Below, piece by piece: positions 1-64,000 of a stretch of 64,000 nucleotides of DNA. This DNA comes from Chrysaora quinquecirrha (taxonomy: Eukaryota; Cnidaria; Scyphozoa; Semaeostomeae; Pelagiidae): positions 11,196,214 to 11,260,213 of the forward strand of contig JACTAT010000037.1 in the NCBI GenBank assembly GCA_014526335.1, written 5' to 3'. Within the stretch, counting starts at the first letter, position 1. Each line of letters opens with the position of its first letter. The notes beneath the pieces are model-generated. The model saw only the letters and a program-made list of their open reading frames with translations. It was not told the DNA's origin and searched no databases. Position numbers and translations under genes: made by a program.

Positions 1-824
1 TTTGGCAATGCTGATGTGCTAAATCTCTACAAGAGCTGGGCCATTCAAGAAGGAAAAGAGGTAGCTTAATTAGTAATTTGGTTATTCAATTTCCTAACCA
101 TGTTATGTTTGAAAATTGAGATGAAGTTTGACTAATTCTATTGAGAAACATTGAAGTGATGATTTTGGCATTTATTTTCATTCTAGAACCCAGTTTGTCA
201 AGAACAGCTAGCATCAGGAGACCCTTGGGTTGCTGCATTTGACAATGACAACTTCAAGGAAGATACAAGAGATGGTAAGAAATCGTTAGCCCAAAGATCG
301 TATCTTGGGATTGTTTTACAAATGAAGTCCTGTAAGTTAAATTCTTCCTTTGACAATGAAAACAGTTCATCCAAGATGATTTTGAAACATCTTTGTTGAT
401 TTTGTTGTCTTTAATCTGATTTCTTCTTCACATTAGGAGACGTTACATCACATAGGACTAACTTTATTTTTTTTCAGCAAGAGTATTTGTAAAACTCTTC
501 ATTCAGCAAGGCTTGAGATTAGTAATCCCCACAAAAGAAGCTGTGAGACTACTTCCAAAAGAACAACACACCATAGTTGGGTATAAAACAAAGAAAAGAG
601 GCAATCCTCAACCAATCGCACTGTTCAAAACTAACTTGAAAGAAGGTCCTATGTGCAAGAAGTTACGAGGATTTACCCACGCTTTAGTTCGTCTTAGCTC
701 CAATTTGGAAGCTGTTACGCTGGAAGAACAAAAGCATGGTGCCTACTCTGGTTTTCATGCATCCATTCTTGATCCAATAAGCAAGAGCAAAGCATACTTT
801 CATCTCCCATTGCCAAAGCCATAA
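1..824 (+). CDS. Last exons of an uncharacterised multi-copy gene (left copy, partial)
   Basis: Three exons can be read with GT/AG borders: 1-60 (donor at 61), 187-274 (acceptor TTCTAG, donor GGTAAG) and 478-824 (acceptor TTTTTTTCAG), ending in TAA. Phases agree (0, then 1). The middle exon encodes WVAAFDNDNFKEDTRD, an Asp/Asn-rich motif that I remember from expanded uncharacterised invertebrate protein families; the last exon is basic and ends FHLPLPKP. The 5' end lies outside the window. The gene is nearly identical to the copy at 11382-12231, which shows what the missing 5' exons look like. Function unknown; a role in a mobile element is possible but not shown. Confidence 0.6.
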
Positions 825-1163
825 AGCAAATCGGTAGTCAATGAATCAGGAAAAGATGTGTTTGGGCAGCCAAAGAGAAGAAAATGCCATTTATACAGTT
901 AACAGGAGACCAGCCATTCGACGAGGCATTTTTACGAAGCAGGGCATCCTCCATCTCCTTCATCACATAGATGGAAACTTAGTTCTGCAGGGCTATAACA
1001 GCCGATTCTTTCAACGCTTCAAGCAATCCCTGATGATGTGATAACTCTCAACATGGATTGCTCAGACGAACTAGTTGTTGTCTCTGATTCCGAATCTGAG
1101 TCTCATGTGCTTTCAGACAGCAAGTCAGAGATAGATGATGAAATTGACATGTTCTACGACTAA
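825..1163 (+). pseudogene. Decayed C-terminal continuation of the preceding gene
   Basis: After the TAA at 822-824 the same frame continues SKSVVNESGKDVFGQPK. The frame then shifts to MPFIQLTGDQPFDEAFL, a motif that I associate with the same uncharacterised invertebrate family. A further open stretch encodes an acidic tail (ELVVVSDSESESHV to EIDMFYD, stop at 1161-1163). Both genomic copies share the stop and the shift, so the decay, or an unrecognised short intron, predates the duplication. Confidence 0.45.
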
Positions 1164-1499
1164 TCCTCAGTTGACTACTATATATTAGAGGATGTAACAT
1201 TGTATGTTTCTTCTCGTCAGGAGCCAAATTATCTCTTTTTGGTTCATTTAATAAACATTTTCTTTAATTATCATTAGTTAGTTTTGTTGAGATAGTGACT
1301 TGATAAATAACGATTTCAGACATTAGATGCTATAAGTAAAAAATTGAATTTCTTGATATACATCAAAATGGCACTTTATATATATCTTTTTCCAAAGCTC
1401 TTTTCAAAAGGAGTCGAATGGTATATTGCTTGTATGAATTTGAGTCACCTGTACCAGACTATGACTGCAAGAAATGATTCTCTAGGTGCCAATTTTATT

Positions 1500-2055
1500 T
1501 ACTAATGAAAATAAAGAAAAATATTGGAAACATCGCAACATTCTGATCTCTTGTACAAGACAGGCTAAAAAAGTTAATTTTAAAGAGCTATTTGATGAAA
1601 AATCCACAACAATTACAAAAATGTGGAATGTTTTAGGAAAAATATTAAATCCAAACAGAAAGGCCCCATGCTCTTCGATTAAGGAAATAGTTCTTGATGG
1701 ACGATGCTTTAAGGATGACCTAGAAATTGCTAATGCATTAAACTCTCACTTCTCTACCATTGGGTCGAAAATTTCTTCGGAAATACAAGTAGTAAACACC
1801 TCCTTTACTTCATTTCGTAAAAGTCCATTTGAAAAAAGCTTCTTTTTGGAACTGATTAATGTAAATGAGGTATTAATAGAAATGAAAAATCAAAACAAAA
1901 ATGCTGCTGGACATGATGGGAAAAATCTAGCATCATAAAGGCAGCTTCCTTTGTTTTAGCAAAACCTTTAACTCATCTATTTAATATCTCTCTTAAAACG
2001 GGAGTGATGCCTGATATTTGGAAAATAGCAAAAATACTTAACCTTTTCCATCTTT
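1500..2055 (+). mobile_element. LINE fragment: linker and first part of the reverse transcriptase
   Basis: The frame 1500-1938 encodes the region just upstream of a non-LTR RT: IANALNSHFSTIGSKISSEI, then NVNEVLIEMKNQNKNAAGHDG, the usual block before RT motif 1. A one-base shift near 1925 leads into an open continuation ending GVMPDIWKIAKI at about 2040. No ORF1, endonuclease or 3' tail is present, so this is a truncated, shifted piece. It abuts the end of the 1499-bp duplication exactly at 1499/1500. Confidence 0.7.
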
Positions 2056-2059
2056 GTGG

Positions 2060-2960
2060 TCCACTCCTGGACTCAGGGCAAAAATTGAGCGAAAATTAAA
2101 GTTCACCGATTCTAATGAAAATTGTGATTCTGAATAATTTTGATACGCTGAATTCGAATATGGAAGAATTTTGACAATTTTGCAATTTTCAGTGGGTAAC
2201 GAATGTCGGTCAAAAAGTAAAAATCAGGGGTAAAACATGAAAAAGATAAAGTGGTCTAATTTCGATAAAAATTAGGATTTCGACTAATTTTGATACGCTG
2301 AATTCGAATATTGAAGAAATTTTTGAAAATTTTACAATTTTCAGGGGGCAATATTGGTCAAAAAAATAAAAAATCAGGGGACAAAACATGAAAAAGATAA
2401 GGTGGTCTAATTTTGATAAAAATTAGGATTTCGACTAATTTTGATACGCTGAATTCGAATATGGAAGAAATTTTTGAAAATTTTACAATTTTCAGTGGGT
2501 AACATTTGTCAAAAAAGTAAAAAATCAGGGGACAAAACATGAAAAACAAAAAAGTGGTCGAAATTCGATAAACATAGGGATTTTGACTAATTTTGATACG
2601 CTGAATTCAAATTTGGAAGAAATTTCTCAAAATTTGACAATTTATCAGGGGGTAACGTTGGCCAAAAAAGTCAAAATCAGGGGGTAAAACATTAAAAAGA
2701 TAAAGTGGTCTAATTTCAATAAAAATTAGGATTTCTGCTAATTTTGATATGCTGAATTTCAATATGGAAGAAACTTCAGAAAATTTGACAATTTTTCAGA
2801 GGGTAACGTTGGTCGAAAAAGTCAAAATTAGGGGGTAAAACATGGCAAAAATTAGAGTGGTCCAATTTTAATGAAAACCAGGATTCTTCCTAACTTTGAT
2901 ACACTGGATTGAAATCTGGAAGAGTTTTTTGAAAATATTGCTGTTTAGGGAGGTTAAACT
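2060..2960. repeat. Satellite-like tandem array, period about 151 bp, six units
   Basis: The block TTGATACGCTGAATTCGAAT recurs with start points near 2141, 2291, 2442, 2594, 2745 and 2898, spacings of 150-153 bp. Units diverge steadily to the right. Short ORFs inside it are by-products of the repeat. Confidence 0.9.
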
Positions 2961-3112
2961 TTAACAATACATACTAATAATACTATAACACTAACCATAC
3001 AAGCAACTAAGGTAAAACAATGCAACAACAACTACTATATTAACACTGGAGAAAAGCTTTTTGAATGTCATAACGACAGTTGTATTTACCAAATTTACCA
3101 ACACAAGCTACT

Positions 3113-4969
3113 CTTCTGACTGAGACTGACTGCTCAGTATATCATACTCTATTGATTTATGGTACTCGTTCCAGCATTGGCGGCCTGTATTAGGTGAGCA
3201 AAGAACGAGTGGTTCCACAGGGCTTGAGCATTTTCCACATTTGAACGATGTTTTTCTTTTACATATCCTGCATCTCAGTCATTTTGACTTGTAGGCAGTA
3301 AGCAGCTATTCTTTCTAAAGCATGACACCCTTTGCGAGGGGGATGACAGTATAAGACAATTTCCTGCAATTGTTAGGTTGTCTGACAGCACCATAATGTA
3401 AAACTTCTTTTGAGCCATTTGTCTTCCAAAACATTGCATACCAAACACGGATGACACTGAACCTAAATACGCTTTGCGATATCAAGTCTCTGCATAAGCC
3501 TTCCAACAAATTGGGACTATTTCTCCAAATAGTGTATGCATTTACAAGGGCATACATCTCTGAGAGACAATCAAATAGTCTACTCTGCTTGCGTACACTA
3601 TGTATTTCAGAGTTGTAATACGCTAGCTGTTGGTTGGAGCGATCCACCCAGCTGTAAACCTCTCTATAAAGCCTTGTCACTTTCGGAATTTGAATAGTTA
3701 CTTTGTTGGCCCCTTGATTTTACTTCTATTTCTTCCCAGTGTTCTCTTCCTGATGAGATGCCGCTGTCTAGGAACATTACTGCATTATTGTCGTTCCAGT
3801 ACGTAACAGAAAGGTTGTTATTATGCAATGATTTCAAAACTCTGCGACGAAGCTGTTTGGCTTTTGCAACATTTCTTTTATGGCTTTTAGGGAGGTGAGC
3901 AGTATTGCCTTGCTGTGTTGCTATAATCTTTGTGTCCCAAAGTCCTCTTGCGTCTTTTAGAAGCCTTATTGTGGGAAAACTGTTATCCATCACTAGCAAC
4001 CTGTTCAAACCTTTCAGCCCAGAAAGTAATTGTTCCAAAATGTCATAGTTCTTGCCATTCAGTTGGTGAATATAAGTCTTTCGACCTACTTTTGAGACAT
4101 GATTGTTTACAAAAAAGCTACCATACTGCCCTTTGCTACTAATTTTGCAGACTGTCCATCCCATTCTAATAGGCTTGTTTGGATTTCGTATCTTGTATGG
4201 GCTCTGTTTGCTTTTGCTGACAATACCTCCTTCATTGATACATAATTTTGTCCCAGTGTTCCAAAGCGACAATGCTTTATCACGCAAATGATTTACACCA
4301 TCATTTATGTTTTGAAGTGGATGGTATGATGAGTTGTCTTTAGATGGCAGCAATGATTGTTTTACAACTCTAAAGTGCTTCAGCCTCAATTGAAGGATAT
4401 CCAAAGGCATCATCTTTTTTATTTCAGATTGTGATGTTAGTGGGTCGTCTGATCATGCCCATTTCATCTGAAGGTATCTAATTAGCCGGAGTTGCCATTT
4501 TATTGCCAAAAATCCACATACAAACCAAATACCTTTCTCGCCTTGTGGTATCTCGCTGATTTTTTTCTAAATAATTATCATCGTTATTGCCATGTTCCTT
4601 AGTTGCATCTATACATTTTCTTATAAATGTTTCATCCATTATTCTTTCAACCATATCATTCCGCTTCGTGCCATCATCGAAAGGTACAGTTGGAAAGCAA
4701 AATTCAGAAAGGTTTTCCTTTCCGAAATCTTCTTCCTTGTTTTGTACATCCTTCCTAGTTGACCAATGACAACAGTTGGCCTGGTCATCATCACTACCTA
4801 TTTCATCTATTTCCCTGTCAGAATCAATATCATTTTCAAACTCAGAACTACTCTCGTACTCAGAATTGCCAGGATTGGAAAGGTAGCTATCATCATCATC
4901 ATCCGAGTCGGTAAATAAACTCTCGTCATCGCTATCACTATTGCTATCATCAAAATTTTCAAAATCCAT
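3113..4969 (-). pseudogene. piggyBac-type transposase, decayed
   Basis: Read on the minus strand from ATG at 4969. The N terminus is very acidic (Asp/Ser-rich, residues 1-60), typical of piggyBac transposases. The catalytic part (4413-3664) contains NPNKPIRMGWTVCKISSKG, LLVMDNSFPTIRLL (second Asp) and VTYWNDNNAVMFLD (third Asp region). The first catalytic position, normally IDE, reads CINEGG (codon AAT), an apparent Asp-to-Asn change. A frameshift near 3705 joins VKSRG to ANKVTIQIPKVTRLY; the insertion-domain block MYALVNAYTIWRNS follows. The C-terminal Cys-rich domain (CRICKRKTSFKCGKCSS, stop near 3113) is preceded by an in-frame TGA at 3279-3281 that looks like a CGA-to-TGA change. About 100 residues normally found between the N terminus and the catalytic core are missing around 4413-4478. 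Clear TTAA-bounded ends were not found. Confidence 0.85.
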
Positions 4970-5074
4970 TTCATCATTTCCAAATCTTCAAACAGTTGCG
5001 TTTGGACAAGAACTGATATGTTGCAAAGATGTGTCACAAAAACTCTAATTGCGCCATTCAAATTTCCTGCCAAA

Positions 5075-5195
5075 ATACTAAACCCATTCTCCTTAGCATA
5101 CCAGTACCAGTTTTTCCAGAGATATACAACACTGTATCATCTGCATACTTTATTACTTGTAGTTTTCTATTACATCAGTTAGATCATTAAGGAAA
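5075..5195 (-). mobile_element. Short LINE reverse transcriptase fragment with the YADD box
   Basis: On the minus strand the segment reads LLFLNDLTDVI, then after a one-base shift VIKYADDTVLYIS, the palm catalytic motif of non-LTR retrotransposons. Flanking RT motifs are absent. It lies between the piggyBac N terminus and the exon starting near 5202. Confidence 0.65.
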
Positions 5196-5201
5196 TAAGA
5201 A

Positions 5202-5826
5202 GTGAACCAACTGTTTTTCGAAGATGTAAGGGAATGCATTACAAAAGATAAGGAGCCAAGAACATTGAAGGGCCTAATGAGTGACTGTAACAAACTTCTT
5301 GATAATTTCAATTATTTGGAATGTGAGAGAGCTTCATACATCAAGAAAATTCTACAAGACACATTTGGTATTGAACTAAGTTTCCAGAACAGATTTCCAA
5401 AAAATGAAAGCACCATGGTCTATGCTTGTAAGAGCAGCAGAACATACATAGGGGCAGCATCTGCACGACATATTCAAGAAACAAATCAAGCAAGAATGGC
5501 CACCACATTCAGACAGATTGAAAGAAGAAAACAGCCTCCAGAAGAGCTGATATGTTTTATTACTTGGCTGTATAATCCATCCACAAAGGACTTTGCTAAA
5601 GATTGTGAATATCCCCTAATTACAGCTTTGAGTGATATTTTGTTGGCCTATATTAGAAGGCAAATATCTCAATTTCAGGTAAACAGTCATTCATTGGTAT
5701 TTTAGTTATTTACTTGCAGATCATTCGTTAGGAGCAGGTAAATTTATTTGGTGATTGTATATATAGCTGTGCTTAAGATTGTTTCTTTCTGTTAACAGCT
5801 TGCTGTTACAGTTCACAGACTAACAA
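5202..5826 (+). pseudogene. 5' exons of the uncharacterised multi-copy gene, cut by a transposon
   Basis: An open exon runs 5202-5678 (159 codons, no ATG at its start, so the true start is upstream or lost) and ends ISQFQ before a GT donor. A phase-0 acceptor (TTAACAG) at 5798 opens the next exon, LAVTVHRLT, which is cut at 5826 by the TIR of the 5827-11372 element. The other half of this exon resumes at 11382 with RSLITLLNKFGNAD in the same frame. The long exon contains LDNFNYLECERASYIKKIL and RRKQPPEELICFITWLYNP. I do not recognise a catalytic domain. By content and intron pattern it is the same gene as the one duplicated at the window's left edge. Confidence 0.65.
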
Positions 5827-5860
5827 GCACGGCCGTCACGCCGTTCACTGAGAGGCCTAT
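5827..5860 (+). repeat. Left terminal inverted repeat of the 5.5-kb element
   Basis: GCACGGCCGTCAC followed by GCCGTTCACTGAG; the inverse of the right end. Eight of the 13 outer bases (ACGGCCGT) are themselves palindromic, which slightly weakens the chance argument, but the second block gives independent support. Confidence 0.7.
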
Positions 5861-5929
5861 GTAATGGTTTCGTCGGTTTCTTTCTGAAAAGACCCCTTTA
5901 TACAAGAAAGAAACTACACATCAGTGCCA

Positions 5930-6870
5930 GACTTTATATTTTCTGAATCGTTATTCAATTTCCTATCTTTTGATGCCAATTTTAACTATATTAGGCAACT
6001 GACGAAAAAGTTATAAACAAAAATATGTCGATAATTTTAACAAAATTGAAAATCTAAGCGAATTCTTACAACCTTGCGAAACGACATGGTTGAAATGAAA
6101 TAGATTTATTTCATTTCTGAATCATGTATTATTACAAATTTATACATTTTCTGAATCGCTATTCAATTTCCTTTCTCTTGATGCCCATTTTAACTATATT
6201 GGGCAACTGACGAAAAAGTTATAAATAAAAATATGTCGATAATGTTAACAGAATTGAAAATCTAAGCGAATTCTTACATCCTTGCGAAACGACATGGTTG
6301 AAATGAAATAGATTTATTTCATTTCTTAATCATGTATTATTACAAATTTATACATTTTCTGAATCGTTATTCAATTCCCTATCTCTTGATGCCCATTTTA
6401 ACTATATTGGGCAACTGACGAAAAAGTTATAAACAAAATATGTCGATAATGTTAACAAAATTGAAAATCTAAGCGAATTCTTACAACCTTGCGAAACGAC
6501 ATGGTTGAAATGAAATAGATTTATTTCATTTCTTAATCATGTATTATTACAAATTTATACATTTTCTGGATTGTTATTCAATTTCCTATCTCTTGATGCC
6601 CATTTTAACTATATTGCCAACTGACGAAAAAGTTATAAACCAAAATATGTCGATAACGTTACAAAAATAGAAAATCTAAGCGAATTCTTACAACATTGCG
6701 AAACAATATTGTTGAAATAAAATAGATTTATTTCACTTCTTAATCAAGGATTATTACAAATTTATATATTTTCTGGATTTTATTCAATTGCGTGTCTTTT
6801 GATGCCCATTTTATAAATATATTAGGCAACTGACAAAAAAGTTAAAAACCAAAATGCATTTAAAATCGTC
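5930..6870. repeat. Subterminal tandem array, period 207-208 bp, about 4.5 units
   Basis: Units begin with CTGAATCG or CTGGATTG near 5943, 6151, 6359, 6566 and 6773. Each contains GGCAACTGACGAAAAAGTTA and GCGAAACGACATGG. The last unit is the most diverged. The array lies inside the 5.5-kb element, just downstream of its gene. Confidence 0.9.
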
Positions 6871-6956
6871 GAATTGTGCCTTGGTCAAAAATCGCAATGT
6901 CGCAAAACTGAGACGAAATTAAATTTATTAAACAAATGTCATCAACATTGTAACGT

Positions 6957-9900
6957 CTATGGGGAATAACACCTCGGACAAATCAATGAACCATTGACAT
7001 GACGTTTGAAAACTCGTGAAGGGCGACAACGATCACAGATTCTTTCAATACTCCATCCAGAAGAGAGCTGAGCACTAATTCGTCGTTCCTGTGCCTGCAT
7101 CAGCAGAAGAATCTTCTGAGGGCTAGATTTCAAGCAAGCAAGCGTTCTCCCCTCCTGATTAAAAGCATTGTGCACAGATTCCCCAGCTTGCTCAGCAAAG
7201 ATGCCAAGACTTTTCCATCGCATCACGAATCTCGGAACTTTATGGGTTAGGTTGTGCATTTTTCTCGTTATCGTGTGTCCATGGAATAACACCGGGTATA
7301 TCTCTCCAAATTTGTCGCATAATCGGCAGACAGTATTGATCTCCAATTCATCTAGAATTCTGGTTGCATACAACAATGAAGATAAATCGGACACAATGCT
7401 GAAAACTTTACGAAATTTCGTATGGATGTGTTCTATATCGTGGAATGGTTCTAGAAATTCTCTGTGCCTTTCTAACAATCGAATCACCATATTTCCATTA
7501 AAGGAACCACCATGGTACTGGCCTCTCTGAACTCCAATGTTTGCAAGTGCACTCTTTAACTTTTCTTGAAACTCGCCACATCTTTTATTGTTCGCTTCTA
7601 GAAGCTCATTTTTTTCTTTCTCCAAAGCCAACAAAGTTTCTCGACATCGATTTTCTTCTTCTAACATTGCAGTCGCTTTGGTTTCCATGATCTTTGGTAT
7701 CTGTTGTTGTATATCCTTTCTGCAATGATTGCATATGAAGCTTTGGCTAGAATTTCCAAGCTGTTCTTCTTCCATCGGAGTAAGTCCTTCACATAGTCCG
7801 TGACACCATTCATCACATTGGTCACATTGGAACCAAAGAACATCAGCATCAAACTCTGTGATTATACAAGTAAAGCTTTGACATCTTTCCAGTGGAGTTT
7901 TCTTTGCTATCGAATTGCTTAATTGGGCAAGCCTGTTGTTTTCTTCGAAATTTCCTTCCACTGTCACCTGATGTCGTGAAATTCTATTTTGTATCTCAGT
8001 AAGGTCACATCCAAACTTCTGCATCTTTTGCTTTGCTTCATGTATTGCGTCTTCAACAACCTTATAATAATCAATATCATAATTAGCCTAAGGAATAGTA
8101 AGTAGCCTATTTCGATGTCATTACCGGAAGACAACTAATTAAGATGTAAAATCAAACACAACGCACCTCCAATGTCACCACGCACTCATCTTCATCACTA
8201 TCACTGTCACCATCTGAAGATAAATCATCATTTTCGGCATCTAGTTCATTACACTCTTCTTCAAGAAGAACGAAAAGCTTTTCTACAATTCCCATCATGA
8301 TATGGAGTATTGGTGGAACAACATGATCTAGAGTCTTCACAGGAAACAACATGGAGTCAACAACATTCGCATGGAACTTTCCAGCATCTTTACGATCATC
8401 AGCAAGGAACTCATGATACTCTTCAACGTAGTGTTTTACACTTCTTTCTTCGAATTTGCAGGAATTTCTTGTGTGTGGTTCTTTTGGATGTCGCTGCAAA
8501 TGTTTTAGTGTGACCAGGTCATTTTCGTCTGGGTACGTAGCAGTTGAACCCTGTTTGCCAAGATGAACGTCAATATTCTTAAAGTCACCACCCAAGAACA
8601 ACTCAACTTTCCTACCATTCACTTTGGTACTTTCCTTAGACAATTCTTTCAGCTGTGACACATACGAACTACAGACCTTCCACATATTTTCAGGACAATC
8701 ACTACCTTCAAAAGCACAATATACGTGAACACAATCAACGGTAAGCCCTCGCACTAAAACTTCATTTATTACGATCATGTAAAATTTGGTAGTTGTGGAT
8801 CCTCGATCTGCTTGAAACATTAGATAATACTTTCCGCCCAGTGATGCATCATGACTAATCTTTTCTTCTTTTTCTGCAATTTGTACGACCTCCTCGATGA
8901 ATTTTTTCAAGTCAATAACTTTGGCGTATCGAACTTTTTCAGCCTATTTTCTTCATCGCCGACTTCCTTCAAAACCATCGTACCGACTTCCATCTTTTCT
9001 TCAAGCAAGGGGCTCACTCTTTCTTTTTCAATTTTTCTGACCTGTCTCTCTGATGCGCACATATTTGACACGGTTTTGTTGAAAAATGTCCGGACCATCC
9101 TCATTGTCGAATTTGAAAATCTTCCAAGCTCTTAGATCGGCAGTTTGCTCGGCTGTTAATTTTTCATCACATGGACTCCAGCAGCATCGGCAGCTTGTTG
9201 CATCAATCTTGGATTTTGGCGAAACCAAGTTGCAAGAATAGGAACAAGGTCATTTTCTTCAATGCAATCTCCTTCTTTGGCTGCAACATATTTCAATACA
9301 GTGAACGCTTGCTCTGCTCTTTTAACCTTTTCCGATCGCACTGTATGTCTTGTTGCAACCCTTCTGATGGGAATTTTTGAAATGTAAATTTTTCCATCTG
9401 ATATTCTGCTACTTTTGTCTGGGCTTACTTCATTGTATACCTTGGCTTCTTTCACAAAATTACTGCCTGTTTCAGTCAATACTTGAATTATTTCCTTGTC
9501 AGTTCCCTTCAGATTCGTTTGGGTACTTATGGTTTTGCTTTGTTTTACTTCCTTGTCATTTGCTGAAGCTTTTCTTTCCAGAAATTCTTAGCCTTCTGAA
9601 GACCAGCTAGCTTTCTTCCTTTCGCATTTTTCTCCATTGTTAATCTCTTTATCTCCTCTTCTTTATTATCTATATTCTTTGTTTGCTCCTCTAGTAAATT
9701 TTCTTTTTCAGAAATAGCTGTTCTTTCAATTTCATTTTCTCCTTTTAGGTTAGCATTTTGTAACTTTAGCCGGTTGCTCTTTTCCAACAGTTCTTCATAA
9801 TCGTGTTTTAAAGCGTCGTTGGTAGATTGACGAGTTTCTGCTTTCTTTGAAAGTTGAACATAGCTGTTGGTAATCTCTTTGAACGCTCTTTTTCTTCGTG

Positions 9901-10321
9901 GTAAAGGGCTGTTGGACGATGTGTTCAACGTAAATGGGAATGGTTCATCCAGAATTTTTACTCGTTCTTTAACTTTCGATTTATTCCCTCGAAGCCGACC
10001 AGCTTTCTCTTTCAGTCTTCCAACTTTTACCATAAAGTTGTTGAAGTTACAAATATCTTCCAGCTTACAAGGTTTAACGAGTTGATCGACCCATGAAAAT
10101 AGCTTTCGGCTTTCTATTGCGTGAACGTTGCAGAACTTGAGTAGCTCTAAAACAAGTCCGTTGTTAATAAGACTAGTGCCAATAGTTGGTAGTTTTGCAT
10201 TCTCGTTTCTCAAATGTTCTTCTCTTATACCATGCCTTTCGCAACAAGGACCGATGGCTTGGACATTGAGTTTCATCCGCTTCGAAAACTTGCTCGTCAG
10301 TGAATTATTGTTTTCATCCAT
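6957..10321 (-). pseudogene. PHD-finger protein of the 5.5-kb element, frameshifted
   Basis: Starts at ATG 10321. Residues 1-258 are Lys/Glu-rich with a long coiled coil (about residues 150-250). Frame shifts near 9560, 9170, 9090 and 8940 break the reading. The next conserved block (8910-8167) holds ADRGSTTTKFYMIVIN and GGDFKNIDVHLGKQGSTATY and ends in an acidic run. A 106-bp intron (8166-8061, GT...AG, phase 0) follows. The last exon (8060-6957) has a PHD finger, C-x2-C around FQCDQCDEWCHGLCEG and FICNHC, a second coiled coil, then HGGSFNGNMVIRLLERHREF and FAEQAGESVHNAFN, and ends in a Cys-rich CDRC...CPRC tail. The block order resembles uncharacterised repeated proteins of cnidarians (from memory). 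It is probably the element's own protein, but DDE-type catalysis is not shown. As it stands the gene cannot make a full product. Confidence 0.65.
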
Positions 10322-11330
10322 TTTCTAGCTGATGCTTATGCGTCTAACGGTTTTTATTTTTTCGTCCTACCTTATTACAGTCGAATTTGTCGTGGATAAA
10401 AGAACATTCTATTCGAAAATAGAACAGTCGTTTGGTCAAAGATGGGTTAATATTAAGTGATATTAAGCTACTTTATATCCTGGTATTAAGGAAAGCTTCT
10501 TATAGCGAAAGACAACAAGTAGCTATAGTAAATTGGAAGAATGAATACATTTTAATGTCAAATTATATAAAATTGCCAAAGCTTAAAACAAAAACTCATC
10601 TAAACCTTAAAAAAAGACATATGTTAATGATTGTGTATAGTAAGTAACTTAAACTTGATTAAGTTATAAGGCAAGACAACTTTTTTCCAAAGCTACGGGC
10701 TGCGCTTTAATTCTCTATCTCGCAAATTCGAATGTTCTACACATGGACTTTTTATGTAGATAGACGCGTAGCAAAAACAAAAAACCCAACATTTTTGCTT
10801 GGTAAAGACAACAGGCAACAACAACTACAAGTCAGGGAAGGTCTATTTTATCTCCTAATCGTCGTTTTGTAACAATTTTTGCCGTTAATTGCGTGAATAA
10901 TTTAAATTTTTCCATGAAATAATGCTTTTTTGGATAAAAATTGTAAGAATAGCTAGTGAAAATGCAAAAAATACTCTCAAAACGCATGTACAAGGAAAAT
11001 TCAACTATTTTTACATAGGAATGTGCGAAGCTTTCAATAGCCACCCTCACAGTCATCTTGGGATTCACGAAAATAATACTCCATTTTGGCCTAAATAATG
11101 CGTCAGACGACTTTTCACGACGAAACATGGCTTCACAATTTCACTCAGTATTCCAACATTTTGAGAGAAATTATTCAAAGAATGCAATAAAAGTGAAAAA
11201 GAAAGCATGGCAGATTTAATGATATACATATTCATACAAAATTAATTAAACTATCGCTAAAACTCAACTATTCAAATTACTACTGATCACTGTTTTCCGG
11301 ATCGAATTTTGCACAACAAACGTTTTCGGG
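10322..11330. other. Non-coding part of the 5.5-kb element upstream of its gene
   Basis: AT-rich. No ORF with family resemblance and no clear repeat was seen. It should contain the promoter of the minus-strand gene. Confidence 0.4.
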
Positions 11331-11372
11331 GAATCCCCAGTGAACGCCACATCGAAAATGTGACGGCCGTGC
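11327..11372 (-). repeat. Right terminal inverted repeat of the 5.5-kb element
   Basis: Read on the minus strand: GCACGGCCGTCAC, a 12-base insertion ATTTTCGATGTG, then GCGTTCACTGGGG. Compare the left end at 5827. Confidence 0.7.
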
Positions 11373-11381
11373 AAGAAACAA

Positions 11382-12231
11382 GGAGTTTAATTACGCTTTT
11401 GAACAAATTTGGCAATGCTGATGTGCTAAATCTCTACAAGAGCTGGGCCATTCAAGAAGGAAAAGAGGTAGCTTAATTAGTAATTTGGTTATTCAATTTC
11501 CTAACCATGTTATGTTTGAAAATTGAGATGAAGTTTGACTAATTCTATTGAGAAACATTGAAGTGATGATTTTGGCATTTATTTTCATTCTAGAACCCAG
11601 TTTGTCAAGAACAGCTAGCATCAGGAGACCCTTGGGTTGCTGCATTTGACAATGACAACTTCAAGGAAGATACAAGAGATGGTAAGAAATCGTTAGCCCA
11701 AAGATCGTATCTTGGGATTGTTTTACAAATGAAGTCCTTTAAGTTAAATTCTTCCTTTGACAATGAAAACAGTTCATCCAAGATGATTTTGAAACATCTT
11801 TGTTGATTTTGTTGTCTTTAATCTGATTTCTTCTTCACATTAGGAGACGTTACATCACATAGGACTAACTTTATTTTTTTTCAGCAAGAGTATTTGTAAA
11901 ACTCTTCATTCAGCAAGGCTTGAGATTAGTAATCCCCACAAAAGAAGCTGTGAGACTACTTCCAAAAGAACAACACACCATAGTTGGGTATAAAACAAAG
12001 AAAAGAGGCAATCCTCAACCAATCGCACTGTTCAAAACTAACTTGAAAGAAGGTCCTACGTGCAAGAAGTTACGAGGATTTACCCACGCTTTAGTTCGTC
12101 TTAGCTCCAATTTGGAAGCTGTTACGCTGGAAGAACAAAAGCATGGTGCCTACTCTGGTTTTCATGCATCCATTCTTGATCCAATAAGCAAGAGCAAAGC
12201 ATACTTTCATCTCCCATTGCCAAAGCCATAA
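11382..12231 (+). pseudogene. 3' exons of the transposon-split uncharacterised gene (right copy)
   Basis: The interrupted exon resumes at 11382 (RSLITLLNKFGNADVLNLYK, donor at 11468). It is followed by exons 11594-11681 and 11885-12231 with matching phases (0, 0, 1) and stop TAA at 12229. Together with 5202-5826 this gives at least about 340 residues. The 3' part is identical to the left-edge copy except for one Met/Thr difference (codon ATG at 651-653, ACG here). The 5.5-kb insertion should prevent a normal product unless the element is spliced out. Confidence 0.65.
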
Positions 12232-12906
12232 AGCAAATCGGTAGTCAATGAATCAGGAAAAGATGTGTTTGGGCAGCCAAAGAGAAGAAAATGCCATTTA
12301 TACAGTTAACAGGAGACCAGCCATTCGACGAGGCATTTTTACGAAGCAGGGCATCCTCCATCTCCTTCATCACATAGATGGAAACTTAGTTCTGCAGGGC
12401 TATAACAGCCGATTCTTTCAACGCTTCAAGCAATCCCTGATGATGTGATAACTCTCAACATGGATTGCTCAGAGGAACTAGTTGTTGTCTCTGATTCCGA
12501 ATCTGAGTCTCATGTGCTTTCAGACAGCAAGTCAGAGATAGATGATGAAATTGACATGTTCTACGACTAATCCTCAGTTGACTACTATATATTAGAGGAT
12601 GTAACATTGTATGTTTCTTCTCGTCAGGAGCCAAATTATCTCTTTTTGGTTCATTTAATAAACATTTTCTTTAATTATCATTAGTTAGTTTTGTTGAGAT
12701 AGTGACTTGATAAATAACGATTTCAGACATTAGATGCTATAAGTAAAAAATTGAATTTCTTGATATACATCAAAATGGCACTTTATATATATCTTTTTCC
12801 AAAGCTCTTTTCAAAAGGAGTCGAATGGTATATTGCTTGTATGAATTTGAGTCACCTGTACCAGACTATGACTGCAAGAAATGATTCTCTAGGTGCCAAT
12901 TTTATT
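11408..12906 (+). repeat. Right copy of the 1499-bp duplication
   Basis: See 1-1499. The copy ends inside the 3' flank of the gene. Sequence from 12907 on (ATGTCATTTCCGGCC...) has no counterpart after 1499. Confidence 0.95.
12232..12570 (+). pseudogene. Decayed C-terminal continuation, right copy
   Basis: Same stop, same frameshift and same acidic tail as 825-1163. An AATAAA-like string (TTTAATAAACA) near 12655 may be the polyadenylation signal. Confidence 0.45.
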
Positions 12907-13140
12907 ATGTCATTTCCGGCCAAGGCCCATCAAAAATCAAAATGTACCCAGGCTCATTTTGTAGAGTGTACTTGAAAGTACAAAGTTCAACTTTTAATGC
13001 AAAGTCACCTAAAAGTTGTCATGGGACCCTAGATTTCGACCAAACTATTTAGTAGATGTTTTCAGGGCTAAAGATAAGAGAGTGAAAAATTTTTGTTTCT
13101 CACTGAAAATGGATAAATGCATTAGGATTTTGAAGGGCGC

Positions 13141-13617
13141 ATGAAAGAGGCAGTGGAAGTTATTGAAAGTGAAATCAAGGAATTCGAAGAAGAAATGGAT
13201 GTGGCTATGTATTAGTTGACGGTGAAGGGCAATGGTGCTGTCGGAGAACATAGAACAGAGAAGGCAATAAGGTGACTTCGGAAGACGTATGAGAAATGGA
13301 CAAATGATATAAAGATTGGAAAGAAAAGGATGTTAGAGACAATGAATGGTATAGAAAGGAAGAGAAAGATGAAGATTCAAGAGGAAAAAGATCGGAAGCT
13401 TATTATAGCAATGGGGGAAGAAGAAGCAGAAAAAAAACTAAAAAGAAAACCAATGAACAAAGAGGTCCAGACAGAGGTAGAGAACTAACATATTGAAGCT
13501 AAGGAGTTGGAGGATTCATTTCCTTCCGAAGATGCTGAGGAGTTGGAGGGGCCTTTGCTTTCTGAAATTTTGAAATACAGAATGCAGGAAATGGCAAGAA
13601 TGGAACGTCTGAACTGA
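13141..13617 (+). pseudogene. Charged coiled-coil ORF, decayed paralogue of 26873-27352
   Basis: From ATG 13141 the frame carries a TAG after DVAMY, a TGA in AIR-LRKTYEK, a TAA after QTEVEN and a final TGA at 13615. Aligned by eye with the intact ORF at 26873: VAMY/AAVY, GNGAVGEHRTEKAIR/GRTALGEERLCRGIR, then GIERKRKMKIQ/EIWKEERSKLRIQ. Position, spacing and charge pattern agree over about 80 residues, so I call them homologous. The C-terminal part (ELEDSFPSEDAEELEGPLLS) is specific to this copy. Function unknown. Confidence 0.55.
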
Positions 13618-13904
13618 ACAGTGTCGTATATTTTGTATAGTCTTATATCTCGCTATTTAATTTTTTTGATCCGACTTATACATACAGTTATGTTTCACAG
13701 TTTTTAATTTCTGCTCCTTATTTTATTGGGAAATCATTCCCCATGGTAATCATGTAGATTGCTGGGGGGAAGTGGGGGATTTCTGAAATAGTTTGGAATT
13801 TGAGAAATTTGAAATGGAGGATCTTTCGGTTGTTGGAGGACTTTTGCGAATACTTTCAGTTAGGTTGGAGAGGGGAATTTTTTTATTTCTGAATAGAAAG
13901 CAAG

Positions 13905-14362
13905 ACTAAGAAGGCAGAGAAGCTCTTATTCACGCATTTGCATGAATTTATATACCTTGGAAATAAATAGGTTAAGTAGAGGAAGGGAAAAAGTTTATTT
14001 GGGAACCTAAGCTTGGAGAAGATAAAGGTTTGGTTATTGAGTTGATATAAAGAAGGTAAAGCACGAGAACCCTTTATTCATTCACTTGCATGCATTGCTG
14101 TTGCAAGAAAATTAGTAGGTAAAGTTGCAGAAGGGAAAAGTTGGACAAGGAAAACTATGGGTTATTGAGTAGAAACAAAGAAGGGCAAAGCACCACTCAG
14201 ATTTTTCTTTGTTCCCCTGCGGTTTGTTTAAATGTTAATTAATAGGTGAAGTAGAGAAAAAAAGAAATTTATTTAGGTACATAAGCTTGGAGAAGAACAA
14301 GTTTAAGTTATTAAGTGAAAAATAAGAAGAAGAACCCGGAGTAGCTCTTTGCAGTCATTCGT
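13905..14362. repeat. Degenerate tandem repeat, about 140-150 bp, three units
   Basis: Each unit has ATTAATAGGTGAAGTAGAG-like and AAGCTTGGAGAAGA-like blocks followed by TTATTGAGT...AAAGAAGG. Units are A/G-rich and well diverged. Confidence 0.6.
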
Positions 14363-14430
14363 CTTTTCATTCATGTTGGGTCTAATGATATTATTTGTGG
14401 TTTAGGTCAGGTTGGAGGTAGGTCACGTTA
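14363..14430 (+). mobile_element. LINE ORF1 esterase fragment (HVGSND block)
   Basis: Reads LFIHVGSNDIICGL before a stop. The first 23 bases (14363-14385) are identical to 15799-15821, where the larger ORF1 breaks off. This fragment carries the continuation missing there. Confidence 0.5.
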
Positions 14431-14538
14431 AATTATGCTCTTATAATTTAACGAATAAAAAGTGTATTGCGCTGGCTGGTTAACGGAGACAGAAGGGCAG
14501 AATTGTCGAAATTTTATTTATATTTTTACTTTGGCAAC

Positions 14539-15903
14539 ATGCTTGGCGAAAACATTGAAATTAAATCACATGGAATGGTCGTAGTGCTACAAACATCAAC
14601 TGAACGGCTTCAAGCATGGACTTCGGCCATAAAGAAAAGGTACGAAACACTTAAATTGAATGACAAGACCATATCTGTAGATATGTTACAAGATAATCTA
14701 AAAGAATATAAAATAAGAGTTAAATCACTGTCGCAAAAATCCAAAGATAAGCAATTAACTATCACGGTCTATAAGGGGGAAAATACCAAGAAATATATGA
14801 TACAAGGAGCAAATGTTTTACCTTGGGTAGATCAAGAATTCGACAACATTAAGAAACTATCAGAAGGTAAAGTTTATGATGAGATACTGTGGTCAACAGA
14901 TTGGCTTTACGAGAAAAATTTGCCAAATGTTAAGAATAAAAATGAATTGAGCGAAAATGAAATCAATAAAGATTTTATGCTCTCACAAAATGATCAATGT
15001 TTGTCAACACCGAAAGTATCGAAAGAGAAGAGAGAAATGCTTTTAAAGAAAGCAAAAGAAAGAGCTGCAAAGTTAAACTTGAATAAAGAAGCTGAAATAT
15101 CAAATCTTGAAAAGGTCATAGAAGAGCTAGAATCAAAAGTAATAAGCCTAAGTAACGAAAACACAGAGTTAAAAGTGAGTGTTTTAAAGCTAGAAATAAG
15201 AATATCTCAATTGGAGTTGGAAAATCAAAATAAGCTAAAAGCCAGTGAGTCAATGCGTGATGAAATTTCTGAGATGAAACAGGAAATAAGATTTCTTCAA
15301 AATGAAATTCATGCTGTAAATAAAGATGTGGGTGAATGTGATATCTCAGATTTTCGGCGACAGTGCTCTGAAGTACAGGAAGAGCTTGACAAGCAAAAAA
15401 GGCTCCACGCCAAAGATGCCATGGAATTTTCAATTCAAATTGACGAATTAAGAAATTTAAATGAAAGGGTTGTGAAATCAGAAATAAAAGCATTAGAGAG
15501 TCATATTCAAAGTATGTTTTCTGATTTTAAAAATATCCCTAATTATACGAGGTATTCAGAGGACAATAGTAGTGAGAAAACTCTTAAAGATGACGATGAC
15601 GCACACGAGGAACACCTGGAGAATAACCATAATGATGAAAGATGTGAATATCTGAGAATTGGAGATTCTTTAACAAAACTAATAGATGCAGAAAAATTCC
15701 ACAGGAAAAAGAAAACCACAATTATAACAATCAGGGGAGGCAAAATAGCTGACATCAAAAAACGTCTGATGACCCAGACAGTAAACCCCACAGAAGCCCT
15801 TTTCATTCATGTTGGGTCTAAAACTAGTGCATACTTACAGGCACCAAGATGGACTGTTTCCAATTTGGGCCATTCATCAAAACCCCAGACTTCAGAAGCG
15901 TAA
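14539..15903 (+). CDS. LINE ORF1: coiled coil plus SGNH/GDSL esterase-like domain (3' truncated)
   Basis: First ATG is at 14539 (MLGENIEIKSHG). The N-terminal domain (about residues 1-130) has LTITVYKGENTKKYMIQG, a strand-rich module seen in ORF1 of some invertebrate LINEs. A long coiled coil follows (about residues 180-330), then a GDSL/SGNH esterase start (RIGDSLTKLID, TIRGGKIADIKK, LFIHVGS). ORF1 esterase domains of this type are known from CR1-like LINEs, where ORF1p is an RNA-binding chaperone. The domain is cut at 15821, just before the expected Asn-Asp, and the remaining codons to 15903 are read-through into the inverted RT segment. So it is incomplete although open. Confidence 0.7.
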   Translation: MLGENIEIKSHGMVVVLQTSTERLQAWTSAIKKRYETLKLNDKTISVDMLQDNLKEYKIRVKSLSQKSKDKQLTITVYKGENTKKYMIQGANVLPWVDQEFDNIKKLSEGKVYDEILWSTDWLYEKNLPNVKNKNELSENEINKDFMLSQNDQCLSTPKVSKEKREMLLKKAKERAAKLNLNKEAEISNLEKVIEELESKVISLSNENTELKVSVLKLEIRISQLELENQNKLKASESMRDEISEMKQEIRFLQNEIHAVNKDVGECDISDFRRQCSEVQEELDKQKRLHAKDAMEFSIQIDELRNLNERVVKSEIKALESHIQSMFSDFKNIPNYTRYSEDNSSEKTLKDDDDAHEEHLENNHNDERCEYLRIGDSLTKLIDAEKFHRKKKTTIITIRGGKIADIKKRLMTQTVNPTEALFIHVGSKTSAYLQAPRWTVSNLGHSSKPQTSEA

Positions 15904-16949
15904 TTTAGAATTGGTGATATTGTGTGATCGAAGAGATAGAGAAAGAGCCTTGGTTGAAAACCACCCCATTCTCTACTCTTCGATAAAAGGTTATAATAAG
16001 ATTTTTGAGCTTTTTCTTTAATTTTGTCAACATGATCTGAAAAGGACCCGTTTGACTTGATTGTTACCCCTAGGTACTTATAAGATTCACATTCTTTAAC
16101 TATTTTATCCCCAAGTTTCCAAATCTTTTTACTCTCACGAGATTTCCTTACTCTTTTGTTTTTTCTAAGTACCATAACCTTAGTTTTATCCATGTTGACC
16201 TCCATTTTAACTATATTAGTGAAAATTGCGAATTTGTCTAGCTGGGATTGAAGGTCGTGAGGGTCTTTTGCAACCAAAACTAGGTCGTCTGCATACAGCA
16301 AAGAGTGGATATTGGTATAACCTAAAGAAACACCCGCAGAGGAATTTTTTACGAAACTATTGAGATCATTTAGAAACAAGGCAAAGAGAACCAGACTAAG
16401 AAGGCATCCTTGTCGGACACCACGTGTACATGAAAAAATTTCAGTCAACCCATTGTTACCTCTAACGCACGACTTTACTTTATCATAAAGTGATGCAATT
16501 ACTTTCAAGACATTACCGTTAATGCCATAAGCAGCTATTTTCTCTAACAGCTGCTTATGGTCAACGGAGTCAAAAGCTTTTTTAAAGTCTACAAAACATA
16601 AATAGAGAGAATTTTTCTTTTCAAATGTTGTATCTATCAAAGCACGAAGTGTGAAAATATGATCAGATGTTTGGTAACCCTTTCTAAACCCAATTTGATT
16701 CTCTTCTAGAATTTGATAGCATGAAATCACAGAGTTTAACCTTTCTAGGAGAATTCCAAGAAAAAACTTGCCAAAGATACTTAGCAGTGTAATACCCCTG
16801 TAGTTATTCAAATCTGTTTTTTGCCCACCCTTGAATAGCAATACAATGATCCCCACTGACCACTCCTCAGGGAATTTTCCAGATCGTAAGATTTTGTTGA
16901 AAAGTTTGGTAAATACCAGAAGGTATCTACCGTTAAGATTAATATTAAT
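15824..16949 (-). mobile_element. LINE reverse transcriptase, inverted segment
   Basis: On the minus strand the frame gives the RT in order: SGKFPEEWSVGIIVLLFKGG, NYRGITLLS, NQIGFRKGYQTSDHIF, FVDFKKAFDSV, GVRQGCLLS, SLLYADDLVLVAK (catalytic YADD), then the thumb (KYLGVTIKSNG, ILNYASEVWGFDEW), ending HLGACKYAL at 15830. It starts within RT, with no endonuclease. The coding continuation GVRTNTTAEG lies on the opposite strand at 16951. The two pieces belong to one insertion. Confidence 0.85.
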
Positions 16950-16950
16950 A

Positions 16951-17757
16951 CTAGGTGTAAGGACAAATACAACTGCCGAGGGTGTATATGCTGAGTTAGG
17001 AAGAATCTCTGTAAAACATTACCGTCACATTAATATCCTTAAATTCTATAGCCGTTTATCAAAATTAGACTCGCGGCGTTATGCTAGTCTAGCTTATCAT
17101 TGTCTTATTAAAGATGCTGAAGAAGGGCTGACAATTTGGGTTTCGAAAGCTCGCAACCTTAGAGCAATGTATGGCATCGAAGACTCTGATAACTTGACTA
17201 CTATTAAAATGAAGGTCCAAAAACATTTTGAGTCTGAAGTTTTAAATAAGCTCAAGACCCAAATTGTCAATGATAAAAAATTTAAATTATACGATTCATT
17301 CAAACAGTCTTTTAAATTTGAGCCATACCTTGACTTTTTACAAGATTTTAAAACTAGATCCTCCCTAGCAAAATTAAGGCTTAGTTCCCATAATCTTCAC
17401 ATTGAATCAGGTAGATTTGGAAAAATAAATGTACCAAGAAACGAAAGACTTTGTCCTTATTGCAAAATGGCAAACCTGCATTTAGATGAAAACGAAGTAC
17501 ATTTTATAATGTCGTGTCCGTTGTATAAAGAGCAGAGAAAACAAATGCTAGGTATGATAATCCAAAAATTTCCAAATACAGCCAACCTAAATGAAGGAAA
17601 TATGTATTTTTGGTTAATGACCCAAGAAGAAAAGGATATAGTTGAAAACCTGGGATATTTCTGTAACAAATCTTTTGAGAGGAGAAAACGTTTCTTAGAA
17701 GGTCCAGAATTACTGTTTGACAATGATGATATGAACAAAGATAATGTGGTGCGATAG
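16951..17757 (+). mobile_element. LINE C-terminal region in sense orientation (3' part of the same insertion)
   Basis: Opens exactly where the inverted RT stops in protein terms: GVRTNTTAEGVYAELGRIS, then RLSSHNLHIESGRFGKI and the terminal zinc-knuckle-like block CPYCKMANLHL...HFIMSCPLYKEQR. Stop TAG at 17755. The sequence to about 18015 is AT-rich and may be its 3' UTR; no poly(A) or tidy tail was identified. Confidence 0.8.
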
Positions 17758-18019
17758 AAAATATCACAAATACAAATGATCATTAATATCTACCCTCTTT
17801 TATAGTTAGCTTGTATGAATGAATGAAACAAGTACAGATGTTAAGTATTCTTATAATTTTGCTTTTTCTTTTTATGTGAAATATGTTATGTAGCACTTGA
17901 GCATAATTAAAGTAGTAAAAAAACTTCCTTATTCGAATGTAATTAATAAGAATTTTTTTTTGAATTTAAATATTTGGTAAAAATTGTAAAGTAAATGGTT
18001 AAGGCCCATCTTGGCCTAG

Positions 18020-18343
18020 ATGCCAATTATGAAAAAAAACAAGACAACCAATGGCAGTTCGAGCAACAACAACGAAGAACAACAACGCATACAAAACCAA
18101 ATGCATAATCATAAATCCCACAAGTTTCAAAATCAACAGCAACGGCAATTTCAATATCAATGGTCACACCAATTACCGCATCAGCAACAACAACAACAGC
18201 ATCAATACCAACCACTACCACCACCACAACAACAACAACAACAACAACAACAGATGTTTATTCCACAGGAGTTAAGCAGTTTCAATCATACGAATATGCC
18301 GTACATCTATAATCTCCAGCCAGCCAATACTCAGGTATGGTAA
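18020..18343 (+). CDS. Gln/Asn-rich low-complexity ORF upstream of LINE ORF2
   Basis: ATG at 18020. 107 residues with CAA-repeat tracts (QQQQQQ, PPPQQQQQ) and an Asn/His-rich middle; no domain. It ends at 18341, overlapping the first Met (18337) of the LINE ORF2 in another frame. That placement would fit a remnant of ORF1 of the second LINE, but low-complexity DNA alone could leave such a frame open. Confidence 0.35.
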   Translation: MPIMKKNKTTNGSSSNNNEEQQRIQNQMHNHKSHKFQNQQQRQFQYQWSHQLPHQQQQQQHQYQPLPPPQQQQQQQQQMFIPQELSSFNHTNMPYIYNLQPANTQVW

Positions 18344-21300
18344 GATTGACTATGAATGACAAACATTGTTTATTTTCGTTTTTAAACGTTAGTGGACTTT
18401 CAAAATCAAAATTATCAGATGCCGATTTTATATCTAATAACGTTAATCCATATGATTTTTGTTTCCTTGTAGAAACGTTTATAATAATAATAATAATAAT
18501 AATAAGACGAATATTTATACAGGATAGACACGTCAACGAGTTAAATACTGTTGTTATCAATGTGTGTCCTGTGTCCTATGCCTTAGTGTTGCTACCCTAA
18601 ATATTTACAGATTAAAATGAGTCTCATGTAAGAATACAAATAAACAAAAAGGAAATTTTTCCATTTACATTCTAAGTTTGTGATATAATTTTTATAATAA
18701 ATGTCATGTAAAATGTTCTATAAGTTTTTTCTCAAATTCTTTATAGCTCTCAATTTTACGAGCTAGGATCTTTTTAGGATCTTTTTAGGATCTTTATCTT
18801 GGTACTGGGAAAGATTCCCAGATAGATATAGACGGATACATCTATCACCAGTCATTTAGATCGACTGAAAAAGTAAACGCGAAACGAAAATCAGGTGGTA
18901 TAGTAGCGTATATTAAAAGTGAATATAAAAATAAGCTAGAAGTCTTAAAGAGCGAGCATGAAGATATCCTTTGGCTACGTTTTAAAAAAGAGTGCTTTAA
19001 CATTGATAAGGATCTTTATCTTGGTGCTGTTTATGTCATACCTCAAAATAGTTCATCGTTGCAGCACAGATCTGACTGCTTGGATATTCTAAATAAAGAA
19101 GTTTCAAAATTTTCCACCAAAGGTTATATCTTATTAGGAGGCGATTTTAATAGTAGAACAGGTTTACTTAAAGACTATATAAAAGATGATAGTAATGAAT
19201 TTGGTGATGTTGATCCCTATGATCAACTTGACTCACATCAGTTTCGCAACTCACAAGATAAGAAATCAAATGCTCCAGGAAAATATCTAATTGATTTCTG
19301 TTTACAGAACAGACTTAAAATACTAAACGGTAGGACGTTGGGTGATCTTACGGGAAAGTTTACTTGCTTTAAACACAACGGTAGTAGTACAGTTGATTAC
19401 ATAATTTGCAGTGAAGATTTTGTAGGGAAAGTTATGTATTTTAAAGTAAAACCTTCAACATTTTATTCAGATCATTGTCAAATTTTCGCTAGTTTAAATT
19501 TATCTCCGATATCCCGAACCAAACAAACAAGAACAACGAAACCTAAAATGCAAAATAGAAAGCTAAAATATATGTGGGATGCTACATCTGCAGATAAACT
19601 AACAACGCATTTCTCGGAAAATAAATTAAATGAAATCAAGAACGACTTAGACAACAGTGGTGATATAGATAATAAAATAAGTGCCTTAACTAAATGTTTC
19701 GAAATCGCAAGTAATCAATGCCTTAAAAAACAATCTAAAAGGAACAAAAGACAAAAACGCAAAAACTTAGCGTTTGATTCTGATTGCTATAGTAAAAGAA
19801 AAGAACTTTCAAGGTTAGCTAAAATGTTGAGCGATAATCCAAATAATGTAAATTTAAGAAATACTTTTCATCAAAATAAAAAAGTATATAAAAAGTTAAT
19901 TGGACAAAAAAAACGAGATCAAAAAGAGAATCTACTAAAAAAATGGGAAAATCTAGGATCTAAAAATATTATAGAGAAATTGGACATAATCAAAAATTTG
20001 ACCAATACTACAGAGAAGGTCAACTCGGCAGATAAGATAGAAATAAATAAGTGGGAAGAACATTTCAAAAAAACTAGTTTTAGCGATGATTCTGATTTAG
20101 CAAACCCCAAATGTAAAGAAAGCTACATGAGCAGATTAACGGATAGTCAAATAACTGAATTAAATACTGATCTACATAAAAGTTTCACAACTCAAGAAAT
20201 TCTAACCACTACAAACAACTTAAAAAGCAATAAAGCAGTAGGCTATGATAATATATCTAATGAATTAATTAAGGTATTCGCAAATTTGAAAATTGGAACA
20301 GAAATTTTAAAAAACACTTTTGATAGCATTATTAGAAACGGAGCTTATCCTCAGGAATGGAAGACTGGATTAATATTACCTATTTTTAAATCAGGAAATA
20401 AGGAAGAACCTAGAAATTATAGAGGAATCACGCTAACATCTTGCTTGGGTAAGTTATTCAATCAATTAATGGAAAAAAGGCTAAGTTACAACTTTGAGAA
20501 ATTTGGAATATTATCTTATAACTTATTAGGATTTCGGCCTGAAATGCGTACAACAAACAACGTTTTCATATTAAAGACTCTAATAGACAAACATTTCGCA
20601 AAAAATGAAAATCTATATTGCTGTTTTGTAGACTTTTCAAAAGCATTCGACAGAGTATGGAGAGAAGCTATGCTAGAAAAGTTAGAATTGTATGGTGTTG
20701 GTGGCAAATTTTAGAAACAATAAAACATCTGTATAAAGATACATACAGTAGAATGATAATCGACGGGAAACTTGGTCCTTCTTTTAAGCTAAATTTAGGT
20801 GTTAAACAAGGAGACCCTTTAAGCTCATTTCTATTTAATGTAGAAATGAATCACCTATGTTCAAAATTGCTAAAATCTGCTGATAACAACCCTCCAAGCA
20901 TTGATCAATTCAGCATACCATGCCTGTTCTGGGCAGACGATGTTGTTCTAATCTCGAAATCTAAAGAAGGCCTTCAAAACAGCATAAATATTGTTGAAAA
21001 GTACTGTCATGAATACAAGATGAAGATAAATGCTGATAAAACATATGGTGTGATTTTCAACAAAAGTGGTAAAGTCCTAAGGAAGAATAAGTTAATTGTA
21101 AATAACGAAGAATTAAAAATCAAAAATGAAGTAAAATATTTAGGTTTCATGTTAGATTGCAACGGTAATTTCCACACTGCAATTGAAGATCTTGCAAATA
21201 AAGCTAAAAGGGCCCTCTATTCTATCTATAAACTATCGACCTTGAATACCTTGTCAGTAAGTAATATGATAACGACCTTTAATGCTGTTATAAAACTAAT

Positions 21301-21935
21301 ATTGTTATACGGTTCTGAGCTTTGGGGGTATCAGTCTAAAGATAATAATAAGATAGAGCTTGCTCAGATCAGCTTCGCAACACATATTCTTGGGGTGCAT
21401 CAAAAATCTACAAATTTAGGTGTCTTGGGTGAATTAGGGTTGTATCCATTGCAATTAGAGATGAAGAACAATGCTATTAAATATTACGATTACATTCAGC
21501 AAAACAAAAATGAACTATTAAAGGCAACACTAAATCTACAAAAGCAACTTAAAATAAATAACAACTGGTTTGAATATGTATCAAACATCTTAAATGAAAC
21601 TACCTTCGACATCAAACAATTGCGTGTTAAACATAGTAATAACAATAGTGGTCTGAAACGACTGACTAGAAAAAATAATAGAATTATTACAATGGCAATA
21701 AAAGAAAAATTGATTAAAAGCTTTGAGATTAATTTCAATAATGAAATAACAAAATGCAAGAAATTATCACTTTATAAATACATAAAAGACAAGCCTAAGA
21801 TGGAAAACTATCTTACATTAGTTAAGAATCGACAACATAGATCAGCTTTGACGCGACTATTAATCAGCGCACATAAACTAAAAATCGAAACAGGCAGATA
21901 CACAACAAAAAGTAGTAGACCAGCTTTTGCCCGTG
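18337..21935 (+). mobile_element. LINE ORF2: APE endonuclease and reverse transcriptase (broken)
   Basis: The endonuclease begins at 18337 (LNVSGLSKSKLSDADF, FCFLVETF). It is broken at about 18480 by an ATA microsatellite and some 300 bp of foreign sequence, then resumes near 18805 (DIDGYIYHQSFRS, ILLGGDFNSRTG, STVDYIICS, YSDHCQIF: the usual APE motifs). RT follows: YPQEWKTGLILPIFKSGN, NYRGITLTSC, LLGFRPEMRTTNN, FVDFSKAFDRV. A frameshift at about 20705 then leads to GVKQGDPLSSFLF, LFWADDVVLIS (WADD in place of YADD) and the thumb. The C terminus stops at LKIETGRYTTKSS (about 21910), so the terminal Cys/His block is missing. Not functional as it stands. Confidence 0.85.
18480..18505. repeat. 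(ATA)n microsatellite
   Basis: Eight ATA/AAT triplets in a row, at the point where the LINE endonuclease reading is lost. Confidence 0.85.
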
Positions 21936-22510
21936 TCTGACCACCGCCTCGTGACAACCTCCGCCTCATAACAACCTCTGCCTTATAAGGTCTGTTCATT
22001 CAAGTGATTCCATAGTCCTTACCCATACTTTAGTTTGCAGACGTAACTTCTACTTAGATCCTTTATTCTGGTCCTAGGTCCTTCTTTTGACCCTTGTTCA
22101 AGGTCCTGTTCCCCATTCCCTCTAAATTTTATGTTCCGTGGTATGAGTTCATGATCTTTAAGCCATAATGGGTCCTGTTTCTACTCCTTGTCCAGGGCAT
22201 GAGGTAGCCCTTGCCCATCTCTGACCACAACCTGGTGACAACCCTTGCATCATAAGAACCTCTATCTTAAAGGTCTGTGCAGTCAAGTTGTTAGTCATTG
22301 CATGGCCTTCTTCTATACTGCTGCCTGCAGATCAATTGTTTACTTATTTCCTTTTTTCTAGTCGTAGGTCCTTTTCCTTGTTCCTAGTCCAGGGTCCTGT
22401 TCCTTGGTATTAATCTAGGCTCCTTAGTCCATAATAACTGGTCCTGTTTCTGCTCCCCGTCAAGGGTTCCTTTACTCCAAGTGAAGGAACTGTTCCTTGG
22501 TCTTAGTCCA
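21930..22510. repeat. Two tandem copies of a 284-bp unit
   Basis: CTGACCACCGCCTCGTGACAAC near 21937 recurs as CTGACCACAACCTGGTGACAAC at 22221, an offset of 284. Both units carry GGTCCTGTT/TCCTTGGT-rich 3' halves. A similar TCCTTGGTTCTG-rich stretch occurs at 48650-48820. Confidence 0.8.
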
Positions 22511-23500
22511 AGGGGCTAAGTCTATGAAAATTTTCTTAATCTTAGTTACACTTATCAAGTTACACTTAATGTTAATCTTAATTTAATCTGAATCGTTTTC
22601 TGAATCCTTTTTCAAGGTCCTTTTCCTTAGTTTTGTTATTGTTTATGCTCCTCAGTCTGTCTTGTTCCTAGGTGTTGTTCCCGAGAGTCTTCATTATTCA
22701 TGTTCTGCCAGTTCCACAGCATGCCCCTCAATGCGATTCCTTGGTTGAGGTTTTAACAACGTTCTTAATTCATGCTGTTCCATCTGTCACAGTGCTTACG
22801 AAAATGCTGCTGACTGACTTATAGACAGATGTAAACAAACTACAATTTTAAAGAATACATTTTAAAAGCCTGAAAATTTTGTCATTTTCAAGTAAGGTGA
22901 CGGAAACCAATTTATGACTATTATACAGAGTTTTAGTAAAACTTTTACCTAGATCTCATGTCACAGGGATTTTTTTTTAATATTAAGATGTAAACTTCAA
23001 GCGGTGGCCCAAGGAATTAATTTGTTTTTTATGAACTTAGTAAAATTCTTTGCTCGGTGAGTGGAAATCCAGTGAAATCATCGAGAAGAAAACATCGAAA
23101 TAGAATCAGTATACTATTTGTGCGAGAGGCAGATGTCATGCAAAGGGCATGCACAGAGTTGTACTCCGACTTCCGTAAACAAAACGAAATCCACTTTCAA
23201 CAGCCAAACGAATGTGTCAGTGAAAAAATAATATTAGAAATTATTTTTCCTAAAGCAAACAGTGACTGAAAGGCTATTCTATAGCGGAGAAATTTAGGCT
23301 AAATCATTCCCGATGAAAACAATTTGCTTTTTAAAGCAAATTTTAACTGAAACCTTTTGAAATCACTTTCATTTCGATTTATTGGAAAGGAGAACGTACC
23401 TGCACTGCATGCTAACAAAGATCGATGGTGCTTGAGTAAGCATTGCTGTAACCTTAGACTTCAATAGGGCAGTCACCAGTCAGTAATGTAATGTACTGTA
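22511..23500. other. No gene recognised
   Basis: AT-rich sequence with a 70-codon frame at 23057-23269 that starts with GTG and matches nothing I know. No repeat structure was noted. Confidence 0.4.
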
Positions 23501-23602
23501 CAGTTGCTTATGAAAGTAAAACAATGAAACGAATAATACTGAAAATACATCTACCAGGCTTCCGTCAAAACAAAGAAAGTATTTTAGTATATAGAACTAG
23601 CT

Positions 23603-23753
23603 CGGCCGCTCGCGCTACGCGCGAGGCGGCCGATATCGCTAACTCCTGCGGAGGGCTTCTCGCCGCTTCGCGGCTCGCGGGCGACGCTTCGCGTCGCTCC
23701 GCTCGGCTGCCGCGCGCGCGGCAACCTCTCGGTGGCACGTGCTCCGCACGTGC
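23603..23753. repeat. GC-rich cluster of perfect hairpins with three-base loops
   Basis: In an AT-rich setting this 150-bp island holds consecutive inverted repeats. 23603-23632: 13-bp stem with one bulge, loop TAC. 23643-23653: CTCC-TGC-GGAG. 23662-23674: GCCGC-TTC-GCGGC. 23681-23697: GCGACGC-TTC-GCGTCGC. 23708-23723: 16-bp palindrome. 23735-23753: GCACGTGC-TCC-GCACGTGC. All but the palindrome have a three-base loop. Confidence 0.9.
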
Positions 23754-23827
23754 TCTTGCTACTTCCAAACTGGTTGGGAGGGGTATCTGTGCACAAAGCA
23801 GTCGGCTGTGTAAGAAATAAGGTGACT

Positions 23828-24120
23828 GACGTCCTATATATGCGGGATTTTAGTTGCAATGATCTTGGTAAGAATAACAAGCATCACGTGAATATCCGAC
23901 CTGAATGGGAATTTCATGCGGACAGAATAGGAATCTAGACGTCACGTAACAGGGGGATTTTCGTTGGAAACATTATTGTTGAGGGTAAAAAGGTTCATTT
24001 GACCATTGCTCCTGAGTGGGAATTTCATAAGAAGGAAATAAGAATCTAGATTGGCGCCATGCACCAGGGGGATTTAAAATGGTAACCTTTTTGCTGAGGG
24101 TGCACAGGATGATGTGAAAT
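23828..24120. repeat. Tandem repeat, period 111 bp, about 2.5 units
   Basis: GACGTC at 23828 recurs at 23939, and CTGAATGGGAATTTCAT at 23901 recurs as CTGAGTGGGAATTTCAT at 24012; both offsets are 111. Units share CAGGGGGATTT. Confidence 0.75.
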
Positions 24121-24182
24121 GTGGATGACATGGGAATGAAGGACAGAAGAAGTATTGCAAAGATCGTAAGAAAAGGTTTCAT

Positions 24183-24445
24183 TTGCTCAGTTGCTTAGTT
24201 GCCCTGTTATTGATCTGCTTGATTGCTTGGTTCCAAGTTGCTTGGTTTTCGAGTTGCCGAGTTGCTGGGTTGCCTAGTTGCGCGATTGGTGCGGTTGCCC
24301 AGTTGCGAAGTTGCCCAGTTGCGAGGTTGCTCATTTCCCCATTTATCGGTTGGCCTATTGCTCCGTTGCTTGGTTTCTCAGTTGCCGAGTTGTGACGTAG
24401 CTGAGTTGCTTGCTTGCGCGATTACTTGGTGGCCTTGTTGCTGGC
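24183..24445. repeat. Degenerate GTTGC-based minisatellite
   Basis: Dozens of variants of an 8-10 base unit (AGTTGCC, AGTTGCG, AGTTGCT) in direct orientation. Overlapping ORFs here (SCRVAGLPSC-like) are translations of the repeat. Confidence 0.8.
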
Positions 24446-25063
24446 TAATTATGTAATTATTCAAGGCTTTTGACAACTACACTGTCGACACTTTCCATCT
24501 ATGGGGAAACAAAGTATTTTGCAGCGTAAACAGGCAGACTGTTTTGCGTCGTAACAATTATGACAGCGCGAAACTATGAATATGAGAAGGTACAGGGTCA
24601 GCCTGTTGATTTCCGTAAGGCTTTCGCCGGGTGAAAATGCATGTGTTTTTGTGAAATTCCACATTCTGGTGATTTTTTTGGAATGAAATACCTTATGTAA
24701 AAAGGAACGAAAATAGTATCGAAAAGTATTGAAATCGCTAGGGAAATAGAGCTGTTTGCTAATGTGGGTTATTAAATATTAATTGGGTTAGATGATGGCT
24801 GTGCGTGTCTAAATGTAGAGTAATAGATGTAAACTGCACGTATTAAGGAAACCATTTTTGGGGGGAAATGTTTCTCGTAAATAGTGATTAATTATGAGAT
24901 GTAGGCATTTTATTTGGCTTTGGAGGAGTTAGGGGTTGACCTGAGTATTGCAAAAAGGCGAGGCAAGAGAAATTTTGTATACTTGTGAAGAAAAGGAATC
25001 GTTGTCAACGGAATCGCAGCGCTAGAGCTTAAAGGAAAGTTTATTCAACCTTATTAAGTAGTT
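24446..25063. other. No gene; 5' flank of the gene at 25064
   Basis: No ORF or repeat of note. It should contain the promoter for 25064-26272; I cannot point to a TATA box or initiator with confidence. Confidence 0.35.
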
Positions 25064-26272
25064 ATGGAGCAAGAAAGACAGGAAACATGCACTCAGACAA
25101 CAGGGGAAGAACAACAGGTGATGATGATTAGTTATTTATTTATGTGTTGTATTTAAGTACAAGTATTTTTGCCTAAAAAGGGAGTCTTTGATAAGTGGTG
25201 AAGGAAACTGTACTAATTGAACATGTGCAACTGAAGCGCTATTTTCGTTTTGTCACAGGGAGTTGTAGAAGAGAGAAGAGAGGACCGCATGGTGGTGGTC
25301 AATTTTTATGGCGATAAAAAGGTAGGGAATGTAAACATGTTAATGTGAGCAAGGGCACTGGTGGAAGCTTGGGTAAGGGTCCTCATGTCAGAGTGGGGAA
25401 AAAATTGTAAGGGCCGCGCAGGTTTTGATGGGAACGCCTTTTATAAATAGAATCCGTAAGATTCTAGTCAAAATTTAAGGGCATGATCCCTATGTACAGA
25501 ACCACTGTACCGGCTTTTCTATAATGCGAATGGGTCTATTACATCACTGAAGTCAATTTTTCCTGGAAAGAAATATCTCAAAATCTTTAACTGCGGGCCC
25601 TACAGGGTCGGGGCCGCGGACCATTGCTCTGAGTGGCTTGCCGTCTCTGCTTCATTGGAGGCGAGTTATTATGTGAAGCTATTTCAAATAAGACTGCTAG
25701 TTTGAAAATGTAAATCGAATGAATATTTTTGTAAGAAGGCAATTATCGGCAACACTAGGAGAGTAGGAGTTTAGTTAACGGTTTGTTTTCTTGCAGGAAA
25801 TACGGGGCAACAATGTGCGCGAAGTGAAGGAGGAGGCGAAAAAAATGTTTCATATAGAAAGGAGGTTCATTTTTACGGACAAGAATGGGGCGTATCTAAG
25901 AAAACCATTGTAAGCCTTTTTAAAGTCAGTGTTGTTATTACGGTGAATTAAGTTGTTATAGAAGTAGAAAGTTTATTAGCTATACTTAGTGTAAAATGAA
26001 TGAACTGAAGGAAATTATCTTTATATTGTAGAGACCATGAGCAGATATATATATCTCCGGTGCGGGAGCATGGTGCTGGTAGGAGAAGAGGTATGGGTGG
26101 CTCACGTGGAAGAAAGACAGATGGTCGTGGAGGCAGAGAATGGAGGGGGTCGAGGCATAGAAAGATAGGAAATGAAAGAAATCGTCGTGACTTTAACAAC
26201 ACCGAATCGAGAAACGAAGCTGCAGGGAAGATGCTCGGTGAATTAGTAAAGACTTTAATTTACAAAGAGTAA
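25064..26272 (+). CDS. Small four-exon Arg/Gly-rich protein, uncharacterised
   Basis: Exons 25064-25117 (ATG, MEQERQETCTQTTGEEQQ), 25259-25321 (GVVEERREDRMVVVNFYGDK), about 25798-25910 (EIRGNNVREVKEEAKKMFHI...) and 26032-26272, stop TAA at 26270. Every junction has GT/AG and phases 0, 0 and 2 agree. The product is about 155 residues. The middle part alternates strand (MVVVNFYGDKKEIRG), helix (NVREVKEEAKKMFHI) and strand (RRFIFTDKNGAYL), which could be a small ubiquitin-like beta-grasp; this is inference only. The C terminus has an RGG-like stretch (GAGRRRGMGGSRGRK) suggesting RNA binding. AATAAA overlaps the stop (26271). The gene looks intact and lies 600 bp upstream of the coiled-coil ORF on the same strand. 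Family unknown to me. Confidence 0.6.
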
Positions 26273-26872
26273 TAAAATGATTAGATGAAATAATGAAATG
26301 TATATTTTGTGACGAAATCGTTAGTTGTAAAACGTTTTGGCAATAAATAGTAAAATTGAAAGATATTCAGCTTTTATGCTTAGTTGCTCGAGACTCAAAA
26401 CCGTTGAACTCCCTGAACTGAAGGTAATGTAAAGAAAGTGGGTGATTGGCTGAAAGAGTTTTGCGCGGTGTTTGTTACAAGGTACTGAGTTTCTTATAAA
26501 CGGGTTTCTTATAAAAAAGAGTGTCACGCTGAAATATGTTTCTCTGAAACGAAATGAGATGGGAAAAAATAGGAATACTTTAAGAATATGATAGGAGTGA
26601 AAAGGGGCATTTGTTAAGAATATTTAGAGTGGGGACAATTTATAGTATTTTTATCAAAAGGAGAGTGTATGCTCTTATTACAATCCCTTGATGCCATTGT
26701 TGAGTATGAAGATAACGTCATGTTGACGAGTCTGCAACGAGTGAAAAGAGCAAGTGACGTCATGTGCGCAGGGGATTTTATTTGCGGACGTCGTTGCTGC
26801 AAGAGAGTTGGGTAGGAGGGAAAGTAACTATTAAGTGAGTGCAGTTATAGTCATAATTGAGTTGTTTTCATA

Positions 26873-27352
26873 ATGGAGAGCAGAGTTAAAAAGTTTGCCC
26901 AAGAAGTTGAGTTGGCCATGGCTCATATGAATCCCGCTTTAAAAGATTTGGAAGTGGACTGTGAAGCGGCGGTGTATCAGTTCATCAATGGGAGAACGGC
27001 TCTTGGTGAGGAGAGGCTGTGCAGGGGAATTAGGAGGTGCTATACCGCGCATGAAAAAGGAGTGGGAGAGGTTAACAGGGCAAAGGAGAAGGTAATCCAG
27101 GACATAGAGGAAATATGGAAAGAAGAAAGGTCGAAACTGAGGATACAGTTGAAAAGGGAGTTAGAGAGGGAAACAGAGGAGGAATTGATACGTGGGGCAG
27201 AAGAGGTTGAAGAGGAGGACAGAATGGAGGGGAGAAAGAAGATCATGAAAATAGAGCCGCTGGTGGAGAAGATAGCAGAGAAGAAGGAAGAAATGAGGAC
27301 AGAAAAGGTAGAGGATAAGAGGGCAGAGGAGAAGAAAGAGAAGAATGAATAA
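26873..27352 (+). CDS. Single-exon charged coiled-coil protein, uncharacterised
   Basis: ATG at 26873, 159 codons, stop TAA. The N-terminal 85 residues are mixed (FAQEVELAMAHMNPALKDLE, YQFINGRTALGEERLC), followed by an almost uninterrupted Glu/Lys/Arg coiled coil to the end. A paralogous but decayed frame lies at 13141-13617. That shows a multi-copy family, and the similarity includes the non-repetitive N-terminal half, so this is not only compositional. No transmembrane segment, signal peptide or catalytic motif. With the upstream gene it may form a two-gene locus; no relation beyond proximity is shown. Confidence 0.6.
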   Translation: MESRVKKFAQEVELAMAHMNPALKDLEVDCEAAVYQFINGRTALGEERLCRGIRRCYTAHEKGVGEVNRAKEKVIQDIEEIWKEERSKLRIQLKRELERETEEELIRGAEEVEEEDRMEGRKKIMKIEPLVEKIAEKKEEMRTEKVEDKRAEEKKEKNE

Positions 27353-28045
27353 GATAACCATGAAGAACAAAAATATGAAGTAACCTTTAGTACTTAGTAG
27401 GAGAGGGGCTTTGGGGGGTATCCAAACCCAAAAACTCGGAAGAAAGTTTGAACAAACCCGAGATGTCGGATGACGTTAGTTTCCAAAACTGTTTTAAGAA
27501 TTGTAGACATTGATATCCTATTGGAGGTTAAGAAGCCGAAAAAGCGCATATTTTTACTGCAATACCCGAAACCCGAGCTAGGAAAATGGCAAAACCCGTT
27601 GCCCGTTAAATATACTTGATCCAATTTTTTTGAAGAACCCGAAAACCCGAGGCCGAAATCGGCCGAACCCGCAAGCCGTCAAATCCCAAAGCCCACCTGT
27701 AGTAGAACTCGGCTCTGTAAATATAAAATGCTGTAGCTTTTAGAGAATCGCTTTATGATATCATATCATTTTCGAGTTAATGAGCTTGGCACATGGATGA
27801 TTTTCGTTGGGATGACCCACACGAATTCTTTAGTGTTTGGGCAATTATTGGGAAGCGTGATGTGGGTTGGAAAGATGACACACGTGAACTGGTCTTTCAA
27901 AATGTTTTGCGTCATTTAACTCCTTAATTCTGAGAGAATACCATGGAAGTCCCTCAACAAAACGTTATGTTGCCGATTCTCCGATTCCTTGATTCCGGTT
28001 CCACCTTTTACAAACTGAGGACGATTGGGCTCGTTAACGTTAGAT
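27353..28045. other. No gene; AACCCGA-rich spacer
   Basis: 27410-27700 contains scattered AACCCGA/AACCCGAG motifs without regular spacing. The ORFs in it have no protein resemblance. Confidence 0.4.
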
Positions 28046-28049
28046 TGCT

Positions 28050-28900
28050 TCAAGGACATGAGCCAGGGCAATTAACATGAAATTACTTAGAGGACATGGT
28101 TGAGTAAATTAGAAAGACGCAATGGGTCAAGGTTAACTAAAATCACAGATTTCTTACAGAAAAACCTTAGTAAAAAGGAAATACAAGACAAACTATTTTC
28201 CGGAGTATTTTTCCGGTGACCTAACTGATTGAAACTTGGTTTAAATTTTCATCAGGAATTGAAAATAAGAAATTCATCCAAGAGATGTTAATTAATTTTT
28301 AGGACAATAACGGTATGAGCCATTAGCGTGAAATTGCCTGAAAGACATGGTTGAGTAAATTAGAACGACGCAATAGGTCAAAGTAAATAAGAAATTAGCT
28401 ACTTGGAGGATATGGCCCAGTAATTAAGAACGACACAACAGGTTCAAGTAAACAACAATTATGAATAATAATTTTAGGACAATAACGGCATGAGCAATTA
28501 GCGTGAAATTGCCTGAAAGACATGGTTGAGTTTGAGTAAATTAGAATCACGCAATAGGTCAAAGCAAACTAAAATCAAAGATTTGTTACGAAAAAACCTG
28601 GGTAAATGGGAAATAAAAAACAAAGTATTTTCTTGAGTAGTTTTTTTCCGTGTGACCTAACTGATGAAAACTTGGTTTACATTTTCAACAGGAATTGAAA
28701 ATAAGAAATTCATCCAAGAAATGTTAATTAATTTTTAGGACAATAACGACATGAGCCATTAACGTGAAATTGCCACAAAGACATGGTTGAGTAAATTAGA
28801 ACGACGCAATAGGTCGAAGTAAACAAAAATCACAGATTTGTCACGAGAAAACATTAGTAAATAGGAAATACAAAACAAACTATTTTCCTGAAACGCCTAA
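28050..28900. repeat. Tandem repeat of about 250-260 bp, with one shortened unit
   Basis: ACATGGTTGAGTAAATTAGA recurs near 28094, 28344, 28520 (with a TTTGAG insertion) and 28781. Units also share GGAATTGAAAATAAGAAATT and GTGACCTAACTGATG. The 28344-28520 unit lacks about 80 bp. Confidence 0.8.
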
Positions 28901-30540
28901 AAAGGGAGAACGCATGGGTGCATTGAATCCTGGGCCGGCAACGTTTCGAACCCTGTCATGTGTGCCACGTAACACGCCGACCCTTCTAGATCCTTCTGAG
29001 CTGTGACGCAGCAGCTAAACCGAAATTATCCCGTAATGGCACAAGCCACGCCGTGACTGGCTGAAACGAGGAGGCCCTTTGTTTCTGAACACAATCAGCC
29101 GGGGCACGCTTCCAAGGTCGAGGTTGCCAAGCCTTTGTTTGCAAAACCACCGTTACTGTATGAAATGTACGACCTTTGTTCGCCTTTGTTCCCGGTCCGA
29201 TATCACGACAAAAGCGCTGGTATTTTCAACCCCAGGAGTCAGGTGGAAGCAGCCGGCCCCCGAAGCTGTCGTGATGGCACGCCTACAACTCGGGTGCTCG
29301 AGACCGCGACGGACTGCGCACGACCCGATACGGCCCAACCCGAGGAGCTACCGTCACCAGTTGACCCGCGTGCCAACATCAAATTTTAGTATATAAGAAA
29401 AGTTAATATCTGAAAAAACATAATGCTTATCTTATTCACATTTCTATTGATTCAATCCATAGATGTTAGAAGAGCAGCCAGTCCTCCTTATTTGATGAGC
29501 TATGTTTTATGACCATTGAGGGTAAGAATAGGTGAAGTGGGAGAAGGGAAACATTTCTAAGGTGCCTATCAGGGAAAAAGTAACTCTTATATTTCTATTA
29601 ACTCAGTCCATAGAAGTTTGTAGAGCGGGCGTCCGCTACAAGTTTCTAAGGTTGATACCAGAAAAAAATATGTAATGCTAATAGCTGAGTACAGGGGGAT
29701 ATAATGGGCTTTGAACTTCTCTTTCTAAGATCATGGGAGTGGAACCTCATTCTGAAATGTGTTTCCTCTTCTCCTGCTAAAAGAAATTGTTACAGCAGGG
29801 CTTATACACTTTCCCTTGCTTGTCTTTAAAAATGGACTATGTTGTAAGCTGGAACAGTTACCCTGTTGACATTGTTGAGGTGGATAAAGTGTTGAAATGA
29901 TCTGAAAAACATAGGAACAGAAAAAGGAAGAGATGGCAGAAGTGCAAAAAACAGTGCACGATGATGACAACACAAAGGTAGCTTTTATGACATTGTTAGT
30001 CATGACTTGCTGTATATATTATCCAATATAACCTTTATTATCATGAAATTATTATCATTAAATCAACTGTATCATTACAAAACCTGACAATCTGTATTTT
30101 TTGATGACAGCAAATTTAAAGCCATGATGAACTTCAAAGGACCGACAAGGATGTCCACTTAATATTGGCAAGGATGTCCAATTTAATTTCAGGAATGAGA
30201 GCCTTGAAGTCCTTAGTAAAGAACAAATAAAGTAGGAATCTATTTCTATCATTTATTTACTTTTTGTCACAATGCTTCGTGGCAATGCGATGTTCCTTTC
30301 TGCATTTTACTGTTTCTCATATCTGCTTCTTGGAAGAAATGATGTGTCATTTTATTTCGGCCATGAAAGACTTGAAGTCGTTAGTGCAGAACAAATATGG
30401 TAGAATTATTTATCTGTCATTAATTTCTGTTCTTGATACAATAAGCCCTGCTCCTTATCTTGCAATTCGATCTTCCTTTCTGCATGTTACTGTTCTCTTT
30501 CTGCTACCATAAGAAAAGTTATACATTGACCCTTACAGGG
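28901..30540. other. No gene recognised; weak 168-bp repeat at 30200-30510
   Basis: GCCTTGAAGTCCTTAGTAAAGAACAAAT (30201) is echoed 168 bp later by GACTTGAAGTCGTTAGTGCAGAACAAAT, followed by similar CTTTCTGCAT...TTACTGTT blocks. The rest shows no coding resemblance. Confidence 0.4.
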
Positions 30541-31886
30541 AATCTGAGGACATCTACATCATAAAAACAGATGGGCAGAGCAAACATCCGAGGAAGCGAC
30601 AAAGACAACAAAGTAGAGCCAGACTGTACAAGAAAAAGACCAAAGATGGTTCAGGGTATATTGGCCTAATCATCACAGCCATTCCTTTGCAGAGACCTGA
30701 TGCAAGTGCTAATAATCTTACAAAATGCTATTTCACAGTAGACAATATGATATTTAACATACAAATTCACTATTTACCATATAAATTCTTTATTTCCAAT
30801 ACAATTGATATTTTAAACCATATTGACTTTGCTCCAATTCCTTACAGTTATTGCTTAGATTTTTTTAAAATAAGAATTAAGTCTTTGAAATCAGGTAATG
30901 GCATTTTGTTTCAATTGCAATGGGCAAAATGATTTGCACAAAGCAATTCAAGCCAGTTGTCTGCATATTCATAGAAACAACGACTTTACATACTGGTGTC
31001 AAGCCAGTTGAGATTCAAAAGGGGTTTTTTGGGTTTCAAATGCACGCTTCAAAAATCTTTACAAAAGGGTTTTTGTTTTGTTTTCAATGAAATGCCGTCA
31101 ACTTCAGAATGGGTTGCAGAGAAGGGTTCAGGTTTGAGAAGCATAACTTAAACAGCCATGGAGTAGATGCTCTGACAAAATTGTTGCCTTGACTACTACA
31201 AAATTAGTATAGTAGTTGTCACCAACATTCCTGGTCATGAATATTTTAGCAGGTGGGCGGTCATATTGCACTTGCCACTTGGGTCAGACAGGGAATTTTT
31301 AGAATACTTGGAATTTAGCTTTCAAAATTAGACATGTTGTGCTGGATTTTTTAAAATTCGCAATTCTTGTCAGTTTGTAAATACATGTTTTTCAAAATCT
31401 TTAACAGTACTTTATGCGTTTTTACAGACTAGTTTTCATGCATACCATGAACAATCCACAATGCCATCCACAATCTTCTGACTGTAAATGGATATTATAC
31501 AGTGATGGGGATTTGATAATGGCAGAAATGTTGTGGCAGATGTTGAAGCTAGAGTCAATGCTCCTAAGCAGTTTTTCCTGATCTCTGGAAGCAAGAATTG
31601 TAGCAGCTCCCCTTCAGGAGCTTCGCATGGTGTATTCCACTGCAATAAGATGACAAGAAAGGTTTCCTTATGAGTACATCATATCAACCACTTTTGAAGA
31701 GAAGAAAAAAATATTTTAATGCCTTTGCAGATATTCCTTAGAGAAAATTTGTTAAGAGTGAATCAGTAAAACGGGTTGTGACAAAAGATGTGCAACAACC
31801 ACCAGTCAGCAACAGAATGATCAGACGAAAACCTGCCCAGAAAAGGTGCAAACAAAGATGACATTTTCAATTAACTGTGTGCGTTT
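30541..31886. other. Unassigned; possible coding remnants
   Basis: Short open stretches (for example SRARLYKKKTKDGSGYIGLI near 30620 and ILYSDGDLIMAEMLWQMLKL near 31490) look protein-like but match nothing I recognise. Stops are frequent. They may be remnants of the gene whose clearer part lies at 31887. Confidence 0.3.
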
Positions 31887-32264
31887 ATGGAATATGGAAT
31901 GATCATCATCAATTTACTAGATGCCTTCTCTGAGGGAGATAGCCCAAGAATCATACAGTGCTGGAAGTCTTTTCTTCTATACATGAAAAATGATTGCTCA
32001 GACAGCAGAAAATATGCCATGGAGGGGCTCATTCTAATTTGTGAAGCAAACACAATTTTTTCCTTGTGCTGCCTATCATATTACATGGAATTGCTTTTAC
32101 AAATCAAACATGGAGCTGATAGAAATATCTGCCTAAACCTTAAGTTGGAGCACTTTGGTAGGTTTTTTAAGACCATTGCAAAAAATATTGGTCATACTGC
32201 TGCATATAAGACCTCATTAGCAAGATATTCTAAGGCACTTCCAGTCAGAAAGCATACAATTTGA
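31887..32264 (+). pseudogene. Fragment resembling the DUF6589 family
   Basis: The frame reads YGMIIINLLDAFSEGDSPRI, IQCWKSFLLYMKNDCSDSRK, YAMEGLILICEANT, CLNLKLEHFGRFFKTIAKN and IGHTAAYKTSLARYSKAL. The order (EGD..RI..CWK, KYA.EGL, L.LEH..R..K) is what I remember of DUF6589-type proteins, common as repeats in cnidarian and fungal genomes. It breaks off at 32264, where Ty3/gypsy integrase sequence begins. Function of the family unknown to me. Confidence 0.5.
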
Positions 32265-33100
32265 AAACTGGGACAAGAAATCTTTCTTCATTAGAAGAGG
32301 GATTTTTTGGACCTTCACTGAAATCGAAACGGGGTAATGTTTGTGCTTTAGTTATGATTGACCATTTTACTAGATGGCCTGTTGTTTATGCAGTTGAAAA
32401 TACAGAAGCTGAGACTGTGGCACATAAGATAATCGAATTGATTTATATTTATGGCATTCCTGAACCATGTCTAACAGATAGGGTAAGCCAGTTTAGAGTT
32501 GGTGAAATTCTCATTTAATGGATTAAATGAACATCTAAATGGGACCTTGTTTCAAGGGGTGAAAATGTATGCATCCAAAAACCCTCCAATACCAATATGC
32601 CATTACTTTTGCGTATTGGAGTACCCCTCACTCTGTTAATCAAAAAACGCCTGCTTCCCTGATGTTTGGTAGAGAACTGAATTCACGGTTAGATGTGAGA
32701 CCTCTGAGTAGAATATATTCCAAAGAATGTGTCAAGGTTATGTAGAATGAAAGACAACAAGCATACGCAGTTGTTAAAGATGTTGGCAGTTGGTTTGAAT
32801 AAGTAATAGTATTTTTATAAATTACTTTACTACTAGGTATTAAACAACTTTAAATATATGTGAAATGGAATGAAAAATGAAAATAAAGACTCAAAAGAAC
32901 ATATAAGGCAAAAACTGCATCATGACAAGAATATCAAAGAAATCAATGTAGATATTGGAGATAAGGTATTGTTGCATGACGTTTTTGTTACAAAGAATAC
33001 TTCTAAGTGATCTTATCAACCTTGGTTAGGAGTTTTCGAAAGCGTGAAAATTATTGGAAAACACAATGTTGATTCAAAATTTAATGAAAAAAAACAATAA
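32265..33100 (+). mobile_element. Ty3/gypsy integrase, decayed
   Basis: 32265-32516 encodes the start of the integrase core (ALVMIDHFTRWPVVYAVEN, first catalytic Asp; LTDRVSQF, second Asp, with Val where Gly is usual). After a break, YWSTPHSVNQKTPASLMFGR (about 32610-32670) and HDKNIKEINVDIGDKVLLHD (about 32920-32980) give the end of the core and the C-terminal domain. Frameshifts and deletions separate the parts. Confidence 0.75.
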
Positions 33101-33426
33101 AAAGAGTTAATATGGAGCAAAAAAACTTGCTAATGAAACTGATGGAAATCAGGATGAAATTACTCATGTTCATGATAAATGGAGATTAAGAAGACTTTCC
33201 AGGTCAGAAACTTGTAACAACGTACTTTTTGAATTTTTTTGATGAGCATACACAATGTGTCAATCGGGCATTTGTTCCTGACCAACTGCTAGAAGACTTT
33301 AATGCAAGGAAATGAACATTTGGATGTTGAATTAAAATAAAAAATACTTCTAGGTTTCTTAAATTCTGTGCTTTATGTTTAAGAATAATATGGTATTTTA
33401 TCTTCGATAATAATAAATCTTAGGGT

Positions 33427-33890
33427 GAGGTATGTCACAGTTCCCTTAGGTTGGGTTGGGTGTGGTTACAAGCTTCTAGATTGTTTGTGTATGTATAGTT
33501 ACATTACTTATTTGTTAAATTTGTTATTTTTCCATGGGAAGTATTTTCTTCATTGTCTACAAGTTATGTGTTTTATCTGTTTTGTTGCGTTTAAGAATTT
33601 TCCCAAACTGTTTAGGGGTACTTGGGGAGAGATTAACTCTAGGTGTGCAGTAATAGACAGTTTACATAGGTTTAGAAGTTATTTTAGTTGTGATAGATTG
33701 CAGACTGTGTTACATAAATTTTGGACACAGTTTTGCATAATAGGCCCTTTTAGTTTACTTAGTCAGTTGTTCCTGGGCTGAGATCAAGGTATGTAATAAG
33801 ACAATTATCAAAATTAGTTATAGGGCCTAAGCATGTCTTCGTATTGAAGTGTGGTTAATTGTTGTATGTTGAAACCAATATATCTTTTGC
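33427..33890 (+). repeat. Probable LTR of the Ty3/gypsy element
   Basis: Lies between integrase (5') and gag (3'), starts about TGTCACAGTTCCC (33433), a usual gypsy LTR start, and could end at TTTTGCA near 33890. There is no second LTR in the window, so the borders are guesses from position and TG...CA. Confidence 0.4.
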
Positions 33891-33900
33891 AAACCTTGTT

Positions 33901-34480
33901 ATGTCTCGTCTTTTTTCAAAATTGACTGTGGCAGAAGAGAATCCCTGGATGTGCATACAGGCATTTTTCAGGATGTCCATCAAGTTTGAAAAAGAAATTG
34001 TCAATGCAATAATAAATGCAATTTCATGAGGGCTACAAATTGGTAGTTATTTAGAAGGCTCAGAGAGAACCTCTTTACCAACATTAAGAAGAATACAATG
34101 CTCACACTATAAAGAAGGCAGTGAAACTGATTTATGTCAACAGCTCCATACAATGTCACAAGAGCATTGTGAAGATCATGTGAATTTTCTTATTAGAGCC
34201 ATGGACTGCAGACAGAAAATTCTGTTTGCATGCAGAGATTGATTGACCTGAGATTGACCTCAAATGTAGTCCATGTTTAGTCAATGGACTGTTCCATAGA
34301 TCTGTTTATACTGGCTTCTTAGACCACACCATCAGCATGTGCATGCGTCATTTTCTACGAGATGCAAGGATTGATGATCAATGTTTGATAAATGAAATAA
34401 AGAAAACTGTTTGAGTCAGAAAGGAAAAAGAAATTTGGATTATGCAGCAAAACAAAAAGGGTTAATGAAGTGTAAGTACA
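33901..34480 (+). pseudogene. Ty3/gypsy gag remnant
   Basis: Starts MSRLFSKLTVAEENPW at 33901. After a TGA near 34027 it continues with ETDLCQQLHTMSQEHCEDHV and FLIRAMDCRQKILFACRD, the capsid pattern of cnidarian and echinoderm gypsy elements as I remember it. Further stops follow. Confidence 0.5.
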
Positions 34481-34804
34481 AGAAAAATCAACCTCGCAAA
34501 GTCAAAAGTTATCAAAAATAGGTAAAAACCCATTATATTAGAAGCTGCAAGTAACGAGATAGGGAAACTGTGGAGCGCTATTGCAACAGGTGGCCCTTAG
34601 CCTCTCAAGTTGAGATGTCCCACCTTAAACAATATAATAATTGCCATTCACTAGAAAATATTAACAGGAAATTTATGCAGTGTACTAATGTCAGAAAGAA
34701 CAGTGGAATGAACATAAGGCAATTTGTCTTACTAGAAAGGTATTATCTCAGAAGTTTAGTACAGTAGAAAGGGGACTAGGAGACAAGATGGAAGTGTTTT
34801 TGCT

Positions 34805-35056
34805 AGTCATCTTTGTGATGTGAAATGTTTTCTCAATGACACTGAGATACAGGTTTTATGTGACACTGACTCACAGGTTTGTCTTCTACCATTAGCTACT
34901 GATAATCTAAAACTTGTAACAGCAAATGGTGAAGTGTTACCTTATAATAGCTGGATCGAACTCAACTTGAGTTTATTAGACAGAAATGACGAGAGTAAAA
35001 GTATTGAAGTACCATTTTTAGTCACTCCTGAAAAACGTGAAAAACAACAAAAATAA
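34805..35056 (+). pseudogene. Retropepsin-like protease fragment
   Basis: VLCDTDSQVCLLP corresponds to the DTG/DSG active-site loop (D-T-D here, so altered), followed by TANGEVLPYNSWIELNL and VPFLVTPEK. It ends at a TAA; no RT follows. The order integrase, LTR, gag, protease means these are the 3' end of one copy and the 5' end of another. Confidence 0.55.
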
Positions 35057-35582
35057 GCCTATTTAGTCACAAATGTACAAGCTTTTTTATTACATTTTTT
35101 TATTTCCCTTTTTTAGAGAAAGACAAATTCTGTTTTCCGACTTGCGCAAGCATCCGCTGTCATGTTGCTAGACAACTCTAACCTCTTCCCATGCTAATGA
35201 TTTGAACTGCTTTTTCATTGAAAAATTTAGGTTTAAAACTCTGATAGTGTTCTGAGCAGCAGTGTAGAGTTATTGGCTTTTTATCCAAACCAGAAAGCTT
35301 TTATAGGAGTCCATTTTTCTTATTCTCTGGTAGTCCCTTTTCTTCTACTGCTTTAGACAAACTTCCTCCTCTCTTGTTCTTCTTCACCCTAATTTCATCA
35401 TAAAATTTTATTTCTGCCAATGGAGCACCTTGAATTTCAGAAACAAAATCATTATTCCATTGACAGGATTCATCCGTGCAAGCTCTTGCTATAAACCCAG
35501 CACGCACTGCAGCTTCAATTTTGAATAGCAGGGCACCAATGTGTGAGCATGACTCACCCAACCTAAAGTAAAGGAGACAAAC

Positions 35583-36357
35583 AGTAGAGTCCTGTCGCCC
35601 CTATGGTGCAGTTTTCGAAACTTGAGCCTAAAAAACGTTATTTTAAGGCGCGAATTTCTCCAAGCTATTGAAATACTTAAAGATTGACCTTTTAACTGTT
35701 TATTTGTTTAATTTGAGTTAAATTTGACAACAGATATTAAAGATATTTCGTTGGGAATGTTGAGTATTTTCAGACGCGAAATCACCGCTCGGTCGCCCTA
35801 TGGCGCAGGCCAATTGCAGTGTAAAATCCTATCGATTTCCTCGGTTCGATACAAACAAATTGCATGAAGCAAAGCTTGAAAATCAACTTCACTATTGAAA
35901 AGTATTTAGGTGCGCCATAGGGCGACAGATTAATTTTTCAAACGCAACAGAAAAAATTAATTTTTGTCGAAAGTCTAAATGAAATGGCAAGTGAAACATT
36001 GTTTTTTTATCCTAGAGGCCTAAATTAACAACTTGAGCACAGTTTAGCTTGTTTTTCTCTCGCCGATGAAAGAAACTGCAGCGAGAAAAATTTGGAGTGG
36101 AAAAAAAGGAAAAAATTTGAAAACCGACTCACCGCACAAAATTTGGTAACCCGAAACAACTTATTATTTCTTGAAGATGCGTGCGTCAAAGCAAACAATA
36201 AAGCCATTATTTCATCTCGCAAATCATCGAAAAGATAATTTGGCGTTATTTCGAGTTGCCTCGGCCCAGATCTAAGAAATTACGCGACGAAAACATAAAC
36301 ATTGCTGCGAGGTTTAGGCCCATCGAAGGTGCACCATAAGGGCGACAGGCCTCTACT
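35583..36357. mobile_element. MITE with 28-bp TIRs in the SWIM gene intron
   Basis: The left end AGTAGAGTCCTGTCGCCC and right end GGGCGACAGGCCTCTACT are inverted copies over about 28 bp, including TATGGTGCA (two mismatches). Internal CGCCCTATGGCGCAGG (near 35790) and GTGCGCCATAGGGCGACA (near 35910) repeat the motif in both directions. The CAGTAGAG-type start resembles pogo/Tigger ends, but no clear TA duplication remains. No coding capacity. Confidence 0.6.
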
Positions 36358-36820
36358 TAAAATCATACTAGACTTACATTGATGAAAAAAGACAAATGAA
36401 ACAATGATTTTCATAACAATTATCTTGAATTAATGAAAATATATAAATAGAATTAGGCACAAAGTTAGGGAGCAATGAGAAACTGTCCCTGTGTAACACA
36501 ATTTTAAAAATTGAGAATGCTCTAGAAAATGGCTTTTAGAAAAAGATAAGGGTTAAAAAATGTATCTTAACCTGCCATGCAAGTACAATGAGCAGCAATA
36601 ACTGTGTCATCATCTCGTGAAATAGCAAAATCCAAAGTGTATGGGGAGCTTCGTTTAATCGTTGTAATGGCAAAACATCTGACTTCAAAACGATTGTGGG
36701 ATTTTGCGGGACATCAATATGAAAAACTGTTTTTACCCATCCATTTCTAAATTGATTTTGAGCTTCAAGACTCTTCCTGTTCTTCATCTTTTCCGTTGTG
36801 AAAACGCCGGGTGTATTAAC

Positions 36821-37692
36821 CCTATTCGGTATGGGCTATTTTTTGCCTCTCTAAGTATGGGGGGGGGCGTTTTTCCCCCCAGTTATCTCAGCTGCTATTT
36901 GTCTGATTGACATGAAACTTAGTAGACATGTGCAAGTACCCAATCGCAACTAATTAACACTATTGTTTGCTAATTAGTCACGTGACACGTTGCCTAGCAA
37001 CCGTGTAAAGTGTGAAATTATGACTATTTCATCTACGTTGCCGAAAATCAAGCTAAATCGGACTAAAATAGGTAAAAGGCACTGTAAATGTTAAAATCTT
37101 TGTAGAAAGTAAACTTTTTCTATCATTTAGGCTAATTATCAGCTAATTGCTGTTTCCTATCAACTTTTATAAGCCTTTATGATGAGGTCAAAATTTTTTG
37201 CTTACACAGCATATTGGAAAACGTATATAACAAGCTTTATTTTCAGTAAAAATCTTCATAAGCATAGTTTACACTGCTTTATGCTTGACTCAATCCAAAA
37301 ATTAAAACAAAATTGCTAATTAGGCTAATTAACGACATTAATTAAATTGATCACGTGACAATGGCAAAATTTGCCAACAATATCAAAAACATTCAAATGA
37401 TATATCAAATGATAGCTCTCGCCAAGAGAAGTCCAACCATATATATTTCTTTCATATGTGATAATTCTTGACAGAGATATAGCCGATTTAAGGGTAATTT
37501 GCATTACCTGCTTCCAAATATTTGCTTGTCACGTGACTAAGTCCGCAACACCATAACCCATACTACAAGGTTCCTTGATAAATTCTGCGAAAAGTCAGAC
37601 CCTTACCAAACCTACTAAGGAGTTCTTGCAGATGATACACGAGCAAAAGTAGGAGGGGGCGAAAAACGCCCCCCCCCCCATACTTAATAGGG
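36821..37692. mobile_element. Non-autonomous piggyBac-type element, 872 bp
   Basis: Ends are CCCTATTCGGTATGGG and, inverted, CCCTATTAAGTATGGG, each flanked by TTAA (36817-36820 and 37693-37696). CCCTATT next to a TTAA duplication is the piggyBac hallmark. Taking out the element and one TTAA rejoins the interrupted exon in frame (YAYLIN to TPGVF). The interior has no coding capacity and contains G/C homopolymer runs just inside both ends. Confidence 0.9.
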
Positions 37693-37847
37693 TTAATAAG
37701 ATAAGCATAGATTTCAGGCCACTCCAGTGTAGGCCATTTCGTAGGATCATTTAACCATGAATCCGCAGGTAACTGATACGAACAATCTTTTAAACCACAG
37801 TTTTTCAGCTTCAGCAAGTATCTAGACTTGGAAAGCGCATCTAATTT

Positions 37848-38213
37848 TTGATAATCGTAGGAGGACATCGCCGGAAAACGGCAGATTTACAAACATCCAA
37901 AGCGAAAAAGGCTGTAGACACAGAAGACTCAAAGTGGATGCGCACGCAAGTCGGCAAACACAGAATACCTTATTTTCAAGTTTTGCAAAGACCTGTAAAA
38001 AAAATAAAAAAAATCGAGCAAGTCAGTGACAGCGAAAGCTCAGAAGCTGCAAGTGTGGAGGAAATGGAGAGCATAGCGCAGGATATCTGTGTGATTTGTA
38101 GAAAAGAAAATGATAGCTCCAGATCATCCAACGTAAAATGGATCACCTGCAATGTTTGCCAAAGTTGGACCCATGAAAGATGTGACAAGAAGTCTGAATG
38201 GAGAAATGCGTGA
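37848..38213 (+). pseudogene. PHD-like finger fragment, C terminus of a DNA-binding protein
   Basis: Open from 37848 without ATG. Basic stretch GHRRKTADLQTSKAKKA, linker with acidic run, then ICVICRKEN...WITCNVCQSWTHERCD, a PHD-type C2...C2-H-C pattern, and TGA at 38211. Such fingers are common at the C terminus of DDE transposases and related repeats. It overlaps, head to head, the first codons of the minus-strand SWIM gene, so at least one of the two is probably not a functional gene. Confidence 0.45.
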
Positions 38214-38215
38214 AG

Positions 38216-40209
38216 AATGAACTAACTATGGATTGAACAAAAAAGATAACTAATTTGAGTGAAGTGTCTGTTTATTGATTATTGTTGGTTACTGGTTTAC
38301 TGTTTATAGACATTACTGGGTTGTAGAGGGTAGGGTTTTTTACTGATGAGAAGAACCTGCTTTATATTTTGCAGCTAATAGAGTCCTTAGTGTTACATTT
38401 TTAGGGAAAAATGAGGTGTAGCTCTTGCATACATTTTCAGTGGTTTAACATTGATATTCAAGTTATTCCTTCCATTTAAATAATGAAAGCAAGTTCATAT
38501 GGAAATCAATATCACCAGTATTTAGCAGTTCTTTTTAAAGTTTGTTATTAGTTTCTTGATGAAGCCAAAAGGGACTAGTAAGCAACGGTCCTAAGAAGCC
38601 AAAATCCAATGAAAAATGAACAATTTAAAACTAGAAATCTAAAATAAATGTTTTCACTGTTTGTTAATGTTTTGATTCATCAGCAAATTAGATCAATTGA
38701 TTTCAGTTCAACTCACTTACAATTGGTTATTGTTTGAATGGCTAAGCTAATTGATGATCTAATACAATAGCATCCCAGAAGGACAACTACCTTGATACTA
38801 GCACATGCTCCTTTTCTTATAACAAAAGAATGCAACAATGAATAAAGAACAATACGATTCCCTTGGCTTTTATTTTTTAGTTGCTAAGATAGCAGGTCGT
38901 TTGAGGTCGTTTCATGTCGTTTAACTTTTACAAATTATGACTGACAAAGGGATCAGCTGATTCTTGATATCAAGAGTTATGCACATCCACTTTCGAAATA
39001 ATTTCACACCTTAGGGGCAACTCAATTCAAAGGAGACACTTACTTAAGGCATTAAGAAGGGTGCTAATTCTAGGTAATATGGTATCTCAAGATAGTGAAT
39101 TTTCAACTTCAAGCTGCTTTTGTTAAAATATAGACTTCTGTTGGAGTTGAACAAATTCTTATCTCTCTCTGCACAAATTTGTCATTTCAACAGTTTTTAA
39201 TTCGAGAGTCGAGAATGATGCTGATGTCCATGTGCAAATTTGAAGGAAACAATTCCTCAAGAGCTGAAGCTAAAGCAAGAGATGATTTTGAAGCTTTGCT
39301 TTATGCGATCAATTTATCAGTATAATTTGATGACCTTTAAAATAAAACTTATCACAGAAAGGCCAAATTTCCTTTTTCTAAGAGTGGATTGCTTCAGTGT
39401 AACCTTATATTTTGTAGGGAAGACTGTTTGTTTCTGGGGCCAGTCTGAGTCCAGAAGACCTCCAAGGAATGGCCTAGGCCTGAAAGTCAAATTTTCGAAA
39501 GCCCAACTTTTTTTTGCGGACCGACTGACTCGGATTTTCAGGTGGGGTCTTACACAAAGCAGACAAATTTGTTATATTCACCTTATGAGGAGGAACAGGC
39601 AAATTGCAGGAGACCATTCCCATGGTTGTCCGCACATGGGCAATTACTAACTTAACTGCTCAAGACGTTTTAGTTTTAAAATAATAACTAACAATGTTGG
39701 TATCCCAAACAAAAAAGTGGTGACTATCATGTCTAATACAACAAGACTAACTCTCATCATTAATAAATTGAAACTAAGATGTCCATACAAAATAATTAAA
39801 CGCTATAATGGGTAAATATAATAGGATAAATAAAACAAGAAACTATGACAACAATATTTAATCTAAACTATGAAATAGAAAGCATTAATGCCATTAATGT
39901 TATGAACTACGTTTTTAACTAAGAAAGCGTTAAACACAGGAGCCTAATGTATTTTCTTGAAAAGCATTGAGATATTTTTTCATAAAGAGGTTAGCTTCTT
40001 AAGCTCTAAAGATTTAGAGCTCCAGAGTTTAGCAGCTTTGTCATAGTTATTGTTATGGCATGTAGGGTAATTGTGCAGAGTTGATGTCTTTGGAAACAAT
40101 GTTTGAAAGACTTCTCACAGTTTAATTCTAGTATAAGAATACAGGCACATCAGCTAACAAACATCAAAGGTAAAAAAGAAGGGGTAAGCAAATCCTTGAA
40201 ATATAAGTC
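38216..40209. other. No gene recognised
   Basis: AT-rich. GGTCGTTTGAGGTCGTTTCATGTCGTTT near 38900 is a short local repeat. The 136-codon frame at 39240 has a GTG start and no family resemblance. Confidence 0.4.
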
Positions 40210-40221
40210 ATTGCTAAAAGT

Positions 40222-40660
40222 CAGGGCTGTTAGCCTGAGAATTCACAACCAACGTGCAAATCCCGAAAAAAGCACAAAAATTGGTGCACATGGGTAATTT
40301 TACATGCAGAAAAAGATAAGATGCAGAAACCACCTGAAAAATGCTCCCAAGTGCTATTTTTAGATAGGGGTACTTGGTACCAGGCCTCCAAAGCAGTTTT
40401 ATGGAATAACTGCCGTCTGACAAGCAATACTGCCAAGAAAATTGGCAAAAGTGGGTAATCACGCATGCTTAAAAAGAAAGAGTGCATTCCATAACATAAA
40501 ATGCCCCAAAGTGCTATTTTTAGACTGGGGTACTTGGTTCCAGACCTCTGAAACAGTTTTAAACTTATGTGAAAATAGGTAGTAGCAGACCTCTGAAACA
40601 GTTTTATGTTATGAGTATCAGTACATGGAACAATAGTTGTCCATAAGCTGTCACTCACAC
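40222..40660 (-). repeat. Left subterminal array of the 4.3-kb element (161-bp unit, inverted)
   Basis: Contains GGTGCACATGGGTAATT, then GCAAAAGTGGGTAATCACGCATGCTTAAAAAG, and blocks CCAAGTGCTATTTTTAGA and TGGTACCAGGCCTC. The inverse of 43940-44489. Confidence 0.85.
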
Positions 40661-40743
40661 TTCAACAGATTTTCATCTTTAATTTTTAAAAGCGAAAGTA
40701 GGCCTAATTTTACTGTGATTCTTTAGCTTTCCATATTCTCGAA

Positions 40744-43700
40744 ATGTGCTCTCCGGTTTATATGAAAACAAATGCATTTATAGTTATAAAAGGCGTAATG
40801 TCAAGGGAAAAATTCAAGTTTGCTAATATCGTAGAGAATGTTTCTAATACTCATGATCCGTCACAAGAAATCAGTTCTGAAATAAATTGGGAAATATGCT
40901 TAATATGCCAAAAGGTGTCCACTTTGCAAACTTTCGAATGTCCAGCAAAAAAAGTACTCACACAGATAAAGCTTCTGGCTACCGAACGTTCTCAGAGCAA
41001 CTAAAAAAGTTTGAAGACCTTCGTGTATAACCCTGTTTACTAAAATCAAGAGTAAGTACTTTCACTCATGACGATCCTGCTGAGCATCTTTTTGCAAATA
41101 AAGAGAAGTTTCACAAATGCTGCAAAAACAAATATGATGATTACCACTATCAACATGCATGTAAGAAGTGAAAAAAATAAGCCAAGTGATGATGCCGACG
41201 TTCCTTTCCTACGGAGTACATGTGCAAGATATAGCGCAGACAATTTTCAGAGAGTGTGTTTTTTTGCGAGAAGAAAGAAGCAGACGCAAAGCTTTCAAGA
41301 GTACAAACGCTAGGGCTTGTTAAAAATGTTTACCATGCTGCCAAAATCCTTTCTGATCAAAAACTTTTAGCGAAACTCAGCGAAGGTGACTTAATAGCAA
41401 CTGAAGCCTGCAACCGCATATGGTTCATCTTCTGATACTGTGCAAAATGTCCATAGCACACGATTGAAAGAAGACATTTTGTCTCACATTCCAGCGTTGG
41501 AGTCTCAGAAAAAAGGCAACGAGGTTCTCTTCCCTCTACAAAAAGATTCGGAATTTGTTATATATCAAGCGTGTTTGCGAGACGATCAGGAAAATGGCAT
41601 TTGCCTTTCGCGAGCCGCCAGCATTCCGAGAACAAGTCTTTTCAAATGAGAAACCGAGCGAACTCGGACTTTTCGCATCTGGAAGTCAAGAGAAGTCTAT
41701 CCCCGTGTCTCTTGTCACAATGGTTAACGTGTTGATTGGGGATACCAATCTAATGGAAAGTGTATCACCTGCTGTTAACAAAGTTTCACAAATGATAGCT
41801 CAAGTCATCAGATTTAACATGATCAAATATACAAGATCTCAAAAAGCCAACATGGAAAATCTACAAGAACATCATTCTAAAATCAAGAAACGCTACTACC
41901 CTCTATACAGGACTCTTGATAAATTCAAAAACTAGGAAGAAGGGTCTATGGAATGAGCGTTTCATATGATAGGGCCAAGAATGTTCAACTTGCCATTACA
42001 AAGCAACTTTGTCAGGAGTACCAGCAACAAGGTACTGTTTTTCCACCTTCTTTGCAAAACGACATATTTAAAAATGCAGCCATCGATATAGATCACAATT
42101 CTTCGTCAGTAACAGCTAAAGAATCGTTTCCTGGGACCAGCATCTCTATTTTCCAACACCCAAAAACAGCGATTGATGTTCCACCAACAAATCTACAACT
42201 TGATGTTGAAGATGTTTATATTCAAATTGCCTGATTACTACACATCCATTCCTTCAAAAAATGCGAAGTTTTCGCTGCAACCTGTGAATAAAACAGAGAT
42301 GGCCAAGGTCAAAGCCAAGGATGAGTTCAAAAGATGGTTCTCTCGACTGGAGCAATTGAATCAAGAAAATAGTGACATCTATCTCAGTGAACGCATGTCT
42401 TGGTCAGCATTTCATGCAAATCAGCAAAATGGTGTTCCTGTTAAGTGTCAGTCAACCTTACTTCCTTTGATTAAAGAGTTGATCAATTCTGCAGCTATGG
42501 TTTGCCTTACTATGGATATAGTGAAGAAGATTTTGCTAAAAATAAATCCCAGTCAAGCACCAGTAATCAGAGTCTTGAGCTGGCTTGTACCTTCTTCTGC
42601 AACTTGCGTACCAATGAAGCAACCCTGCATCTCCGTTCGAAGAATGGATATCTCAACAAGAAGAAAAATCTGTTCCATTCAAGTATAGGCTCACCATGAT
42701 TGAACTTGAATCTATGATGCTGCTTCTTGTTAAAAGTCTTCTTGAGTCAAATTTTAAAATGTTTATCAGTGCTCTGGAGGAGCTTGCACCGTGGATGTTT
42801 GTGTTAGACCACACACATTATTCACGCTGGCTTCCTGTATTGATTAACGATTTAATGTTACTGTACACAAAAATTCCCAGAATTTACCATAAATTCATGA
42901 ATTTACATTTTACATTTAAAAAGACCAGCAGAAAGTTTTCAAGAATGCCTGAGGATCAAGCCCACGAGCAAAACAACAAAATTGTGCAAAAGGTATTCTC
43001 GAGAGTCAAACATCGTTGATGAAATGGATGGTAGGAGGACCTGAGATTGCACGGTTGTTGCATTCATTCAAAGACTCCGTAAACATGAAAGACGAGCTGA
43101 GTCACCATGAAGACACAGCTGAATATGAAAAACGGTTCAGAAAGGATGTTCTTTCACTTAGAGATTCTTTCGATGAACTTGGTAACCAGTTTGAAGACGC
43201 AAACATACTTGTAAACTTTGTTACAAAAACATCATGAATGAAGCTGCTGCGGAATCAGTTAGAAGTGCTGCAAGCATTGGTCAAAAGCAATATAATTCGT
43301 TTGTCAGTGAGAGGCTTGTGCGTTGTAACGTCTCTATATTTTCCTCGATATGGAAAAACACGTTACCCTTATTTAGGCAGAACAATCCATTTGCACTTCC
43401 AAGGCGAAATTGAAAACTGTCTCTCTCAAACAAGATTGCAAACTCTTTGCATCGCTGTATATTGCCTGCCAATCACGTGAAAGTAATCTCGAAGAATTTC
43501 TCTCCGACGGGAATCATGCCTATTCCCCCGCTTTGTCTGAATATGGAAATCTGAGGAAGGGGACAAAAGCTGATTTCCTTCAAATTTTAGAAACGAATGG
43601 CTCATCAGAATTTAATGTTCCACTTGCCACAGCAAAGGTGATAGATGGGGCAGCCCTGGTTCAGATGCTACCCCCAACAGAAGTAACAACCTTCAGCGAG

Positions 43701-43950
43701 TATAGTACAGAGGTATTTGCAAAAGCGGTTCGTATAGAACTAAAAACGGTTGGTACGAAGAGGATCGATGTCATGTTTGATTGGTACTTTGACAACAGCC
43801 TAAAGTCAGAAACAAGGGATAAGAGAGTTGAAGGTGTACAAATTTCAGTTTGCGAGTCAACACAAATTGCAGGAACTGGCACCAATTTTTTCGAGTGAAC
43901 GAAAACAAGGAGGAGCTCTTTACACTTTTGGCAAAAGTGATTACCCGTTT
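40744..43950 (+). pseudogene. Large uncharacterised protein of the 4.3-kb element, many frameshifts
   Basis: Read in order, switching frames: zinc-binding start WEICLICQKVSTLQTFECPA (40890); HKCCKNKYDDYHYQHACKK; FQRVCFF and SRVQTLGLVKNVYHAAKIL (41250-41380); TRLKEDILSHIPALESQKKG (41448); SLVTMVNVLIGDTNL; SVSYDRAKNVQLAITKQLC (41956) and AAIDIDHNSSSVTAKESFPG (42080), where a D-x-D-x-N motif sits; MSWSAFHANQQNG; PWMFVLDHTHYSRWLPVLI (42787); DQAHEQNNKIVQKV; GGPEIARLLHSF (43026); LFASLYIACQSRESNLEEF (43450); KVIDGAALVQMLPP; and FFRVNENKEELFTLL-like codons to 43950. The order matches a large uncharacterised family that I remember as highly repeated in cnidarian and mollusc genomes. Its place inside TIRs suggests that it is the element's own protein. 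At least eight shifts or stops make this copy dead. Confidence 0.7.
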
Positions 43951-44489
43951 TTGCCAATTTTCGTGGCAGTAAAGCTTAGAAGACAGCAGCTACAATATAA
44001 AACTGTTTCAGAGGTCTGGAATCCAGTATCCCAGTCTAAAAATAGCACTTTGGGTATTTTTATAGTAATAAACTGCATCCTATCTTTTTAAGCATGTGTG
44101 ATTACCCACTTTTGCCCATTTACACAGCAGCATTGTTTATAAGACAGCAGTTATAACGTAAAACAGTTTCAGAGGTCTGGAGCCAAGTACCCAAGTCTCA
44201 AAATAGCACTTTGGGCCATTTTGTAGTTATGGAATGCATTCTATCTTTTTAAGCATGCGTGATTACCCACTTTTGCCAATTTTCTTGGCAGTATTGCTTA
44301 TCAGACGGCAGTTATTCCATAAAACTTCTTTGGAGGCCTGGTTCCAAGTACCCATTTTTAAAAACAGCTGTTGGGGGCATTTCTCAGGTAGGGTCTGCAT
44401 TTTATCTTTTTCAGCGTGTGAAATTACCCATGTGCACCAATTTTTGTGCTTTCTTCCTGATTTGCACGTTGGTTTTGCAAAGCACCCTG
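43940..44489 (+). repeat. Right subterminal array of the 4.3-kb element, period about 161 bp
   Basis: GATTACCC(G/A)CTTTTGCC recurs near 43940, 44100 and 44261, and a diverged AATTACCCATGTGCACC near 44425; spacing about 161. Shared inner blocks: TAAAACTGTTTCAGAGGTCTGGA and AAAATAGCACTTTGGG. Confidence 0.85.
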
Positions 44490-44501
44490 ACTATAATTGC
44501 T

Positions 44502-46640
44502 ACCTAACATGAATTAGAAATATCAGAGTCTGCAGGTCATTTTTCTAATTTTTTGCTTTTCACTAGGGATTCTGAGCATTCTTGTCTTCCTTTTGAGGTT
44601 GACTCGGCCTGAGATCTGCTGAAGTCTGGGGAGGGGTGAGAACCCTGCGTTTCATGCAGATAGCGGCAGAGACTGCAATTGTAACTCTGCAGATTGTATG
44701 GCTTCATGTGATATTTCAGGGACAAGATGACTGGATTATAATCAATCTTTTCGCAAGCAAGCAGCTTAAGACCAATCAAAGATCTGGTGTATAGCAGAGC
44801 CAAATCTCTTGGTCTCGTTGATGACCCCTAGTGGGACATCTTGTACCATTCAGCAAGCAGAACAGCAGCATCTAAAGGATCTTCCCAGGGAGAGGAATAG
44901 AGCTGTTTGCAGGCCATGGAGTGGTCATACTCCTATCGTTATACACAGCATTTTTGTGATGAAAGTTAAATTACTGAAATCAATGGGAATTCGAACATAG
45001 CTACTTTAAGAAGCACTGCTGAAACTCTGCTCCATCATTTTCATGACTGCCAGAAAATGTAGCCCTTTGTTACATTACATTGTTACATTACATTGTTACA
45101 TTATACCAGAGTAAAATTATACCTTTTCCGCGATTTAAAAAATTGAGGTTACTGTGTGCTGTTTTTTACTGTATAAGTACTTTTACTATATTACTAAATC
45201 CTCCACAAGATGTTTTTCATGCATCCCTGTACTACCATCACTATCTACATATGCATTTCTGCCCTGTCTCTACCCTTCCCACACCATTTTGGGTGATGTA
45301 TGTGTGTACTACTATGTGCCGATGCAACTATTAACAGTCTCCTCCCTCTCCACAACATTCGAGTCATGTATGCCTGTACTACTGTGTAACTATGTTTCTT
45401 ACGACCTTACTAATTTCCCAGTATTAGGAACTTTTAGTTTCACACATGATTCACATCATATTGGTTGACTACCATTTTCCGTCCTGTCGATGCGCACCTG
45501 CACTAAAGTAAAAGTAGAGTGTTTTTTGAGGGTATTTATGTTGATTTTCTTGTATTTCTATCATCTCCTGTATGTGCTATTGTTGTTAATTCCCTAACTG
45601 TACTGTTTTTTTTGTTTAATAAGTATGCATTTGTGTGGGCAAGTTATTGTTCGTATAGGCACAGGGGCAATTATTCATTCTCTAATATGTTGAAGAATAG
45701 CTCATGGATTTCACTATTCTTGTCACTAAAAGGATGAATCAACTTTAACATCGTACCAATTCCCACAAATGATTGTTTCCTCATTAGTATCCTTCCTTTA
45801 CGCTCAATCAATATTTTAAACATGAAAAGGAGGCTGATGGCCCCCGAAAAAACCCGTACAACATCAATTGTCAAAATCAGCACCCTTGAATGGACTACCA
45901 CATTTTTTTCATTAATTTTGCCCTCATGCGACCATTCCCCTATTCTCTGCCTGGTCTAGTAGGAATTTTACACTATTTTTGAAGTAATATCCTTTTTTAA
46001 CTTACCATTATGCTTTAATTTCAAGTTTGACTTACATCAACTTTTCCTTGTTACTTCCTCTGTTGGAAACTCTAGAGGCTATCTTTTAAACACAAAAATG
46101 GAATGACAGAATTGAATTATGGAATAACAAAATGATGAAATAGAATGAGGGCCTATTTAGTTCATACTTTCAATTTCACCTGACAGTGCTTATAAATCAG
46201 TACTTTGCCTTAACAGATAAGTATGAAGAAATCATGAAGTTCCATTCAATTCCACTTTTCATAGCATCATTGCATGTTTTCTAAAACAATTTGTTGCTTT
46301 TATGAAAACGATTCCAATTTCACTAAAACACTTTGTTTTTCTAAAACGATTTTATAAAATGCTTCAGAATCCTCTATTGCCAATGAAGAATTTTTGCAAG
46401 TAGCATGTAGTAAGGTAATAAACATCATCATCAGCAAAATTATCCCACCCCAACCTTATTAGGACCCTTTGTTTAATAATTTCCATCTTTTTATATTAAT
46501 TAGGTATTTGAAGAAAGCAAGATTTTCTTGGTGTCAATATGATCCAGGTCACAACCTTATTCTTGATATACTGTGTCATAGCCCATGAGTTGAAACTTCC
46601 CACTGGCTGTTTATTAAGTTTATTTTACAGACTCGACCCT
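44502..46640. other. No gene recognised
   Basis: Contains a short TTACATTACATTG repeat (45065-45110), long pyrimidine-rich runs and an 88-codon minus frame at 44803-44537 (SLKYHMKPYNLQSYNCSLC) that looks mildly protein-like but is unassigned. Confidence 0.4.
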
Positions 46641-46667
46641 AAGAAAACCGGGATGGCATAATTTAAG

Positions 46668-46850
46668 ATTCAAGATCCAAGATCCAAGATCCGAGAATTT
46701 AAGATCCGAGAAATTAAGCTCTGAGATATTAAGATCCGAGAAATTAAGATCCCAGAAATGAAGATCCGAGAAATTAAGATCCCAGAAATTAAGATCCTAG
46801 AAATTAAGATCCGAGATATTAAGATCCGAGAAATTAAGATCCAATATTTG
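46668..46850 (+). repeat. 15-bp minisatellite, left arm
   Basis: About 12 units of AAGATCCGAGAAATT with variants (CCCAG, CCTAG, GATATT); the first few are 8-mers AAGATCC(A). Confidence 0.9.
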
Positions 46851-46984
46851 GCGGTTTATACATAGGTCTATACATACTAGCATAAACCGCCAAATTTGAA
46901 AAACAAAACTAAAATTATACTTATTACTTAGGCCTATGGAATAACAACATGAAGTCACTGTATTTTAGCTTAAATTTGTTTGTA

Positions 46985-47045
46985 ATCTATTTTTAAACAA
47001 TTCTCAAATTTGGCGGCCAAATTTGAGAATTGTTTAAAAATAGAT
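46985..47045. repeat. Perfect palindrome, 29-bp arms, 3-base spacer
   Basis: Arms ATCTATTTTTAAACAATTCT... (46985-47013) and its exact complement (47017-47045) around CGG. Just upstream, 46850-46900 has a second inverted pair, ATTTGGCGGTTTAT and ATAAACCGCCAAAT. Confidence 0.95.
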
Positions 47046-47173
47046 AACAATAAAGACTAAAATTATCATGAATTATTCTGTATTTTTTTTATTAATTTTC
47101 ACGCGAAAACAATCATAAAGTGCTCATCGGAGAAAAATTTTTCGTAAACTAAAACCAATAAACCAAAACACAA

Positions 47174-47250
47174 GGTGGTGCCGTGGATCGATCCAGCGAC
47201 AATATGAATCACGTCACGCGTACTATCCAACTGAGCTACTGTAGTGCTGG
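47174..47250 (-). ncRNA. tRNA-like sequence (SINE head or tRNA pseudogene)
   Basis: Read on the minus strand it has a near-perfect A box, TAGCTCAGTTGGATAG, and a B-box-like TGGATCGATCC at tRNA spacing (about 34 bp apart). Acceptor and anticodon stems do not pair well, so it is not a working tRNA; a tRNA-derived SINE or pseudogene is more likely. It lies inside the MULE-like element. Confidence 0.5.
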
Positions 47251-47494
47251 GGAAACTTGGTGATTTTCTTGATGTGATGAACAGAATATATAGGTAGACA
47301 TTGTTGCTGCATTTTGCTGATGCAAAAGAGACAGCCCCATTTTGACCCTGAACCCTATTTTGGCCAGGCCCTAAACCCTGTCTGGGAACAAGGAAGACGG
47401 GGTACATGTGTGTGAAGCTCCTCTGTCCTGCAATTTATTGCAGAAACATGTTTAAAGTGAAACAGAAGCCAAGTAATGAAAAGTTCGGTATAAT

Positions 47495-47770
47495 TAATAT
47501 CTCAGATCTTAATTTCTTGGATCTTAATATCTCCGATCTTAATTTCTCGGATCTTAATTTCTCGGATCTTAATATCTCGGATCTTAATTTCTCGGATCTT
47601 AATTTCTCAGATCTTAAATTCTCGGATCTTAATTTCTCAGATCTTAATATCTCGGATCTGAATTTCTTGGATCTTAATTTCTCGGATCTTAATATCTCAG
47701 ATCTTAATATCTCGGATCTTAATATCTCGGATCTTAATTTCTCGGATCTTGGATCTTGAATCTTGGATCT
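47495..47770 (-). repeat. 15-bp minisatellite, right arm
   Basis: About 18 units of AATTTCTCGGATCTT (inverse of the left arm), with AATATCTCGGATCTT variants. The 117-codon frame of SDLN repeats here is the translated repeat, not a gene. Confidence 0.9.
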
Positions 47771-47826
47771 TGAATCTTAAATTATACCATCCTAAGAAAA
47801 CCGCATAAAATAGACCAAAATAGACC

Positions 47827-47876
47827 AATAAAATAAAATAAAATAAAATAAAATAAAATAAAATAAAATAAAATAA
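47827..47876. repeat. (AAAAT)n microsatellite
   Basis: Nine or more pentamers AAAAT/AATAA in a row. Confidence 0.9.
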
Positions 47877-50800
47877 ATTAAAACCGCATAAAATAGCCAA
47901 AATAGACCAATTGATATCCGTGTATATACCTGTCAATAATCGTTATTGCCACCATCATAATCATCACACCAACATCATTATGATCATCAACATCTTAGTA
48001 TTAATCTTAACCTTGATTTTTAATTTTAGTCTTATTCTTCAACTTAAAATTAATCTAAAGCTAAATGTTAATGTTAGTCTTAATCTTTACCTTCCTCTTT
48101 GTCTTCATCTTCATCTCATCTTCGTCTTTATTTTTCTTCGCCTTCATCTCTATTTTCATCTTCATCTTCATCTTCATTTTTGTCTTCATATTCATCTTAA
48201 ATCAGTCATAGTTTTAGTCTAAGTCTTAGTTTTAGTTTAGTCTGGAACATTAAATAAATTTAGGTGAAGCTTGAAATTGAATTTAAATTTAAACTGTTAA
48301 ATGTTAAACCGCATGTTGATCTAATCACAAACTAAAACTCAATTTCGAAATCAATCTAACTCTGAATCTTAATCTTGATCTTACTCTTAAATTTAGTTAA
48401 CTGTTTTCTTAATTTTAAATCAAAATGGAACTTTAATATATCTTAATCTTACTCTTATTCTTTACTTATAATCGATGTCAATCTGATAGTGAAACTTAAC
48501 CTTAATATAACTTTGGCCCATCTTTGGCCAATGCTTCTCAAGGCCCTCTGCCATACAAGGACCTCCACTTTGGAAAGGCATGCATTTATTTTTTTAGAAA
48601 TATCTCATCCTATCACTAGATGTGCCAGATATGTACCTGTAATTAAGTTTCTTTTTCTGGTTTTCAGTTTTTTACCTTGGTGGAAGTCCAGGGTGTTGTT
48701 TCCAGGACCTAATCCAAGTTCCTGATTCCTGGCACAATAAAGGTCCTGCTCCTTGGTTCTGTTGCAGGTTCTGTTCTCAGGTTCCAATAAAGGTCATGTC
48801 CCAAGTCCTGTTCCAAAATCGTTGGTGGTTTGCTCACCCTTCTGATCTTTCCATGATGGAAAAGGTTTTAAAAATAATTTAATAATGAAAGGGTTTCAAC
48901 AATAATCCAAATGATTTTTTTAAATAATCCCGTAGCACATTTTTGTGAAAGAAACATCTTTTGGCGCTGTAAAAACATTTCCATCAAGAAAATAAAAGAA
49001 ATATTAAATTATGACTAGATAAAGGTTCTCTCCTGAATGGAGTTGATCTCCTGCCTATGAAAATCAACATCATCAGCCTTTACTAGTCATTTTTAGCATG
49101 AAAAGCGTTACTAAGCATTACCACAAGTCAGCTTCATCAATTCTCTATTTGAGGAGCACACAAGCTCCAAATAGCAAAAAAATTTGGAAAACAATGCGAC
49201 ATGCTAAGATGGCACCCCGTCTCAAAATTAGCTCAGGACGTTAGTGCTATCTGTGGTCAAAATGTTCAAAGATTTTTTTATGTCAAGAGACCTATGCCAA
49301 GGTGATATTGAAGAAGTTTTGTGTTAATTATCAGAACAATGCATGCTTGCTTGAAAAGTTACAAAAATATTGCCATGATTCAAGTTAGTTAGTGACGAAT
49401 CGTGATGAATCTCACAGAGCTTGACTTAAAAATTTTTGAGAACCCATATTTCATTACAGAAATACCAGGGTGGAAGCATAGATTTTACCCAGATTCAAGA
49501 AAAGGTCATTTTTATTATTTTTAAAATGTGAATAGAATTTACCCTAATATAGAGGTAGTTGTTGGAGAGGACAACTGTTTTGAAGTCATGACTGAGAGGC
49601 ATATTTATTCTCTTCATTGCCAATGGTTGCAATAACCAAAGCCAATCTATTTGGTGAATGATCTTTAAAATATTTTGAGACTGCTTGCAACTTCAAAACT
49701 GTGCAATGGTCATGATTATCAAAAATTCTCACCAATAAATACTTTTACTCAACTGTAAAATATTTTGTACAGAACTAGAACAGGGGAACCTGGTGCATGC
49801 ATAGAAACATTGCTTTCTGAATTTCACAAAAAGGTAGTGAGATCATCCTACTTTGAAATATTTTTACATAAAGATTAATCGATTTAAAGACCAGATATGT
49901 GTGGCTCTTGTGCACTATTTAAGAGAATCGTCGAAAAAGCTGGAAAAGCTGGACTATACAAATAAGATGGAAAATATGTCTGCTTCCACACCTTAGGAAA
50001 ATATTTGAAACCCTGACCAATTTTGAAACCCTTAACAAGTTTTTATATGTCTGTACTTCATTTCTGATTTATGGTCTTTCCTAGTTAGGTAGATTTTGTA
50101 TAATTTTATTTTTCCTTTTTATAGATTTTTTAAGGTTTTTAGAAACACATGGCTTGTCCTTAAGTCTTTTTTTGAAGAACTTTAGGAGGAAAGCAATCTT
50201 AAAAGCATTTTTTGATATTTCTATTAAAATTTTCAGCACAAGTATTGGCATCATGGCAGTTGAAAAGACTACTCCAATCAAAAGTATGCAGCTGTTTTTT
50301 AAAGTTTATACAATTTTCTCACTGAAGGAGCTAACTTTGGTGGCGTAACTTTCACCTGTTTTTTCCGTCTTGATTAGTCAGACTAAGGCAAAATGACCAC
50401 TAATGTCTGTTTAATGATTTCCTGCAGTCATGTTGTGATCTTTTCGTTTTGTTGATAGAAAAATGTCTGTACATAAGTAATACTTAAATCACTGTCTTTC
50501 CTTTTGTTAAAGTAAACCAAAGGTTTTCACATGGACTTTCACATTTCAGCAGTAGGTCGTTGCAAATGTCGAATATTCAACCATTCCTATAGAAAACACA
50601 AACACCACCAACATTACCTCTCATAGATGGCACTGAATAGAAAAATTATAACCATTCATCAGATTATCATAATGTTGCAGGTTTGTGTTGTGTACCTCTG
50701 TGAGGAATATGCAATCAAAAGAGAAATTGATTAAACTTAGTAATGATACAAGATGATTTGCATGCTTGTTAAAATTTCTAATGTTTAAATGAAAAATAGA

Positions 50801-52200
50801 CAGCTGAAGGGATTGTTATGAAATTCAAAGACCAAACATCAGATATCTATAACTGTATGAAAAGTACCTTCTGATAACCATGCTACCATCCTTACATTGA
50901 TAGTAAACCAGATTTGCTAAATCTGAATCTACTAAGTTGATAAGCCTCGCCATTTCTAAATTTGAATAAATTACATTTAACACATGTCGTTGAAAAATAA
51001 AGTTAATGATATAAATGATTACATTAGCTCATTTGAATGTCGATCTACTAAGCATGAAAACCAGTACATTTATTTTTTCCCTGTTTGAGGATGTCATACC
51101 ATAAAATCCTCCAAAAGGGTGGGCCTTGGAATAAGACCACCCTCAGAAAAGCACCTACTTAAAAATTTGTTTTAAGCCCCCAGGGGCTTATTCGAAGATT
51201 TAGGGTATGGCTAATATTAATATTTGAGAGTGATATGTATCATCTTTCTCCCCAGGTGACATATCATTGTGGCTTTTAGTCCAAGGTAAAATTCTTGTTT
51301 TTGTATTACACCTTCTAATTTAGCAGTCCAGTTAACCAGTCCAACTTCCAAGAGATAATTATTCAAAGGAAAACATTATCTCTTTTGTTGCCCCCCTCTC
51401 GAAAAATTCCAAAAACACCTATCATGCGGGTCATGATTGCTTAAACATTGCAAATGAAAATTCAGTACACGGTTAAAGTCCATGTTGACAGTTGCTTTTT
51501 CTACAGTTATTAGAATTTCAAGCAATCTAACGCAATACAATTGAAGCATTGAAAAACATAAGGAAATTATTGTGATAACACCTGGCCTATCAGGTTAAGG
51601 TTATTTCTTTGCCAGATCCATTTAATTTTCATGAATTTTGATTTCAGTTGGCCATGAAAAGTTTACAATTGACAAAAATTGACTTCTTTTCACAAAGAAT
51701 ATAACCGAGAAAAAAACGTACAAAGATGTATATAAATATAAATACTTTTGCAAAGCTCTATTTGTTATGGTTTAAGAGATCTTGAAATCTCTTCCATGCT
51801 GATTTCGTTCCAACTGGGACGACTTTCGAAGTGACTGATTTGCATTCTAAACCCCTCGTTTCCTCTCCTTTTTTTGAATAGAACAATTCTTACTGCCACT
51901 GTTAGTTCTGTTGTAATATAAGCATTTGCGATATAAGCTTTTTTCCTGCTGCGGTTGTAAGGTTCTTCTCTCTACACCAGAAGGACCACAAATAGGGTAA
52001 CTATTCATTGATGTATTGGAATTTACTTTTCATGCAGGAATATTTACTTAACAATGACACATTTTTAGCACCGCTGGCTATGAGGGCCGCCACTTGTGCT
52101 ACAAGAAACTTCATCATTGCTTAGCTATGCTCGTCTCTGTTTACTTCTCATTACATACAACACTTGAGCTGACTTTATATTGTATGAAGAATTAACAACC
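47877..52200. other. No gene recognised over 4.3 kb
   Basis: 47936-48240 is pyrimidine-rich (CTT/CAT-based, simple). 48640-48820 carries TCCTTGGTTCTG/GTTCC-rich sequence like that at 22.0-22.5 kb. The rest is AT-rich with short frames only (50081-50348 on both strands); nothing resembles a protein family. Confidence 0.45.
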
Positions 52201-52212
52201 TGCTAGAGTAAC

Positions 52213-52535
52213 GTGGTGTATTACAATGGGATACATTGTGGTGCTCATGTGAGTAGGTTGCAAAGCGATGGATCGGGCACACGTGGGTTCGACCACAGTG
52301 ACGTCATTAGTTTATATGGATTTTATGGATCTAGTATGTTGATTTCTCATACCACGTCATCAGTGACGTCATCATCTTTGACGTCATCAGGTCGCGCTAT
52401 AGTGCAAGGGTTTTTATTGATCTAGCGCGATGGTTTCTCCAACCTCAAGAGTCCCCCAACTCCAGTGACGTCATCAGCTCGCTGTAGTGTGATGGTTTTA
52501 ATGTGGTTTCTCCAGCCTCGTTTTTAAGAGTTCTT
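52213..52535 (+). mobile_element. SINE-like repeat rich in TGACGTCA
   Basis: The head has a B-box-like GGGTTCGACCAC (52285-52296) and upstream GTGAGTAGGTTGC that could be a diverged A box. The body repeats GTGACGTCATCAG...CGCGCTATAGTGC...GATCTAGCG(T)GATGGTTTCTCCAACCTC. A second copy lies at 59127-59260. TGACGTCA occurs at 52299, 52364, 52379 and 52466. Confidence 0.5.
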
Positions 52536-52593
52536 GAGAAAGCAGTGCAACACACACACACAAACACACAGATGTTAAATGATAACAGAGGTT

Positions 52594-52705
52594 TAATAAT
52601 TCAATTTATGATATAATTCAATTTATAACATAATTCAATTTATAACATAATTCAATTCTTAATAATTCAATTTATAACATAATTCAATTTTCTTAATAAT
52701 TCAAA
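52594..52705. repeat. Minisatellite with 17-18 bp unit
   Basis: ATAATTCAATTTATAAC and variants in about six copies, just after a short CA/CACAA run. Confidence 0.85.
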
Positions 52706-53059
52706 TTAATATCTCATATAATTCTATAGACTTTTATGTATTTCGTTTTTAAATGATAGAATGATTCCTAAGATTTCAATTCGTTTTCATAGATATATGA
52801 GATATTATATCGAAAATGTTTAAGGTCTAACTGACCACATTAATTTTTGAAGGCAGTTGTGCAGTACACTGCATTATGAATTGTTTCCAAAGTTACTTAG
52901 CAGAAAGCAACTTAATGTTTTTCATTAACCTGAAATTTTAGGTCCTAGTCAAACATTGTTTTTCAAACATTTTCTTAGTCTAAAATAATGTTGCTTCTGT
53001 CAACTATCATAAGTATTAGATATATGGACTGAATTATTATTCTAAAGAAGCAATTTTGT

Positions 53060-53405
53060 TGGATGATGATACAACATCATTTGAACGAGAGTTTGTACCA
53101 TGTGTAGAATACAACAAACTGGAGTCTAAATAGAGACGGAGCTACAATTTCATGGGTTAGATTATACCCCCAAAAGGAGCGACATCTGAATGTTATGATT
53201 CGACATCAATAATGAAGGAAATTCAAGAATGGAACAATGTGGGAATAGTTTCTTTTTTTTAATCGAATATTGTTTTATAAAGGAGATGACATAGAGAGGA
53301 GAATCTGCAAGCAGATTGTCATATTGTTTTTGAATAAAGAAGAATTTGGGGCGTCAAAAGCAACATTACACAACTAAAATAGAAGAATTACAAGAACATT
53401 AAACA
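53060..53405 (+). pseudogene. Left (plus) arm of an inverted coding repeat
   Basis: Encodes, with stops and shifts, LLDDDTTSFEREFVPCVEYN, EIQEWNNVGIVSF and a KNYKNI tail. Similar to the minus-strand arm at 53440-53865. Family unknown. Confidence 0.5.
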
Positions 53406-53439
53406 ATATTAATTAATTAAATTAGATTAAATTGTTACC

Positions 53440-53865
53440 TCTTAAAAAAGCATAATGTTCTTGTAATTCCTCCAGTGGGTCATGCGTTGTTGCTTTGGGC
53501 ACCCCAAATTCCTCCAAATTCCTTGATGGTATATTAAGTTTCTTGCACATTCTCCTCTCTATATCGCCACCCTTGTAATATACCAGCCCAACATTGTTCT
53601 ATTCTAGAATGTCCTTTATTATTAATGTCAAATGATGACATTCAGGTGCTCCTTTCGGGGTGTATTCTAAATGATGAAGGTTGCGTTTGCAAAAATTATA
53701 ACTCCGTCTCCATTTAGTCTCCAGGTTGTTGTATTGTACACATGGTACAAATTCTCATTCGAATGATGTTGTGCAATCATCTAGAAGTATCGCCATCTTT
53801 CTAATGCATTGATGCGTTTGGGTTGTTTGGATGTACTCCACATCGAACAATGCAATTCGTGACAT
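53440..53865 (-). pseudogene. Uncharacterised protein, minus arm of the inverted repeat
   Basis: Starts ATG 53865: MSRIALFDVEYIQTTQTHQC, then IRKMAILLDDCTTSFE, a TGA, EFVPCVQYNNLETKWRRSYN, PKGAPECHHLTLIIKDILE, a TAG, NNVGLVYYKGGDIERRMCKK, LNIPSRNLEEFGVPKATTHD and a short end near 53445. FDVEY with downstream Asp residues faintly recalls DEDD exonucleases, but I would not assign it. Two stops make it a pseudogene in this copy. Confidence 0.45.
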
Positions 53866-54605
53866 TCTAGAATAATAAGGTAGAATAAAAGACATCAAAA
53901 ATTGCTTGAAATTGATACGGGTGATTCAAAGTGTGTTAATAATCCTAGTTCATCAAAAAGATCGAATAATAAAACACGAACTTAACGGGGCCATGATGAG
54001 CAGCATTATCTGTCTACCAAGGGTCTCCCAGGTTCAAGAATTTCTCGTGCATGGAAAAGTCTTCAGCCAACTGTTCTGAAGCTCACCAAACGGCTGTTGC
54101 AAAGAACGACTACGCTGCACACGGGTTCTACACTGTCTCTCATAACATTGGCCAGAGCATTTGTCAATAGCCTTTCGAGTCTGAGAGGGGTGGTGTTAAT
54201 TAGATGATAAAAATGATGAATATTCATTAATCTTGTTAGCTTTATGAAATTGAATGGTTCTAGTGTTCACATAAAACTATACAAAGCTTTAGTAAAAATT
54301 ACATACCTGAACTTTCTTCAATGGTCAACTAAAAAATAAAGAATTAGAAATTTAGCTGAAAGAATTGAAACGAAGAATTGAAGTGAGAGATTCTAGGCCC
54401 GACCGGGTATCAGAACTTCCTAAAGTTTCATAGTCTTTAGAATAAGTTAGGGTCAAAACAAAATGAAACATCCTTAAATAAGCAAGAAATAGTTATTATA
54501 AGTTAAAATGATAAGAAAACTACATTTCTAACACTTTTCCGAGAAAAAGTAGGGAAAAGTGCAAGGTAATTACCAAAATTCCAAGAAATTTTCCACTCAA
54601 AACCG
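53866..54605. other. No gene recognised
   Basis: No convincing frame or repeat. Confidence 0.4.
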
Positions 54606-55499
54606 TTGAGTTTGTTGTTTTTATCTTGCTTCAGCCTACTTCAGTCTGTTGTGTGTTTAGTTGTGCGTCTTAGAGAAAAGATGATTGGAGCAAGAAGAGC
54701 AATTGTCAGCTTGCACTCAGGAGAGTCAGGATTTCAGAGCAACCGCTCCATTTGTCTAACATCAGAGTTGGATGATGCTTACTACTCGAGATGCCAGCAG
54801 TGTGAGCAAGTTTTTCATCTGAGATGCATAAGGCAGTAAGTTGTTTCAAGCATTCACTTAGGTCTATAATAATTATTTCAAACATTCGTTTATGCTAATT
54901 ATTGTAAGTATTTATTTCTTTCTTTTTATTTCAGATGGCGTTTAAGAATGAATTCATGACCATTATGCAGACTCGCACCATGCAATGCTGTTATACTAGA
55001 GGTAATTTATAAAAGCATAATTTATACTCATTTAAATACACTTATAAGACTGAAAAGATCTTCTCATATAAATATTCTCTTTACTATTAGATTGCTGCTC
55101 AAGCACCAACACAATCTTCAGAACCTGCATTATGTAATGGTGAAAACAGCGCTTCAAGAGATAACAGACAGAGCATTCAACACTACTGATGATGTGGATA
55201 TAGGTACCAGTGGTACTGATGGTTGTGGACTTATCGCTGATTATAATAGTGAAGATAGTCTGAATGATGATGATATTTCTGAAGAGAGCTACAAAGCATT
55301 CTTTCAACAACCTTATAATACGCTAGAAGAAGAGGGCAATCCTTTAATTGTGGTGATAATAATGAGGTTTACATATGATAGTGATGAGAATGTTGACTTT
55401 TTAATTCGTATGATAGAATTTAAAGAAATGATAGACGGAATGGCGAGTAATTTCCCTGGACAAATAATGCTAAATGTTACTCAATCATCTGGACGTTAA
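54606..55499 (+). pseudogene. RING-H2-like protein in three exons, with a stop at a zinc ligand
   Basis: Exon 1 (54606-54833) ends SRCQQCEQVFHLRCIRQ before GTAAG; the frame starts with TTG, so the real start is uncertain. Exon 2 (about 54935-55001, acceptor TTTCAG) continues WRLRMNS, TGA, PLCRLAPCNAVI. The order C-x2-C, FH-x2-C, W...CPLCR is a RING-H2 finger, as in E3 ubiquitin ligases, and the TGA stands exactly where the seventh ligand Cys is expected. Exon 3 (55091-55499, acceptor TATTAG) starts IAAQAPTQSSEPALCNGENS, shifts frame once, then is acidic and open (NSEDSLNDDDISEESYKAFF) to TAA at 55497. Probably a dead copy. Confidence 0.5.
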
Positions 55500-55601
55500 C
55501 TGTTTACCACATTCAAAGAAGAAATCAGTTATAAAACCTTAGTGATTGACTCTATTTGTTTCATCTTATATATTGTTTCATATTAATGAATTGTTGTTCA
55601 A

Positions 55602-55844
55602 ATGTTAAATTCAATTAATGAGACGGAAAATGAAGTTAGTGATTTACATGATGCCTTTATCTATTTAAAAACTATTAGAGAATATACCAACAGATTAACA
55701 ATAAGTATAATAAAAGAAGCGCATTCCTTTATCATATACAAAAACTATGGTGAATTTGCGCAAAAACAGCGAATAACATGTTTCAATGAAGAATACTTTG
55801 AATATTGTAAACCTAAAGATATTGAAAAAGAACTTGCAACCTAA
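55602..55844 (+). pseudogene. Fragment resembling a Fic-protein N-terminal region
   Basis: ATG 55602. SINETENEVSDLHDAFIYLK, then LTISIIKEAHSFII and YGEFAQKQRITCFNEEYFEY. The helix pattern followed by a GEF(R) block recalls proteins ahead of the Fic core, but the HPFxxGNGR motif is absent, so this is at best a fragment. A related stretch is inverted at 57350-57510. Confidence 0.35.
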
Positions 55845-55929
55845 TCATTACCTAATCCTCCTAATACTAAACTAACTATTTCAGCCAATGAGCAATGTCT
55901 TGAATCAGAAATTTTAGAACTTTGCAACT

Positions 55930-56225
55930 TCATTGGCTCAAAAAGTTAGGTAAGGATGAGTAATGATTAGGTAATGATTAGTGAATGATTAGTTGAGGAT
56001 CAGTAGGGATTAGCTAAGGATTAGCTAAGGATTGGTAAGGATTAGCTAAGGATCAGTAATGATAAACTAAGGATCAGTAAGGATTTAGCAATGATTAGGT
56101 TAGGGTCAGTAATGATTAGTAAAGATAAGGCAATGATTAGAGAGGATCAGTAATGATTTGGTTAGGATCAGTAATGATCAGTAATGATAAACTAAGGATC
56201 AGTAAGGATTTAGCAATGATTAGTA
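55930..56225. repeat. Minisatellite based on TAAGGATYAG
   Basis: More than twenty variants of a 10-13 base unit (TAAGGATTAGC, TAATGATTAGG, TAAGGATCAG) in direct order. Confidence 0.85.
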
Positions 56226-56250
56226 GACAATTATAAGTAAACAGCTAATC

Positions 56251-56748
56251 ATGAATCAGTATAAATGTGATCATTGTGAATTCTCTTCAAAGTTTAAAAG
56301 TAATGTTAAGCGACATGAACAAGAGATGCGTGAGGAGAGTAGTAAAGAGTCTGACTCAGATGATGATGAGATAGAAGCTGAAAGTGACCATGATAATGAT
56401 GAAACTGTCAACACTGAGGAGGATCTTCCTTTAGGGAATGTATGGCCTTCAATGCGTAAGGAAGTGGATGAAGATGAAAAAGACATACTTCAAGTTTTCA
56501 GACGTAAATTTTTATATAATAGAAGTTTTGAAAAGGATGCTGTTGTAACTGCAGTCATAGCAACGATGCAAAAAGCACAGAAGGAAGATGGCATGGATAT
56601 GCAAGAGGCCTTAGATTATGCTATTTAAAAAAGAAAATATCTCATCATATGTCAAGCAAAGAATGATGAAGAAGAGGAAGCTAGTCATTCTGAGAATGCT
56701 GCTGTGAATGAAGTTGTATATAATAGATTTCCATATACTAGTGTATAA
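56251..56748 (+). CDS. Small acidic protein with one degenerate C2H2 finger
   Basis: ATG at 56251. YKCDHCEFSSKFKSNVKRHE gives C-x2-C and one His; the second His of a C2H2 finger is missing. A long acidic stretch follows (residues 35-60), then a helical C-terminal domain (DAVVTAVIATMQKAQKEDGM). TAA at 56626 ends the frame, but the same frame stays open and protein-like after it (KRKYLIICQAKNDEEEEASH) to a second stop at 56746, so the first stop may be a mutation. No introns seen. Function unknown. Confidence 0.45.
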
Positions 56749-57198
56749 CTATGCTTATAAAATGTTTAGACATTATTGTTCATTAATGTACTGTTAGAAA
56801 ATAGTGTCGTTTTTCATGTGTTGTCATTCTTTGAAAACAAGGTTGTAAATCAACGACTACTGTCAATATACGGACAATGAATTGCATAAGCTTAGATAAT
56901 ACTCATAAACAATGGATAATGCATAAGCTATTAGAGATATTGCTATTGTGCATGCGCTATTTGATAAATATTCATATGAAATACATCATTCAAATCTCTA
57001 TTATTTCTTTGTTCTACATAGTAGGTCCCAGGCCTCTAGCTCTTGCCGTTATTGACATAGCTACTGCGCATGCGCAGTTGAGGGTTATATCTATATATAT
57101 TGTAGAATTACATTTTGAATCTCCATTATGGACTTGTTCTATGTACCAATTCCCAAGTCTTCAGCTAATAGTTTTATAAAAGTATGCTATTATACGTT
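56749..57198. other. No gene recognised
   Basis: AT-rich; GCATGCGC palindromes near 56952 and 57069. No family resemblance. Confidence 0.35.
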
Positions 57199-57510
57199 TC
57201 AACCAATTAGATAGCAGTTTATTCCTTTTAGATTGTGGAGGACGATTGGGATCGTGTGGCTGTTTGTTACTATATCTAGATGCTTGAAGTTGCAATATTT
57301 ACAAGCCGGTCCTCTGCATTTCCCGCCAAGCCTATTACAGAGGTTCAAACTGTGCACGCTGTAGTTTTCATCTATGATAAAGGAATGCGCTTCTTTTATT
57401 ATACTAATTGTTAATCTGTTGGTATACTCTTCTGGAATAGATATAAACATCTTGTAAATCAACAACTTCATTTTCATTAATTGAATTTAGCAACATTTCT
57501 ATATAATTAA
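57199..57510 (-). pseudogene. Chimeric fragment: Fic-like stretch joined to a polB-like stretch
   Basis: 5' part (57510-57360, minus): inverted copy of 55602-55750 (YTNRLTISIIKEAHSFIID). 3' part (57350-57199): LGGKCRGPACKYCN and HTIPIVLHNLKG, reminiscent of the exonuclease region of type-B DNA polymerases of Polinton or virus type (IPVVFHN). Too short to be sure. Stop at 57199. Confidence 0.35.
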
Positions 57511-57536
57511 ATGTAGTAATTTAAGACAACTTATCA

Positions 57537-57800
57537 TTAGAACATAAAAAATTCAGAGTCAATTAGTAGTTTTTCACCCCAATCTCCTAATGCTTTATCA
57601 TTGATTTCTTCTTTTATTTCTTCTATGAATGATGTTGCTACAGTCCTATCATGATATTTCATTAAACCATCAGCAAGTTCTTCAATAAAAATCATTAACA
57701 CAGCCATTCTTCCCCAATTTCCTTCTTTATCCATAATTGAAAAACGTCCACAAACTAGGTCTTTAGCTTCTAGCTTGGAAAAGACTTGATGTTGTTCTAC
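57537..57800 (-). pseudogene. Bcl-2-like fragment (BH1 region)
   Basis: The minus frame reads EGNWGRMAVLMIFIEELADG, with NWGR followed by a hydrophobic helix as in the BH1 motif of Bcl-2 proteins. Upstream LEAKDLVCGRFSIMD fits the preceding helix, and ALGDWGEKLLID could be a weak BH2. The ATG just before (57734) is probably internal. No BH3, BH4 or membrane anchor was found. If correct, this is part of an apoptosis regulator gene or a retrocopy; the short length leaves doubt. Confidence 0.4.
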
Positions 57801-57869
57801 TTGGGATTGATTGTCTCTCGAAAGATATAACTCCTAAATTGCGACATTCATAGTTCCTCTCCAAAGAAT

Positions 57870-58124
57870 ATTGGTAGATATCCAACAACTGACAGTGCTT
57901 TAGTGTCTCGTTTTACAATCTTGGTATTAAAGCCTGTCTAGCTAGAAAGAACACTCTTGGCCTTAGCATTACTGGATCCACCTGACATTTGCTTACACAA
58001 AACATACACAAAGTCTAATTTCTGACTGAGACTTTTCTGTTGTGATAATTGTACATCTTTCAAGAGAATTCATTTATTCAGATAATGGCTAGCAATTGAC
58101 GGCTGCCCTTTCTGTTTAGTGGCA
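57870..58124 (+). repeat. 255-bp inverted repeat, left arm
   Basis: The inverse of 58597-58851 with few mismatches (for example TTTTACAATC versus TTTTGCTATC) and no indel noted, about 97-98% identity. Contains GCAATTGACGGCTGCCCTTT. Confidence 0.95.
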
Positions 58125-58596
58125 TATGGCAAAACTTGACATCCTTTTTACGGAAAAACGATGGAGAAAAAAACAAATATGATGACAGCTTTGAATGGCA
58201 GGAAGTAGAAACGTCACATGATGCATATATGCAACTAGATTTTTTCTAGTTAATTCTCTCTGCTTCTTCACAGCATTATATATCAGGAACGCTGCTGAAA
58301 TCATCTTCGCATCTATCGAGTGGTATGACCATAGTGTTGCTTCTTCTCGATTTATATAGCTATACTGTGAAGATTCTCTTTTAAATCAGTGATTTAACAG
58401 GGACTTCCCCCATTACTCCGTCGTCTTTTGAATCTTATGTCGCCCAAGAACCTCTTTTACCTGCCACTTTGGTTTGTTACTAAATTTCATATTATAGTAA
58501 AAAACTTGATATCCGTCTTTTATGTAATCTCTTGCTTTATTTATGAATTCCCTGTCTTTCTCTCTATAACACTCTTCAAAATTTTTAAGTTTTAAA
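58125..58596 (-). other. Spacer between the inverted arms, with a possible coding remnant
   Basis: The minus strand 58591-58418 is open and protein-like (CYREKDREFINKARDYIKDG, then FSNKPKWQVKEVLGRHK) and ends in TAA. I cannot assign it. Confidence 0.3.
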
Positions 58597-58960
58597 TGCC
58601 ACTAAACAGAAAGGGCAGCCGTCAATTGCTAGCCAGTATCTGAATAAATGAATTCTCTTGAAAGATGTACAATTATCGCAACAAAAAAGTCTCAGTCAGA
58701 AATTAGACTTTGTGTATGTTTTGTGTAAGCAAATGTCAGGTGGATCCAGTAATGCTAAGGCCAAGAGTGTTCTTTCTAGCTAGACAGGCTTTAATACCAA
58801 GATAGCAAAACGAGACACTAAAGCACTGTCAGTTGTTGGATATCTACCAATAATTTATCCACCTGTTACAAAGATGTCTACAGTCTTCACCTTACTGACA
58901 AAGAATCTTAATTGTATTTGTGTATGCTAACGCTCAGATAATTAGATGGCAGAATCAAGA
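58597..58960 (+). pseudogene. 255-bp inverted repeat, right arm, within a decayed coding region
   Basis: 58597-58851 is the arm. In the plus sense it reads KQKGQPSIASQYLNK, stop, QQKSLSQKLDFVYVLCKQMS, stop, IAKRDTKALSVVGYLPII, and continues past the arm with PPVTKMSTVFTLLTKNLN. The LPII...T motif recalls uncharacterised repeated invertebrate proteins (from memory). So the repeat was copied from, or inverted within, an ORF. Confidence 0.5.
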
Positions 58961-59126
58961 AATGATGTTAAAGATGTTAAATGATGTTTAGTCTTGGTGA
59001 ATTTCACACAATAATGTCATTCTGCTGTGGTATTTCAAAGATTTCCAAGATGCAGGGCTTAAGGTATACTGTCTTTTTTTTGCACTAGTATGCAATATGA
59101 TAAAATTAACGTAGGTAGGATAATGG

Positions 59127-59260
59127 GCGTCCAACTATCACAGGCGTGTTGGCACAGTGACCCCATCAGTGATGTCATCAGATCGCGCTATAATGCGACG
59201 GTTTTTATGGATCTAGTGTGATGGTTTCTCCAACCTTGTTTTCATCTATGGAAAGTCTCT
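59127..59260 (+). mobile_element. Second copy of the SINE-like repeat
   Basis: Shares CACAGTGAC, GATGTCATCAGATCGCGCTATAATGCG, ATGGATCTAGTGTGATGG and TTTCTCCAACCTTG with 52299-52440. The TGACGTCA octamer is TGATGTCA here. Confidence 0.55.
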
Positions 59261-59377
59261 CAGAAAAGGGAAAGTCCCTCACGAAACCGGAAAGTCCCAG
59301 AAAATGGAAATGCCCCAAAGTGGGAATAACGTACATCAATCTGACTGGTTAGAACTTAGAACTCAGGCAAATTCTGG

Positions 59378-59674
59378 CTAAGATTTCTCAGCGCTGAGGG
59401 CTGCTTCTGAAAAATGATACCAGCTTGTCCATGATATAAAAAAAGTCACAACCTTTGGAATAGCTAACGTTGTTTGTGAAGCACAAAGAGACATTCTATG
59501 TGCAACGCAGTGGCTATAATAGGCTGAATGATAATGGCTTTGCATTTGCTTTTGCACACCATTGAGTTCTCTGCTCATCGCTGAGGCACAATCATAGGAC
59601 TGTCCTATTAGCCTCTCGCCACTTGTTGCTGGCTTCACTTTGTAAGCCATTTTAGATAAAAAAGACACACTCAA
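59378..59674 (-). pseudogene. hAT-type transposase fragment (ZMYM1/DUF4371-like)
   Basis: The minus frame gives LIGQSYDCASAMSRELNGVQ (the GQxYDGA..M block containing a catalytic Asp) and SAYYSHCVAHRMSL (C..H..L block), both standard in hAT-derived ZMYM1-like proteins. No other hAT domains are present nearby, so this is an isolated piece. Confidence 0.65.
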
Positions 59675-60430
59675 GACATGTATAAAACATTAACATCAGC
59701 CACTTACAGTCTCTTCCCTCTTGTGAATTATATCTGCCTTTTGATACTGCTTTTCTGTCTACCTCTGGGCAATGGCGAGTGTTAATCAGTTGGCCCAGAA
59801 ACTTTTTTCAACACCACTTCAATATGAACAGTATAAAAATCTTTTAAAACCTATTTATTGCTATATATGTTATTAAAATATTATTTCACTTCTTTCCCTA
59901 ACTCTGATGAACAGCAAGGGAGTGCCACGTTATGACAGAGGTTATGAAACGCTCAACTGTTAACAACTAGTGCATTCAGAAGATGTTTTCAGATTCCATA
60001 TTAGGATGTTAGAGACTGGGCAGGATGCCACCCATATACCTTATTAGAAAAGCTTTAGGGTGATTTCCAAACAAACTTTAGTTTTTATACCTGTGCGAGC
60101 AAGTTATCATTTGCTGTATACATTGATGAAGACAATCATGGCCAGGAACAATAATTACAGAAACGAGAAAGATGAAATCATTTCAAACTTTCGCATGGAG
60201 GTCAAGAAAGCGCTGCTGTTGATTGATGATGAAGGCTCAACAACATATGGGTATACTGCAATAGCGACCGCTGACACAAGTGGCATAACGAGGTCAGTCT
60301 TAATGTAACTATATGTTTTTCATACATAACTTTGAGATTACTAAGAGAACTACACGTTTTTTTACAAGAACACTTGGCTTCGAGTTCAGACTGCCTGTTT
60401 CTTATTTTTAAAGCAATTTTCACTAACTTG
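59675..60430. other. No gene recognised
   Basis: Lies between the hAT fragment and the 3' end of the recognisable Helitron sequence. The 82-codon plus frame at 60060 has no family resemblance. Confidence 0.35.
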
Positions 60431-60437
60431 TCACCCC

Positions 60438-63400
60438 CTACCCTTTCGCAAACATGTCCGACATGCGTTTCGGGGCAATTGATTTTTGCTGTGAACTGTT
60501 GCTTTTGGGTATCTCAAATAGTTTCGGAGAGAGCAAAACGTTTGACCCAAAATTGGCCTGGTGTTTCTTATAAAGGTTGAATGAGGTAGCACAAGGAAAA
60601 TGAAGGAGAAGTAGCCTTAATGCAAAACTTCTGCGGATCAGAAGGCTGGACTTGGTACATTCGACCAATGACCTTGTGATGACGTTGTCTTTCTCTCCAC
60701 TGCTTTGTTCTCTTGTCAAATGTATAGTGCTCAGGAATGACATGATAGAGATACTGACTCGCACACTGGTCTCTGCTGTTTAAGTGAAACAATGCAGTTA
60801 GAGTAGAGTCAGGATTCCTTTCAAAGAGCAGCGGAAATAGACTAGCTCCTGCATTGGAATGTGAACTGCTAAGCACACAATTGTGTGGCTAATGTCATGC
60901 AGTTTGTATGAGAAAATCCTAAATAGAGCTTGGTGCGGGCCAACATATCTAGCATTCAGATATTTGAGGATCTCGTCATGATCAGCAACACCCTCTCTGA
61001 GCTCCAAATGAGCTGAATCGTAGCCTTTTTGGATGTATTTGAAAATGTATTTGATACACCTTACACTGGTGCAGGACTCAACATTTGTATGACAGTTGAT
61101 TTCAGCAGAACAGCTTTATTATATGGCACAACGAATGCATCATCAATATTGTTATTGCCCACAATAGCAGTGAATTGGCATCGTCTTCTGTACAGGGGGA
61201 TAACCTTCGACTTCAAAGAATGTTTGTGCATTAATGGGCTTTGGAAAGTTTTTTGTGCATTGTGCATGTCTACCATGCACACACAGTGTGGATTATATGA
61301 ATAATTTCACCAGCCGCCCCATTCTCAAATGCCAGACGTGTTGCGCTCTTTTTGGAGCTCATCAGACATGTGTGAGAATCAAACCGGGGTTTATTGCGTG
61401 AGAAGCACAAGTGCTAATCACACGACCAGTGTGGATTCAAATCACCACAAGGCCCATGAATAATGTGTTTTTTCACCTTAGCATAGAGTTCTGGATATTG
61501 GCCTGGGTCAAGCATCTCTGCTGATACGAGCGCATCAATGTCATCAGCTGCTCTGGGCTTGTCTTCTTCAGCCAAGAAAGGAAACATGTGCATGAGGCAA
61601 GCCTATTTTCTGAAATTGGATGGTGTAGACGTAAGCGATTACATGCCCAAATATATGCCTGCGAAGTATATCATCTTTGAGCGCATGGAACTTTATCATG
61701 AAAACCCTTATGACAATGTATGCACGGTCACTTGCATTTTGATGGGGAAGAAGTTGCTGTTATGAGCCATCATGGGTTTGTGGTCATGGTAAGGAAAATG
61801 TCTCGTTTGGCATAAGTACGAACCAACATCATTGCATCTTGAAAATTCTGATGTATGTAGCGTTGGCTGCCTTTGAATGATGATGGGAGAATGATTATTC
61901 TTCCAACACTGCTGTGTGTTGCATCAGCTCGGGCTCTGACGTGGTCCATGAGTCCCTCATATTACTCTGCACGAAGTTGGGCTTGATGTGTTCTGATATA
62001 GTGCAGATCTCGCATGCATCCACCAAGTATTGTTGGAACAGAAGTCCTCCACAGTGAATTGCAGAGAAGCCATCTCTTACAGCAACACGATAAGCATAGA
62101 ACTGAGATCTTGCATTAGTTTGTTGTTCCTCTCTCTGGATTGCATTCTGATTTTTTTTCATGATGACACTATATCATTGGATACATGGTCAAAACATTAA
62201 GATAGAAATTAAGAAAAAAAATTCAAATAAAAAATTAAAAGTATTAACAAACTAACAATCAAAGTAAAGGTGGGTTTACACGATCGTTTGTTGCTAAATG
62301 TTTTTTCTATATTGGACTGGGATGCTCAACAATGATCGTGTAACATCCCTAAAACTTTGATCTTGACTGCAGTTTTTAATTCGCTTAATTGGTGAAAATG
62401 AGCCATCATTGAAGATTTTATTTTGATCTGGGGTCAGAATAAAATCGCTAGCATGATTTTTTGTCAAAGGCACCAACAATTTTCTGATGTCATTTCTAGT
62501 TCCTAGACTCTTCAATGTCGTTTCTTTCGATCAGAGCCGGCAAAGGTGTAGAGATAGCTCTTGAGACTTTTTTTTGTATTTATGTTAAGCAATAGTTCTT
62601 CTAGTTATTCTATTTAGCTCTCTATACTTTGATGTAGTTTTGATTTTTAATTGACATTATTAAATTGTTAAGCAATAGTTCTTCGAGTTATTCTATTTAG
62701 CTCTCTATACTTTGATGATATTTTGATTTTGTTCACTGACATTATTAAATTTTCAAAGAAATTCAGGTCGAAATGAAAAAATTGTCGAGTTTTGCTGAGT
62801 AATTCCGGCTCTGATGGAAAGAAATGACATTGAAGAGTCTAGGAACTAGAAATGACATTAGAAAATTGTCGGTGCCTTTCACAAAAAATGATGCGAGAGA
62901 TTTTATTCTGACCCCAGATCAAAGTAAAACTTTCAATGATGGCTCATTATCACCAATTAAGCGAATTAAAAACTGCAGTCAAGATCAAAGTTTTAGGGAT
63001 GTTAGACGATCATTGTTGAGCATCCCAGTCCAATATCGAAAAACATTTAGCAAAAAACGATAATGTAAACCCGCCTTAAGAATTGTATATTAATTAATTA
63101 ACAGTATCAGCAAGATTACTCTTTTTTTAACTATTAAGGCGTTTGTTATAAATCTCGTGCAAGACCTCCACAAACATTTTTAAAATAGATTGGTCTTCAT
63201 TTGTCATTAAATAGAAATACTTAAGTTTGATTGTTGGAATAGTTTGGAAATTTGCACAAATATCTTGTACTTTCTGGAAGAATTCTGCAAGCTCTGTGAT
63301 AAACAAAGAACATGACATCACAAAGTAAATTTCATTTTCAATTTCATCATTTTAACACTAGATTGACGTTTTTAAGTTCCTGAGAAAGTAGCCTTAGCAC

Positions 63401-64000
63401 TTGTGGATGAAGTAGCTGATTGTTAGGATTGGATGTCCTCTCAGCCAAAGCCTGACTACTGTTGATGATATACAGTTGTCCATAATAAGACCGTTCACCC
63501 TGCTGTGCATTAGTGCTGGGCCAGTTAGATGATATGCCTGTCCATTAATGGTTATCACTCTTGGTCCTCTACCAGCATGCTTGCAAACTCAGCATACCAT
63601 GATGCCATAGCAAGAGCATTGTTGTATCTCTGTATATGTTGCCTGAAATTGGTAGAGTTTGCAGAGTCACCAGAGAAAAGCTCAATGACTTGCTGGGATG
63701 GAGGAGTTATTGCTGGCAAGGCAACCTTTCCTTCATGACAACACTTTGTGAATTTGTTGGCCGTTGTTTTTTCTTGCAGGAAGTACTTTGCATGACATTT
63801 GTCGCATTCCTGGTTCATAAGGCCAATGTAGTGCTGTTCTTGGTGCTCCTGGACATGAATTGACACTGGTATTTCTGCAAGTTGTTGAAGATAGTGTGCA
63901 TCTTGTTGTTCATTGTTATCTGGAGCCTCATCTATGTGATTTTGTTGTCTTTGGATTGCACTGCGTTCCCTATGTGTTAATCTTTCTCTTCGTCCAGTAC
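60438..64000 (-). pseudogene. Helitron RepHel gene, decayed, 5' end outside the window
   Basis: Minus strand, in order. Helitron_like_N zinc region at 63866-63555 (CDKCHAKYFLQEKTTANKFT, CCHEGKVALP). INGQAYHLTGPA near 63540. FYAYRVAVRDGFSAIHCGGL, LFQQYLVDACE (62100). QDAMMLVRTYAKRDIFLTM (61840). The HUH nickase motif in IQFQKIGLPHAHVSFL, with H-A-H codons at 61585-61593. PLYRRR and FVVPYNKAVLL (61180). IKYIFKYIQKGYDSAHLELR (61040). ARYVGPHQALFRIFSYKLHD (60950). YHVIPEHYTFDKRTKQWRE (60740), VIGRMYQVQPSD and LLLLHFPCATSFN (60590). The helicase motifs are beyond or lost. Helitrons move by rolling-circle replication. Stops and frame changes between blocks and an 800-bp insertion show that it is dead. 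Confidence 0.85.
62277..63077. mobile_element. Foldback/MITE insertion with about 265-bp TIRs inside the Helitron
   Basis: Arms 62277-62540 and 62805-63077 are inverted copies; outer ends AAGGTGGGTTTACA and AAGGCGGGTTTACA. Both arms keep the same frame open in opposite strands (SLGTRNDIRKL, FILTPDQ, SPIKRIKNCSQDQSFRDV). The centre has two tandem copies of an 85-bp unit (AGCAATAGTTCTTC...TATACTTTGATG). No clear target duplication. Confidence 0.75.

Follow-up and report, generated by a model that had tools for sequence, protein, structure and literature searches.

The question raised by this locus is which kind of mobile element occupies it and how such an element moves. The window, a stretch of 64,000 nucleotides from the scyphozoan Chrysaora quinquecirrha, holds a gene-like region framed by inverted repeats, which an earlier note had read as a complete transposon of a new group with 6–7 bp target duplications.

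The element in the window and its copies

The inverted outer ends described in that note are present, AAGTCAGGG on the left and TAGTCAGGG on the right, as are the inverted units of about 161 bp at both ends, with three 161-nt copies at 43926–44408 and 252-nt arms that are 90% complementary. Similarity to a single gene covers most of the interior, in line with the one gene proposed there. The parts of the element are:

40218–44493, plus strand: whole element, an internally deleted copy of 4276 bp with its gene on the plus strand, delimited by the 3-bp duplication and TAGT termini
40215–40217, no strand: left target-site duplication, TAA, by direct-repeat comparison
44494–44496, no strand: right target-site duplication, TAA, by direct-repeat comparison
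40218–40221, plus strand: 5' terminus, AAGT (TAGT in copies C215 and C216)
44490–44493, minus strand: 3' terminus, TAGT on this strand
40271–40284, plus strand: block AGCAynAAAmTTGG with long spacer, 53 bp from the 5' terminus, exact match
44437–44450, minus strand: block AGCAynAAAmTTGG with short spacer, 43 bp from the 3' terminus, exact match
40244–40495, plus strand: left arm of the long inverted repeat (pair I1, 90% complementary), left subterminal units
44226–44477, minus strand: right arm of the long inverted repeat (pair I1)
43926–44408, minus strand: right subterminal array, three 161-bp units
40354–40363, no strand: CTAWWWWTAG site, 136 bp from the 5' terminus
40514–40523, no strand: CTAWWWWTAG site, 296 bp from the 5' terminus
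44036–44045, no strand: CTAWWWWTAG site, 448 bp from the 3' terminus
40879–41408, plus strand: remnant of the N-terminal Cys-rich (CxxC) parts
41950–42177, plus strand: remnant of the first catalytic Asp region (DIDHNSSS)
42636–42992, plus strand: remnant of the catalytic Glu block (DQAHEQNN), the second-Asp segment being absent directly upstream
43398–43933, plus strand: remnant of the start of the nuclease domain, the nuclease core and CXC tail being missing

The element is not complete, as had been supposed. Coding similarity runs through three forward frames, skips residues 670–777 of protein P0001, where the second catalytic Asp lies, and stops near residue 1219, so that the window copy lacks the nuclease core and the Cys-rich tail. 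With its frames broken and both the second-Asp segment and the nuclease core gone, this copy is dead; it would now move solely with proteins supplied by other copies. C215 and C216 have the left flank of the window copy, and C215 has its right flank as well, which indicates duplicated copies of one insertion site.

The genome searched (328 Mb in 740 contigs) contains at least 147 protein matches to one block of the gene (150 scored of 277 candidates) and at least 62 matches to the left 260 bp of the element (40 scored of 531 candidates). Four gene-bearing copies elsewhere measure 6,550–7,396 bp, and among the ends listed many pairs lie only 1.5–4.5 kb apart, so shortened copies are common. The open frames from the first Met in L039 and L040 encode 1,268 and 1,270 amino acids, keep 12 of the 12 checked catalytic positions and lack the N-terminal ~250 residues of full database proteins; the frame of L042 stops ahead of most nuclease positions.

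According to the earlier note, gene copies lying without these ends would speak against a transposon. All five gene copies that we fetched with their flanks (L039–L042, picked for long frames, and L088, picked since its ends were known) have ends of the element type. In the part of the genome covered by the listed ends, however, a strict-pattern end lies within 7 kb of only 17 of 41 gene matches; the other 24 have none and may be decayed, diverged or truncated. These 24 would also suit a host gene family lying between repeats by chance, as would the labels of named family members, which include a Capitella protein and an oyster protein and are mostly called hypothetical or uncharacterised. We regard such a host gene as very improbable in view of the insertion sites with 3-bp duplications, the hundreds of matching ends, the occurrence in both orientations and the decayed copies.

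Two local amplifications were also seen. Gene matches at positions 2507044, 2513602 and 2520169 of contig C424 (genome G000) lie on one strand at a spacing of ~6.56 kb, which suggests tandem amplification. In L039 (1308 and 1911) and L041 (1143 and 1746) the whole 3' end occurs twice in tandem, 603 bp apart, with an identical 20 bases before each end; this locus is present twice in the assembly.

Target-site duplication and offset ends

Duplications were counted in 11 copies at distinct sites with both ends readable, the terminus being set at TAGT or its changed equivalent; L041 was left out, its end motif being one base different and its insertion site that of L039. An exact 3-bp direct repeat lies at the TAGT boundary in 10 of the 11 copies, with none in C155. 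The repeat is TAA in the window, and TGG, TTA, ATG, AAA, TAT, TGT, AAT, CAG and AGG in the others, the AAA one reaching 5 bp. Mismatched left/right end pairs, used as a control, match in 0 of 110. Direct repeats of 6, 7 or 8 bp occur in none of the 11 copies, which rules out the 6–7 bp duplication read previously. The ATTGCTA flanks exist, at 40210–40216 and 44496–44502, but are not the target duplication: on the left the sequence ends one base short of the boundary, on the right it starts two bases past it, and it may derive from a tandem repeat present in the target. ATTGCT is likewise found before the left end of a separate insertion (C179/C378, left flank of L046–L048), reflecting either target preference or a tandem repeat. 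The suggested search for an empty site of the window insertion found none, the joined flanks giving five partial matches, all at three filled places.

The two ends of the element differ in the distance from TAGT to the block AGCAynAAAmTTGG. The five gene-bearing copies, chosen without any end motif, provide an unselected test, and alignment of both their ends shows TAGT and the block conserved (the latter weaker in L042), while all five 3' ends show a 10-bp gap and L039 has one extra base. Among the 11 copies the block starts 53–54 bp from one terminus and 43–44 bp from the other, the difference being 10 in nine copies, 9 in L039 and 11 in C378; in L073 the block lies at 43. Genome-wide, the pattern TAGTN{30,60}AGCAYNAAAMTTGG gave 416 matches vs 9 for the reversed control. 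Gaps of 37–41 account for 197 matches (control 2) and gaps of 47–51 for 198 (control 1), the latter including some short ends with an upstream TAGT (4 of 100 listed) and a few chance matches. At gaps of 42–46 there are 17 matches (control 0); 13 of them are short ends that have another TAGT ahead of the true terminus, which the remaining 4 are not.

We then compared each end with its neighbours, using 193 listed ends: 100 of the 197 short ones and 93 long ones, comprising 92 rows of the 198 and one 70-base end (C179), with four rows carrying an extra TAGT in a short-end flank and four beyond the last short row left out. Nearest convergent neighbours less than 10 kb apart form 50 pairs among these listed ends, 49 of which join a long and a short end, with a difference of exactly 10 in 45. 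The sole homotypic pair (C117) consists of ends from two different families, its inner end lying inside a one-of-each pair. Relative to the gene, all 24 combinations place the long end upstream and the short end downstream (17 gene matches with an end within 7 kb, from the 95 of the 147 gene matches used for this count).

A 12/23-like rule may extend beyond the RAG and P lineages: the transposase of this Academ-type element, which brings its own flap nuclease, would take only a long (5') with a short (3') end, each made of TAGT, 39 or 49 bases and AGCAynAAAmTTGG, and phased units of ~160 bp would help complex assembly. We give this reading an even chance. The 10-base spacing may force one-of-each pairing of ends, for which common descent alone would also suffice. 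It is quite possible, though less likely than not, that the 10-bp difference is a frozen ancestral accident with no role in pairing, since elements are copied whole and one-of-each pairs are, on general reasoning, expected by descent. Nine long ends of different families, hand-picked at equal length with the 68-base family left out, argue against such an accident: the 26 bases after TAGT average 39% identity, ungapped, yet total end length stays at 56–59 or 65–70 bases among the ends listed, so that length seems to be kept and sequence not. The identity of TAGT and the block in the same nine ends (94% and 93%) is partly by construction, because the pattern that fixes both yielded seven or more of them. 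In addition, among 97 of the 416 pattern matches some end pairs have shifted together and kept the difference of 10 (66/56, 68/58, 58/68 and 56/66), while 57/66 and 67/56 did not. Asymmetric ends are also used by two transposases of similar folds, according to excerpts of PMC3688188 and PMC8289069.

In the proposed mechanism, the zinc-binding domain of the transposase would bind the 14-bp block, and the enzyme would synapse a long with a short end, the two differing by one helical turn, as in the P element and RAG. Cutting would occur at TAGT and both ends would be joined to target strands 3 bp apart, host repair of this stagger giving the 3-bp duplication. The nuclease could remove flaps or process other branched intermediates, either at the excised ends or in the donor gap, and the phased units could offer the transposase or a host factor a series of sites to bind. 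The end block (40271–40284 and 44437–44450) reads AGCACAAAAATTGG, with an A-run like that of the RSS nonamer ACAAAAACC; this likeness is probably a coincidence.

Subterminal units

A repeat finder detected arrays with a period of 158–167 bp; L040, L042 and L088 have them at both ends, the window copy, L039 and L041 at a single end. The other end of the window copy has two units, as found by inverted-repeat comparison, and the 3' end of L039 and L041 has one unit followed by the 603-bp tandem duplication of the whole end. CTAWWWWTAG occurs 3 times in the window copy, 6 in L039, 7 in L040, 7 in L042 and 13 in L088, where 12 of the 13 lie in arrays. For 32 of the 36 termini, two of which are listed twice, the distance to the first site is 124–127 or 135–136 bp, and most of those 32 have additional sites spaced ~160 bp apart; L050, L052, L055 and one end of L064 are the exceptions. 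At the 3' end of the window copy the nearer sites, at offsets 126 and 287, carry two changes and one change, and the 5' end of L039 has an additional site with one mismatch at 18. The LIN54-type motif TTYGAA is not denser in the ends than in the middle in four of five elements, and slightly denser in the ends of L040.

These units could serve host or element transcription or chromatin instead of transposition, with a nucleosome per unit and a MEF2-type factor, a serious possibility that we place somewhat short of even. CTAWWWWTAG fits a MEF2-type consensus, 160 bp is near the nucleosome repeat, and the 59,724 bp of the window outside the element contain a single such site. However, at both ends, even the one that follows the gene, the sites are in phase with the terminus and show the 10-bp offset again, and the units at the two ends face opposite ways. 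Moreover, the end repeats of Galileo, a member of the P superfamily, hold transposase binding sites (PMC3688188).

The encoded protein and its relation to known transposons

The large protein was previously taken for the mobility protein, which it very probably is. The RNase H fold with Asp/Asp/Glu that had been suggested as a check is found in the predicted structure, with an RNase H-like core and the D, D and E residues positioned as expected in 56 or 57 of 57 sequences. The best solved-structure matches in VIA-align are DDE transposases, the P element being the closest solved fold. A separate flap-nuclease fold is predicted as well, with a set of acidic residues of the XPG/Rad2/FEN1/Exo1 type and 12–17% identity to Exo1, FEN1 and XPG rows in structural alignments. 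The single protein encoded by the longer relatives within this genome is predicted to combine a DDE transposase domain with an XPG/FEN1-like nuclease.

Searches by other routes gave little. Neither model had a Foldseek match at E ≤ 0.001; a PDB sequence search with L040 gave no match at E ≤ 1, and one with a profile gave two weak, apparently unrelated matches (E 0.83 and 1.1). No transposase model of Pfam matches, and the only Pfam family common to several members is DUF6589, of unknown function, in 10 of 30 rows. In P0008 (residues 752–944) it overlaps the part of the transposase holding the catalytic Glu block, which suggests that DUF6589 is tied to the predicted DDE transposase fold. Within the library searched, we found no paper combining Academ, XPG and transposase, and none among the top-ranked results combining any two of DUF6589, PF20231 and transpos-.

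Distant relatives with 28% identity (L094 and L095) occur on contigs of bacterial MAG or symbiont bins, labelled Planctomycetota and Bathymodiolus symbiont. They have the nuclease end and Cys-rich tail, and no long tandem repeat or CTAWWWWTAG was found in them, L094 beginning inside the gene with its 5' side outside the contig; both probably come from contaminating animal DNA and form a second family branch. P0118 and P0217, relatives that carry a Sedimenticola MAG label, are likewise likely to be animal sequence in a bacterial bin. Viral contigs gave no relative, only 45 unconfirmed pattern matches.

In our judgement the window element is quite probably a decayed, internally deleted cut-and-paste transposon whose longer relatives encode a predicted DDE transposase with an XPG/FEN1-like nuclease, AcademX of the Academ superfamily being the most likely home. 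The nuclease of AcademX is of XPG type. Excerpts of PMC10045372 describe AcademX as nuclease-encoding with 3–4 bp duplications, and AcademH as helicase-encoding with 9–10 bp duplications. Because the 3-bp duplication and the encoded nuclease agree with the AcademX reports, we file the element as a likely Academ member, placed by described traits. Academ belongs to the DDE/D superfamilies, its elements are long, and it is found in molluscs, including bivalves (mean curated length 5565 bp), and in Capitella with few ORFs, as stated in PMC10294476.

The new group proposed in the earlier note is not needed, as a lineage with a nuclease and 3–4 bp duplications has already been reported as AcademX. 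A new superfamily, resembling AcademX only through a separately recruited nuclease and short duplications, is unlikely in our view. It would fit the Pfam results, with DUF6589 as the sole shared family and no transposase match, and the facts that the closest solved fold is the P element and that the likeness to Academ is one of description. Against it, all three AcademX traits (DDE domain, nuclease and 3–4 bp duplication) agree, and the oyster and Capitella proteins of the family come from groups in which Academ is reported (PMC10294476).

These results give a likely function to a very common animal gene family, present in databases as 'hypothetical' or 'Tesmin/TSO1-like', and link DUF6589 to a predicted DDE transposase fold. 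The end rule is sharp enough to be of help in annotating these elements with nothing but their DNA. Should pairing depend on the offset ends, the 12/23 logic of antibody gene assembly would operate in another, separate lineage of transposons that has a flap nuclease of its own. DDE transposases that possess a helical insertion domain would then share asymmetric synapsis as a general trait, and Academ would stand near P and RAG.

The element can be set beside five known systems. It is like AcademX in its predicted DDE domain, encoded XPG-type nuclease and 3-bp duplication; no difference is demonstrated, the phased ~160-bp units and the 43/53 rule being absent from those excerpts of published descriptions that were examined. 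AcademH differs by its helicase and 9–10 bp duplication, whereas here the duplication is 3 bp and a Pfam scan of 30 rows gave no helicase model. P elements have 8-bp duplications and a THAP domain, and we know of no XPG nuclease in them. The predicted catalytic fold is shared with the P superfamily, whereas an 8-bp duplication is seen in 0 of 11 copies and the scan of 30 rows gave no THAP match at E ≤ 0.1. XPG, Rad2, FEN1 and Exo1 are similar in predicted fold and acidic set and differ in that the nuclease is here fused behind a transposase. RAG, Transib and ProtoRAG have CAC termini and a 5-bp duplication, in contrast to TAGT, 3 bp and an extra nuclease domain here, and Transib and RAG, like the element, combine two spacer lengths, each found at one end. 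The main surprise is that fold and end geometry agree with the P element and RAG precedents. The P transposase site is given as bp 53–63 of the 5' end and 41–51 of the 3' end (PMC3688188), and the spacers of RAG and ProtoRAG as 12/23 and 27/31 bp (PMC8289069).
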